Part shown: positions 1 to 36,099 of the stretch, piece by piece
Layout: each line of letters begins with the position of its first letter
Position numbering within the stretch: the stretch's first letter is position 1
Assembly (NCBI GenBank): GCA_026710825.1
Contig: JAPOQH010000017.1
Span: 1 to 36,099, forward strand
Direction: 5' to 3'
Length of the DNA stretch: 36,099 nucleotides
DNA from: Chloroflexota bacterium
GTDB taxonomy: Bacteria; Chloroflexota; Dehalococcoidia; Lucifugimonadales; UBA3495
Position numbers and translations under genes: made by a program
Notes under the pieces: generated by a model
Database searches by the model: none
The model's input: the letters and a program-made list of their open reading frames with translations, nothing else
Told to the model about the DNA's origin: nothing

Positions 1-121
1 CGTAGGAAATAGTCGGCGCGGTAGCGTCCTGTGAATGGTTTGAGAGTGCGTCATATACTGCGATGATCTGGCGCCAGTCCTTGAGGCCAATGTCCAAGAG
101 GTCGAAGACGGGGGCAGCCAT
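1..121 (-). CDS. 5' end of an unidentified minus-strand gene, cut by the left edge
   Basis: Reading leftward from an ATG at 121, the frame stays open for 40 codons to the window edge. It gives a plausible globular N-terminus (Met-Ala-Ala-Pro-Val-Phe-Asp-Leu-Leu-Asp-Ile-Gly, then Lys-Asp-Trp-Arg-Gln-Ile-Ile-Ala-Val-Tyr-Asp-Ala-Leu). The mix of hydrophobic and charged residues looks coding, but no Shine-Dalgarno sequence is visible and only about 40 residues can be seen. I do not recognise the family. It could equally be part of the decayed DNA that follows at 418-1297. Confidence 0.3.
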   Translation of the reverse strand, partial: MAAPVFDLLDIGLKDWRQIIAVYDALSNHSQDATAPTISY

Positions 122-477
122 TGGCGTGGCTGTTGCATCGGCTGTCCATCTTCAGCCTTACGATGGCGGTGCGGGCGGAGTGCGCCAGGGCGGGTCCCCC
201 CTTGAGTACCTATTGGCCCCTCAAGTCGCCATCGCTCGGAAATGGGCCTCGTCGGCGAAGAATGTCCTGCCCCTGGTTCATCAAGCGGCGACCGTCAGAG
301 CCAACTACTCCGCCGCAAAGGCCTACCGCCGCACTGGGCCTGCATTGCGCAAACGTTCGTTAGACCGTTTCAGCACAAATCCCAAGCGGTGCGAGTAGGT
401 CAGACGACTACTCCGGCTCAGCACCAACCCGAAGCGGCCCTGCACATACCGCCACCGCCTGCCAGTTCCAGTCGGCA

Positions 478-980
478 GAGGCGATGACTGTTTGCGACGG
501 CAATCACTTCATAAAAGTAACGTTTGTATTGAGGCAAAGCGCCTTCCAGCCCTTCCGGCATGCTCCACCTCATCGATACCGCTATGATTCGCGCAAGGGT
601 CATTACGTGAAACTCGGTGTGTCCGCCATAAAGCTCGACGGCATGGCGCAGCACGTTTGCGCCGGCAAGGCGGCGACGCGGTATCACTGCCGGGCGGCGC
701 GCGCTGGAGAGCACCAATCCCTCAGGGCCGTGGCGGAATCCATCCTGCTTCGGTCGCCGCAGACTGACGCCTGGGACCTTTGGCCAGGAAAGCCAGCGCG
801 CCGCGGATCGCTTCGCGCACCTCCTCAACTTCACCTTCGCCCTCCAGGGCGTCGGTGAGGACGGGGATGGAGCTCCCGGGCGGCCGCGGCTCGCACCGCT
901 GCGTCACCGTCGCCCAGAGCGCTCAGCAAATGCGGCAGGGCATCCCGGTCAACTAGCGCGGGGAGGGCCAGAACCGCCCG
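478..980 (-). pseudogene. Decayed minus-strand coding DNA with HEAT-repeat remnants
   Basis: Several coding-like stretches lie on the minus strand in different frames with no intact gene. At about 880-980 one frame gives a HEAT-like helix pair (Ala-Leu-Pro-His-Leu-Leu-Ser-Ala-Leu-Gly-Asp-Gly-Asp-Ala-Ala-Val-Arg). This appears to continue in a second frame at about 740-880 (Ser-Ile-Pro-Val-Leu-Thr-Asp-Ala-Leu-Glu-Gly and onwards), implying a frameshift near 880. A third stretch at 478-666 (Leu-Arg-His-Ala-Val-Glu-Leu-Tyr-Gly-Gly-His-Thr-Glu-Phe-His) also looks coding but is not recognised. Nothing convincing is seen at 122-477. I infer a former HEAT-repeat protein, now broken. Confidence 0.45.
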
Positions 981-1297
981 CAGTCGCCGCCGGGAGCATG
1001 GGCTTGGCCCGAACCACGCCCATGCTCCCCAGTTTGCGGATAGCTGCCCCAGCGGAGATATCGGGGCGGGCACGGAATATGTTCCTGTCCACAGTCTGTG
1101 AACGCGGTTGGAGTCGCCTGGGCGGGTCCCGCCACAAAGTCCACGTCGCCGTCCCGCAACGCCGGCATGGCCCGTCTCACCGGGAAGACAATCTCCAACT
1201 CCACATCCATTCCCTGGGACTTGAAGAACCCCAATTCCACTGCGGCGACCGCCGGGAAATAGGAGTTGGACACCAGGTCGGGTATCGCGATGCGCAT
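953..1297 (-). pseudogene. Truncated NMT1/SsuA-like substrate-binding protein (N-terminal part only)
   Basis: An ATG at 1297 preceded by GGAGAT opens a frame whose first ~68 residues match the start of an NMT1/THI5-type periplasmic-binding domain. A basic start and Ile-Pro-Asp-Leu-Val-Ser-Asn-Ser-Tyr-Phe-Pro are followed by Ala-Val-Glu-Leu-Gly-Phe-Phe and Asp-Val-Asp-Phe-Val-Ala-Gly-Pro-Ala. After Thr-Ala-Phe-Thr-Asp the frame turns into Cys/Pro/Arg-rich text and stops at 953, while HEAT-like sequence appears in another frame downstream. The family normally runs to about 300 residues, so this is a 5' fragment joined to unrelated decayed DNA. It is divergent from the gene starting at 1476. Confidence 0.55.
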
Positions 1298-1425
1298 TTG
1301 AACTATCTCCTGCCGCCGGCCCAGGTTTGAGGCTCGGGGTCGCGCGGAGTTTACCACCGGTCTCACACCCGGTATCCTCTGCCAGCGGCTCACGGATTGA
1401 ACCAGCAGCGAAATCGGTTGATGGC

Positions 1426-1458
1426 ATTGGTCCGGGCGACACGATTGGTCCGGGCAAC
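1426..1458 (+). repeat. 15-bp direct repeat in front of the arylsulfotransferase-like gene
   Basis: ATTGGTCCGGGCGAC (1426-1440) recurs as ATTGGTCCGGGCAAC (1444-1458), 18 bp apart with one mismatch. It ends just before the ribosome binding site of the gene at 1476. It may be a regulator-binding pair or a recent tandem duplication. Confidence 0.6.
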
Positions 1459-1475
1459 AGCAGAGGAGCGGCCCC

Positions 1476-2564
1476 ATGAACACGTCCTACCGGCCCACTG
1501 GATTGATCCGTTATGACTCGTCCGGAGCCCACCGGGGGTACACGCTCTTCTCTCCCAACGGCGGGGATGATGCCTACCTTATCGATATGGAAGGCAACTT
1601 CGTCCATCGTTGGCACTATCCCGGCGGCATCGCGTACGGTTTTCTGCTGGACAACGGCAACCTGCTTTTCCGTGACCTGGGCGCCAACCCGCCGGGCGCT
1701 GACCACATCCGTGAGGTGGACTGGGACGGCCAGCTGGTCTGGGAGCACTACGACCCCAGCCTGCGACGCCACGCCCGGCTCCCCAACGGCAACAACCTGA
1801 TGCTGTTCCAGCGCGACCGGATTTCCGCCGACCTGACCCGCAGCGTTCTTGGTGGTTTCGCCACTGTCAGCGACCCGGAGCAAATGCTTGGCGACCAGGT
1901 CGTGGAGGTTGCTCCCGACGGGACCGAGGTCAACATCTGGCATTCCGCCGACCACCTGGATCCGGAAACGGACGTCATCTGCCCGCTGGAAAGGCGCGAT
2001 GCCTGGGGAAGCGCCAACGACCTGACGGCGTCTCCCGACGGCAGTTCGTTCCTGGTCAGTTTCCGCATCCTTGACACCGTGGCAATGGTGGATCGGGCAA
2101 CCGGGGAGATCACCTGGAAGTGGGGGCCGGGGAACATATCCCATCAGCATCATCCCACCTACCTGGACAACGGTAACGTGCTGCTGCTGGACAACGGGTC
2201 CCACCGGCGCGGGCTCAGCTATTCCCGGGTGGTCGAGGTGGATCCGTCCAGCAGCGAGATTATATGGCAATATCAGGGCCGGCCAATGGTGTCATTCTTC
2301 ACCCACTTCACCGGCGGGGCCCAACGCCTGCCCAACGGCAACACCCTCATCACCGAAGGTCAGCAGGGCCGGCTGTTCGAGGTTACGCCGGCCAACGAGA
2401 TAGTCTGGGAATATGTCAGTCCCTTCTTCGTCCCGTCCCAGTGGGGTATGGCCAACGCCGTGTTCCGCGCCCATCGGTACGGCCCCGACCATCCTGCGCT
2501 GCAGGGCAGGGACCTGGACCCGGGCTTGCTCGGCAATCTCAATCGTCTTTATGGGAGGAGGTAA
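1476..2564 (+). CDS. Arylsulfotransferase-like beta-propeller protein
   Basis: This 362-residue protein is built from repeated propeller blades typical of the arylsulfotransferase (ASST) families. The blades carry repeated Leu-Pro-Asn-Gly-Asn / Leu-Asp-Asn-Gly-Asn turns (residues ~53, 106, 228, 289), Asp-Trp-Asp-Gly and Val-Glu-Val-(Ala/Asp)-Pro strands, and a Trp-Lys-Trp-Gly-Pro-Gly motif near residue 215 followed by His-Gln-His-His-Pro. Classical ASST enzymes move sulfate between phenolic donors and acceptors in the periplasm. This protein has no signal peptide and is shorter, so it is probably cytoplasmic and its substrate is unknown. The start is supported by AGAGGAG about 8 nt upstream. 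It precedes a GlcG-like and a CoA-transferase gene on the same strand. Family assignment is good; activity is inferred. Confidence 0.8.
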   Translation: MNTSYRPTGLIRYDSSGAHRGYTLFSPNGGDDAYLIDMEGNFVHRWHYPGGIAYGFLLDNGNLLFRDLGANPPGADHIREVDWDGQLVWEHYDPSLRRHARLPNGNNLMLFQRDRISADLTRSVLGGFATVSDPEQMLGDQVVEVAPDGTEVNIWHSADHLDPETDVICPLERRDAWGSANDLTASPDGSSFLVSFRILDTVAMVDRATGEITWKWGPGNISHQHHPTYLDNGNVLLLDNGSHRRGLSYSRVVEVDPSSSEIIWQYQGRPMVSFFTHFTGGAQRLPNGNTLITEGQQGRLFEVTPANEIVWEYVSPFFVPSQWGMANAVFRAHRYGPDHPALQGRDLDPGLLGNLNRLYGRR

Positions 2565-2646
2565 ATCCAACGCGCGGCCAGCCTCGTCGAGGAGGCGTCT
2601 GGCCGCACGCGTCCATCGCCCGACCAGTAGAGCTTCGCGATCTGTC

Positions 2647-2673
2647 AACGCCAATTTCGTTAACGCCAATTTC
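2647..2673 (+). repeat. 12-bp direct repeat upstream of the GlcG-like gene
   Basis: AACGCCAATTTC occurs at 2647-2658 and again at 2662-2673, a 15-bp period, directly abutting the ribosome binding site of the gene at 2688. Confidence 0.6.
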
Positions 2674-2687
2674 AAGGAGATGTAACC

Positions 2688-3101
2688 ATGTACAACAAAT
2701 CCATGATCAGCCTGGAGCAGGCCCAGAACGCTATCACGGCCATGATCGCCGATTTCAACCGGGATCCGGACCGGCGCAAGGTCGATATGGCCGTGGTTGA
2801 CGATGCCGGAAACCTGCTGGCCTACGCCCGGATGGACCGGTGCCTCAGGCCGACCTTCGCCATCCGCAAGGCCTACACATCCGCGGTCCGCTCCATGGAT
2901 ACCGCCGCGTTCGCCGAGCAACTCAGCAGCACGGGCAGGTCGCTGGAGTCCTTCGGTGACGCCCAGTTGATAGCGCTGCCCGGGGGAGTAGCCATTTTCC
3001 ATGATGGCCAGGTGGTCGGCGCCATCGGCGTGGGCGGCCTGCCCAGCGGGTTCGACGACGAAGCCATTGCCAAAGCTGGAGTAGCGGCTTTGGGGATCTG
3101 A
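2688..3101 (+). CDS. GlcG/HbpS-like small protein (heme-degrading domain family)
   Basis: This 137-residue single-domain protein belongs to the GlcG/HbpS family (formerly DUF336). The family core is visible: Val-Val-Asp-Asp-Ala-Gly-Asn-Leu-Leu-Ala-Tyr-Ala-Arg-Met-Asp near residues 34-48, then an Ile-Arg-Lys-Ala-Tyr-Thr-Ser-Ala segment, and a glycine-rich end with Gly-Ala-Ile-Gly-Val-Gly-Gly-Leu-Pro. HbpS binds heme in Streptomyces; many relatives have no known function and often sit beside catabolic genes. AAGGAGATG just before the ATG gives a strong ribosome site. It lies between the arylsulfotransferase-like and CoA-transferase genes on the same strand. Confidence 0.85.
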   Translation: MYNKSMISLEQAQNAITAMIADFNRDPDRRKVDMAVVDDAGNLLAYARMDRCLRPTFAIRKAYTSAVRSMDTAAFAEQLSSTGRSLESFGDAQLIALPGGVAIFHDGQVVGAIGVGGLPSGFDDEAIAKAGVAALGI

Positions 3102-3250
3102 CGGGGACGGCGCCCGTCGCAACGCCCGCGCCGCCATGGCGGGAGCGTCATTTCGGCGACCTTCTCAACAGGCTTTTTGGACCAACCCTTGCGCAGCCGG
3201 GTCACCCGTGACGTGTACAATCGGGGGAGCGGCAGACGAGGAGGTTGCTC

Positions 3251-4513
3251 ATGTCTGGAGGACTGCTGACAGGGGTAACGGTTTTGGATTTTACGGCGGC
3301 GTTTGTCGGGCCGTTCTGCAGCCGGATCATGGCCGATATGGGCGCCGAGGTTATCAAGATCGAGCGGCCGGCGGCAGATCAGGACGAACGGTTCACGCCG
3401 GAGTCGTTGCCCACGCGAAACGGCGTCCCGTATTTGCACCTGAACGGCGGCAAGAAGAGCTTGTGCGTTGACCTGAAGACGGACGCCGGGCTGGAGATCG
3501 TCCACGCCCTGGTCAAACGGGCCGACGTGTTGGTGGAGAACTACACACCCCACGTCGTGCGGAGCTACGGGCTGGACTACCCCAACCTGCGAGGGCTCAA
3601 CCCGGGCATCATCATGTGCTCCATGACGGGCTACGGGCAGGAGGGATTCGCGCACAACCCCGAGCACGTCTGCACCGATCCGGTGGCGCAGGCAGTCAGC
3701 GGCCTCAACTGGATCACCGGCGAGCGGGACGGCGCGCCGTACACCATCGGAGGCGGCATCGGCGATACCATCACCGGCATGACCGGGGCGATGGCGGTGG
3801 GATACGCGCTGTTTCACCGGCAGCGGACGGGCGAGGGTCAGTACATTGACCTGTCCATGATCGACAGCCTGATGTTCCTGGACTCGCTGGCGATGCCCCA
3901 CGTGGCAGCCAACCACGGGGTTCCGCTGCACTACCGCAACGGCGAACAGAACACCTACACCTTCCCAATGGGGATATTGAAGGCGAAAGAAGGGTACATA
4001 TCGCTGCAAGCGCCGGGTCAGGGGCCCAACAGCGCCTGGGGACGGCTGTGCGAGTGCATGGGACGCGAGGACCTGATCGAGAACCCCGGCTACCTGACGG
4101 ATGACGACCGGGTGGAGCGACGGGACGAGATCGTGGGCATTATTGAGGGATGGCTGCAGACCCTGCCCGACGACGAGGCGGCGCTGCTGGTGCTGGCGGA
4201 GGCGCGGATTTCATCGGGTCCGGTGCTGTCTCAGGAGGAGATCTGGCGTCATCCGCACTACAAGGCGCGCGGGGCATTCCAGGAGATTGAGTACCCGGAG
4301 GTCGGGCCGGTGGGAGTCGTGTCGCCGCCGTACCGTTTCTCAGCGACGCCGGCGGCGGTCAGCGGGCCGGCGCCGCAACTGGGCGAGCACAATTACGAGG
4401 TGCTGGCTGAGCACCTGGAGTACGCGGTGGAGGATGTGGCCGCGCTGATTGATGCCGGTGTGTTGTACGAGTCGCCGGGTGCCAGCAGGCGAAGGCAAGG
4501 CAGGTCCGCTTAG
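3251..4513 (+). CDS. Class III CoA-transferase (CaiB/BaiF family)
   Basis: A full-length family III acyl-CoA transferase of about 420 residues. It opens with Gly-Val-Thr-Val-Leu-Asp-Phe-Thr, continues with Asp-Met-Gly-Ala-Glu-Val-Ile-Lys-Ile-Glu-Arg-Pro (CoA-binding N-terminal motif), and has Leu-Val-Glu-Asn-Tyr near residue 95. The catalytic aspartate of the family lies in Gly-Asp-Thr-Ile-Thr-Gly at about residue 172, followed by Arg-Thr-Gly-Glu-Gly-Gln-Tyr-Ile-Asp-Leu-Ser. These enzymes move CoA between carboxylic acids through aspartyl anhydride intermediates. The ATG at 3251 is preferred over an in-frame TTG at 3245 because GAGGAGG (3238-3244) sits 6 nt before it. The substrate cannot be read from the sequence. 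Confidence 0.9.
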   Translation: MSGGLLTGVTVLDFTAAFVGPFCSRIMADMGAEVIKIERPAADQDERFTPESLPTRNGVPYLHLNGGKKSLCVDLKTDAGLEIVHALVKRADVLVENYTPHVVRSYGLDYPNLRGLNPGIIMCSMTGYGQEGFAHNPEHVCTDPVAQAVSGLNWITGERDGAPYTIGGGIGDTITGMTGAMAVGYALFHRQRTGEGQYIDLSMIDSLMFLDSLAMPHVAANHGVPLHYRNGEQNTYTFPMGILKAKEGYISLQAPGQGPNSAWGRLCECMGREDLIENPGYLTDDDRVERRDEIVGIIEGWLQTLPDDEAALLVLAEARISSGPVLSQEEIWRHPHYKARGAFQEIEYPEVGPVGVVSPPYRFSATPAAVSGPAPQLGEHNYEVLAEHLEYAVEDVAALIDAGVLYESPGASRRRQGRSA

Positions 4514-4703
4514 CAGGGTGTTGAAAATCGGGGCGTGAGTGCCGACTGATGTAGAGGACGCGTGTGATTAGATAGGATTGCTTTCCATCAGGTCTGAAAT
4601 CACTCAAAACCGTCCGAATGGCAGCATCGGTAGGCGGGAAATATCTTTAAGGCACTGCCCAATATGGGTAACCCCTACCTGAAACTCCCGTGGCCCGGAA
4701 ATA

Positions 4704-4778
4704 TGGAGCGGGCGATGGGATTCGAACCCACGACTTTTTGCTTGGGAAGCAAACACTCTACCACTGAGTTACGCCCGC
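4704..4778 (-). tRNA. tRNA-Gly (anticodon CCC), CCA encoded
   Basis: The minus strand folds as a standard cloverleaf. A 7-bp acceptor stem starts GCGGGCG and pairs with CGCCCGC, followed by discriminator T and an encoded CCA. The D-arm contains AACTCAGTGGTAGAG. The anticodon stem TTTGC/GCAAA encloses loop TTCCCAA, giving anticodon CCC, which reads GGG. The T-arm has GGTTCGAATCC. It stands alone between protein genes. Confidence 0.95.
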
Positions 4779-4804
4779 CCGGGTGTGCAGCGTGGTAGGT
4801 ACGG

Positions 4805-4834
4805 ATGATAGCACAGGGCCATTCCGCCCCTCAA
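4805..4834 (-). promoter_or_regulatory. Predicted promoter of tRNA-Gly
   Basis: On the minus strand TTGAGG (4829-4834) is followed after 18 bp by TATCAT (4805-4810). The -10 is preceded by TGC, an extended -10 element, and lies 27 bp upstream of the tRNA. The TGC-TATNAT pattern is shared with the promoters of tRNA-Ser and the bL25-like gene in this window. Confidence 0.6.
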
Positions 4835-5040
4835 CCGGCGGCGCTCCTCACGATGACCAACCGGACGCGCCGACCGTAATCCGGCGGCCATACGCTGCTG
4901 TGCCCTGAACCTGCCCAAGCGGGAACCAACCGCCAGAGTGGGCCTTGATGCCCACTCAAAAAGGCTGGCTGGGGTTCCAGTTATACGCTCAAAGACCTGT
5001 CCCCGTGCAATGCAATTGCCCTGGCATGAGCCATCTGTCA

Positions 5041-5069
5041 TTGCCAGCAAACGACATCAGATATATACT
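5041..5069 (+). promoter_or_regulatory. Predicted sigma-70 type promoter
   Basis: TTGCCA (5041-5046) and TATACT (5064-5069) are separated by 17 bp, close to the consensus spacing and hexamers. It lies in a conspicuously AT-rich patch and drives the secreted-protein gene starting at 5136. Confidence 0.65.
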
Positions 5070-5075
5070 AATACA

Positions 5076-5090
5076 TAATAATCATTATTA
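5076..5090. promoter_or_regulatory. 7-1-7 palindrome, Fur-family-like operator
   Basis: TAATAAT-C-ATTATTA is a perfect inverted repeat with 7-bp arms and a 1-bp centre. This is the geometry recognised by Fur-family repressors (Fur, PerR, Zur). It sits directly downstream of the predicted -10 box, over the expected transcription start, where a bound repressor would block initiation. The regulator itself is not in the window. Confidence 0.5.
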
Positions 5091-5135
5091 CGTTCCATAC
5101 AAGCAGCATCTCATACAAACAAAGGAGTGATAACT

Positions 5136-6020
5136 ATGAAGCTCAAGATTCCCATGAAAACCCGCATACTGCTCCCCCTCGCCACTGTCGCCATGTTCGT
5201 GCTGTTCGGGCCGCTAATTCTCTCTGTACTTGCCTTCGCTCCCGATGCAAACGACCAGGGCCACAGCACGATCTATATCTCCGAGTGCCCGGGCACCGTC
5301 ACCGAGGAAGGACCCTTCCGACAGGTGGTCGCGACGGTCGCCTCCACCCAGAAGAGAAGAACGCACATGGTCTATGAACTGAATATGGTGGACGGCACGG
5401 CCGACCGGTGGGACGACTTCTCCTACAAAGCGGGGCTCATCGTCACCTCCAACCCCAGCCAAGTGAAAACCATCATCACCAACGATGATCACTTGGACGA
5501 CGGCGAGACTTTCATCGTAACGGTCGGACCCAGGGACGAAGTCGGACAGAACCCGGACCAGCGGTGCACAATAACCATCCGGGACAACGACCCGCCCCGC
5601 GTGCGCCAGGTACGCCTGGTTTCCAAGCCGGCGGACGGAGACACCTACCGCGCGGGAGAGCAGATCGAAATCGAAGTGGTGTTCGACAACAAAGTCCGCA
5701 TCGCCGGCGAACCCACGATGCCCCTGTGGATCACCGTGCCAACCTATGGCAACCCCTGGGTGCCACCGGAGGATCCGTCGGGTTTCAAGCGCGCGGCCTA
5801 CGTCCGCGGGAGCGACACCAAGGTGCTGCGGTTCGCTTATGAGGTCGGCCCCGGGGACAGGGACAGCAACGGATTGATGGTTCCCGAACTCGGGCGCAAC
5901 GGCCTCGGCAAGGGCACGGTTAAATGGTCATTTGGTGATCGCGACGCCAACCACTTCCACAATCGCATGTACCCCGGTCACAAGGTCAATGGCGGAGCGC
6001 TCCCCCAGGGATCCAACTGA
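5136..6020 (+). CDS. Secreted protein with Calx-beta-like and Ig-like domains
   Basis: The 294-residue product begins Met-Lys-Leu-Lys-Ile-Pro-Met-Lys, followed by a long hydrophobic segment ending near Leu-Ala-Phe-Ala (~residue 37), a Sec signal peptide or membrane anchor. Residues ~45-150 resemble a Calx-beta domain: beta strands, then Asn-Asp-Asp-His-Leu-Asp-Asp-Gly-Glu-Thr-Phe and a closing Thr-Ile-Arg-Asp-Asn-Asp that normally contributes Ca2+ ligands. Residues ~155-290 look like an Ig-like domain (Tyr-Arg-Ala-Gly-Glu-Gln-Ile-Glu-Ile-Glu-Val-Val-Phe). The ATG at 5136 with AAGGAG 8 nt upstream is chosen over an upstream in-frame GTG at 5127. A promoter with a Fur-like palindrome precedes it and a strong hairpin follows. 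Its role is unknown; a cell-surface or adhesive function is a guess. Confidence 0.75.
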   Translation: MKLKIPMKTRILLPLATVAMFVLFGPLILSVLAFAPDANDQGHSTIYISECPGTVTEEGPFRQVVATVASTQKRRTHMVYELNMVDGTADRWDDFSYKAGLIVTSNPSQVKTIITNDDHLDDGETFIVTVGPRDEVGQNPDQRCTITIRDNDPPRVRQVRLVSKPADGDTYRAGEQIEIEVVFDNKVRIAGEPTMPLWITVPTYGNPWVPPEDPSGFKRAAYVRGSDTKVLRFAYEVGPGDRDSNGLMVPELGRNGLGKGTVKWSFGDRDANHFHNRMYPGHKVNGGALPQGSN

Positions 6021-6095
6021 GCGCAACTGCGGAAACGCCGTTCGATCAGCGTGCCGCTGCGCTGTTCCCCTGAGAGCCCACGGCGCTGATGTCGG

Positions 6096-6130
6096 AGCTG
6101 CGGGGCTGGCCTATTGCCAGCCCCGCAGCT
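6096..6130. terminator. Strong hairpin, probable bidirectional terminator
   Basis: A perfect 15-bp inverted repeat (AGCTGCGGGGCTGGC at 6096-6110 and its complement at 6116-6130) encloses a 5-nt loop. It lies between the convergent ends of the secreted-protein gene and the Na/phosphate symporter gene. No T-run follows, so it may act by structure alone or in a factor-assisted way. Confidence 0.65.
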
Positions 6131-6299
6131 TAGGTTAACCGGGACTCCATCGCCAGGCATTCACTGACGCAACTCCCGCGATGGTGCGGGGTAAACGGCA
6201 GACTATGGTGAAGCACGGACGGAGTGGATCTCGTGGCGGGCCCAATCACAGCTTCGCGCCTCGGGCGCGAATCCCCCGACGTCAACCGTGCTCGCGGCT

Positions 6300-7904
6300 C
6301 TACGCCTCGGCAGCCGCGACGGTGGCGGCGTTTGATTCCTGGAAGTCGCGGGTCAGCTGGGAGAGCAGGAAGAATATGTTCTCCACGGCGTTGGTGGCAT
6401 CCACGATGATGCGCTGCTGTTCGCCGGCGTCCTCGGGAGTGAGGGCGAGGTAGCGGGCGCGCACCTCCTGCATCAGGACGCGGCGGTCGCCCATCAGTTG
6501 CTCCACGAATGCCCAGCTGTCGGGATCATTCTCCTCCAGAGCGTCCAGGAAAATCAGGAAAGCGGCGTCGGTGCCCTCCACCACGGCGATGCGGAAGGTG
6601 TCCAGCGTCAGGTTGTCCTCGGGCAGCCTGCCCAGCACCTCGGGGATGGTGGAGAACTGCTCCTCCAGCCAGGTGATGAGCTTCTGGCGGCTGAGGACGA
6701 GGTTCCGCCGCTCGCTGGATTGGCCGGGCCGCAGGCGTCCCAGTTCGTCGAGGAACTCGTCGATGCGGGCGTTGACCTCGCGGGCCCATTCGCGGACGAT
6801 GCCGGCGGGCTGACCGTCGCGGGCGCGCTCAAGGTAATCGGAGAACATGCCGAGGACGCGAGCCTGTTCCAGGTGCGTCAGGTCCAGGGCAGTTTCCACG
6901 TCGTCCATGGCCTGGTCGTGGATGTACCAGGGGCGCGACTGCTGCTCGGCGATACTGGCCGGCCAGATGCGCGAGAACAGGCTCATGATCCAGCCGGGGG
7001 CGGCCAGCACGACAATGCGCGACGGCATCCCAAAGATGATCACGGCGAGAGCCATCTGGGGTCCCAGGCCGATGTCGGGCCACGTGACCAGCGCCTTGAC
7101 GAGGGGCACGCCGGCGTACACCTCAATGTAAAGCAGGGTCACCAGGATCACCGCGGAGAAGAAGACCTGGCAGGCCCAGAACATGCCAAGCTGGCGCGCC
7201 GTGCCGCTGAGGCCGTACGAGACCACCATGACGCTGATGGCGAGGCCGACGTAGGAGCCGTACATGTACATGAGCACCTGCTCGACTCCAACGAGGCCGG
7301 CGGCGGCCAGCCCGATGCCGAAGGCGACCACGGGCACCAGGGCCTGCACGATGAATGTGAGGAGCGCACCGATGATGAATGACAACAGGATCGAACCGGC
7401 TGAGATGTCCAGGCCGGCGCGGAACCAGGGCTGCTCCGACAGGGGGGCGGCCGATTCCTTGATCAGCACCAGGCCGAAGAGCAAGGCAGCGACGCCGAAC
7501 AGCATCGCGCCGGCCTCGCGGTAGTTCCCGCGGCTGAACCGGGTGATGACCACGCCGCCGATACCGATGCCGATGAGGGCGGCGATTCGGATATCGACCG
7601 TTACGATGAACAGGATCAGGCCAACGCCCATCTGCGCGCCGAGGGCGATGGGATAGCCCTGCCGCGCCGAGATCAGGCCCGACCGCAGCATGCTGATGGT
7701 GATGAAAGTTACGGCGGGCGAGCTCTGGGTGATGGCGCCGGCCAGTGTCCCCCAGGCGAATCCCGCGAAGCGGTTGTCGGCGAGACGGCTGGCCAGCACG
7801 CGCAGTCGTGGACCGACTACGGCTTTGAGGTTCTCGGAGAGGAGCCACATCCCGAAAAAGAGCAGGCCAACGCCGCCCAGGATGCCCCCAAGTATTTCAA
7901 CCAT
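6300..7904 (-). CDS. Na+/phosphate symporter family protein with PhoU-like tail
   Basis: This 534-residue membrane protein matches the Na/Pi cotransporter (NptA/PNaS, SLC34-like) family. The N-terminal ~310 residues contain repeated hydrophobic helices with a Gly-Gly-Val-Gly-Leu-Leu-Phe-Phe-Gly-Met-Trp start. The hallmark Gln-Ser-Ser-Pro-Ala-Val-Thr-Phe follows at residues 60-67, then Gly-Ala-Gln-Met-Gly-Val-Gly. Residues ~340-534 are soluble and helical (Gln-Ala-Arg-Val-Leu-Gly-Met-Phe and similar), like the PhoU-type domain often fused to these carriers. It would import inorganic phosphate, or a related anion, with sodium across the inner membrane. A 13-bp tandem repeat lies just upstream and may be regulatory. 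No clear Shine-Dalgarno precedes the ATG. Confidence 0.9.
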   Translation of the reverse strand: MVEILGGILGGVGLLFFGMWLLSENLKAVVGPRLRVLASRLADNRFAGFAWGTLAGAITQSSPAVTFITISMLRSGLISARQGYPIALGAQMGVGLILFIVTVDIRIAALIGIGIGGVVITRFSRGNYREAGAMLFGVAALLFGLVLIKESAAPLSEQPWFRAGLDISAGSILLSFIIGALLTFIVQALVPVVAFGIGLAAAGLVGVEQVLMYMYGSYVGLAISVMVVSYGLSGTARQLGMFWACQVFFSAVILVTLLYIEVYAGVPLVKALVTWPDIGLGPQMALAVIIFGMPSRIVVLAAPGWIMSLFSRIWPASIAEQQSRPWYIHDQAMDDVETALDLTHLEQARVLGMFSDYLERARDGQPAGIVREWAREVNARIDEFLDELGRLRPGQSSERRNLVLSRQKLITWLEEQFSTIPEVLGRLPEDNLTLDTFRIAVVEGTDAAFLIFLDALEENDPDSWAFVEQLMGDRRVLMQEVRARYLALTPEDAGEQQRIIVDATNAVENIFFLLSQLTRDFQESNAATVAAAEA

Positions 7905-7929
7905 AAGTTATCGAGCCCCCGTCAACCAA

Positions 7930-7955
7930 TATATGAGACCCGTATATGAGACCCG
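7930..7955 (-). promoter_or_regulatory. 13-bp tandem direct repeat upstream of the Na/phosphate symporter
   Basis: On the plus strand TATATGAGACCCG occurs twice head to tail (7930-7942 and 7943-7955), starting 26 bp upstream of the symporter start codon. Read in the gene's direction it presents the heptamer TCTCATA twice. Tandem heptamers are the architecture of PhoB-type boxes, although their usual period is 11 bp. Confidence 0.45.
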
Positions 7956-7985
7956 GTGGCATTATCATCGCCGGAGGCGGGATAT

Positions 7986-9245
7986 TCAACCCGCCAAACG
8001 TGTCCCCGTTTCACTGGCGTTGCCGGGCCCGTCGCCCCAGGGGACCTCGGGGAGATTGCGTTCGCGGCGCACCTCGTTGATGGTGATGACGCCGCGGTCG
8101 AGCAGGGCGGTCTCGCGCTGGACGCGGCTGTTCTCGTCCTCCTGCAGCGCCTCGATCACGGACAGATCGAACTCCACCGTGAGCTGAGGGTAGCCGAGCC
8201 TCGGCAGCAGGGAGCGGTTGAGTTGTTCCTCCAGGAACTTGACCTCGGGCACCACCGTGTTGCGCCAGAACATCCTCTCCGACGCCTGCACGTTGGCGTA
8301 GGTGGCCCGCTCGAAGTCGCCCAGCAGCAGCTTGGGCACGCCGTAGGTGCGGCTCACTTCCTCCAGGCTCCAGCGCAGGCCCTGGATGAAATCGATGTCG
8401 CGGTGAGACAGCCCCAGGGTCTTGACGTCGCGGATGGCGGAGGCAACGGCGGGACGGTGGGCGTTGCCGGGACCCTGGTAGCGCTGCTCCCAGCGGGCGT
8501 AGAAGTCCTCCAGTTCGGCGTCGTTCATCTCCTGGTTGGTGAGAAGCAGGAAATCGGGGCGGGCCGAATTGCGGAGCAGGTGGCGGTTGAAGTGCAACCC
8601 CTCGTGTCCCATATCCGCCGAAAGGCGAGCGGGAGCCAGGGGCGACAGACCGGCCATCTCCTCCAACGGGTTGAAATAGCGCAGCCAGACGATCTCGTCG
8701 GGCGTATAGGCGACCTGCTCGACGGCTCCCCGGTACACGAACCCGCGCACGTAGCGCTGCCGGTCGGGGATGACGGCCATGCGGTCGGGACGCAGCGGCC
8801 ACAGTTCCGGCTGGCCGTCCTCTCCGCGCTCGATGGCCCAGAATGCCGCGCCCCACAGGCACAGGTAGATCTCGGTGGCGCGCCACAGGTCGGCGCGTGT
8901 GTACCACGGGTTGACCCGTTCCAGCAGTCGCGCCACCGTATGCGACGGTTCCACCGGCGTCCGCCGCCCGGTTGGCTCAGTGCGATACACGCGGAGGGGC
9001 GGCCGCGTCACGGCCTCGGCGCGGAGCTTCACCGCGGCATACACGGACGGCGAAGTTGCCATGTATCGCCCGTACTCCGGGCGGGCCCAGCCCTCGCCGC
9101 CGGCGCCGACTCCAGCAGATTCATCGGCAGGCAAGCGGTTGGCCGCCGCCGCCCGGTTGGCGCGTTGGACGACGACCGCAGGCTCCGCGGGTCTGCCGTC
9201 CCGCCTGGAAAACGACCGCAGCATCTTGCCTATCCCAACCATCAT
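7986..9245 (-). CDS. Phage portal protein (HK97 type)
   Basis: The 419-residue product matches HK97-type portal proteins, which form the dodecameric ring through which DNA enters the phage head. Visible features are Ser-Pro-Ser-Val-Tyr-Ala-Ala-Val-Lys-Leu-Arg-Ala-Glu-Ala near the start, Leu-Cys-Leu-Trp-Gly-Ala-Ala-Phe-Trp in the stem-proximal part, and Glu-Ile-Val-Trp-Leu-Arg-Tyr-Phe-Asn-Pro. Tyr-Gly-Val-Pro-Lys-Leu-Leu-Leu-Gly and Leu-Leu-Asp-Arg-Gly-Val-Ile-Thr-Ile-Asn-Glu-Val-Arg follow near the end. The ATG at 9245, two bases after the terminase stop and 7 nt after GGAGGT, is preferred to an ATG at 9260. The capsid and protease genes that normally follow are absent. Confidence 0.9.
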   Translation of the reverse strand: MMVGIGKMLRSFSRRDGRPAEPAVVVQRANRAAAANRLPADESAGVGAGGEGWARPEYGRYMATSPSVYAAVKLRAEAVTRPPLRVYRTEPTGRRTPVEPSHTVARLLERVNPWYTRADLWRATEIYLCLWGAAFWAIERGEDGQPELWPLRPDRMAVIPDRQRYVRGFVYRGAVEQVAYTPDEIVWLRYFNPLEEMAGLSPLAPARLSADMGHEGLHFNRHLLRNSARPDFLLLTNQEMNDAELEDFYARWEQRYQGPGNAHRPAVASAIRDVKTLGLSHRDIDFIQGLRWSLEEVSRTYGVPKLLLGDFERATYANVQASERMFWRNTVVPEVKFLEEQLNRSLLPRLGYPQLTVEFDLSVIEALQEDENSRVQRETALLDRGVITINEVRRERNLPEVPWGDGPGNASETGTRLAG

Positions 9246-9247
9246 AT

Positions 9248-10795
9248 TCACAACCTCCATTGCTCCTGTGCATATCGATCATGTGCATAGCGATCATGTG
9301 TGTCCGGTTGGTCCGGGTAAAACTCGTCGGCGTAATCGTCCAGGAACGCCAGCATGAGGGCATCGGCCCGGTCCGGCGAAGTGGCGCCGCGCCGCCGCAA
9401 TCGCTCCTTGCTCTCCATCAGCAGGCGGCCCCGGCTGTCGTAGCTGTAGCGAAGGTCCGCCAGTTCCGAGATCAACTCGGTGTCCCGGGGAATGCGGATG
9501 CGCCGGTCGCGGAACCGCTGGGCCAGCGACTTGTAGCCCTCGGCGCGCAGGTTGGCGCACGTCCGGTCCCGCCGGGGGCCCTCGGCGACGTTGATGCCCC
9601 GGGCGCGAATGCCCTGTTCGCGCAGACGGTCCACCACGCCACCGCCGACGCCGATGACGTCGATGTTCACCGCGTCGGGCCGGTGCTCACGGACGGCCAC
9701 CATCACCTCTCCGGCGGTGGTCATGGTATCGATGCGCGAAAACGCCTTGATCGACTCCACGCGGTCGCCCCGCCGCATCAGCACGACGGTGCGGTCGCTG
9801 CCGAAACGGGCGACGTCGACGCCCACGACCACGCGGCCGTGAGACGATGGGCCCATGCCGGGCAGGAACAGGCCGAGGGGGTCGTCCTTGTCCCTCGCTG
9901 CTCCCGTACCACCGTAGTCCGTAGGGGCGAGGCATGCCTTGCCCCCACCCATCCCTGGATCAATCCCATCCTTCTCTTCGGCAATCGCCGCGTTTATGTC
10001 ATCCATGGAAATCAAGTTGTCCTCTCCTCGCAGCGGGAACTGGCCCAGGACCCGGGAGCGGAACAGGTCGCTGTTTTCACCCCAGACTTTTCGTCGTTCC
10101 TCCACCCATTCCGCGGTGGTCAGGCCCGCTATGTCGATGCGGCCCTGCTTCACGTTGGGAGAGTCGAGGGCGGATATGGTGATGGTCTTGTAGATTCCGC
10201 GATCCTGGTGGAACGCGCGGTGGAACGGCCCGGACGTGGAGGTGGGGTTGCCGATGAGGAGCAACTTGGGATACTGCGAGGTCATCACCGAGTCGATGGC
10301 CTCGTAAATCTCCTCGTCCACGCCCTCCGCCTCGTCGACCACCACCAGGACGTTGGGGCAGTGGAACCCCTGGAACTGGTCCGCTCCGTCGGCGGACAGT
10401 CCCAGGGCGTAGCGGTCCTCGGCCAACTCCCACCGGGTGTCGAGCAGCGTTCCGCCCAGGGTATCCGCCGCGCCGCGATGCAGGCGGTGGATCTGGCGCC
10501 ACAGGACGTGGCGCACCTGGCGGAAGGTGGGCGCGGTGCTGAGCACGATGCCTGGGTCGTGGCAGTGCAGGTACCACAGGACGGCCACCGCGGCGGTGAA
10601 GTCCTTGCCCAGGCCGTTGCCCGATTTGACCGCCACACGCCGCTCGCGCATCACCGCGTCCAGCACGTCTTTCTGTTTCCACCAGAGGGACACCCCCAGG
10701 ATGTCCCTGGCGAACTGAACGGGCGGGACCCATTTGTCGTTGCCGGCGGCCCGAAACTCCGACAGATCAGACTCCGACAGGCCAGGCTCTGACAA
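9248..10795 (-). CDS. Phage terminase large subunit
   Basis: A 515-residue DNA-packaging motor with ATPase and nuclease halves. The Walker A region is Ser-Gly-Asn-Gly-Leu-Gly-Lys-Asp (~residues 58-65), with Asp where Ser/Thr is usual. The Walker B region Val-Leu-Val-Val-Val-Asp-Glu-Ala-Glu lies near residue 150. The RNase H-like nuclease half shows Val-Val-Val-Gly-Val-Asp-Val-Ala-Arg-Phe-Gly-Ser-Asp, Asn-Ile-Asp-Val-Ile-Gly-Val-Gly-Gly-Gly and Asp-Arg-Ala-Asp-Ala-Leu-Met-Leu. A short Gly/Ala-rich insert at about residues 280-305 coincides with a palindromic genomic repeat. The listed TTG start lies inside a pentapeptide repeat (Leu-Ser-Glu-Ser/Pro) whose frame stays open upstream, so the true start may be earlier. 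It is the upstream partner of the portal gene. Confidence 0.88.
   Translation of the reverse strand: MSEPGLSESDLSEFRAAGNDKWVPPVQFARDILGVSLWWKQKDVLDAVMRERRVAVKSGNGLGKDFTAAVAVLWYLHCHDPGIVLSTAPTFRQVRHVLWRQIHRLHRGAADTLGGTLLDTRWELAEDRYALGLSADGADQFQGFHCPNVLVVVDEAEGVDEEIYEAIDSVMTSQYPKLLLIGNPTSTSGPFHRAFHQDRGIYKTITISALDSPNVKQGRIDIAGLTTAEWVEERRKVWGENSDLFRSRVLGQFPLRGEDNLISMDDINAAIAEEKDGIDPGMGGGKACLAPTDYGGTGAARDKDDPLGLFLPGMGPSSHGRVVVGVDVARFGSDRTVVLMRRGDRVESIKAFSRIDTMTTAGEVMVAVREHRPDAVNIDVIGVGGGVVDRLREQGIRARGINVAEGPRRDRTCANLRAEGYKSLAQRFRDRRIRIPRDTELISELADLRYSYDSRGRLLMESKERLRRRGATSPDRADALMLAFLDDYADEFYPDQPDTHDRYAHDRYAQEQWRL
9921..9945. repeat. GTAGGGGCGA-type palindrome inside the terminase gene
   Basis: GTA plus GGGGCGAGGCA (9924-9934) is followed by its near-complement TGCCTTGCCCC (9935-9945), with one G:T-type mismatch. 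It shares the GTAGGGGCGA head with the palindromes at 13589 and 22148, but here it is read in frame as part of the terminase. Confidence 0.6.
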
Positions 10796-10816
10796 GTGAG
10801 ACTCCGACAGGTCCGG
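10757..10816. repeat. 15-bp tandem repeat, four copies, encoding pentapeptides
   Basis: Four consecutive 15-bp units (type ACTCCGACAGGTCAG) run from 10757 to 10816, with a degenerate fifth beyond. On the minus strand they encode Leu-Ser-Glu-(Ser/Pro)-X repeats at the terminase N-terminus. The frame remains open further upstream toward the zinc-ribbon gene. Confidence 0.75.
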
Positions 10817-10893
10817 TTCCGGCGCATCGTCAGTTTTCTCATGTTCCTGTTCATCAGGGGCTTGAGTGCCGTCCGTCCACGGCTGGGCCAGCG

Positions 10894-11142
10894 CTAGCCC
10901 CGGTTGGGTCGGGGACGCATGGCGGCGACGCGGGCGCGGCGGAGGCGAACGGCCTCACCGTCGGGCCTGAGCGGCGACGACTCGACGCCCGCCGACTGGG
11001 CCACTCCGTCAGGAGGGCTGAACAGGAAACCGCAGTTCCTGCATCGGTACACCGTATGGTCCTGGCCATCCAGCCGGACCAGTTCCAGCAATGCTTCTGA
11101 ATCACAACGACGACAATTCAACACGTACACCTCAAGCGCCAT
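10894..11142 (-). CDS. Small zinc-ribbon protein
   Basis: An 82-residue product with two Cys-x-x-Cys knuckles (Cys-Arg-Arg-Cys near residue 10 and Cys-Arg-Asn-Cys-Gly near residue 34), about 20 residues apart. This is a classical zinc ribbon. The C-terminal half is Arg/Pro-rich and probably disordered. It starts with ATG at 11142 without an obvious ribosome site, and its stop lies about 100 bp before the terminase. Small zinc-ribbon proteins are common next to phage packaging genes, but the function of this one is unknown. Confidence 0.6.
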   Translation of the reverse strand: MALEVYVLNCRRCDSEALLELVRLDGQDHTVYRCRNCGFLFSPPDGVAQSAGVESSPLRPDGEAVRLRRARVAAMRPRPNRG

Positions 11143-11456
11143 TGGGCGCGATACAAAAATTCATTCGCCGGTGTCAGGCGAACGTATGTACAGGTTATTG
11201 TCGCAAGCGGCAAGCCGTCAACGGGCGGATGTCAGTGGCGAGAAACACCGCGGCGAGGAGAATCGGTGGCCGAGCGAAACCAAAATTCAGGGTTCCTTCA
11301 TCAAACCTTATGGCACCTAAATCTACAATCCGTTTCTTGAATCCAACTATTATCGAATGAATTTTCAAATAAAATGCATCATTCCGTTGTATAATCAGTA
11401 TCTGATCTGCGTGGACGAATACCGGTTGACCCACCGGCGCAACCAGGGGTGGTCTC
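11143..11456. other. AT-rich intergenic region with a possible promoter
   Basis: This 314-bp stretch between divergent genes holds no supported gene. Its right half is much more AT-rich than its surroundings. A perfect TATAAT at 11390-11395 could be the -10 box for the membrane-protein gene at 11457; the -35 is weak. One copy of the CGTCAACGGGCGG direct repeat lies at 11216-11236. Confidence 0.5.
11216..11236 (+). repeat. 21-bp direct repeat, left copy
   Basis: CGTCAACGGGCGGATGTCAGT recurs at 12161-12181 with two mismatches. The two copies are in the same orientation and bracket the membrane-protein gene at 11457-12044. Confidence 0.55.
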
Positions 11457-12044
11457 ATGAGCCGCATCTACGCCCTGAAGTACCTCCCGATCGACATCTG
11501 CGTTTTGGCCCTTTTCTGTTTTTTCGCCATTAACATCGGTGAAGCGGTCGCGACGGCTCACGATCCCCCTGACCTTGATGCGGTTACGATTGACGAGGTG
11601 CTCCTCGATCCCGCTGCATTCGGCACGCTGACCAAATACGAGCTTGCCACAAGTTTTGCGCTCGGCGCCGTGGCAGCGGGATTCTTGGCGCGGTGTGTGG
11701 CAATCCGGTGGAAACACCGGCGACGAATCACGAAGGAACCCCGATTGGTGAGAGATGCGATCAAAAACGGTATCGTGTCCGGAGGGCTCGCGTCGGCCAC
11801 GCTGGCAGCGGTGGTCACCATAGTACAGACCACCGAACGGGACAAACAGTTGCTGTACACGCACTGGTCCACGGTCGTTGACGAAGCTGGAGTTACCATT
11901 GCGGACCACCGTGTGGCGGACGTAACGCAATATTCACTGGTTTTGATTGGCCTGGTGATTCTGGCGGCCTACCTGGCCGTCCGCGACCAGACCCTGAAAG
12001 AGCCCCAATCCGATCGGCCGAGCGTCGGTCCCTCGGCGGAATAG
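11457..12044 (+). CDS. Unidentified membrane protein
   Basis: A 195-residue protein with about four hydrophobic segments: residues ~8-28 (Ile-Asp-Ile-Cys-Val-Leu-Ala-Leu-Phe-Cys-Phe-Phe), ~65-82, ~105-122 and ~160-178 (Leu-Val-Leu-Ile-Gly-Leu-Val-Ile-Leu-Ala-Ala-Tyr). Loops rich in Arg/Lys after the second segment suggest a cytoplasmic side. The tail is Ser/Pro-rich. I do not recognise a family. It is flanked by two direct-repeat copies and follows an AT-rich promoter-like region, which fits an acquired cassette. The coding call rests on length, hydrophobic pattern and the TATAAT upstream. Confidence 0.6.
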   Translation: MSRIYALKYLPIDICVLALFCFFAINIGEAVATAHDPPDLDAVTIDEVLLDPAAFGTLTKYELATSFALGAVAAGFLARCVAIRWKHRRRITKEPRLVRDAIKNGIVSGGLASATLAAVVTIVQTTERDKQLLYTHWSTVVDEAGVTIADHRVADVTQYSLVLIGLVILAAYLAVRDQTLKEPQSDRPSVGPSAE

Positions 12045-12160
12045 CCCGCGCAGCCGTCAACCGCCATACGCGGGCGGTTTCGAAACTCTCCCCTGCAAGC
12101 GCCACGCCGATTCACCGCAACCGCACCGGCTGGATGGCTGTGTCGAGGTCAGACACAGGT

Positions 12161-12181
12161 CGTCAACGGGCGGGCGTCAGT
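12161..12181 (+). repeat. 21-bp direct repeat, right copy
   Basis: CGTCAACGGGCGGGCGTCAGT matches the copy at 11216-11236 in 19 of 21 positions, same orientation, 945 bp away. Confidence 0.55.
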
Positions 12182-12287
12182 AGTGCGAAAATTGTCATGG
12201 CAATTGATGACACGCCAAAACGAAACCCCGCGGCACCGCGTGATAGGATTGGTTAAACAACGCGATAGATCTTGACCCGCGAAAATC

Positions 12288-12359
12288 ATGACCACCGCCA
12301 TCACACCGAACTTCGCCGACAAAACCATCTGGACGGGCGGCGACCTCGCTTCACCGTGA
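12288..12359 (+). pseudogene. 5' fragment of a DNA methyltransferase (methyltransferase-HNH family)
   Basis: An ATG opens a 23-codon frame. Its residues Thr-Pro-Asn-Phe-Ala-Asp-Lys-Thr-Ile-Trp-Thr-Gly match the conserved N-terminus of adenine/cytosine-N4 methyltransferases that continue Asp-Asn-Leu-Asp. The match breaks after Gly-Asp-Leu and the frame stops at 12357. The catalytic Asp-Pro-Pro-Phe region is missing. The same N-terminus appears in the relic at 18518-18697, and the matching C-terminal HNH end lies at 13290-13565. I infer one original gene split by replacement of its middle. Confidence 0.55.
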
Positions 12360-12412
12360 TGGAATATCCATCAACTCGCTAACGTCGTCACATGGGGCTA
12401 TAATCGCAACAT

Positions 12413-12928
12413 ATGGTGGAGTTCTGGTCGGTCAGCTGGGGCGATATAGCCACAGTAGTTGGAGTTGTTGTCTCGCTCGTCGGCCTCGGTTGGGCAATCA
12501 AGGAGGCACGTGGCGCTAGATCTGCTTCCAAAGCAGCACAAACTGCAGCCAATGAGACCCAGGAGCAAATCGCCCGCCATTTGCAAACCGTAGATTTGCA
12601 GCGCGCCATTGGATTGATCCAACTTGTCAAAACATTGCATGACAATAACCAATGGGAGGCGGCCAAGGAACATTACCAAACGTTGCGAGAGATGCTCACA
12701 TGGATTATCGCCCGTTGTCTCGAGCACCAGATCGAGTTTCGCGAGAGACTGACAACCGCCAGAACAGAGATCACGTTGATGGACGATTTAGTTAGGCAGG
12801 ACATCATTCAGGGCATTGAGGAAGACGATCGATCTCGGCTGAACCAGAATCTGAACAATATCCAGAGCGATTTGGAGGAATTGGCCAGCGTGATGGGTTT
12901 CGGCGAATCACAAGAGGAAACGAAATGA
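12413..12928 (+). CDS. Membrane-anchored coiled-coil protein, first gene of a two-gene cassette
   Basis: A 171-residue protein whose N-terminus holds one transmembrane helix (Ile-Ala-Thr-Val-Val-Gly-Val-Val-Val-Ser-Leu-Val-Gly-Leu-Gly, residues ~12-27). Ala/Ser/Arg-rich sequence follows (Ala-Arg-Ser-Ala-Ser-Lys-Ala-Ala-Gln-Thr-Ala-Ala), then a long helical, coiled-coil-like cytoplasmic region to the end. The G+C is visibly lower than in neighbouring housekeeping genes. Its ATGA overlaps the start of the next gene, implying translational coupling. No enzyme motif is seen. Small membrane-helical proteins of this build recur in accessory and defence islands, but the function here is unknown. Confidence 0.65.
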   Translation: MVEFWSVSWGDIATVVGVVVSLVGLGWAIKEARGARSASKAAQTAANETQEQIARHLQTVDLQRAIGLIQLVKTLHDNNQWEAAKEHYQTLREMLTWIIARCLEHQIEFRERLTTARTEITLMDDLVRQDIIQGIEEDDRSRLNQNLNNIQSDLEELASVMGFGESQEETK

Positions 12929-13260
12929 TCGATTTGGACCAAATCTTGGAAGGATTGATTCAACGCACGGGTGATGGCAGGCTAAAGTGGAGCCCCACCG
13001 TCGAAAGGAACCAATTCGTTACCTCAGTTGATACGATTTCGGTGGTGTCCCGCCAGATAGTCACACGAGGTATTCTACCCACTACTAGCTTTCGGCTTGA
13101 AATCTTCAACGAGGCAGGCGACACCATCGAGGTAGTGCAATCAACCGACGGAGGCTCCAAACGGACTCAACGCTTGGAGCATTTGCACACACTGGCACGC
13201 CGCTCGGCGCTCGACGTGGAATCAACCTTGGAAAAACTCGCCAAAGCCTTAGAAGCTTAG
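12925..13260 (+). CDS. Hypothetical partner protein, second gene of the cassette
   Basis: A 111-residue soluble protein starting inside the stop codon of the previous gene (ATGA overlap). It has an alpha/beta build: helix Asp-Gln-Ile-Leu-Glu-Gly-Leu-Ile, then Leu-Lys-Trp-Ser-Pro-Thr, beta strands including Ser-Phe-Arg-Leu-Glu-Ile-Phe-Asn-Glu-Ala-Gly-Asp-Thr-Ile-Glu. A C-terminal helix reads Leu-His-Thr-Leu-Ala-Arg-Arg-Ser-Ala-Leu-Asp-Val. This resembles a recurrent bacterial family of small uncharacterised proteins with a strand-rich core and an Ala-Arg-Arg-x-Ala-Leu helix. I cannot give a function; coupling suggests it works with the membrane protein. Confidence 0.65.
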   Translation: MIDLDQILEGLIQRTGDGRLKWSPTVERNQFVTSVDTISVVSRQIVTRGILPTTSFRLEIFNEAGDTIEVVQSTDGGSKRTQRLEHLHTLARRSALDVESTLEKLAKALEA

Positions 13261-13289
13261 GGTGCGATTTCGTGGTCTCTGAATATTGA

Positions 13290-13565
13290 TTCCAATTCCC
13301 ACTCCGCTCCGACATCGAGGCGCCCGTCCACTACCGCCAGAACAAGCACGTGCTGTTCGGCCAGCAGGAGGGACGGTGCAACGGCTGTCGGTCGGCGTTC
13401 GAGTTCCGCCACCTGGAGGTTGACCACATCATCCCGCAATCGCGAGGCGGCGGCGACCACATCGAGAACCTGCAACTGCTGTGCGCCCACTGCAACCGGG
13501 TCAAGGGCGACCGCACGCAGGAATACCTGATGGCGCAGCTGCGGGAGTTGGGCATCGCGGCGTGA
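13290..13565 (+). pseudogene. HNH endonuclease domain, 3' remnant of a methyltransferase-HNH gene
   Basis: The open frame begins after a TGA at 13287 and has no good start or ribosome site; a GTG at 13350 is the first possible start. It encodes [16 protein letters not shown], then a complete HNH module. That module has Cys-Asn-Gly-Cys, Val-Asp-His-Ile-Ile-Pro, Gly-Gly-Asp-His-Ile-Glu-Asn-Leu-Gln and Cys-Ala-His-Cys-Asn-Arg. The metal-binding cysteines and the HNH residues are intact, so a 71-residue stand-alone nuclease cannot be excluded. The upstream text matches the linker after a DNA methyltransferase domain, whose N-terminal fragment lies 1 kb upstream. Confidence 0.7.
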
Positions 13566-13588
13566 GCGGATAAGCAATCGTCAAATCC

Positions 13589-13614
13589 GTAGGGGCGACG
13601 CATGCGTCGCCTTA
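13589..13614. repeat. GTAGGGGCGA-type palindrome
   Basis: Within GTAGGGGCGACGCATGCGTC and its continuation, GGCGACGCA (13594-13602) is followed directly by its exact complement TGCGTCGCC (13603-13611), a perfect 18-bp palindrome. It sits between the convergent HNH remnant and NHL gene, and shares its head with the repeats at 9921 and 22148. Confidence 0.75.
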
Positions 13615-13646
13615 CTGGTTCCATGGTTCACCCGCTCTCCGCCGGA

Positions 13647-14483
13647 TCACCCCACCCGCGCCAGCTTCTGCACCCGCTGGGTCGAGGTGTCCGCGCCGTA
13701 GATATTGCCCCGGGGGTCGGTGTAGATCTGGTGTGCGTGCTCGAAGGTGCGGCCCCGGGCCAGCAGGTTGCCGTCGAGGTCCAGGATGCTGAGGCGCGGC
13801 ACCTGGTCGGATACGTACACGGTCTGCCGGGCGTCGATGTGGATGCCCATGGGGCACTTGAAATCGGTCCACTGGTCGAGGAATTGACCGTCCGACGTGA
13901 ACACCTGCACGCGGTTGTTCTCGCGGTCAGCGACGTAGACCCGGCCGTCGGCGGACACACGGACGCTGTGGGGCACGATGAACTCGCCGGGGCCGCGGCC
14001 GGGACTGCCGAAGGACGCGATGAACGTACCGTCAGGCGCGAACCGGTGCACGCTGGAATTGCCGTAGCCGTCGGCGACGTATAGCTCACCCGTTGGCGCG
14101 ACGCAGATGTCGGCGGGATGGTTGAAGGGCGCCTGCAACGCGGCCCGGTCGCGTATGCCGATGGTGGCGAGCAGGGCGCCGGTGGATGCGTACTTCAGGA
14201 TCTGGTGGGCGTCGCGGTCCACCAGGTACACGGAGTCGTCGGGGCCCACGTGGATGTGGTGAGCGTCGGCGGGCACGCCGTCCCGTCGCTCCCAGGCGTC
14301 CAGCAGGTTGCCGTCGGCGTCAAACACCAGGACGGGCGGGCCCTGGCGCTGGAACACGTACACGCGGTCCCGGCTGTCGACGGCCACGCCGCTGATGCCC
14401 CGAAAGACCTGGCCGACGGGCAGCCGAGCCCAATCCGGTTGGTATTCGTAAACGTAATCGCCCATACCCACGGTGATCGCCAT
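13647..14483 (-). CDS. NHL-repeat six-bladed beta-propeller protein
   Basis: A 278-residue protein made of NHL repeats. Each blade has Gly-(Ile/Val)-x-Val-Asp then Val-Tyr-Val-x-Asp and a Val-x-Val/Phe-x-x-Asp-Gly turn, e.g. Arg-Val-Tyr-Val-Ala-Asp-Arg-Glu-Asn-Asn-Arg-Val-Gln-Val-Phe. Six blades fit the length. His-Pro-Ala-Asp-Ile, Pro-His-Ser-Val-Arg and His-Gln-Ile-Tyr recall the metal-binding blades of peptidyl-alpha-hydroxyglycine lyase-like propellers, but catalysis is not shown. No signal peptide is seen, so it is probably cytoplasmic. The ATG at 14483 is chosen because GGAGGT lies 7 nt before it; in-frame upstream ATGs to 14525 are less likely. Confidence 0.82.
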   Translation of the reverse strand: MAITVGMGDYVYEYQPDWARLPVGQVFRGISGVAVDSRDRVYVFQRQGPPVLVFDADGNLLDAWERRDGVPADAHHIHVGPDDSVYLVDRDAHQILKYASTGALLATIGIRDRAALQAPFNHPADICVAPTGELYVADGYGNSSVHRFAPDGTFIASFGSPGRGPGEFIVPHSVRVSADGRVYVADRENNRVQVFTSDGQFLDQWTDFKCPMGIHIDARQTVYVSDQVPRLSILDLDGNLLARGRTFEHAHQIYTDPRGNIYGADTSTQRVQKLARVG

Positions 14484-14714
14484 GTTGTCCACCTCCATGT
14501 AGGTCGCTATATGTCGCCGCATCAAATTTCGCCGATTCTAGCACCAGCCCGGCAGGAGGCGAGGCTGCAATAAGGCCAAAACTCGCTTGCGAATCCGCTT
14601 AGAACGCGGCCGGAGGCTGACTATACTTTCGCGCGTCATGCATGTTTGCCGTGCGTGTGCCTTGCGAGCCCAACGAACGCAACACCCATTCCCGGTCAAA
14701 TTCGGAGGAAACCG

Positions 14715-15752
14715 ATGACCAGAAAAACCTACGACATGGTGCTGTCCAGCCCGTTTTCCAACTACGACTTTTTCGCACACAAGATGCGGGAACTGTGCGG
14801 GCAGATGGACCTCACGTTCTTTCTCGCCGACGACGTGTGGGTGCATGAATTCCTGGGCAAGCTCAAGACCCGGGAGATCGCCGTGCGAGCCATGCTGGAC
14901 CTGACGGCCAACCAGACCGACCCCACCGACGTGTACACCCGGCTGGCCTACGAGGTGAAGGACCAGGGCGGCGTGGTGATCGACGACCCGGAACTCACGG
15001 CGTTTTCGGCGCACAAGGCCAAACTCCACGATCTTTTGGTACAACACCAGGTGCCCGTGCCGGAAACCATATTCGTGCGGAACCAGGACGTGGGCAGTTT
15101 CCGCATCACCAAGGAGATCAGAAACCGGGTCGGAGTGCCGTTCGTGGTCAAGCCGGCCTGGGGAGACTCGGGCGTCGGCGTCATCATGGACGCCACGTCG
15201 GAGTACGACCTCAAGATGTCCCACGCGCAGGCGCCGAATTCGGACGCGTTTCTGATCCAGCAACAACTGAAGACGAAGCCGCTGGGCGATCAGATGGGCT
15301 GGTTCCGCCTGTACCACATCTGCCGAGAGGTGATCCCGTGCTGGTGGAATCCCGAGACGCACGAGTACCAGATGGTGACGCCGGCCCAGATCAAGCGTTA
15401 CAAGCTGCAGCCGCTGCGGCGCATCATGCGCAAGATCGCCCGCGTTTCCCAGATGAAAAAGTTCAGCAGCGAGATCTGCCTGAACGAGGACGGCAAGTTC
15501 TACGCCGTGGACTACGTGAACGCCGACCCCGACATGAACCCGCGATCGTTCTACGCCAACGGCGTCCCCGACGAGATCGTGCGCCACATCGTGTGGCTGC
15601 TGTTCTACGAGGCCATGCAGGTGGCCAAGCGGGGACACGGCTTCTTTGACGATGAACTCGAGGCCTCGGAGGCGTCGGCCAACTGGATCGAACGCCGCCG
15701 GATGGAACAGGCCGCGCACCTGGTCTCGGCGAACGGAACCAAAAGTGCTTGA
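14715..15752 (+). CDS. ATP-grasp (RimK-like) family protein
   Basis: A 345-residue protein with an ATP-grasp fold. Ala-His-Lys-Ala-Lys-Leu-His-Asp-Leu-Leu and Val-Pro-Val-Pro-Glu-Thr lead into the ATP-binding Pro-Phe-Val-Val-Lys-Pro-Ala-Trp-Gly-Asp-Ser-Gly-Val-Gly-Val. Asp-Ala-Phe-Leu-Ile-Gln-Gln and, near the end, Tyr-Ala-Val-Asp-Tyr-Val-Asn-Ala-Asp-Pro-Asp-Met form the Mg-binding part. Such enzymes ligate a carboxylate to an amine via acyl phosphate; the substrate here is unknown. The ATG at 14715 follows GGAGGA by 5 nt. Its 3' end overlaps the HAD gene by 8 nt, so the two are probably co-translated. Confidence 0.8.
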   Translation: MTRKTYDMVLSSPFSNYDFFAHKMRELCGQMDLTFFLADDVWVHEFLGKLKTREIAVRAMLDLTANQTDPTDVYTRLAYEVKDQGGVVIDDPELTAFSAHKAKLHDLLVQHQVPVPETIFVRNQDVGSFRITKEIRNRVGVPFVVKPAWGDSGVGVIMDATSEYDLKMSHAQAPNSDAFLIQQQLKTKPLGDQMGWFRLYHICREVIPCWWNPETHEYQMVTPAQIKRYKLQPLRRIMRKIARVSQMKKFSSEICLNEDGKFYAVDYVNADPDMNPRSFYANGVPDEIVRHIVWLLFYEAMQVAKRGHGFFDDELEASEASANWIERRRMEQAAHLVSANGTKSA

Positions 15753-16437
15753 TTTCAACCGCTACGAATGGCTGAGCTTCGACTGCTACGGCACGCTCGT
15801 TGACTGGGAGACGGGGATCTCGACGGCGGTCGCGCAGGCGTTGGAGGCCCACGGCGTATCCAGGACGCCAGCGGAGATCCTGGGGCTGTTTTCGGACCTG
15901 GAGCCGCGAGCGCAGACGGCGCAGGGATACCTGGAGTACCGCAGCGCGCTGCGCGGCGTGATGGCGTTGATGGGAGAGGAACTGGGCCTGGAGTTCAGCG
16001 AGTCCGAGCTGGGATGCCTGGCGGACAGCCTGCCCGACTGGCCGGTGTTTCCGGATGCGTCAGCCGCGCTGAACACGCTGCAATCGCGCTACAAACTGGC
16101 GATCATCTCCAACGTGGACGACGACCTGTTCGCCGGCTCCGCCCGGGCGTTGGGCATAGACTTCGACGCGTTGATCACATCGCAGCAGGTGCGCGCCTAC
16201 AAGCCCGACCTGAGCAGTTTTCACGCCGCGCTGGAACGCATGGGATGCGCCAGGGACAGTTGGCTGCACATCGGGGAGAGCCTGTACCACGACATCGGGC
16301 CGGCCAACCGCATGGAGATCGCCAGCGTGTGGGTGAACCGGCCGGATCGGGGCGGCGGCACGCGGCAGACCGACGCCGTGCCCGACCTCGAGGTGTCCGA
16401 CCTTGCGGAGTTGGCTGGTATGATGTGCCCGGCGTAA
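15745..16437 (+). CDS. HAD-family hydrolase, haloacid dehalogenase type II-like
   Basis: A 230-residue HAD hydrolase. Motif I is Phe-Asp-Cys-Tyr-Gly-Thr-Leu-Val-Asp-Trp with nucleophile Asp13, the sequence typical of 2-haloacid dehalogenase type II relatives. Motif II is Ile-Ile-Ser-Asn-Val-Asp-Asp-Asp, motif III is the lysine in Tyr-Lys-Pro-Asp, and motif IV is His-Ile-Gly-Glu-Ser-x-x-His-Asp-Ile-Gly-Pro-Ala. The GTG at 15745 is taken as the start because it opens directly before motif I and overlaps the preceding stop; upstream in-frame codons are shadow sequence of the ATP-grasp gene. It could dehalogenate or dephosphorylate; family membership alone does not decide. Confidence 0.82.
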   Translation: MLDFNRYEWLSFDCYGTLVDWETGISTAVAQALEAHGVSRTPAEILGLFSDLEPRAQTAQGYLEYRSALRGVMALMGEELGLEFSESELGCLADSLPDWPVFPDASAALNTLQSRYKLAIISNVDDDLFAGSARALGIDFDALITSQQVRAYKPDLSSFHAALERMGCARDSWLHIGESLYHDIGPANRMEIASVWVNRPDRGGGTRQTDAVPDLEVSDLAELAGMMCPA

Positions 16438-16455
16438 CGACGCCGGGGCAGGTTG

Positions 16456-17097
16456 ATGATCGAACAAATTGGCGCCCACCCCAGCGATGGGCGGCCGCTC
16501 CTTCTGGTTGAGACACAGGAGGAATGGCGCACGTGGTTGGCGCAGAACCACGGAGACTCCGCCGGCGTCTGGCTGGTCTCGTGGAAAAAGGCGACCGGTA
16601 AGCCTTTCGTGCCTTACACCGACACCGTGGACGAGGCGCTGTGCTTCGGGTGGATCGACTCCAGGGTGAACACAATAGACGACCAGCAAGCCATGCGGCT
16701 GTTCACCCGCCGGAATCCCAGGAGTCCGTGGTCGCGCATCAACAAGGACAAGGCCGTGCGCCTGATGAAGCAGGGCCGCATGCGGGAGGCGGGCGCGAGG
16801 GCGATCGAGGCCGCGCAGTCGAACGGCGCGTGGACGGTGTACGACGAGATCGAGGACCTGGTAATCCCGCCCGACCTGGCATCCGCGCTGGCCGACAACG
16901 AAACGGCGCGCGCCTGCTTCGACAACTTCCCGCCGTCGTCCCGGAAGAACATCCTCTGGTGGATCAAGTCAGCGCGCAAACCCGAAACCAGGGCAGCGCG
17001 CATCGCAAAAACAGCCGAACTAGCGGCCCAAAACCGCATGGCCAACCACCCCATGGGCCGCGACCGGGGGCCGGCGGAGCGTACCCAACAGGGCTGA
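16456..17097 (+). CDS. YdeI/OmpD-associated family protein
   Basis: A 213-residue protein of the YdeI family. Recognisable parts are Trp-Arg-Thr-Trp-Leu-Ala-Gln-Asn-His, Gly-Val-Trp-Leu-Val-Ser-Trp-Lys-Lys, and the strongly conserved Asp-Glu-Ala-Leu-Cys-Phe-Gly-Trp-Ile-Asp-Ser near residue 60. Phe-Thr-Arg-Arg-Asn-Pro-Arg-Ser-Pro-Trp-Ser and the C-terminal Pro-Pro-Ser-Ser-Arg-Lys-Asn-Ile-Leu-Trp-Trp-Ile follow. Members have been linked to bacteriocin or antimicrobial-peptide resistance, but the biochemical role is unclear. It follows the HAD gene by 18 bp. The ATG at 16456 is preferred to the TTG one codon upstream. Confidence 0.85.
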   Translation: MIEQIGAHPSDGRPLLLVETQEEWRTWLAQNHGDSAGVWLVSWKKATGKPFVPYTDTVDEALCFGWIDSRVNTIDDQQAMRLFTRRNPRSPWSRINKDKAVRLMKQGRMREAGARAIEAAQSNGAWTVYDEIEDLVIPPDLASALADNETARACFDNFPPSSRKNILWWIKSARKPETRAARIAKTAELAAQNRMANHPMGRDRGPAERTQQG

Positions 17098-17460
17098 CGC
17101 CGCGGGTTATGCAGCGCTGACACAGGCAACGGGCCTTTGACAGCAAGAACGGTGGTTACGCAGTGACCCAGACATAGTGAACCCAGCGCCAATAACGAGC
17201 TTGGCAACCTGCTGAGCGCGATGCTCACTACGCAGGCCCAGGCCACGACCTTGCCATCGAATTCAACAGGACGCTCACCCGTCATTCCCGCCCGCACCCG
17301 TCATTCCGGCGAAAGCCGGAATCCAGGGGATGGATCCGCGCAAACGCCCGACCCTAATTCAGCGAGGCAAGATCTCGATCGGAAAGACCGGAACCTCATC
17401 CAAGTCGCGTGTGTCGTCAACCTCGGCTGGAAAACTCCCTGCACAGGGAGCAGTAGGTTT
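17098..17460. other. Intergenic stretch with a REP element
   Basis: No supported gene. It contains the stem-loop repeat at 17300-17328. The neighbouring genes converge on it. Confidence 0.5.
17300..17328. repeat. REP-like hairpin with GAAA loop, copy 1
   Basis: ATTCCGGC (17303-17310), GAAA, GCCGGAAT (17315-17322) forms an 8-bp stem closed by a GNRA tetraloop, within CGTCATTCCGGCGAAAGCCG and its continuation. This repeat type is widespread in bacterial genomes. A second copy lies at 19796. Confidence 0.75.
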
Positions 17461-18531
17461 TCATCCACCTCGTCTTGCCGATTCGTATGTGGTGATGGTT
17501 CGCGAAATAGAGGCGACAATTTTTTCGATATGGCCCGCCATTGTGTTGATTTCGTTCCTGGTGCGCCTTACTTCCTGGTTTAACCGGCGCTCGGCATTCG
17601 GTAACTGCCCCAGGACTTCGGCGAACTCGATGGCTTTCCCGTGCGCCTCATCCAATGACGCTTTCGTTCCTTCCAGAAAGTTGACTTGCTCCTCAATCTT
17701 CTGGTCTGCTACACCGCTCTCCTCCAATGAGAAGGCCGCAAGCGTTTCCAAACTGTTTTCGGTGTTTTCTATGGCAGTAGCGTAGGTGCTATTCGCCTCG
17801 CCCAATTCGCCGTTGAAGGTTGCGAATCGTTCAGCTAATCGTCGGCATACCCGGCGCATTGCCACAGGCGTCGAAGAATTGACATTGGCGCTCAATCGAG
17901 CCACATCAGCCGTAGCCACGTTAATGTGACCGGTCAAATCTAAAAGGTTATCAGTAACTACAGCCATGGATTCAGCAATCCGAGTGTAGTGATAATTGAT
18001 GTTTATTACATGATCCAAGTATCCTTGCCCATCAATTTCTTGAACACTAACCGAAACTGCACCCCTCTGCGCAGACTGCACATCGCTGTCAGGATAGAAG
18101 TCTGTCACAGGACTGCCAAAGGTTATAGAACCGTCCCGAAAACCAATCCCGTATCTTTCCAATTGCCCTTTGGCACTTTCGATGCGAGCAAAATGCGTGT
18201 CGTATTCCAGAAGTCGATACGATTTCAGGTCGAAGGGGACTTCTTCGATGCTTTGGGTAATGAGAAGAACTGGTTTTCGTAGGGCATGAGCAAGTCCAAG
18301 TTCATAAAATACATTGGGGTTGAGGCCAGTCAAATCCGCGACTATCAAATCACTCTGGTCTATTTGTTCTACGATATCCCGCAGGATATTTTGTTGACTC
18401 TCAATGTCGTCAGCTCGTTTGACGTCAAAGCCGCTCTGATTAAGCACCGGGTGCAAAAAGCCCTTATAGACATCATCGAACTCTGAATCGAACGGCATTA
18501 TGATAAACGCCTTGTGGTTAGGTGTTGACAC
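17461..18531 (-). CDS. TIR/deoxyribosyltransferase-like domain protein with helical C-terminus
   Basis: A ~356-residue protein. Residues ~8-95 form a nucleoside 2-deoxyribosyltransferase/TIR-like Rossmann domain. It shows Ala-Phe-Ile-Ile-Met-Pro-Phe-Asp, Asp-Leu-Ile-Val-Ala-Asp-Leu-Thr-Gly-Leu-Asn-Pro-Asn-Val-Phe-Tyr-Glu-Leu-Gly, then His-Ala-Leu-Arg-Lys-Pro-Val-Leu-Leu-Ile. The Glu in Phe-Tyr-Glu-Leu-Gly matches the catalytic glutamate of the superfamily. From ~165 to the end it is long helical, coiled-coil-like sequence. Related domains in defence proteins cleave NAD or nucleotides, but activity here is inference. The GTG at 18531 is preferred over ATG 18561 because the upstream codons coincide with an HNH relic in another frame. 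G+C is visibly low. Confidence 0.7.
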   Translation of the reverse strand: MSTPNHKAFIIMPFDSEFDDVYKGFLHPVLNQSGFDVKRADDIESQQNILRDIVEQIDQSDLIVADLTGLNPNVFYELGLAHALRKPVLLITQSIEEVPFDLKSYRLLEYDTHFARIESAKGQLERYGIGFRDGSITFGSPVTDFYPDSDVQSAQRGAVSVSVQEIDGQGYLDHVININYHYTRIAESMAVVTDNLLDLTGHINVATADVARLSANVNSSTPVAMRRVCRRLAERFATFNGELGEANSTYATAIENTENSLETLAAFSLEESGVADQKIEEQVNFLEGTKASLDEAHGKAIEFAEVLGQLPNAERRLNQEVRRTRNEINTMAGHIEKIVASISRTITTYESARRGG

Positions 18532-18697
18532 GGCAGATCTCCCATCGCCCCGCCATCCCAATCTCGCGCAACCGCGCCACCAAGCATCCCTGCGGCCTCT
18601 CCTCCTTCACCCGGTTGCCGTGTGCGCACAGCAGTTGCAAGTTGTCCAGGTTGTCCCGCGTCCACACGGTCTTGTCAGCAAAGTTAGGCGTGGTCAT
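18518..18697 (-). pseudogene. Internally deleted methyltransferase-HNH relic
   Basis: A 59-codon frame joins the methyltransferase N-terminus (Met-Thr-Thr-Pro-Asn-Phe-Ala-Asp-Lys-Thr-Val-Trp-Thr) directly to the HNH C-terminus ([13 protein letters not shown]). The entire catalytic middle is missing. The second zinc Cys of Cys-x-x-Cys has become Gly. The ends match the fragments at 12288 and 13290. The start of the TIR-like gene overlaps its 3' end in a different frame. Confidence 0.65.
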
Positions 18698-19158
18698 TGC
18701 TCGATTTTAACACGGATACACACCCGTCAATCCTGCTAACCCCCTGATAACTGCCTGCCCCGCGCCCAACACGGGGTCACCCCGTACTTGATACGGAGCC
18801 CGTAAATCCCAACACTCCTGGCCGACGACCATCCACTGACACTCCCCATGGCAATCGCATCTTCAACTGCCTAAATAATAACGACCAGATTGCATTCCAA
18901 TTACTGATAACGCGTCTCCCTCTCCGCCACCCGCTTGTCATCCGAAAACCCCGGCTCAAAATATCCTGTCTATCCCGTTCATCCTGTTTATCCCGGTAAG
19001 ATTCACCGTTGATTACTGCCAACTTCAACGTCCCTCCAATCGTCGATTTAGACGCGATCGCCCTCTGACACTTACCCCTTGCCCCCACCGTTCGCACATC
19101 AGTACCATTTAACTACCCAATCGCCAACTCTATCCAGCCCCACGCCCCGAGCCATCCA
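18698..19158. other. C-rich intergenic region with short repeats
   Basis: No supported gene in these ~460 bp. The plus strand is strikingly C-rich and G-poor. An 18-bp imperfect tandem repeat lies at 18963-18998. Confidence 0.5.
18963..18998. repeat. 18-bp imperfect tandem repeat
   Basis: ATCCTGTCTATCCCGTTC is followed by ATCCTGTTTATCCCGGTA. ATCCTG-rich repeats of this type are common in intergenic DNA of many bacteria; a related patch occurs at about 19878-19918. Confidence 0.6.
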
Positions 19159-19701
19159 ATGCCCACGTCCAAACACCGCAAACATCGCTCCCCCAAACCC
19201 GCTCATCTGCCCGCCAGAACCACTGATCACGCCCCCACAACGCCCCTCGCGGCTCCCATACACCCGGGCGGCCGGCCCAATACCCTGCCTGAATTGGCGG
19301 AAACGAGCGGAAATGAGCGGGAAATCGACCTTTCCGCCCTTTCACCACGCCAGCAGGCCGCCCTCCCCATCGTCGCCTGCTTACCGACCATCGTCCAGGC
19401 CGCCCGCGCCGCCGGTGTCGGCGAGTCCACCCTCCGCCGCTGGCTCAAAGATCCCGCCTTCAGCGACTGCCTCGCCGAACTCCGTCGCCAATCCGCCAAC
19501 ATCGCCCGCCAGAAACTCCTCGCTCTCACCCCTCTCTGCGTCTCCGTCCTCGCCGACGCCATGCAAAATCCCGACCCGGCCATTCGTCTCCGCGCAGTAA
19601 ACTACGCCCTCTCCTTCAACCTCCGCGCCACCGAACTCGAAAACCTCCGCTCCGACCTCGATAACCTCGAAACCGCCATCAGCCTCCTCCAACAACCCTG
19701 A
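19159..19701 (+). CDS. Terminase small-subunit-like HTH protein
   Basis: A 180-residue protein. After a Pro/His-rich N-terminal ~50 residues comes a helix-turn-helix typical of phage small terminase subunits: Leu-Ser-Pro-Arg-Gln-Gln-Ala-Ala-Leu, then Val-Gln-Ala-Ala-Arg-Ala-Ala-Gly-Val-Gly-Glu-Ser-Thr-Leu-Arg-Arg-Trp-Leu-Lys. A helical tail follows (Arg-Leu-Arg-Ala-Val-Asn-Tyr-Ala-Leu-Ser-Phe). Such proteins recognise the phage packaging site and load the large subunit. There is no clear ribosome site and codon third positions are unusually C-rich. The large terminase and portal genes are about 8.5 kb away on the other strand, so this may be a scattered phage relic or a domesticated regulator. 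Confidence 0.6.
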   Translation: MPTSKHRKHRSPKPAHLPARTTDHAPTTPLAAPIHPGGRPNTLPELAETSGNEREIDLSALSPRQQAALPIVACLPTIVQAARAAGVGESTLRRWLKDPAFSDCLAELRRQSANIARQKLLALTPLCVSVLADAMQNPDPAIRLRAVNYALSFNLRATELENLRSDLDNLETAISLLQQP

Positions 19702-19937
19702 TGCCTACCCACTTGGCGCAACCTGTCATTGCGAGCGTAACCGTGCAGGTTTCAGGTACGCATCTCAAACCAAAACCCTCATGCCGACCGCAAACCGTCA
19801 TACCGGCGAAAGCCGGTATCCAGGAAGCCTGCCAACCGGCAACCGTGAACAAGGCATAGATTTCCTGGGTTCCGTATCAAATCCTGCTGATCCTCTGATC
19901 CCGAAAATCCTGATTCTGAAAATTACGAGGCAATCCC
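19702..19937. other. Repeat-bearing intergenic region
   Basis: Contains the second GAAA-loop REP copy and ATCCTG-type repeats; no gene is seen. Confidence 0.5.
19796..19824. repeat. REP-like hairpin with GAAA loop, copy 2
   Basis: ATACCGGC (19800-19807), GAAA, GCCGGTAT (19812-19819). It differs from the copy at 17300 by a paired T-A to A-T change in the stem, so base pairing is preserved. Confidence 0.75.
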
Positions 19938-20270
19938 ATGACCGTCTCCCAAATCCGCCGCCGCGTCAACGCCCTCAAGCGCAGGTTCGCCCCCGAACTC
20001 ACCATCATCAAACTCCGCCGCATCGCCGAAGCCGTCGGCGACCACTGGGATCCCTCTCAACCTCCCGACCCCGCCGACGTCATCGGGCGCATCGCTGATG
20101 CCGGCCTCCGCCTCCCTACCTTCGCCAGCCTCCACCGCTACCTCGACGACACCCGACGCCAGGGCAACGTCCCCGAACCCTGCGAGATTGTCGTGAGCCT
20201 CCTCCCCTGGGCCTGTAACGACCGTTACCACAAATTCCTGCGCTGGGACCTTCCCGCCCCTGCACCCTAG
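19938..20270 (+). CDS. Hypothetical protein following the small-terminase-like gene
   Basis: A 110-residue, basic N-terminal protein (Val-Ser-Gln-Ile-Arg-Arg-Arg-Val-Asn-Ala-Leu-Lys-Arg-Arg-Phe) with helical centre and a conserved-looking Leu-Pro-Thr-Phe-Ala-Ser-Leu-His-Arg-Tyr-Leu. Its context and the same C-rich third positions tie it to the gene at 19159. I recognise no domain. A recurring companion of phage-derived HTH genes in Chloroflexota is my recollection, not proof. No convincing ribosome site is seen. Confidence 0.5.
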   Translation: MTVSQIRRRVNALKRRFAPELTIIKLRRIAEAVGDHWDPSQPPDPADVIGRIADAGLRLPTFASLHRYLDDTRRQGNVPEPCEIVVSLLPWACNDRYHKFLRWDLPAPAP

Positions 20271-20404
20271 CCATGCCCTCGTCGATCCCGGCCCGTGCTG
20301 ATCTGCGGCCATTGCCGACCAACACCGAGCCTCCATGTCCCCGTCCCGTTGACGCCGATTGACCGCCCGTTACAATGTGAGTGAGCAGGAAAGGAGACCA
20401 GCCC

Positions 20405-20644
20405 ATGTCAACCACCGGAAAAGCGGGTATCCCCGTCCACAACGTTTCCAGAACTGAAATGATGGCGGAACTGCAAGCCGAAATCGCTGAGTACGAACAG
20501 CGCTACGAAATGCCCAGCGAGCGAATGGCTGCGCTCATCGAATGGGGCGAAATGCAGGAAACTGCCGAGGTACTTAAATGGTGTTTCGCTTATCGCGCCT
20601 TGGCATCCCTCAAAGAGCGGACCCAAACGGATGGCAGTCATTAG
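20405..20644 (+). CDS. Small hypothetical protein, possibly truncated by an amber codon
   Basis: A 79-residue, Glu-rich helical protein (Met-Ala-Glu-Leu-Gln-Ala-Glu-Ile-Ala-Glu-Tyr-Glu) starting at ATG 20405 after AAAGGAGA. The stop is TAG at 20642. The same frame then stays open for 35 more codons to 20752, reading Ile-Leu-Tyr-Glu-Arg-Leu-Glu-Arg-Tyr-Gln-Phe-Pro-Thr-Phe-Ala-Glu-Val-Leu. That text looks coding, so the gene may have been shortened by a nonsense mutation. Size and composition would suit an antitoxin-like protein, but no partner toxin is visible. Confidence 0.5.
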   Translation: MSTTGKAGIPVHNVSRTEMMAELQAEIAEYEQRYEMPSERMAALIEWGEMQETAEVLKWCFAYRALASLKERTQTDGSH

Positions 20645-20862
20645 ACCGCTACCGTACTAGCGCAGATACTCTACGAACGCTTGGAGCGCTATCAGTTCCC
20701 GACCTTCGCCGAAGTGCTGGACGAGTTGGAGTACCTGGCCGAAGGCCTCTAGCGCCAGCCGCAACGCACCGGCGGCCCCCATCCTTGCCCCCGCACCCGC
20801 CCCCTGCTAAACTGCCGCCATCACAGAGCCTCAACCATTCTCCATGTTAAGGAGCCGCCGTT

Positions 20863-22125
20863 ATGCTAATTGGCCATTTCACCGAGCAGCCCTGGCAGGA
20901 CGAATCGTCCGGCCTGATGGGCACCCAGAGCACCGACCTGGGCATCTCAAACAGCCACTACCGACCGCAAGTTGGCGCCCAGCTCTACAACCGCTACCTC
21001 GACGAGAAGGTCTACGCGGAGCAGATGGGCTTCGATGCCGTGATGCTCAACGAGCACCATTCCACGCCCTTCTGCATGCAGGGCGTCACCAACGTCGGCG
21101 CGTCCATCCTGGCCCGCATCACCGAAAAGGTGAAGATCATCATCCTGGGCAACGTGCTGCCCATCTGGGACGATCCCCTGTGGCTGGCCGAGCAGCTTGC
21201 CATGATCGACATGATCTCCCACGGCCGCCTGGTGTCCGGTTTCGTGCGCGGCGGCGGACGCGAGAGCTGGTCCCACAACTCGCCGCCTAACTTCAACCGC
21301 GAGCGGTTCGAGGAAGCCCACGACCTGATTCTCAAGGCGTGGACCGAGGACGGCCCGTGGCGCTGGGAAGGCAAGCACTTCCACTATCGTTACGTCAACC
21401 CGTGGGCGCGACCGCTGCAACAGCCGCACCCGCAGATCTGGATTCCGTCCACCGTTTCAGTGGAGACGGTGAAGTGGTGCGCCGAGCATCGCTACCCGCT
21501 GGGTCTCCTCGTCACCCGCCTGGAACCCACCCGCGAGGCCGTCCAACTCTACCACGACACCGCCGCCGAAAACGGCTACGAGTCGGGCACGCAGAACGTC
21601 GCCTACCTGTGGAAGGTGCACGTCGACGAGACCGAGGAACTGGCCGAGGAAGTCGGGCGCAAGTACCTCTCCGGCGTCAGCAACCCGTTCCTGGCCGGCA
21701 ACGAGGGCGGCATCAACCCCGCCATCATGAACCTGCCGGGCCACACGTCGCGCACGTCCCGCCGCCTGTCCGCCGCCGCCTTCGGGCCCGCCGGACGCTT
21801 CGGCACCAACCGCCGGCCTTTCGAGGACCAGGTCGCCGACAGCACCATCATCACGGGCACGCCCAAGACGGTCATCCCCAAGATCCGCGAGGTGCTGGAA
21901 TACCTGCGCCCCGGCAGCGTGTTCTTCTGGGACGGCGACGGCGCCATGACCCACGAGGACCAGATGCGCAGCCTGCGGCTCATGGGCGAGGAAGTCATTC
22001 CCGCCGTCCGCGAGATGGGCAAGGAGCTGGAACTCTACTCGCCATTCGAGGTTGATCCCCGCACCAACCAGCCCTTCGTGGACAGCGTCACCGCCGCGGA
22101 GACCGCAACCAACACCGCCGACTAA
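20863..22125 (+). CDS. Luciferase-like (LLM class) flavin-dependent oxidoreductase
   Basis: A 420-residue TIM-barrel protein of the bacterial luciferase-like monooxygenase family. Signatures are Ala-Glu-Gln-Met-Gly-Phe-Asp-Ala-Val-Met-Leu-Asn-Glu-His-His near residue 50, Ile-Leu-Gly-Asn-Val-Leu-Pro, and Ala-Glu-Gln-Leu-Ala-Met-Ile-Asp-Met-Ile-Ser-His-Gly-Arg-Leu. Gly-Phe-Val-Arg-Gly, Arg-Phe-Glu-Glu-Ala and the C-terminal Ile-Ile-Thr-Gly-Thr-Pro-Lys-Thr-Val follow. These enzymes use reduced FMN (or F420) and O2 to oxidise organic substrates; the substrate is unknown. AAGGAG lies 8 nt before the ATG. A perfect 28-bp palindrome follows the stop, between this gene and convergent hisA. Confidence 0.9.
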   Translation: MLIGHFTEQPWQDESSGLMGTQSTDLGISNSHYRPQVGAQLYNRYLDEKVYAEQMGFDAVMLNEHHSTPFCMQGVTNVGASILARITEKVKIIILGNVLPIWDDPLWLAEQLAMIDMISHGRLVSGFVRGGGRESWSHNSPPNFNRERFEEAHDLILKAWTEDGPWRWEGKHFHYRYVNPWARPLQQPHPQIWIPSTVSVETVKWCAEHRYPLGLLVTRLEPTREAVQLYHDTAAENGYESGTQNVAYLWKVHVDETEELAEEVGRKYLSGVSNPFLAGNEGGINPAIMNLPGHTSRTSRRLSAAAFGPAGRFGTNRRPFEDQVADSTIITGTPKTVIPKIREVLEYLRPGSVFFWDGDGAMTHEDQMRSLRLMGEEVIPAVREMGKELELYSPFEVDPRTNQPFVDSVTAAETATNTAD

Positions 22126-22147
22126 CCACGTATAACCGGCAGTATAT

Positions 22148-22175
22148 GTAGGGGCGAATGATCATTCGCCCCTAC
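22148..22175. repeat. 28-bp perfect palindrome of the GTAGGGGCGA type
   Basis: GTAGGGGCGAATGA (22148-22161) is followed immediately by its exact complement TCATTCGCCCCTAC (22162-22175). It lies between the convergent flavin oxidoreductase and hisA genes and could terminate transcripts from both sides. Confidence 0.8.
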
Positions 22176-22177
22176 GT

Positions 22178-22900
22178 TCATTCCACAGCCACTGCCGCCA
22201 CCGCCTCGGCTATCGTGATGTCGCCGGTGTAGAGGGCGCGGCCGATGATGGTTGCCTCCGCGCCGGTGGGTACCAGCTTCGCGACGTGCTCCGCCGCGCC
22301 AACGCCGCCGGCGGACAGCACCTGCAGACCGCTGTCCCGCACCAGTGCAGCCGTAGCATCATAGTTAGGTTCCTCAAGCGTGCCGTCCCGGGAGATATCG
22401 GTGTAGAGCAGGCGAACGACGCCCAGGTTTGCCATGCGGCGCGCCAGGTCGGTGGCGGTGATCTCCGACGTCTCAGTCCACCCGTGCGTCGCCACCAGGC
22501 CGTCGCGGGCGTCCAGCGCCACCACCACGCGCTCGCTGCCGAACCGGCGGCACAACTCCTCTACCAGTTCGGGATTGGAGACGGCTGCGGTTCCCACCAC
22601 CACACGGGCCGCGCCGGCGTCGAACAGACCGGCCGCCGTGTCCGCGCTTCGGACGCCGCCTCCCACCTGCACCGGTATGGTCAGGCTGCGGGTGATGGCC
22701 GTGATGGCGGCCAGGTTGGCCGGGTTGCCGGAATGCGCGCCGTCGAGATCAACGATGTGCAGGCGCTGGCCGCCCTCGGCCTGCCAGCGTTCCGCCACGC
22801 CCAGGGGGTCATCGGAGAACACCATCTCCTGCTCGTAGTCGCCCTGGTACAGACGGACGCAGTTGCCGCCGCGAAGGTCGATTGCCGGTATGATTTCCAT
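22178..22900 (-). CDS. hisA: Phosphoribosylformimino-5-aminoimidazole carboxamide ribotide isomerase
   Basis: A 240-residue (beta/alpha)8 isomerase of histidine biosynthesis, converting ProFAR to PRFAR by an Amadori rearrangement. It starts Glu-Ile-Ile-Pro-Ala-Ile-Asp-Leu-Arg-Gly-Gly with catalytic Asp8. It has the phosphate loops Gln-Val-Gly-Gly-Gly-Val-Arg and Ser-Ala-Gly-Gly-Val-Gly, and the second catalytic Asp130 in Val-Ala-Leu-Asp-Ala-Arg-Asp-Gly. Thr-Asp-Ile-Ser-Arg-Asp-Gly-Thr is also typical of HisA rather than HisF. It starts 4 nt after the frameshifted protease gene and lies in the same minus-strand run as hisH. hisF and the rest of the pathway are not in the window. Confidence 0.95.
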   Translation of the reverse strand: MEIIPAIDLRGGNCVRLYQGDYEQEMVFSDDPLGVAERWQAEGGQRLHIVDLDGAHSGNPANLAAITAITRSLTIPVQVGGGVRSADTAAGLFDAGAARVVVGTAAVSNPELVEELCRRFGSERVVVALDARDGLVATHGWTETSEITATDLARRMANLGVVRLLYTDISRDGTLEEPNYDATAALVRDSGLQVLSAGGVGAAEHVAKLVPTGAEATIIGRALYTGDITIAEAVAAVAVE

Positions 22901-22904
22901 GCGT

Positions 22905-23290
22905 CTATCCAGATACCCCCGCCGGCAGCGGGCCGATCGTCACCGCTCCGTTGTCGGTCATTTCAGCAGTGAGCAGGCTGTCCCAGAGGAGAGCGGTGCC
23001 TATGAGCGGATCGCCTTCGGCTTCCAGTATCTCAACGGACCGCCTTTCTCCCCTCCACAGAACAATACCCTCGAATGAGTCGACGGTAACGACCAGATCT
23101 GTTGCCAACCCCATGTCAACCGGTTCCGTTGCGGGGGCCCCAGTTGATGTATCAAATCAGATGGCAAGGCCAGGTAGCCATTGAAGCCGGTATCGACCAC
23201 GGCTTCAACACGGTGAACGTGTCCGTTCGCATCCAGCATCCGAATGGGAACTAGAAGATCTCCGCGAACACCTACGTTTCCAGCAATCAA
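22905..23290 (-). pseudogene. Clan AA (retropepsin-like) aspartic protease, broken by one frameshift
   Basis: The first frame (from TTG 23290, overlapping the previous stop) encodes strands and the active-site motif Val-Val-Asp-Thr-Gly-Phe-Asn-Gly-Tyr-Leu, then Pro-Ser-Asp-Leu-Ile-His-Gln-Leu-Gly. From about 23140 the family continues in the adjacent frame: Thr-Asp-Leu-Val-Val-Thr-Val-Asp, Ile-Val-Leu-Trp-Arg-Gly, Asp-Pro-Leu-Ile-Gly-Thr-Ala-Leu-Leu. The break falls at a GGGGCCCCC run, and adding one base there restores a single ~128-residue retropepsin-like protein. It may be a real mutation or a base-calling error in a homopolymer. It sits between a small hypothetical gene and hisA. Confidence 0.75.
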
Positions 23291-23559
23291 GGCGCGTCGT
23301 ACCTGATTCGGGGACCGTGGCTATGGTACGGAGCAGGAAAGCCTATCCGCATCAAGTAGGTGACCGCGTCCGGCGATTCCGCTTTCAACTTCTTTCTGGC
23401 CGTGATGACGTCGCGGTCGATGGCATAATCCCCGGTCGTAACGTCGATCACCAGGAACTTGCCCTTCTCCTGCGGCCCTACCAGGTGCTTGATCTTCTCG
23501 TCGTAGATCTTCCAGCCCAACTCGCGCCGCTTTTCAAAATCGATGTCAGGCATTGTCAT
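23287..23559 (-). CDS. Hypothetical protein paired with the aspartic protease
   Basis: A 90-residue soluble protein rich in charged residues (Asp-Phe-Glu-Lys-Arg-Arg-Glu-Leu-Gly-Trp-Lys-Ile-Tyr-Asp). A strand segment Gly-Lys-Phe-Leu-Val-Ile-Asp-Val-Thr-Thr-Gly-Asp-Tyr-Ala-Ile-Asp and a helix Ala-Arg-Lys-Lys-Leu-Lys follow. It starts at ATG 23559, 8 nt after GGAGGT and 6 nt after the hisH stop. Its stop overlaps the protease start (TTGA), so the two look like a coupled pair, possibly a toxin-antitoxin-like or processing unit; this is inference. Confidence 0.7.
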   Translation of the reverse strand: MTMPDIDFEKRRELGWKIYDEKIKHLVGPQEKGKFLVIDVTTGDYAIDRDVITARKKLKAESPDAVTYLMRIGFPAPYHSHGPRIRYDAP

Positions 23560-23565
23560 ACAGGC

Positions 23566-24204
23566 TCACCTCCCGCACGCTTCCGCTACTTGCCGCACGT
23601 AGTTGGCGTAGATGCGGAGGCCGGTGTCGCCACTCTTTTCCGGATGGAACTGGGTGGCTACCACGTTGTCGCGGGCGTAGACGCTGCAGAAGGGCACGCC
23701 GTACTCGGTCAGTCCAGCCACATCGGCCCTTTGCTCCGGATCGGCATAGTAGCTGTGGACGAAGTAGAAATGGCTGTCCTGGGGGATGCCTTCCCACAAG
23801 GGATGCTCCCGCTGGAAGCGCACCGTGTTCCAGCCCATGTGCGGGACCTTGCGGCCGTCGGGCAACCGCCGCACCCGCCCGCTCACCAGGCCCAGGCAAT
23901 CCGCGTCGCCCTCGTCGGTGGCGTCGAGCAGCAGTTGCAGACCGAGGCAAACGCCCAGAAACGGGCGGCCACCAGCGATGTAGTCCAGCAGAGGCTGCAC
24001 CAAGTCGCGGGACTGCAGCGCGCTCATTGCTGCCGGGCCCGATCCCACGCCCGGCAGGATCACGCCGTCGGCATCGGCCAGAGCGGCCGGATTCGAGGTA
24101 ACCGCCGGCGTTACTCCGGCTCTCTCAACGGCGCGGGCGACGCTGCGCAAGTTGCCCGATTCATAGTCGATGATGACGATGTTCGGGCTTTTCGACGCGG
24201 CCAT
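23566..24204 (-). CDS. hisH: Imidazole glycerol phosphate synthase, glutaminase subunit
   Basis: A 212-residue class I glutamine amidotransferase that supplies ammonia to HisF in histidine biosynthesis. It begins Ile-Val-Ile-Ile-Asp-Tyr-Glu-Ser-Gly-Asn-Leu-Arg-Ser-Val, has Leu-Pro-Gly-Val-Gly, and the nucleophile Cys86 in Gly-Val-Cys-Leu-Gly-Leu-Gln-Leu. His-Met-Gly-Trp-Asn and the His-Pro-Glu triad segment Gln-Phe-His-Pro-Glu-Lys-Ser follow. The ATG at 24204 fits the family N-terminus; upstream codons to 24276 overlap the adenosyltransferase gene. It starts 7 nt after that gene's stop. Confidence 0.93.
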   Translation of the reverse strand: MAASKSPNIVIIDYESGNLRSVARAVERAGVTPAVTSNPAALADADGVILPGVGSGPAAMSALQSRDLVQPLLDYIAGGRPFLGVCLGLQLLLDATDEGDADCLGLVSGRVRRLPDGRKVPHMGWNTVRFQREHPLWEGIPQDSHFYFVHSYYADPEQRADVAGLTEYGVPFCSVYARDNVVATQFHPEKSGDTGLRIYANYVRQVAEACGR

Positions 24205-24211
24205 CGCCCGG

Positions 24212-24802
24212 TCAGACCCGGTCGCCGGTGGCGCGTTCGATGGGAATCTCCCGGTCGTGATAGCGGGCCAGAACAAAGAGCAGATCGCCCAGGCGGTTCA
24301 GGTAGGCCAGGATCAGCGGGTTAGTCAGGCCGCCGGCCTCCGCCAGGGCAACGACGCGCCGCTCCGCCGTGCGTATCACGGTGCGGGCAGAGTCCATGGC
24401 CGATGACGAGGGAGTGCCGCCTGGCAGGATGAACACCTGGGGCATCTGGAAGTGGGTCTCAAGCTCGTCGATGATCGCTTCCAGGTTATCCACCATCTCC
24501 TCGGTGACGGGCTTGAAGTGCTGGTGGAACAGGTCGTATTTCTCAGGGTCGGTCGCCAACTCGGCGGCGACAGTGAACAACTCGCGCTGCAGGTCGCGCA
24601 GGATGTTCTTCACCTTGTCGTCGTCGGTGAGGGCCCGGGCAAGCCCCATCAGGCTGACCGCTTCATCGGTGATGCCGTAGGCCTCGGTGTGCGGGCTGGC
24701 CTTGGATCCCCTCCCGCCATAGAGGAGGCTGGTTTCACCCTTGTCCCCGTACTTGGTATAAACGCGCTTGCGGCGCGACTCTGAAGATGATGACGTGCTC
24801 AT
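24212..24802 (-). CDS. pduO: Cob(I)alamin adenosyltransferase, PduO type
   Basis: A 196-residue PduO-type ATP:cob(I)alamin adenosyltransferase that makes coenzyme B12. Family motifs are Tyr-Thr-Lys-Tyr-Gly-Asp-Lys-Gly-Glu-Thr-Ser-Leu (ATP-binding N-terminus) and Phe-Ile-Leu-Pro-Gly-Gly. Ser-Ala-Arg-Thr-Val-Ile-Arg-Thr-Ala-Glu-Arg-Arg and Leu-Asn-Arg-Leu-Gly-Asp-Leu-Leu-Phe-Val-Leu-Ala-Arg follow. It heads the minus-strand run with hisH and hisA. A 15-bp tandem repeat lies directly upstream. A B12-dependent metabolism is implied, but no B12 enzyme is in the window. Confidence 0.92.
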   Translation of the reverse strand: MSTSSSSESRRKRVYTKYGDKGETSLLYGGRGSKASPHTEAYGITDEAVSLMGLARALTDDDKVKNILRDLQRELFTVAAELATDPEKYDLFHQHFKPVTEEMVDNLEAIIDELETHFQMPQVFILPGGTPSSSAMDSARTVIRTAERRVVALAEAGGLTNPLILAYLNRLGDLLFVLARYHDREIPIERATGDRV

Positions 24803-24815
24803 GGCAATGTTCCCC

Positions 24816-24845
24816 CAACCCTGATGACTGCAACCCTGGTGACTG
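24816..24845. repeat. 15-bp tandem repeat upstream of the adenosyltransferase gene
   Basis: CAACCCTGATGACTG (24816-24830) is followed head to tail by CAACCCTGGTGACTG (24831-24845), one mismatch, beginning 14 bp upstream of the start codon at 24802. Confidence 0.65.
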
Positions 24846-24994
24846 CGATGGACAATTCTAGCACTGACACATTACCGTCGTCATGGTGAATGTCGGCTGA
24901 TTCGTAGGATGCATTCCCGCGCAGTCGGTCAGCCGTCCTGATGATTCGGAACGAGACGGACTCGGTTGCCGTCCCGCTGTCGCAACCCGGTATA

Positions 24995-25003
24995 TGCTAT
25001 GAT
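24995..25003 (+). promoter_or_regulatory. Predicted extended -10 promoter of the bL25-like gene
   Basis: TGC-TATGAT matches an extended -10 box, 66 bp before the start codon. No good -35 is seen at the right distance. The same TGC-TATNAT pattern occurs at both tRNA promoters in the window. Confidence 0.5.
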
Positions 25004-25068
25004 ATGCGCCGCACGATGCGGGCCTTGGCGGCCCGTGGCGCCATACGCATCCAGGAGTCCCTGACACA

Positions 25069-25380
25069 ATGACCACCCAGGCGGTTTCCCTCGAACTTGA
25101 ACCACGCGAAACGTTGGGCAAGAAAGTGAAAGCCCTTCGTCGCGCCGGCACGGTGCCCGTCCATCTCTACGGGAAGGGCGTCGAGTCCCGAGCCCTGCAA
25201 TGCGAGGTGCGCACCTTGCTGCGGGCCATCAGCCGGGCCGGCGGCGAGTACAGCGGACATTCCATGAGCGTCAGCATCGCCGGGGAATCCGGATCGTACA
25301 CCGTCCAGGCATCCGAGATACAGTGGGATCCTCGTTCCGGCAACGTGCTGCACGTGGACTTTCGCACCGTATCGTCCTGA
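25069..25380 (+). CDS. rplY: Ribosomal protein bL25-like 5S rRNA-binding protein
   Basis: A 103-residue protein matching the short bL25 domain that binds 5S rRNA in the large ribosomal subunit. It shows Leu-Glu-Pro-Arg-Glu-Thr-Leu-Gly-Lys-Lys-Val-Lys-Ala-Leu-Arg-Arg-Ala-Gly-Thr-Val-Pro, then Leu-Tyr-Gly-Lys-Gly. It ends Val-Leu-His-Val-Asp-Phe, the usual end of the N-terminal domain. The CTC-type C-terminal extension is absent, as in the E. coli form. It starts with ATG after GGAG about 11 nt upstream and is divergent from the adenosyltransferase gene. Confidence 0.85.
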   Translation: MTTQAVSLELEPRETLGKKVKALRRAGTVPVHLYGKGVESRALQCEVRTLLRAISRAGGEYSGHSMSVSIAGESGSYTVQASEIQWDPRSGNVLHVDFRTVSS

Positions 25381-25399
25381 CACCACCCAAACGACCATT

Positions 25400-25424
25400 G
25401 GGGGCGGGCTTGATTCCCGCCCCT
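25400..25424. terminator. GC-rich hairpin after the bL25-like gene
   Basis: GGGGCGGG (25401-25408) pairs with CCCGCCCC (25416-25423) around a 7-nt loop. It lies 20 bp after the bL25 stop and ends CCCCTAAC, recalling the GTAGGGGCGA palindrome family. No T-run follows. Confidence 0.5.
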
Positions 25425-25465
25425 AACCCTTTACCGCATCCTGTCGCCGCTTCAGGAGGCCCACG

Positions 25466-26236
25466 ATGTACATGATTTTCCTCAGCGAGTCCGGTCTGAC
25501 CGGCCCCAGCGCCAACGACCCGAACCAACCGCACCACGTCCACGCCGGGCTCCTGATACAGGAAAACCAGTACGTCTCGATCACAGGCGAGTACGATGCG
25601 CTGGTCAGGCGGCACTTTGGCGGTCCTCCAGGGTCGAACGGCGTTCCCGCCGGACTGAACCCGCGGCACATGTATCAAGGCACCGGCCCCTTCCGGTCCT
25701 GGAGGCCGGAGCGGCGCGCGGAGTTGATCCAGGACTGCCTCAGCATCCTCGTCCGCAGGGAAACTCCCCTCATCGTGTCCTACATCAGCAAGGCTGATTA
25801 CGTTGATGCCAGCGCCACCGAGGGCAATTCTCTGTACGGACACACCGACCCGTCCCGCCTTGCCTTCAGCCGTTTTCTCCTGGCTCTCACCATGTTCCTG
25901 GACGAAAACGTGATGCAGCAGATGAACCCGGACGACATCATGCAGTCGGTCTGGGACGTGAAAGACTATGCCCTGCTTATGGCCGGCTCGGAATCAAAAT
26001 CCATCTCGTCGGCGATGGCCGAGTTCCTGGGCGAAGAATCAGATACCGTTTCGCCGTCCATCTACGACGACCTGATCGTTGCGCCTCCCGAAACCTGTGT
26101 GGGCGCCCAGCTGGTCAACATCTGTTCCTATATCGTGCGCCGCTGGCTGCAGCAACCGGGAGTTCCCCACGGGTACTTCGACGCGCTCAGCGAAGGTCGC
26201 GTCATCCAGGTCGTCTACCCCTATCAGTTCAATTAA
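25466..26236 (+). CDS. DUF3800-domain protein
   Basis: A 256-residue protein resembling DUF3800, a family with a predicted RNase H-like fold and unknown function. The N-terminus Met-Ile-Phe-Leu-Ser-Glu-Ser-Gly aligns with the family's usual Tyr-Leu-Asp-Glu-Ser-Gly, so the first conserved Asp appears to be Ser here. The C-terminal part has a degenerate Ala-Gln-Leu-Val-Asn-Ile-Cys-Ser-Tyr-Ile-Val-Arg-Arg corresponding to the family's Leu-Ala-Asp motif. Loss of both acidic positions hints at an inactive or altered enzyme. AGGAGG lies 7 nt before the ATG. Confidence 0.65.
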   Translation: MYMIFLSESGLTGPSANDPNQPHHVHAGLLIQENQYVSITGEYDALVRRHFGGPPGSNGVPAGLNPRHMYQGTGPFRSWRPERRAELIQDCLSILVRRETPLIVSYISKADYVDASATEGNSLYGHTDPSRLAFSRFLLALTMFLDENVMQQMNPDDIMQSVWDVKDYALLMAGSESKSISSAMAEFLGEESDTVSPSIYDDLIVAPPETCVGAQLVNICSYIVRRWLQQPGVPHGYFDALSEGRVIQVVYPYQFN

Positions 26237-26324
26237 TCCTCTCGGCCTGATCAATCCTCCTTCGCCGACCGAACGTACTCTACGTATAAGAGTAGGGTAG
26301 GAACCAGCCCGTCTGGGGGTCGGA

Positions 26325-27884
26325 ATGAGGTTGCCGAGTACGATCGCTCTCTGGGGCGGAGCCCTGAGCGTCATCCTGGTGATCGCTGGCGCCAGCGCGG
26401 CCTGTGGGCAGCCATCCCGGTACGAACCGCAGTCGCCCGCGCTGACGGAACCGCCGCCCGCCACGACCGCGCCCGCAGCTACGGATGCTGTTACTGCGAC
26501 TCCGGGCGTGCAGGCGCCGGCCACTCCGTTTTCCCAGCGCGTCTATGACCCCAACCTCACCATGTACGGCATCTGGGACGGCCTCGGGCACGATTCTGGC
26601 GATTCACTGGCGGCCCTGGAGGACACCGTTTTTTATGATGACAAGTCCCAGGCATACGTGATCCTCGAGGCCCTCAAGTTCTTCAACCTGGATGTCGCCC
26701 GCGCCGGCCTGGATACTCTCACCGAGTTGACCGGAGAGGACTTTGATTTCGACCGGCGGCGTTGGCGTGAGTTCGTCGGGGCGCGTGAGGAGGAGTACGC
26801 TCCGCCGTCGGATTACGGGCGGTGGAAAGTGAACGGGCTGTCGGTGATCGACCCCGAGATGGCAGCGTTGCTGGAGCCCGGCATTTCAAGCTCGCGAGTC
26901 AATCTCACCGAGGTGGTCTGGGGCGGCGTGCGGGTTGACGGCATCCCACCGCTGGAGCATCCGCCGCACATCCTGCCTGAGGAGGCGGCCTATTTGCTTC
27001 CCGACGACCGGGTGTTCGGCGTTTCCATCAACGGCGAGCACCGCGCCTACCCGCTGCGGGTGATGAATGCCCACGAGTTGGCGAACGACACCCTGGGGGG
27101 TGAACCCATCTCGCTGGTGTATTGAACGCTCTGCGGCACCGGAATCGTGTATTCCGGCATCGTCAACGGAGAATCCACCACCTTCGGCACTTCCGGCCTG
27201 CTCTACCGCAGCAACAAGGTTATGTACGACCGGGCCACCCGCTCCCTATGGAACCAGTTCATCGGTGAACCGGTGATCGGGCCGCTGGCCGATTCGGGCA
27301 TCCGCCAGCCTTTCTTCCCGTCCGTGGTGACCACGTGGGGCGAATGGTGGGATGAGCATCCTGAGACCACGGTCCTGGCGCAAGACACTGGCATCTACCC
27401 CCCAGAGTTCTACGTGCCAGAAGACAACCCCCTGGCCATCTACTTCAACTACTTCACCTCAGAGGAGGTGATGTTCCCGGTGTGGATTCGGGACGAGACG
27501 TTCGATCCCAAAGCCGTGGTGGTCGGACTGTCCGTTGGTGAATCCAACAAAGCCTACGCAGTGCGGGATTTGCAGGACGCGCGGCTGGTCAACGACACGG
27601 TGGGCGGCATGAACGTGGTGGTGGTGGCGTCGCCGGAATCCCGCGCCGGCCGGATCTACGAGCGCGGCGACCTGACCTTCACGACTACGGATGATGATGA
27701 CCTCGGCCTGGCTCCTGCAGCCCTGCTTGACGACAGCGGCATCCGATGGACTGTGACGGAGACCGGACTGGTTGCAGACGACGACGCGTCCAAACGGTTG
27801 GCGCGCATTCCCAGCATCACGTCATTCTGGTTCGGCTGGTTCCAGTACCATCCGGAAACGGAGATATACGGTCAGGAGCGGTAA
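26325..27884 (+). CDS. DUF3179 lipoprotein with in-frame UGA; candidate selenoprotein
   Basis: Read through the UGA at codon 267 (27123-27125), this is one 519-residue DUF3179 protein. The N-terminus has a lipoprotein signal with Cys27 (Ala-Ser-Ala-Ala-Cys), then a Pro/Thr/Ala-rich linker. The DUF3179 core surrounds the UGA: Ala-Asn-Asp-Thr-Leu-Gly-Gly-Glu-Pro-Ile-Ser-Leu-Val-Tyr before it, Thr-Leu-Cys-Gly-Thr-Gly-Ile-Val-Tyr after it. The core continues with Gly-Leu-Leu-Tyr-Arg-Ser-Asn-Lys-Val-Met-Tyr-Asp-Arg and Thr-Trp-Gly-Glu-Trp. The family has Cys-x-Leu-Cys at this spot, so UGA replaces the first Cys. A SECIS-like hairpin follows. There is no other interruption in 1.56 kb. Alternatives are a recent nonsense mutation or a base error. 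The protein's function is unknown; it would act outside the inner membrane. Confidence 0.7.
27123..27157 (+). promoter_or_regulatory. Candidate bacterial SECIS element
   Basis: Thirteen nt after the UGA, CCGGAAT (27139-27145) pairs perfectly with ATTCCGG (27151-27157) around the loop CGTGT. The apical loop begins 20 nt after the UGA and has a G among its first two bases. Both properties agree with the published consensus for bacterial selenocysteine insertion elements as I recall it. Confidence 0.55.
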
Positions 27885-27905
27885 GGCCCCATAGTTGGTG
27901 TAGTG

Positions 27906-28519
27906 TCATGGACGGTTGTAGTTAGTTGCATCTGCAACCGCCTCATAGTCAATCCGGTTAAGCCAATGGCACCAGATATTGGAACCAGTCAGGGACAGGC
28001 GACGGTTGTTGCCCGGGCTTCTCCACGCGGCCACTTCAACGTGGCGCAGGCCCGGATACCGTTCATGGGTGAATTCCAGCGCCGGCAATATGTCGGTGTC
28101 GGTGGACATTACCACGCCGACATCGTATGCCGCGTCCACTGCTAGCGCCACAAAATCCACGGCCAGAGCAACGTCAATACCCTTTTCCTCTGATCTTTGG
28201 CGTGGCCAGCCAGGTGGGTACCTCAACGGACGGGTTATCACCTGCGCACCATTGGCTTCCCAACGAGCACATTGTCTCAAATGAGCGCCGTATGTCGTGG
28301 GATCTTTATGCGGGTCCGGACGACCGGAGTAGACACGAACTCCGGTTAGGAGACGTTGAGTCCCGCCAGGACCACCTCTCGCCGCGATGAGTTGTCCAAG
28401 CTTTAGCGGATCGAATTGTCCGGCAGCTGTCGAACCCTGCCGAGCAAAGAAGCTCTCCCTAGCACCACGGTAGGTGTCTGGGCATCAATGAACAGCACCA
28501 GCCTTGAGGAAGGAGTCAT
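27906..28519 (-). pseudogene. NYN-domain (PIN-like) protein gene, broken by one frameshift
   Basis: From ATG 28519 the frame reads Leu-Val-Leu-Phe-Ile-Asp-Ala-Gln, the metal-binding start of a NYN/LabA-like nuclease domain. The family text (Thr-Tyr-Arg-Gly-Ala-Arg-Glu-Ser-Phe-Phe) continues in the adjacent frame from about 28478. It runs uninterrupted to 27906 through Val-Tyr-Ser-Gly-Arg-Pro-Asp, Glu-Lys-Gly-Ile-Asp-Val-Ala-Leu-Ala-Val-Asp-Phe, Ser-Thr-Asp-Thr-Asp and Val-Glu-Val-Ala-Ala-Trp-Arg. Inserting one base at CAGACACC restores Asp-Ala-Gln-Asn-Thr-Tyr and a ~205-residue protein. NYN proteins are predicted RNases. It is either a fresh pseudogene or a sequence error. Confidence 0.75.
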
Positions 28520-28668
28520 TGTCGACGGTTAAAACCAAGCCCCGCCAATCAACTTGGTTATCAAACCCAAGCGGATAGCGGGGAACATTCACACCAAACT
28601 ATAGCGTCCTACTCAAACGTGTCAAGTTCGATGGTAGAGATTCGCCGGCCTTGGATCGTGTAGCGTCG

Positions 28669-29553
28669 CTAATCCCAGCGGACGCGGCGGCGCAGTTGTG
28701 CGCTTAGGATGTCCACGGCGATTACCAGCAGCAGATACCACACCAGCAGCAGCGCCACGTCCTCGTAGTGGAACCACGACATCCGCAGCCGGAACTCCCG
28801 TCCCAGCCCGCCGGCGTTGAGGAATCCCACCACCACGGTGGTGCGGATGACAACCTCCCAGCGGTACATCAGGAAAGTGAGGAACATGGGCAGCGCTTGG
28901 GGGAACACGCCGTAGAGCAGAACCTTGGGGCTGGATGCGCCGGCCGCCCGTAGCGCCCGCGCCGGCGCGGGGTCCAGGTTCTCCACCACCTCTGACGTCA
29001 ACCGGCCCACGATGCCCAGGTTGTGAATGCCCAGGGCCAGCGCGCCGGGGATGATGCCCGGCGACAGGAAGAACACGATGAGCATGGCCCACACCAACTC
29101 GGGTATGGCGCGCGTCAGGGTGTAGAGAATCCGCACCGCACCGTACACCAACGCTCCGGTGCGGGACGGCGCGCCGCCCAGCGTCCCGTCGCTCACGTTG
29201 CGCGCCCCCGGCATCAGCAGGACCAAAGCGCCGGCGCCGGCTATCCCCATCGCCAGGATCGACATTGCCAGGGTGTTCAGCGCCAGCCGGCCGGTATCCC
29301 GCCACCGCGCAGCCTGCACGAATGGCGACGGGCCGTCCGATCCCTGGCCGGCCAGGCTGGCGATGAATCCGCCTGCGTTCTGCCAGGTACGCTCGCGGAA
29401 CAGGTCGCCGAACCCGCTGTTCCCGTCAAGCAGGATGAACGCCCACGCGATCACGACCAGCAGGGCCGCCGCGTAGACGGACCAGCGCAGCACGTTGAAT
29501 CGCGCGCGTTGTCCGCCTGTGGGGCGAGATTGCTGGATACCGGTCCGTTCCAT
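28669..29553 (-). CDS. phnE: Phosphonate-type ABC transporter permease (second permease)
   Basis: A 294-residue membrane permease with six or so hydrophobic segments and the binding-protein-dependent transport signature. The coupling loop (EAA motif) reads Ala-Leu-Arg-Ala-Ala-Gly-Ala-Ser-Ser-Pro-Lys-Val-Leu-Leu-Tyr-Gly-Val-Phe-Pro. Arg-Ala-Ile-Pro-Glu-Leu-Val-Trp-Ala-Met before it is typical of PhnE. The ATG at 29553 overlaps the stop of the first permease (TGATG), giving translational coupling, and is preferred to in-frame upstream codons. Together with phnC and phnD it forms a phosphonate/phosphite-type importer; two permeases suggest a heterodimer. Confidence 0.88.
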   Translation of the reverse strand: MERTGIQQSRPTGGQRARFNVLRWSVYAAALLVVIAWAFILLDGNSGFGDLFRERTWQNAGGFIASLAGQGSDGPSPFVQAARWRDTGRLALNTLAMSILAMGIAGAGALVLLMPGARNVSDGTLGGAPSRTGALVYGAVRILYTLTRAIPELVWAMLIVFFLSPGIIPGALALGIHNLGIVGRLTSEVVENLDPAPARALRAAGASSPKVLLYGVFPQALPMFLTFLMYRWEVVIRTTVVVGFLNAGGLGREFRLRMSWFHYEDVALLLVWYLLLVIAVDILSAQLRRRVRWD

Positions 29554-30365
29554 CAGTACGCCATGCTCCGTCGGACGCGGCTGCTCCACCAGTCGACCGC
29601 CACCACCAGGACCACCAGGAAAATCAGCAGGGTCCACACCTGTCGAAACAGCAGGTCGGCCAGCGAAAGCTCAATCTGGAAACCGATGCCGTCGATGCCC
29701 ACAAAACTCATGATGGCGGCGGCCCTGATGCCACATTCCAGCCGGTAGAAGGTGTAGCTCAGCAGGTCGGGCAGCGCCATCGGGATGTAACCGTACAGGA
29801 GTACCCGCAACGGCGAAGCTCCGGTAGTTCTCAGCGCGGCGATGGGCTCCGGCGGCGCGACCTGCAACTGTTCGGCGTAGATGCGGCCCAGGATGCCAGC
29901 GTAGGGAATGGCCATGGCCAGTATGGCCGCCATGGGTGATAGACCAACCGCCGCCACGAACAGCAGGGCCCAGACTAGCTCGTGGACTGAGCGCATGGCC
30001 GCCAGCAGGAATCGCACGGCCACCATCAGGGTCCAGCGGCGTGGGTTGTGTCCGTCCGATGACACCGCCAACACGCCGGATGCCAGGATGCCCAGGGGCA
30101 GACCCAATGCCACCGCCAGGGACATTCCCGCGACGGCGTAGGCCAGCGTGTGCCAGCTTGCCACTACGCAGATGCTCAGGAATTCCGGCGTCAGGTCCGG
30201 CGGAAACAGGGCCAGCAGCACCTTCAACGCCGCCGCGCCGCCTCCGGTATGCGCGATGGGCTGCTGCCAATCGACGCGGGACAGGCTCCAGGCCAGCGCG
30301 CAGACGATGCCAAGTGTCAGCAGACGCGGGCCGGTGAGCCAGGATTGCAACCGCCGAAAAGACAT
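29553..30365 (-). CDS. phnE: Phosphonate-type ABC transporter permease (first permease)
   Basis: A 270-residue inner-membrane permease of the PhnE type. It has an N-terminal helix, Leu-Ala-Tyr-Ala-Val-Ala-Gly-Met-Ser-Leu-Ala-Val-Ala-Leu-Gly-Leu-Pro-Leu-Gly, and Arg-Ser-Val-His-Glu-Leu-Val-Trp-Ala-Leu-Leu-Phe. The EAA loop is Ala-Leu-Arg-Thr-Thr-Gly-Ala-Ser-Pro-Leu-Arg-Val-Leu-Leu-Tyr-Gly-Tyr-Ile-Pro. It lies 17 nt after phnC and its stop overlaps the next permease start. Confidence 0.88.
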   Translation of the reverse strand: MSFRRLQSWLTGPRLLTLGIVCALAWSLSRVDWQQPIAHTGGGAAALKVLLALFPPDLTPEFLSICVVASWHTLAYAVAGMSLAVALGLPLGILASGVLAVSSDGHNPRRWTLMVAVRFLLAAMRSVHELVWALLFVAAVGLSPMAAILAMAIPYAGILGRIYAEQLQVAPPEPIAALRTTGASPLRVLLYGYIPMALPDLLSYTFYRLECGIRAAAIMSFVGIDGIGFQIELSLADLLFRQVWTLLIFLVVLVVAVDWWSSRVRRSMAY

Positions 30366-30382
30366 GGAAGAGCGGTGGTCGC

Positions 30383-31255
30383 TTACCCGTCCCGCGCCGC
30401 CAACCCAGCCAGCGGCTCGACGTCACCGTAGCCGTCCCCAAGGTCGTACAACTCATCCAGCACGGCGTCATCGAGTTCGCCGGCCGGCAAGTCGAAATGC
30501 ACTCTGCTGTCCCTCAGGCCGACCACCCGCGTAAAGTGCCGGCGGATGAGGGACGCCGTATGCAGGCTGGCGATCAACGCGCGTTCGCTGCTGCGGCCGT
30601 CCCCGTTCGCGTGCCCCAGGTCAGAGTGCACCAGGCCGACCAACAGCGCCATCCCCTCCTCGGCGCGGGCCGGGTCCAGGGACGCCACGGGTTCGTCGGC
30701 CAGGACTACCAGCGGCGACTGCATCATCATGCGGGCAATGGCCACGCGCTGCTGCTCGCCGCCGGACAATCGTCCCGGCCGTTCGTTGATCTTGTCGGCA
30801 ATGCCGACCCGCGCCAACGCCTGCTGAGCGGCGCGGCGTTCCATGGGCCAGACCAGCGAGAGTATTGAGCGGGCGAGACTCCAGTGACCCAGGCGGCCGG
30901 CTAGCACGTTGTGCATCACCGGCAGGTGCGGCACGAGGTCGAAACGCTGGCTCACGATTCCCACCAGCGACGCCAATTCCCGGCCCGGCTTCAGGTTGGC
31001 GGGGGATTTGCCGTTGATGCTGACGGAGTTCGGCCCTTCGTCCGGCACCAGCGCGCCGGCCAGCAAACGCAGCAGGGTGGTTTTGCCGCTGCCCGAGGGG
31101 CCAACCAGGGCCACCCGTTCGCCGGCGTGGATGGCAAGGTTCAGCGGCGACAGGCCGCGATTATTTCCATAGACCTTTGCCGCGCTCTTTATAGTGATGA
31201 GCGGTTCGGGCGTAGCAACCTGCTCGCCAGTCCGCACTGGGCGGACTGCGCTCAT
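30383..31255 (-). CDS. phnC: Phosphonate-type ABC transporter ATP-binding protein
   Basis: A 290-residue ABC ATPase. Walker A is Gly-Pro-Ser-Gly-Ser-Gly-Lys-Thr (residues 52-59), the Q-loop lies in Gly-Ile-Val-Ser-Gln-Arg-Phe, the signature is Leu-Ser-Gly-Gly-Glu-Gln-Gln-Arg, Walker B is Leu-Val-Val-Leu-Ala-Asp-Glu-Pro, and the switch His is in Ile-Ala-Ser-Leu-His. Spacing Asn-Val-Leu-Ala-Gly-Arg-Leu-Gly before the signature is PhnC-like. The C-terminal ~40 residues are an acidic extension. Its ATG overlaps the phnD stop (ATGA), so expression is coupled to the binding protein. Confidence 0.92.
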   Translation of the reverse strand: MSAVRPVRTGEQVATPEPLITIKSAAKVYGNNRGLSPLNLAIHAGERVALVGPSGSGKTTLLRLLAGALVPDEGPNSVSINGKSPANLKPGRELASLVGIVSQRFDLVPHLPVMHNVLAGRLGHWSLARSILSLVWPMERRAAQQALARVGIADKINERPGRLSGGEQQRVAIARMMMQSPLVVLADEPVASLDPARAEEGMALLVGLVHSDLGHANGDGRSSERALIASLHTASLIRRHFTRVVGLRDSRVHFDLPAGELDDAVLDELYDLGDGYGDVEPLAGLAARDG

Positions 31256-32160
31256 CGTATTATGCCCAATTCCCTGGCCACGCTCTCAATCGCCTGGTAG
31301 TTGTCGTTGTTCGTTGCAATGAACTGTTCCGTGCTGAACAATTCCAGGACCTCGCCATGGTCCTGCGGGTTCAGCGCCAGCAGCGCCGTCTGCACCTTGT
31401 CGGTGAAACCATCGCCGTACACTTCGTCCAAATCCGCCCGCGCCGTCCAGTTATAGTTGAAATAGTTCGGCGTAGTGTCCAACTCGCGCACCTTGGTTGG
31501 GTCGGCCTTGCCCTCCGTCACCGCTCGCTCCCACACGTCCTCGGCCAGCGCGCCCACGTCGTAGGAACCGGCCGCCACCAGCTGCCAGGTTTTGTCGTGA
31601 GAACCGGAAAATCCCGGTGGCGTGCGGAAATCGTTGGCGACGTCAATGCCGGCATCTCCCAGGAAATACCGCGGCATCAGGTGGCCGGAGGTGGAGCTCT
31701 CACTGCCGAAGGTGATGGTCAGGTCGCCAGTCTGTCCGACCAGATCATCCAGATTGTTCAGGTCGGCGAATTCGTCGCCTCCACGCACGACGTACTTGGA
31801 GTGAAACTCGGCATCGTGGGCCCGCTGTACGATAGCCCGGGCTCCCGGGTTCTGCATCCGGGCCTGCACCCCGGTCAGGGCGCCGAAGAAGGCCAACTGC
31901 ACATCGTTCTGGCTGAATGCCGTCACCACCGCGGAGTAGGACACGCTGGGCACGTATTCCACCGGCACGTCCAATTCCTTTGACAGGTAGTCGGCAAAGA
32001 TTTCATAGCGTCGCGCCAGGCGCTGGGCATCCTGGTCGGGTATGCCGCCGACCCGCAGGGTGGGGGTCTCCTGCTGGGCGCAAGCGGCCGCCAGCAGTCC
32101 GGCGAAAACCGTTACCATGGAGATGAGGAAGAATCGGGCCAATCTGGATCGCAAGAGCAT
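31252..32160 (-). CDS. phnD: Phosphonate/phosphite-type ABC transporter substrate-binding lipoprotein
   Basis: A 302-residue PhnD-like binding protein. The start Met-Leu-Leu-Arg-Ser-Arg leads into a lipoprotein signal ending Leu-Ala-Ala-Ala-Cys27. Mature features are Leu-Arg-Val-Gly-Gly-Ile-Pro-Asp-Gln-Asp, Tyr-Glu-Ile-Phe-Ala-Asp-Tyr-Leu-Ser-Lys, Asp-Val-Gln-Leu-Ala-Phe-Phe-Gly-Ala, and the anion site Ser-Glu-Ser-Ser-Thr-Ser-Gly-His-Leu-Met-Pro, close to the PhnD/PtxB consensus. The ATG at 32160 is preferred over the upstream 32235 start because AAAGGTG precedes it and the signal peptide follows. It captures phosphonate, phosphite or a similar anion for phnCEE. Confidence 0.92.
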   Translation of the reverse strand: MLLRSRLARFFLISMVTVFAGLLAAACAQQETPTLRVGGIPDQDAQRLARRYEIFADYLSKELDVPVEYVPSVSYSAVVTAFSQNDVQLAFFGALTGVQARMQNPGARAIVQRAHDAEFHSKYVVRGGDEFADLNNLDDLVGQTGDLTITFGSESSTSGHLMPRYFLGDAGIDVANDFRTPPGFSGSHDKTWQLVAAGSYDVGALAEDVWERAVTEGKADPTKVRELDTTPNYFNYNWTARADLDEVYGDGFTDKVQTALLALNPQDHGEVLELFSTEQFIATNNDNYQAIESVARELGIIR

Positions 32161-32171
32161 AGACACCTTTC

Positions 32172-32188
32172 TCCGTATCGCGTACGGA
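32172..32188. promoter_or_regulatory. Small inverted repeat in the phnD leader
   Basis: TCCGTA-TCGCG-TACGGA (6-bp arms) lies between the predicted -10 box and the phnD ribosome site. It could be an operator or a leader hairpin; evidence is only the symmetry and position. Confidence 0.35.
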
Positions 32189-32203
32189 AAATAAACTGGC
32201 GGG

Positions 32204-32232
32204 ATAGTATCAACGCACCCCCCCTCGGTCAA
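32204..32232 (-). promoter_or_regulatory. Predicted sigma-70 promoter of the phnDCEE operon
   Basis: On the minus strand TTGACC (32227-32232) and TACTAT (32204-32209) are separated by 17 bp, containing a run of seven G. It lies 44 bp upstream of the phnD start. Confidence 0.65.
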
Positions 32233-32307
32233 CACTGCCCCGGCGCGAACGCGGTCTACGGGTGCGGGCCGGCTCAGCAGGGCTGCTTCGAGGCTGAATC
32301 AACAGCA

Positions 32308-32316
32308 TGCTATAAT
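32308..32316 (+). promoter_or_regulatory. Predicted extended -10 promoter of tRNA-Ser
   Basis: TGC-TATAAT, a perfect extended -10, lies 37 bp before tRNA-Ser. The -35 is weak (TTCGAG at 32287-32292). Confidence 0.6.
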
Positions 32317-32353
32317 TGCCGTCGCGCCGGGGCGACCCATCGGCGGGCCGTGC

Positions 32354-32443
32354 GGAGAGGTGCCAGAGTGGACGAATGGGCGCGACTGGAAATCGCGTAG
32401 GGGTTTACGCCTCTCGCGGGTTCGAATCCCGCCCTCTCCGCCA
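32354..32443 (+). tRNA. tRNA-Ser (anticodon GGA), CCA encoded
   Basis: The 90-nt gene has a 7-bp acceptor stem (GGAGAGG/CCTCTCC), discriminator G and encoded CCA. The anticodon stem CGCGA/TCGCG holds loop CTGGAAA, giving GGA, which reads UCC/UCU. A long class II variable arm (GTAGGGGTTTACGCCTC region) and T-arm GGTTCGAATCC are present. This is an ordinary serine tRNA, not a selenocysteine tRNA. Confidence 0.95.
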
Positions 32444-32470
32444 TTTGTACATCGTAAATCGCCAGTAACC

Positions 32471-32513
32471 AAGGCCGTTCCCTACTCAAATCAAGTAGGG
32501 AACGGCCTTTTTT
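32471..32513 (+). terminator. Rho-independent terminator after tRNA-Ser
   Basis: AAGGCCGTTCCCTAC (32471-32485) pairs perfectly over 15 bp with 32495-32509 around a 9-nt loop, followed by a T-run (32508-32513). It is the clearest intrinsic terminator in the window. Confidence 0.9.
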
Positions 32514-33037
32514 GTGTCCTGCAACGTTCGGTGAAACCAGATCAACCCACGAAATATAGTGGTACACGGAATGGAACACGGAGTGACCTGACCCCCAAGA
32601 ATCGGCCCTGGACCGATGTTAGGACCGTGGATCAAGGGAAGCGGCGGATCCTGCGCCAGGGCTGGCTTGCCTCACATGGAAAATGGCCCAATCATTGGGG
32701 GCGGGTCAGCCTGGTGTGGGGACGTCCTCCCCGACGATGTGACAGCCCTCATGCGGAAGGTAACGGGAACGCTGGGACCGAGGAAGCGACGAAGAACTGC
32801 GTCTCCCGTGTCCTGATGACCAACATAGGCGTTTTGACTCGTCCGCCGGGGATCCTGAACCGAAGCCGAGGTGAAACGCGCAGAAGCGTACGCCAACGTC
32901 CCAACGGTCGTGCTCTCCCAGCCATTGTACGGGCGGGGACCCCATGTTAATATCAGCCCACGCCGGGATCGGGATTGGTGGATGTGACGCCCGTACTGGC
33001 GGGATCAGAGTCCCAATACAACGCTAGGAGGCAGGGT
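32514..33037. other. Gene-free region after tRNA-Ser
   Basis: About 520 bp with no supported gene. It holds an 11-bp direct repeat (TGGTACACGGA at 32560-32570, TGGAACACGGA at 32572-32582). No integrase or tRNA-end duplication is seen, so an attachment site is not supported. Confidence 0.5.
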
Positions 33038-33565
33038 ATGGTCACCAATTTGGGCCACGTCGGTCTGGTCTGCGACGACTTCTTCAAGATGAGGGACTTC
33101 TATACCCGCGTCATCGGACTGACGGTAACCGATGAGGACCCGGACCGGGGAAGCTGCTTCCTGAGCGCCGACCCAGACAACGAACACCACGAGTTGGCCT
33201 TGGGAGAGGCGAGGGGCGATGACCACCCGATGGGACCCCGGCCCAAGACCACCGGCGTCGGACAAGTTTCTTTTATCGTCGAAAGCATGGACGCTCTGAA
33301 AGACCTGTACCAGCGGCTGCTGGCGGAAAACGTCCGTATCGACCAGACGGTAACCCATGGAATCTCCTGCAGCGTTTACTTCTTCGACCCGGAGGACAAT
33401 TGGGTCGAGTTGTATTACAAGACTGGCTACGTGGTAAGACAGGGGTTCAGCCGTCCTATAGACCTGAGCAACCAGTCCAACGAGGAGATTCTGGCCTTCT
33501 CCAAGTCTTTTGAGGCCACCGAGGGGCCGTTCCAGGGCGCCAAACTACCGGTGTCCCGGTCCTGA
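33038..33565 (+). CDS. VOC-superfamily protein (glyoxalase/extradiol dioxygenase-like)
   Basis: A 175-residue protein with two beta-alpha-beta-beta-beta VOC modules. The metal-ligand pattern is visible: His7 in Leu-Gly-His-Val-Gly-Leu-Val, a central Glu in Glu-His-His-Glu-Leu-Ala, His/Ser in the second module (Gly-Val-Gly-Gln-Val-Ser-Phe), and a terminal Glu in Asn-Trp-Val-Glu-Leu-Tyr-Tyr. The ATG at 33038 follows AGGAGG by 6 nt and is preferred to 32975. It is the first of three same-strand genes with a hydrolase and a cupin, which fits breakdown of an aromatic or ring-cleavage compound, though the substrate is not known. Confidence 0.85.
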   Translation: MVTNLGHVGLVCDDFFKMRDFYTRVIGLTVTDEDPDRGSCFLSADPDNEHHELALGEARGDDHPMGPRPKTTGVGQVSFIVESMDALKDLYQRLLAENVRIDQTVTHGISCSVYFFDPEDNWVELYYKTGYVVRQGFSRPIDLSNQSNEEILAFSKSFEATEGPFQGAKLPVSRS

Positions 33566-33622
33566 CCCCACCTGTGCCGCGGTATTCAAACAGAGCGGCG
33601 TTCAACCGGAAAGGAGTGAGCA

Positions 33623-34510
33623 GTGCCTTACGCCCACATAGACGGAGTCAACCTGTATTACGAGGAGTATGGCGCCGGCCCCACGGTCATGCTGACGCCG
33701 GGTGGAAGGGTGGACCACAACGGCCTGCGTCCCATGGCCGCCCTGCTGTCGACCCATTGCCGCGTCATCATCCACGACCGCCGCAACTGCGGCAAGTCCG
33801 ATGTAGTGATCGGTGGCGAGCTTTCCGAGCAGCACCTTTGGGCTGAGGAAATGGCGGCGCTGCTGAAATACCTGGACGCTGCCCCGGCTTACCTGGCCGG
33901 AGGGTCCGCCGGTTCCCGCACCTCCCTGACGGTGGCGGTTCGGCACCCGGAGGTGGTCAAGGCTGCATTTATCTGGGAAGTCTCCGGCGGGCCGAGGAGC
34001 GCCGAACTGATGTCTCCCGGATACTACGGACAGTACATCGAGGCCGCCGAGCGAGGCGGAATGGCCGCCGTGGCCGCTACCGAGTTTTTCGAGCAGCGCA
34101 TCCGGGACAACGCTGACAACCGGGAACGGATCCTGTCCATGGACCCCGACGAGTTCTGTTCCGTCATGCGTCGCTGGAGGGACCAGTTCTCCCGACCCAA
34201 CCCGGTGGGAGACCTGACCGAGGAGCAGCTGAAGTCCATCACCTGCCCGGTGCTGGCCTTCGAGGGCAACACGCCGGACGACGTTCACCACAAGTCTGCC
34301 GCCGAGAACGTGAAGCGCCTGGTACCCAACGCCGACCTGCTCCCGTCGCCGTGGACCCACGATGAATGGGCCGTCATCGGTCAGCACGACAACACCTTCC
34401 CGGGCATCGCCGCCACCAACCGCTACCACATGAAGTCCACTTTCTACGCCGCACAACTGCTGGAGTTCATCGCCAAAGTCGAGGCCCAGCAGCCTGCAGC
34501 CGTGGCCTGA
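33623..34510 (+). CDS. Alpha/beta hydrolase
   Basis: A 295-residue alpha/beta-hydrolase-fold protein. It has the oxyanion-side Leu-Thr-Pro-Gly-Gly-Arg (usually His-Gly), Val-Ile-Ile-His-Asp-Arg-Arg-Asn-Cys-Gly-Lys-Ser, the nucleophile elbow Gly-Gly-Ser95-Ala-Gly-Ser, and Cys-Pro-Val-Leu-Ala-Phe-Glu-Gly-Asn before the acid. A late His pair (Thr-His-Asp-Glu-Trp, Gly-Gln-His-Asp) may supply the catalytic base. It starts with GTG at 33623, 6 nt after AAGGAG. It lies 57 bp after the VOC gene and 52 bp before the cupin, a probable operon. Confidence 0.85.
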   Translation: MPYAHIDGVNLYYEEYGAGPTVMLTPGGRVDHNGLRPMAALLSTHCRVIIHDRRNCGKSDVVIGGELSEQHLWAEEMAALLKYLDAAPAYLAGGSAGSRTSLTVAVRHPEVVKAAFIWEVSGGPRSAELMSPGYYGQYIEAAERGGMAAVAATEFFEQRIRDNADNRERILSMDPDEFCSVMRRWRDQFSRPNPVGDLTEEQLKSITCPVLAFEGNTPDDVHHKSAAENVKRLVPNADLLPSPWTHDEWAVIGQHDNTFPGIAATNRYHMKSTFYAAQLLEFIAKVEAQQPAAVA

Positions 34511-34562
34511 CCGCATACCGTACAGACTAACCGTATCCCCACAGACCAAACCGAGGAACACG

Positions 34563-34904
34563 ATGGGAACCTTCAGACTTTACTCTGGCGATGACGGCCA
34601 GTCCCACATTGAGACCATTGACCTGGACCAGACGCCTGATTGGAAGAGCGCCCAGGCTACCACCACCATCAGCTTCAGCGAATCCCCGGCCGGCCGCTTC
34701 TCTGACTGGCACCCGGCCCCGCGCCGCCAGTTTGTCATCATCCTGTCCGGCCAATTGGAGATCGGCCTGGGCGACGGCTCCAAGCACGTCTTCGGCCCCG
34801 GCGACGCCCGCCTGGTGGAGGACACCACCGGCCAGGGCCACACAACCGCGACACACGGCGACCAGCCCTGCGTCACCTGCACCATCCCCCTGTCCAACCA
34901 GTAA
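34563..34904 (+). CDS. Cupin-domain protein
   Basis: A 113-residue single cupin. Motif 1 is approximated by Asp-Trp-His-Pro-Ala-Pro-Arg-Arg-Gln-Phe-Val-Ile-Ile-Leu-Ser-Gly and motif 2 by Phe-Gly-Pro-Gly-Asp-Ala-Arg-Leu-Val-Glu-Asp-Thr-Thr-Gly-Gln-Gly-His. The metal-binding residues are partly replaced compared with the canonical His-x-His pattern, so metal binding is uncertain. GAGGAA precedes the ATG. It follows the hydrolase and VOC genes on the same strand. Confidence 0.8.
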   Translation: MGTFRLYSGDDGQSHIETIDLDQTPDWKSAQATTTISFSESPAGRFSDWHPAPRRQFVIILSGQLEIGLGDGSKHVFGPGDARLVEDTTGQGHTTATHGDQPCVTCTIPLSNQ

Positions 34905-34923
34905 ACCAACTCTGACCGAGCGG

Positions 34924-34945
34924 CAGGCCTCAAGTGGGAGGCCTG
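34924..34945. terminator. Hairpin between the cupin and HpaB-like genes
   Basis: CAGGCCTC (34924-34931) pairs with GAGGCCTG (34938-34945) around a 6-nt loop, 20 bp after the cupin stop and between convergent genes. No T-run follows. Confidence 0.5.
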
Positions 34946-35059
34946 TCCGCGTGGCATTGGTCACCGCCGCCGGACTTCATTGATCCGGTTGCCGGGATGG
35001 GGTGAACGCCGGCCTACGGAGCCGCTTTTCGCAACGGTTCAAAGCGAGTCTGCAGCGAC

Positions 35060-36099
35060 TCACCCGCTCCGGTTCAGGAACTCGTGCACCCGGGCCATGG
35101 ATGGCTCCTTGTCGTAGTTGCTGTACAGCATCATCGCATTGCGCACCGGGTCGCCTCCGAAGAAACGCTCGTACAGAACCTGGCGCCCTCCGAATGCGCT
35201 GCACGCCACGTCCCACGCCAGATGGAACAGCTTCGCCCGGTCGCGTGCGCTGGCGGAGTCCGTGGACATGTACCGCTCGATCTCTGCCGCGATGGGCGTG
35301 TCAAAGTCCGCTTCGGCCGGCAGCGCCATCAGGCTGCTGGAACCCATCTGCTGCACGATTTCGGCCAGCCTGGGGTAAATGGTCGTTGGAAACAGCCCGC
35401 GGCTCGCATTGAACGGCGCCATGGCCGGGCACATAACTCCCCACTGGTCGATTTCGGCGTCGGCCTCTGCAGCCCGCAGCAAGGCCCGCATGGTTTCCAG
35501 GTAAACAATCACCTCGCCCATGCGCTCCTGCACATGCGGTATCTCGGTTGACCCCAAAGTCTCCGCCATCAGTGACAGCAGGCCCAGGACGAACTCGGTC
35601 TTTACCACCCTGCGAGTGGTGACCTGGTGCCCGGTGTGGGCAAGTGCGTGGGTGCTGGCCGAATAGTTGTTGCACAGTTCCGGGTCGCCCAAAAGGAAAA
35701 CCCGTTCCCACGGCACCAGGACATCGTCGAAGAACACCACCGCGTCCATCTCTTCGAACCGGGACCCCAGAGGATGGTCGAAGTGGGAACGGTCATGGTC
35801 GAAGCTCTCTCGGCACAGGAACTTGAGGCCAGGGGTGTCGCAGGGAATCGAAAAGGAAAACGCCTGGCGCCAGGCGTCGTCTCCAATCAGGTGAGTCCGG
35901 GTCGGGTACACCGCGATTTCATCGGATATTGGGCCCAGGGTGGCGAGAATCCGGCTGCCCCGGACCACGATGCCCGCGTCGGTCTCTTTGGTCACAGTCA
36001 ACGCGACCTGCTCGGTCAGGTTGTCCACCGTAGAAGGAGATCGGCTCCGCTGCAGGTTGACCAGCGTGTGGGTGAGAGTAACGTCGTTCTCACGGATGA
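35060..36099 (-). CDS. 4-hydroxyphenylacetate 3-hydroxylase (HpaB)-family flavoprotein, 5' end outside window
   Basis: The frame is open from the right edge to the stop at 35060, giving the C-terminal ~345 residues of an HpaB-type FADH2-dependent monooxygenase or vinylacetyl/4-hydroxybutyryl-CoA dehydratase-like relative. Visible text includes Leu-Thr-His-Thr-Leu-Val-Asn, Gly-Ile-Val-Val-Arg-Gly-Ser-Arg-Ile-Leu-Ala-Thr, and Pro-Leu-Gly-Ser-Arg-Phe-Glu-Glu-Met-Asp-Ala-Val-Val-Phe-Phe-Asp-Asp-Val-Leu-Val. Pro-Trp-Glu-Arg-Val-Phe and the C-terminal Arg-Phe-Phe-Gly-Gly-Asp-Pro-Val-Arg follow. These match the hydroxylase branch; substrate unknown. The family is ~480-520 residues, so ~150 N-terminal residues lie beyond the edge. 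The GTG at 36028 is internal, not the start. Confidence 0.88.
   Translation of the reverse strand, partial: IRENDVTLTHTLVNLQRSRSPSTVDNLTEQVALTVTKETDAGIVVRGSRILATLGPISDEIAVYPTRTHLIGDDAWRQAFSFSIPCDTPGLKFLCRESFDHDRSHFDHPLGSRFEEMDAVVFFDDVLVPWERVFLLGDPELCNNYSASTHALAHTGHQVTTRRVVKTEFVLGLLSLMAETLGSTEIPHVQERMGEVIVYLETMRALLRAAEADAEIDQWGVMCPAMAPFNASRGLFPTTIYPRLAEIVQQMGSSSLMALPAEADFDTPIAAEIERYMSTDSASARDRAKLFHLAWDVACSAFGGRQVLYERFFGGDPVRNAMMLYSNYDKEPSMARVHEFLNRSG

Follow-up and report, generated by a model that had tools for sequence, protein, structure and literature searches.

An in-frame UGA codon in a gene for a DUF3179 lipoprotein almost certainly encodes selenocysteine (Sec), as judged from the sequence of the gene, its relatives, and a hairpin that follows the codon. 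The gene lies on the plus strand at positions 26325 to 27884 of the window, by which we mean the whole 36,099-nucleotide stretch of Chloroflexota DNA that was analyzed (contig JAPOQH010000017.1). It is open throughout except for one TGA and would encode a protein of 519 amino acids if the UGA is read as Sec.

A DUF3179 gene interrupted by a single UGA codon

The TGA is located at positions 27123 to 27125 and is predicted to specify residue U267, at the first Cys of the Cys-x-Leu-Cys motif of the family. The initial annotation had described a frame with this one interruption and with DUF3179 sequence on both sides of it, and profile matching confirmed that description. Residues 205 to 512 of the readthrough protein (positions 26937 to 27860) matched DUF3179 (PF11376) with an E value of 2.5e-74, covering the whole domain from profile position 2 to 292 of 292, and with a score of 250.8 bits against a curated cut-off of 27. 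DUF3179 was the sole Pfam match of the readthrough protein. A plain listing of open reading frames breaks the same gene at the UGA and gives two products of 266 and 245 amino acids. The first codons, at positions 26325 to 26405, appear by eye to encode a signal peptide with a lipobox-like SAA-C end (Cys27), and relatives, also inspected by eye, carry the counterparts IMA-C, ALA-C, and IIA-C. The lipobox-like Cys suggests that the protein is exported and anchored in the membrane.

The codon at the selenocysteine position in relatives

DUF3179 was found in 81 of 400 sampled genomes from the phylum and in 165 of 250 genomes from the order, with up to 11 matches in a single genome. Among the phylum matches listed, 21 genes had an interior TGA and 2 an interior TAG, and a hand count of the matches listed for the order gave about 50 interior TGA codons versus 3 others. 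The window gene had orthologues in 13 of 14 genomes of the same genus, its own included, and every one of these orthologues contained one TGA. The orthologues L155 to L168 are 56 to 84% identical to the window gene and come mostly from the same genomes as L125 to L137, so that they were counted once. Over 50 genomes of the same family, the best 36 rows, all with at least 42% identity, likewise contained TGA.

The aligned codon was read in 138 rows, as TGA in 50, TGC in 66, TGT in 19, and TCC, GAA, and GAT in one each. The TCC and GAA rows proved to be alignments to a degenerate second half of the domain, described below, and were set aside, which leaves TGA or a Cys codon in 135 of 136 member rows. 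The exceptions are few: the GAT row (L083) is a genuine member with Asp at the Sec position, and L093 reads CxxT. All 50 TGA genes of the first set, and all 20 additional TGA genes from the order, have their TGA at this codon. The placement of the UGA at the first Cys of the motif was thus borne out in each of the 70 TGA-bearing relatives that were checked. One homologue, G607, is listed with a second TGA that was not seen within its aligned DUF3179 part, at a locus that holds some N.

A conserved hairpin downstream of the UGA codon

A predicted bacterial SECIS hairpin occupies positions 27139 to 27157 on the plus strand. Its stem is a perfect 7 bp, pairing 27139 to 27145 with 27151 to 27157, and begins 13 nt past the TGA; the loop, CGUGU (CGTGT in the DNA, 27146 to 27150), begins 20 nt past it. 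The stem, loop, and both spacings are correct as originally claimed, and so is the claim that the geometry is that of a bacterial SECIS element. The bSECIS model, as given in the available part of PMC13188914, calls for a loop of 3 to 9 nt, a stem of 4 to 16 bp, a G in the first two loop positions, a spacing of 16 to 37 nt, and a minimum free energy of −7.5 kcal/mol or lower. The window hairpin fits this model with a 5-nt loop, 7 bp, a G at loop position 2, a spacing of 20 nt, and an energy, for the hairpin alone, of −7.7 kcal/mol.

The 60-nt fold is no more stable than shuffled sequences (z of −0.28, with 73 of 200 shuffles as good), so that folding of the single sequence is not in itself proof of function, and it is conservation that supplies it. 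Among the 13 same-genus orthologues, synonymous variation was scored in 195 segments of seven amino-acid-invariant codons each, and the two lowest values fell on residues 271 to 277 and 272 to 278, which make up the hairpin. Where Val is encoded in the loop, 47 of 48 Sec genes use GTG, versus 8 of 27 among the Cys genes (Fisher, 1.3e-10). Relative to synonymous recoding, the mean stability z was −1.42 for 50 Sec genes and −0.16 for 85 Cys genes (p of 3e-9), and 12 of the 50 versus 5 of the 85 were individually extreme. The 32-nt energy was weaker than −7.5 kcal/mol in 13 of the 50 Sec genes, while 37 of the 85 Cys genes reached that limit, and energy alone therefore cannot separate the two groups.

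The 70 Sec genes were sorted by hairpin register, the registers being assigned after looking at the sequences, into 52 of the window type, 14 of a second class, and 4 that belong to neither. In three of these four Sec-DUF3179 genes (L065, L066, and L200), the hairpin takes a third register and has a 4-nt loop, and the fourth (L190) has an N in the hairpin. The 52 window-type sequences, 45 of them distinct, had 92.1% of cells paired, compared to at most 56.2% when the register was slid, and two-sided changes occurred in 5 of 7 pairs and 44 cells. Their covariation score was 0.369, versus no more than 0.045 when slid and no more than 0.089 when shuffled, and none of 500 shuffles scored as high; a smaller, 38-row version of this test preceded the 52-row set. 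The second class uses another register with an 8-nt loop and was 100% paired, with 20 two-sided-change cells and a covariation score of 0.658, versus at most 0.096 when slid. Its G is the third nucleotide of the loop, which the strict bSECIS model does not allow.

Not every measure was discriminating. In one covariation test, the count of pairs with two-sided changes and the pair types were matched by 276 of 500 shuffles, and in the second class, pair types were matched by 500 of 500 shuffles and two-sided-change pairs by 63 of 500. With 10 mixed rows, a slide of +3 scored 0.269 versus 0.310 in register. In each of these three tests, the cell, percentage, and covariation measures beat every shuffle. 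The check for covariation proposed at the outset thus gave a positive answer across Sec-DUF3179 relatives (52 plus 14 sequences). Stops scattered at random, with no hairpin kept, had been named in advance as evidence against Sec; we found all 70 TGAs at one codon and the hairpin conserved.

A second gene and the exchange of Sec and Cys

The host genome has a second DUF3179 gene (L001; contig C127, 82643 to 83587) with an in-frame TGA at the same codon. It belongs to the second hairpin class, together with 13 others, and groups with 71 Cys rows, far from the window gene; the two genes also differ in hairpin register. Matches of like score in all 13 other genomes of the genus list a TGA.

A quick tree of 133 domains was built after masking the Sec/Cys column and dropping alignments that covered no more than 200 query positions. 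The Sec or Cys label requires 5 changes on this tree, compared to a mean of about 40 when labels are shuffled, and all 5 are forced by starred branches. A single clade of all Sec genes was rejected with a p of 1.2e-40 (36 versus 59 rows, quick tree), in a test that used 95 of the 133 rows. Sec and Cys appear to have been exchanged repeatedly in Chloroflexota DUF3179, with a direction that cannot be read from the counts. One Cys member, L077 (TGC), is nested within a Sec clade at 98/89, and its genome contains selA. A reversion from Sec to Cys in L077 was considered and is not secured, as an AU test on 39 rows with the Sec genes as one clade gave a p of 0.20.

Domain architecture and proposed function

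The DUF3179 domain is internally duplicated in tandem, and its second half is degenerate. The first half, residues 224 to 345 (positions 26994 to 27359), bears U267-x-L-C270, and in the second half, residues 393 to 509 (positions 27501 to 27851), the U-x-x-C is replaced by S436-x-x-S439. Comparison of half versus half with hhalign gave a probability of 99.6 and an E value of 2.4e-24. The domain thus originated in a tandem duplication, and the reactive motif is kept in the first half only. Over 134 rows, with column 267 masked, D302, W309, and G319 are 100% conserved and C270, N254, and T305 are 99% conserved, followed by E251 (98%), L269 (97%), Q311 (95%), and H250 (93%). Solved structures gave no sequence or profile match below an E value of 0.7, the best PDB values being 1.1 and 0.7.

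From the UxxC site, the near-invariant residues, and the lipobox-like Cys, we infer a redox site outside the cytoplasm. An exported selenol/thiol redox protein, either an oxidoreductase or a peroxidase, is the function that we consider likely. U267 would be the attacking residue, and C270 (positions 27132 to 27134), the proposed partner, would resolve the selenenyl-sulfide, with His250, Glu251, Asp302, Trp309, and Gln311 lining or tuning the site.

Gene context did not point to an operon-based function, because no neighbors recur widely. In 16 loci of window-gene orthologues, some of them ended by contig edges, flanking genes were common only within sub-groups, and across 20 DUF3179 loci from the phylum, no neighbor family occurred in more than 4. 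A gene for a 256-amino-acid protein with no Pfam match (25466 to 26236) lies directly upstream of the Sec gene and adjoins it in 7 of the 16 loci, the window included. Genes for the permease, ATPase, and binding protein of a phosphonate-type ABC transporter (28669 to 32235, minus strand) stay downstream in the closest relatives.

The main rival to a redox role accepts Sec but has U267 and C270 bind an extracellular metal or metalloid. This is a less probable function, though a serious one, in that Sec may serve as a metal-binding ligand in some selenoproteins, as noted in the available part of PMC13188914, and His250, Glu251, and Asp302 are near-invariant. The case against it is weak: the Pfam matches of the scanned window neighbors included no family for metal transport or metal resistance, and no partner family recurs widely.

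Decoding of UGA is usually incomplete, and one could therefore propose that the UGA serves as a regulated stop, the 266-amino-acid product being the main one and readthrough being minor and dependent on selenium. We regard this as very unlikely, since the short product would be without most of DUF3179, C270 included, and many invariant residues lie beyond the TGA.

Selenocysteine machinery and decoding of the UGA codon

The genome from which the window derives is a 3.86-Mb draft assembly, and it contains all four components of the Sec machinery; the absence of selB and selC was what the initial annotation had put forward as grounds for rejecting Sec. The matches were selA (547.7 bits), selB (366.3 bits), selD (376.8 bits), and tRNA-Sec (selC; 66.4 bits), the last identified by ARAGORN as tRNA-SeC with anticodon TCA. 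Another match above the tRNA-Sec cut-off, at 47.9 bits, is a tRNA-Ser according to ARAGORN. The window itself contains tRNA-Gly (CCC) at 4704 to 4778 and tRNA-Ser (GGA) at 32354 to 32443, both of which are also weak tRNA-Sec matches. The selD gene (L023; contig C87, 44310 to 45233) has one in-frame TGA close to the N terminus, and SelD of the host genome is probably itself a selenoprotein. We propose that the UGA at 27123 would be read by tRNA-Sec with SelB, the hairpin at 27139 to 27157 acting as the guide.

Above the family cut-off, selA was detected in 70 of 80 other DUF3179-bearing genomes of the phylum. It was present in all 12 of those with a listed TGA-DUF3179, none of which is among the ten genomes lacking selA. 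This co-occurrence (12 of 12 versus 58 of 68) fits the Sec reading but, taken alone, is not strong evidence. Among genomes of the same family, selA was found in 43 of 50, and in 18 of the 18 with completeness of at least 90% and contamination of at most 5%. The seven without a selA match are 56 to 87% complete, and five of them (G591, G594, G598, G608, and G615) have a listed TGA copy, which we ascribe to the incompleteness of these genomes.

An open frame by itself says nothing about which residue is inserted, and an altered code or a suppressor tRNA might in principle place an amino acid other than Sec at the UGA. However, TGA is the normal stop for hisA (22178 to 22900), an L25-like gene (25069 to 25380), and a phosphonate-binding-protein-like gene (31252 to 32235), so the code has not been changed wholesale. 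With the Sec machinery present, TGA or Cys codons filling the site in all but one of the member rows, and a covarying hairpin downstream, another amino acid is extremely unlikely. Finally, a nonsense mutation in a pseudogene, or a miscalled TGC or TGT in an assembly of 137 contigs, is scarcely credible, since all 13 same-genus orthologues and the 36 best family rows share the TGA, the third-position GC is 0.79 both before and after the codon, and the hairpin is under synonymous constraint.

Significance and relation to known systems

Reading the UGA as Sec, we tentatively put forward a broader view to which we give slightly less than even odds, namely, that DUF3179 may be an uncharacterized class of extracytoplasmic selenol enzymes, duplicated into a reactive and a degenerate half, amplified in SAR202-type Chloroflexota, and subject to independent exchanges of Sec and Cys with differing hairpins. 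If that is true, the family would serve as a natural experiment in the origin of SECIS elements within coding sequence. At one protein site, different hairpins meet the demands of both the protein and Sec insertion. The repeated exchange marks the reactive residue of DUF3179 and makes its chemistry testable. In practical terms, open reading frame calls split at UGA can conceal a protein that is widespread in this bacterial order.

What the present analysis adds is the spread of the family in Chloroflexota, the apparent exchange of Sec and Cys, two hairpin builds in one genome, and the internal duplication. Searches of open-licence papers found none that joins SAR202 with selenoproteins and two that join it with selenocysteine, and these searches showed nothing on the Chloroflexota expansion, the hairpin classes, or the DUF3179 duplication.

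The window protein has the UxxC motif in common with thioredoxin-like UxxC selenoproteins, but no sequence relation to them was found in a comparison made by sequence alone. The window hairpin and the bSECIS consensus are alike in loop, stem, spacing, and the G at position 2, whereas the hairpin class of L001 departs from the consensus in its 8-nt loop and its G at position 3. A 2007 study by Zhang and Gladyshev reportedly, to go by its title, concerns a deltaproteobacterial symbiont of Olavius algarvensis. PMC9312934, in its available part, credits its listing of DUF3179 to Zhang and Gladyshev 2007 and the Olavius algarvensis symbiont. DUF3179 (PF11376, UxxC/T) is given as a predicted Sec family in the available parts of both PMC9312934 and PMC13188914, and the suggestion in the initial annotation that the family was undescribed as a selenoprotein family therefore does not hold. 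In the available part of PMC9230427, a DUF3179 protein appears as a table entry only. The listed family and the window gene share the same domain and the same UxxC motif; they differ in that the study credited with the listing reportedly concerns a deltaproteobacterial symbiont, whereas the genes described here are from Chloroflexota and fall into several paralogue groups.
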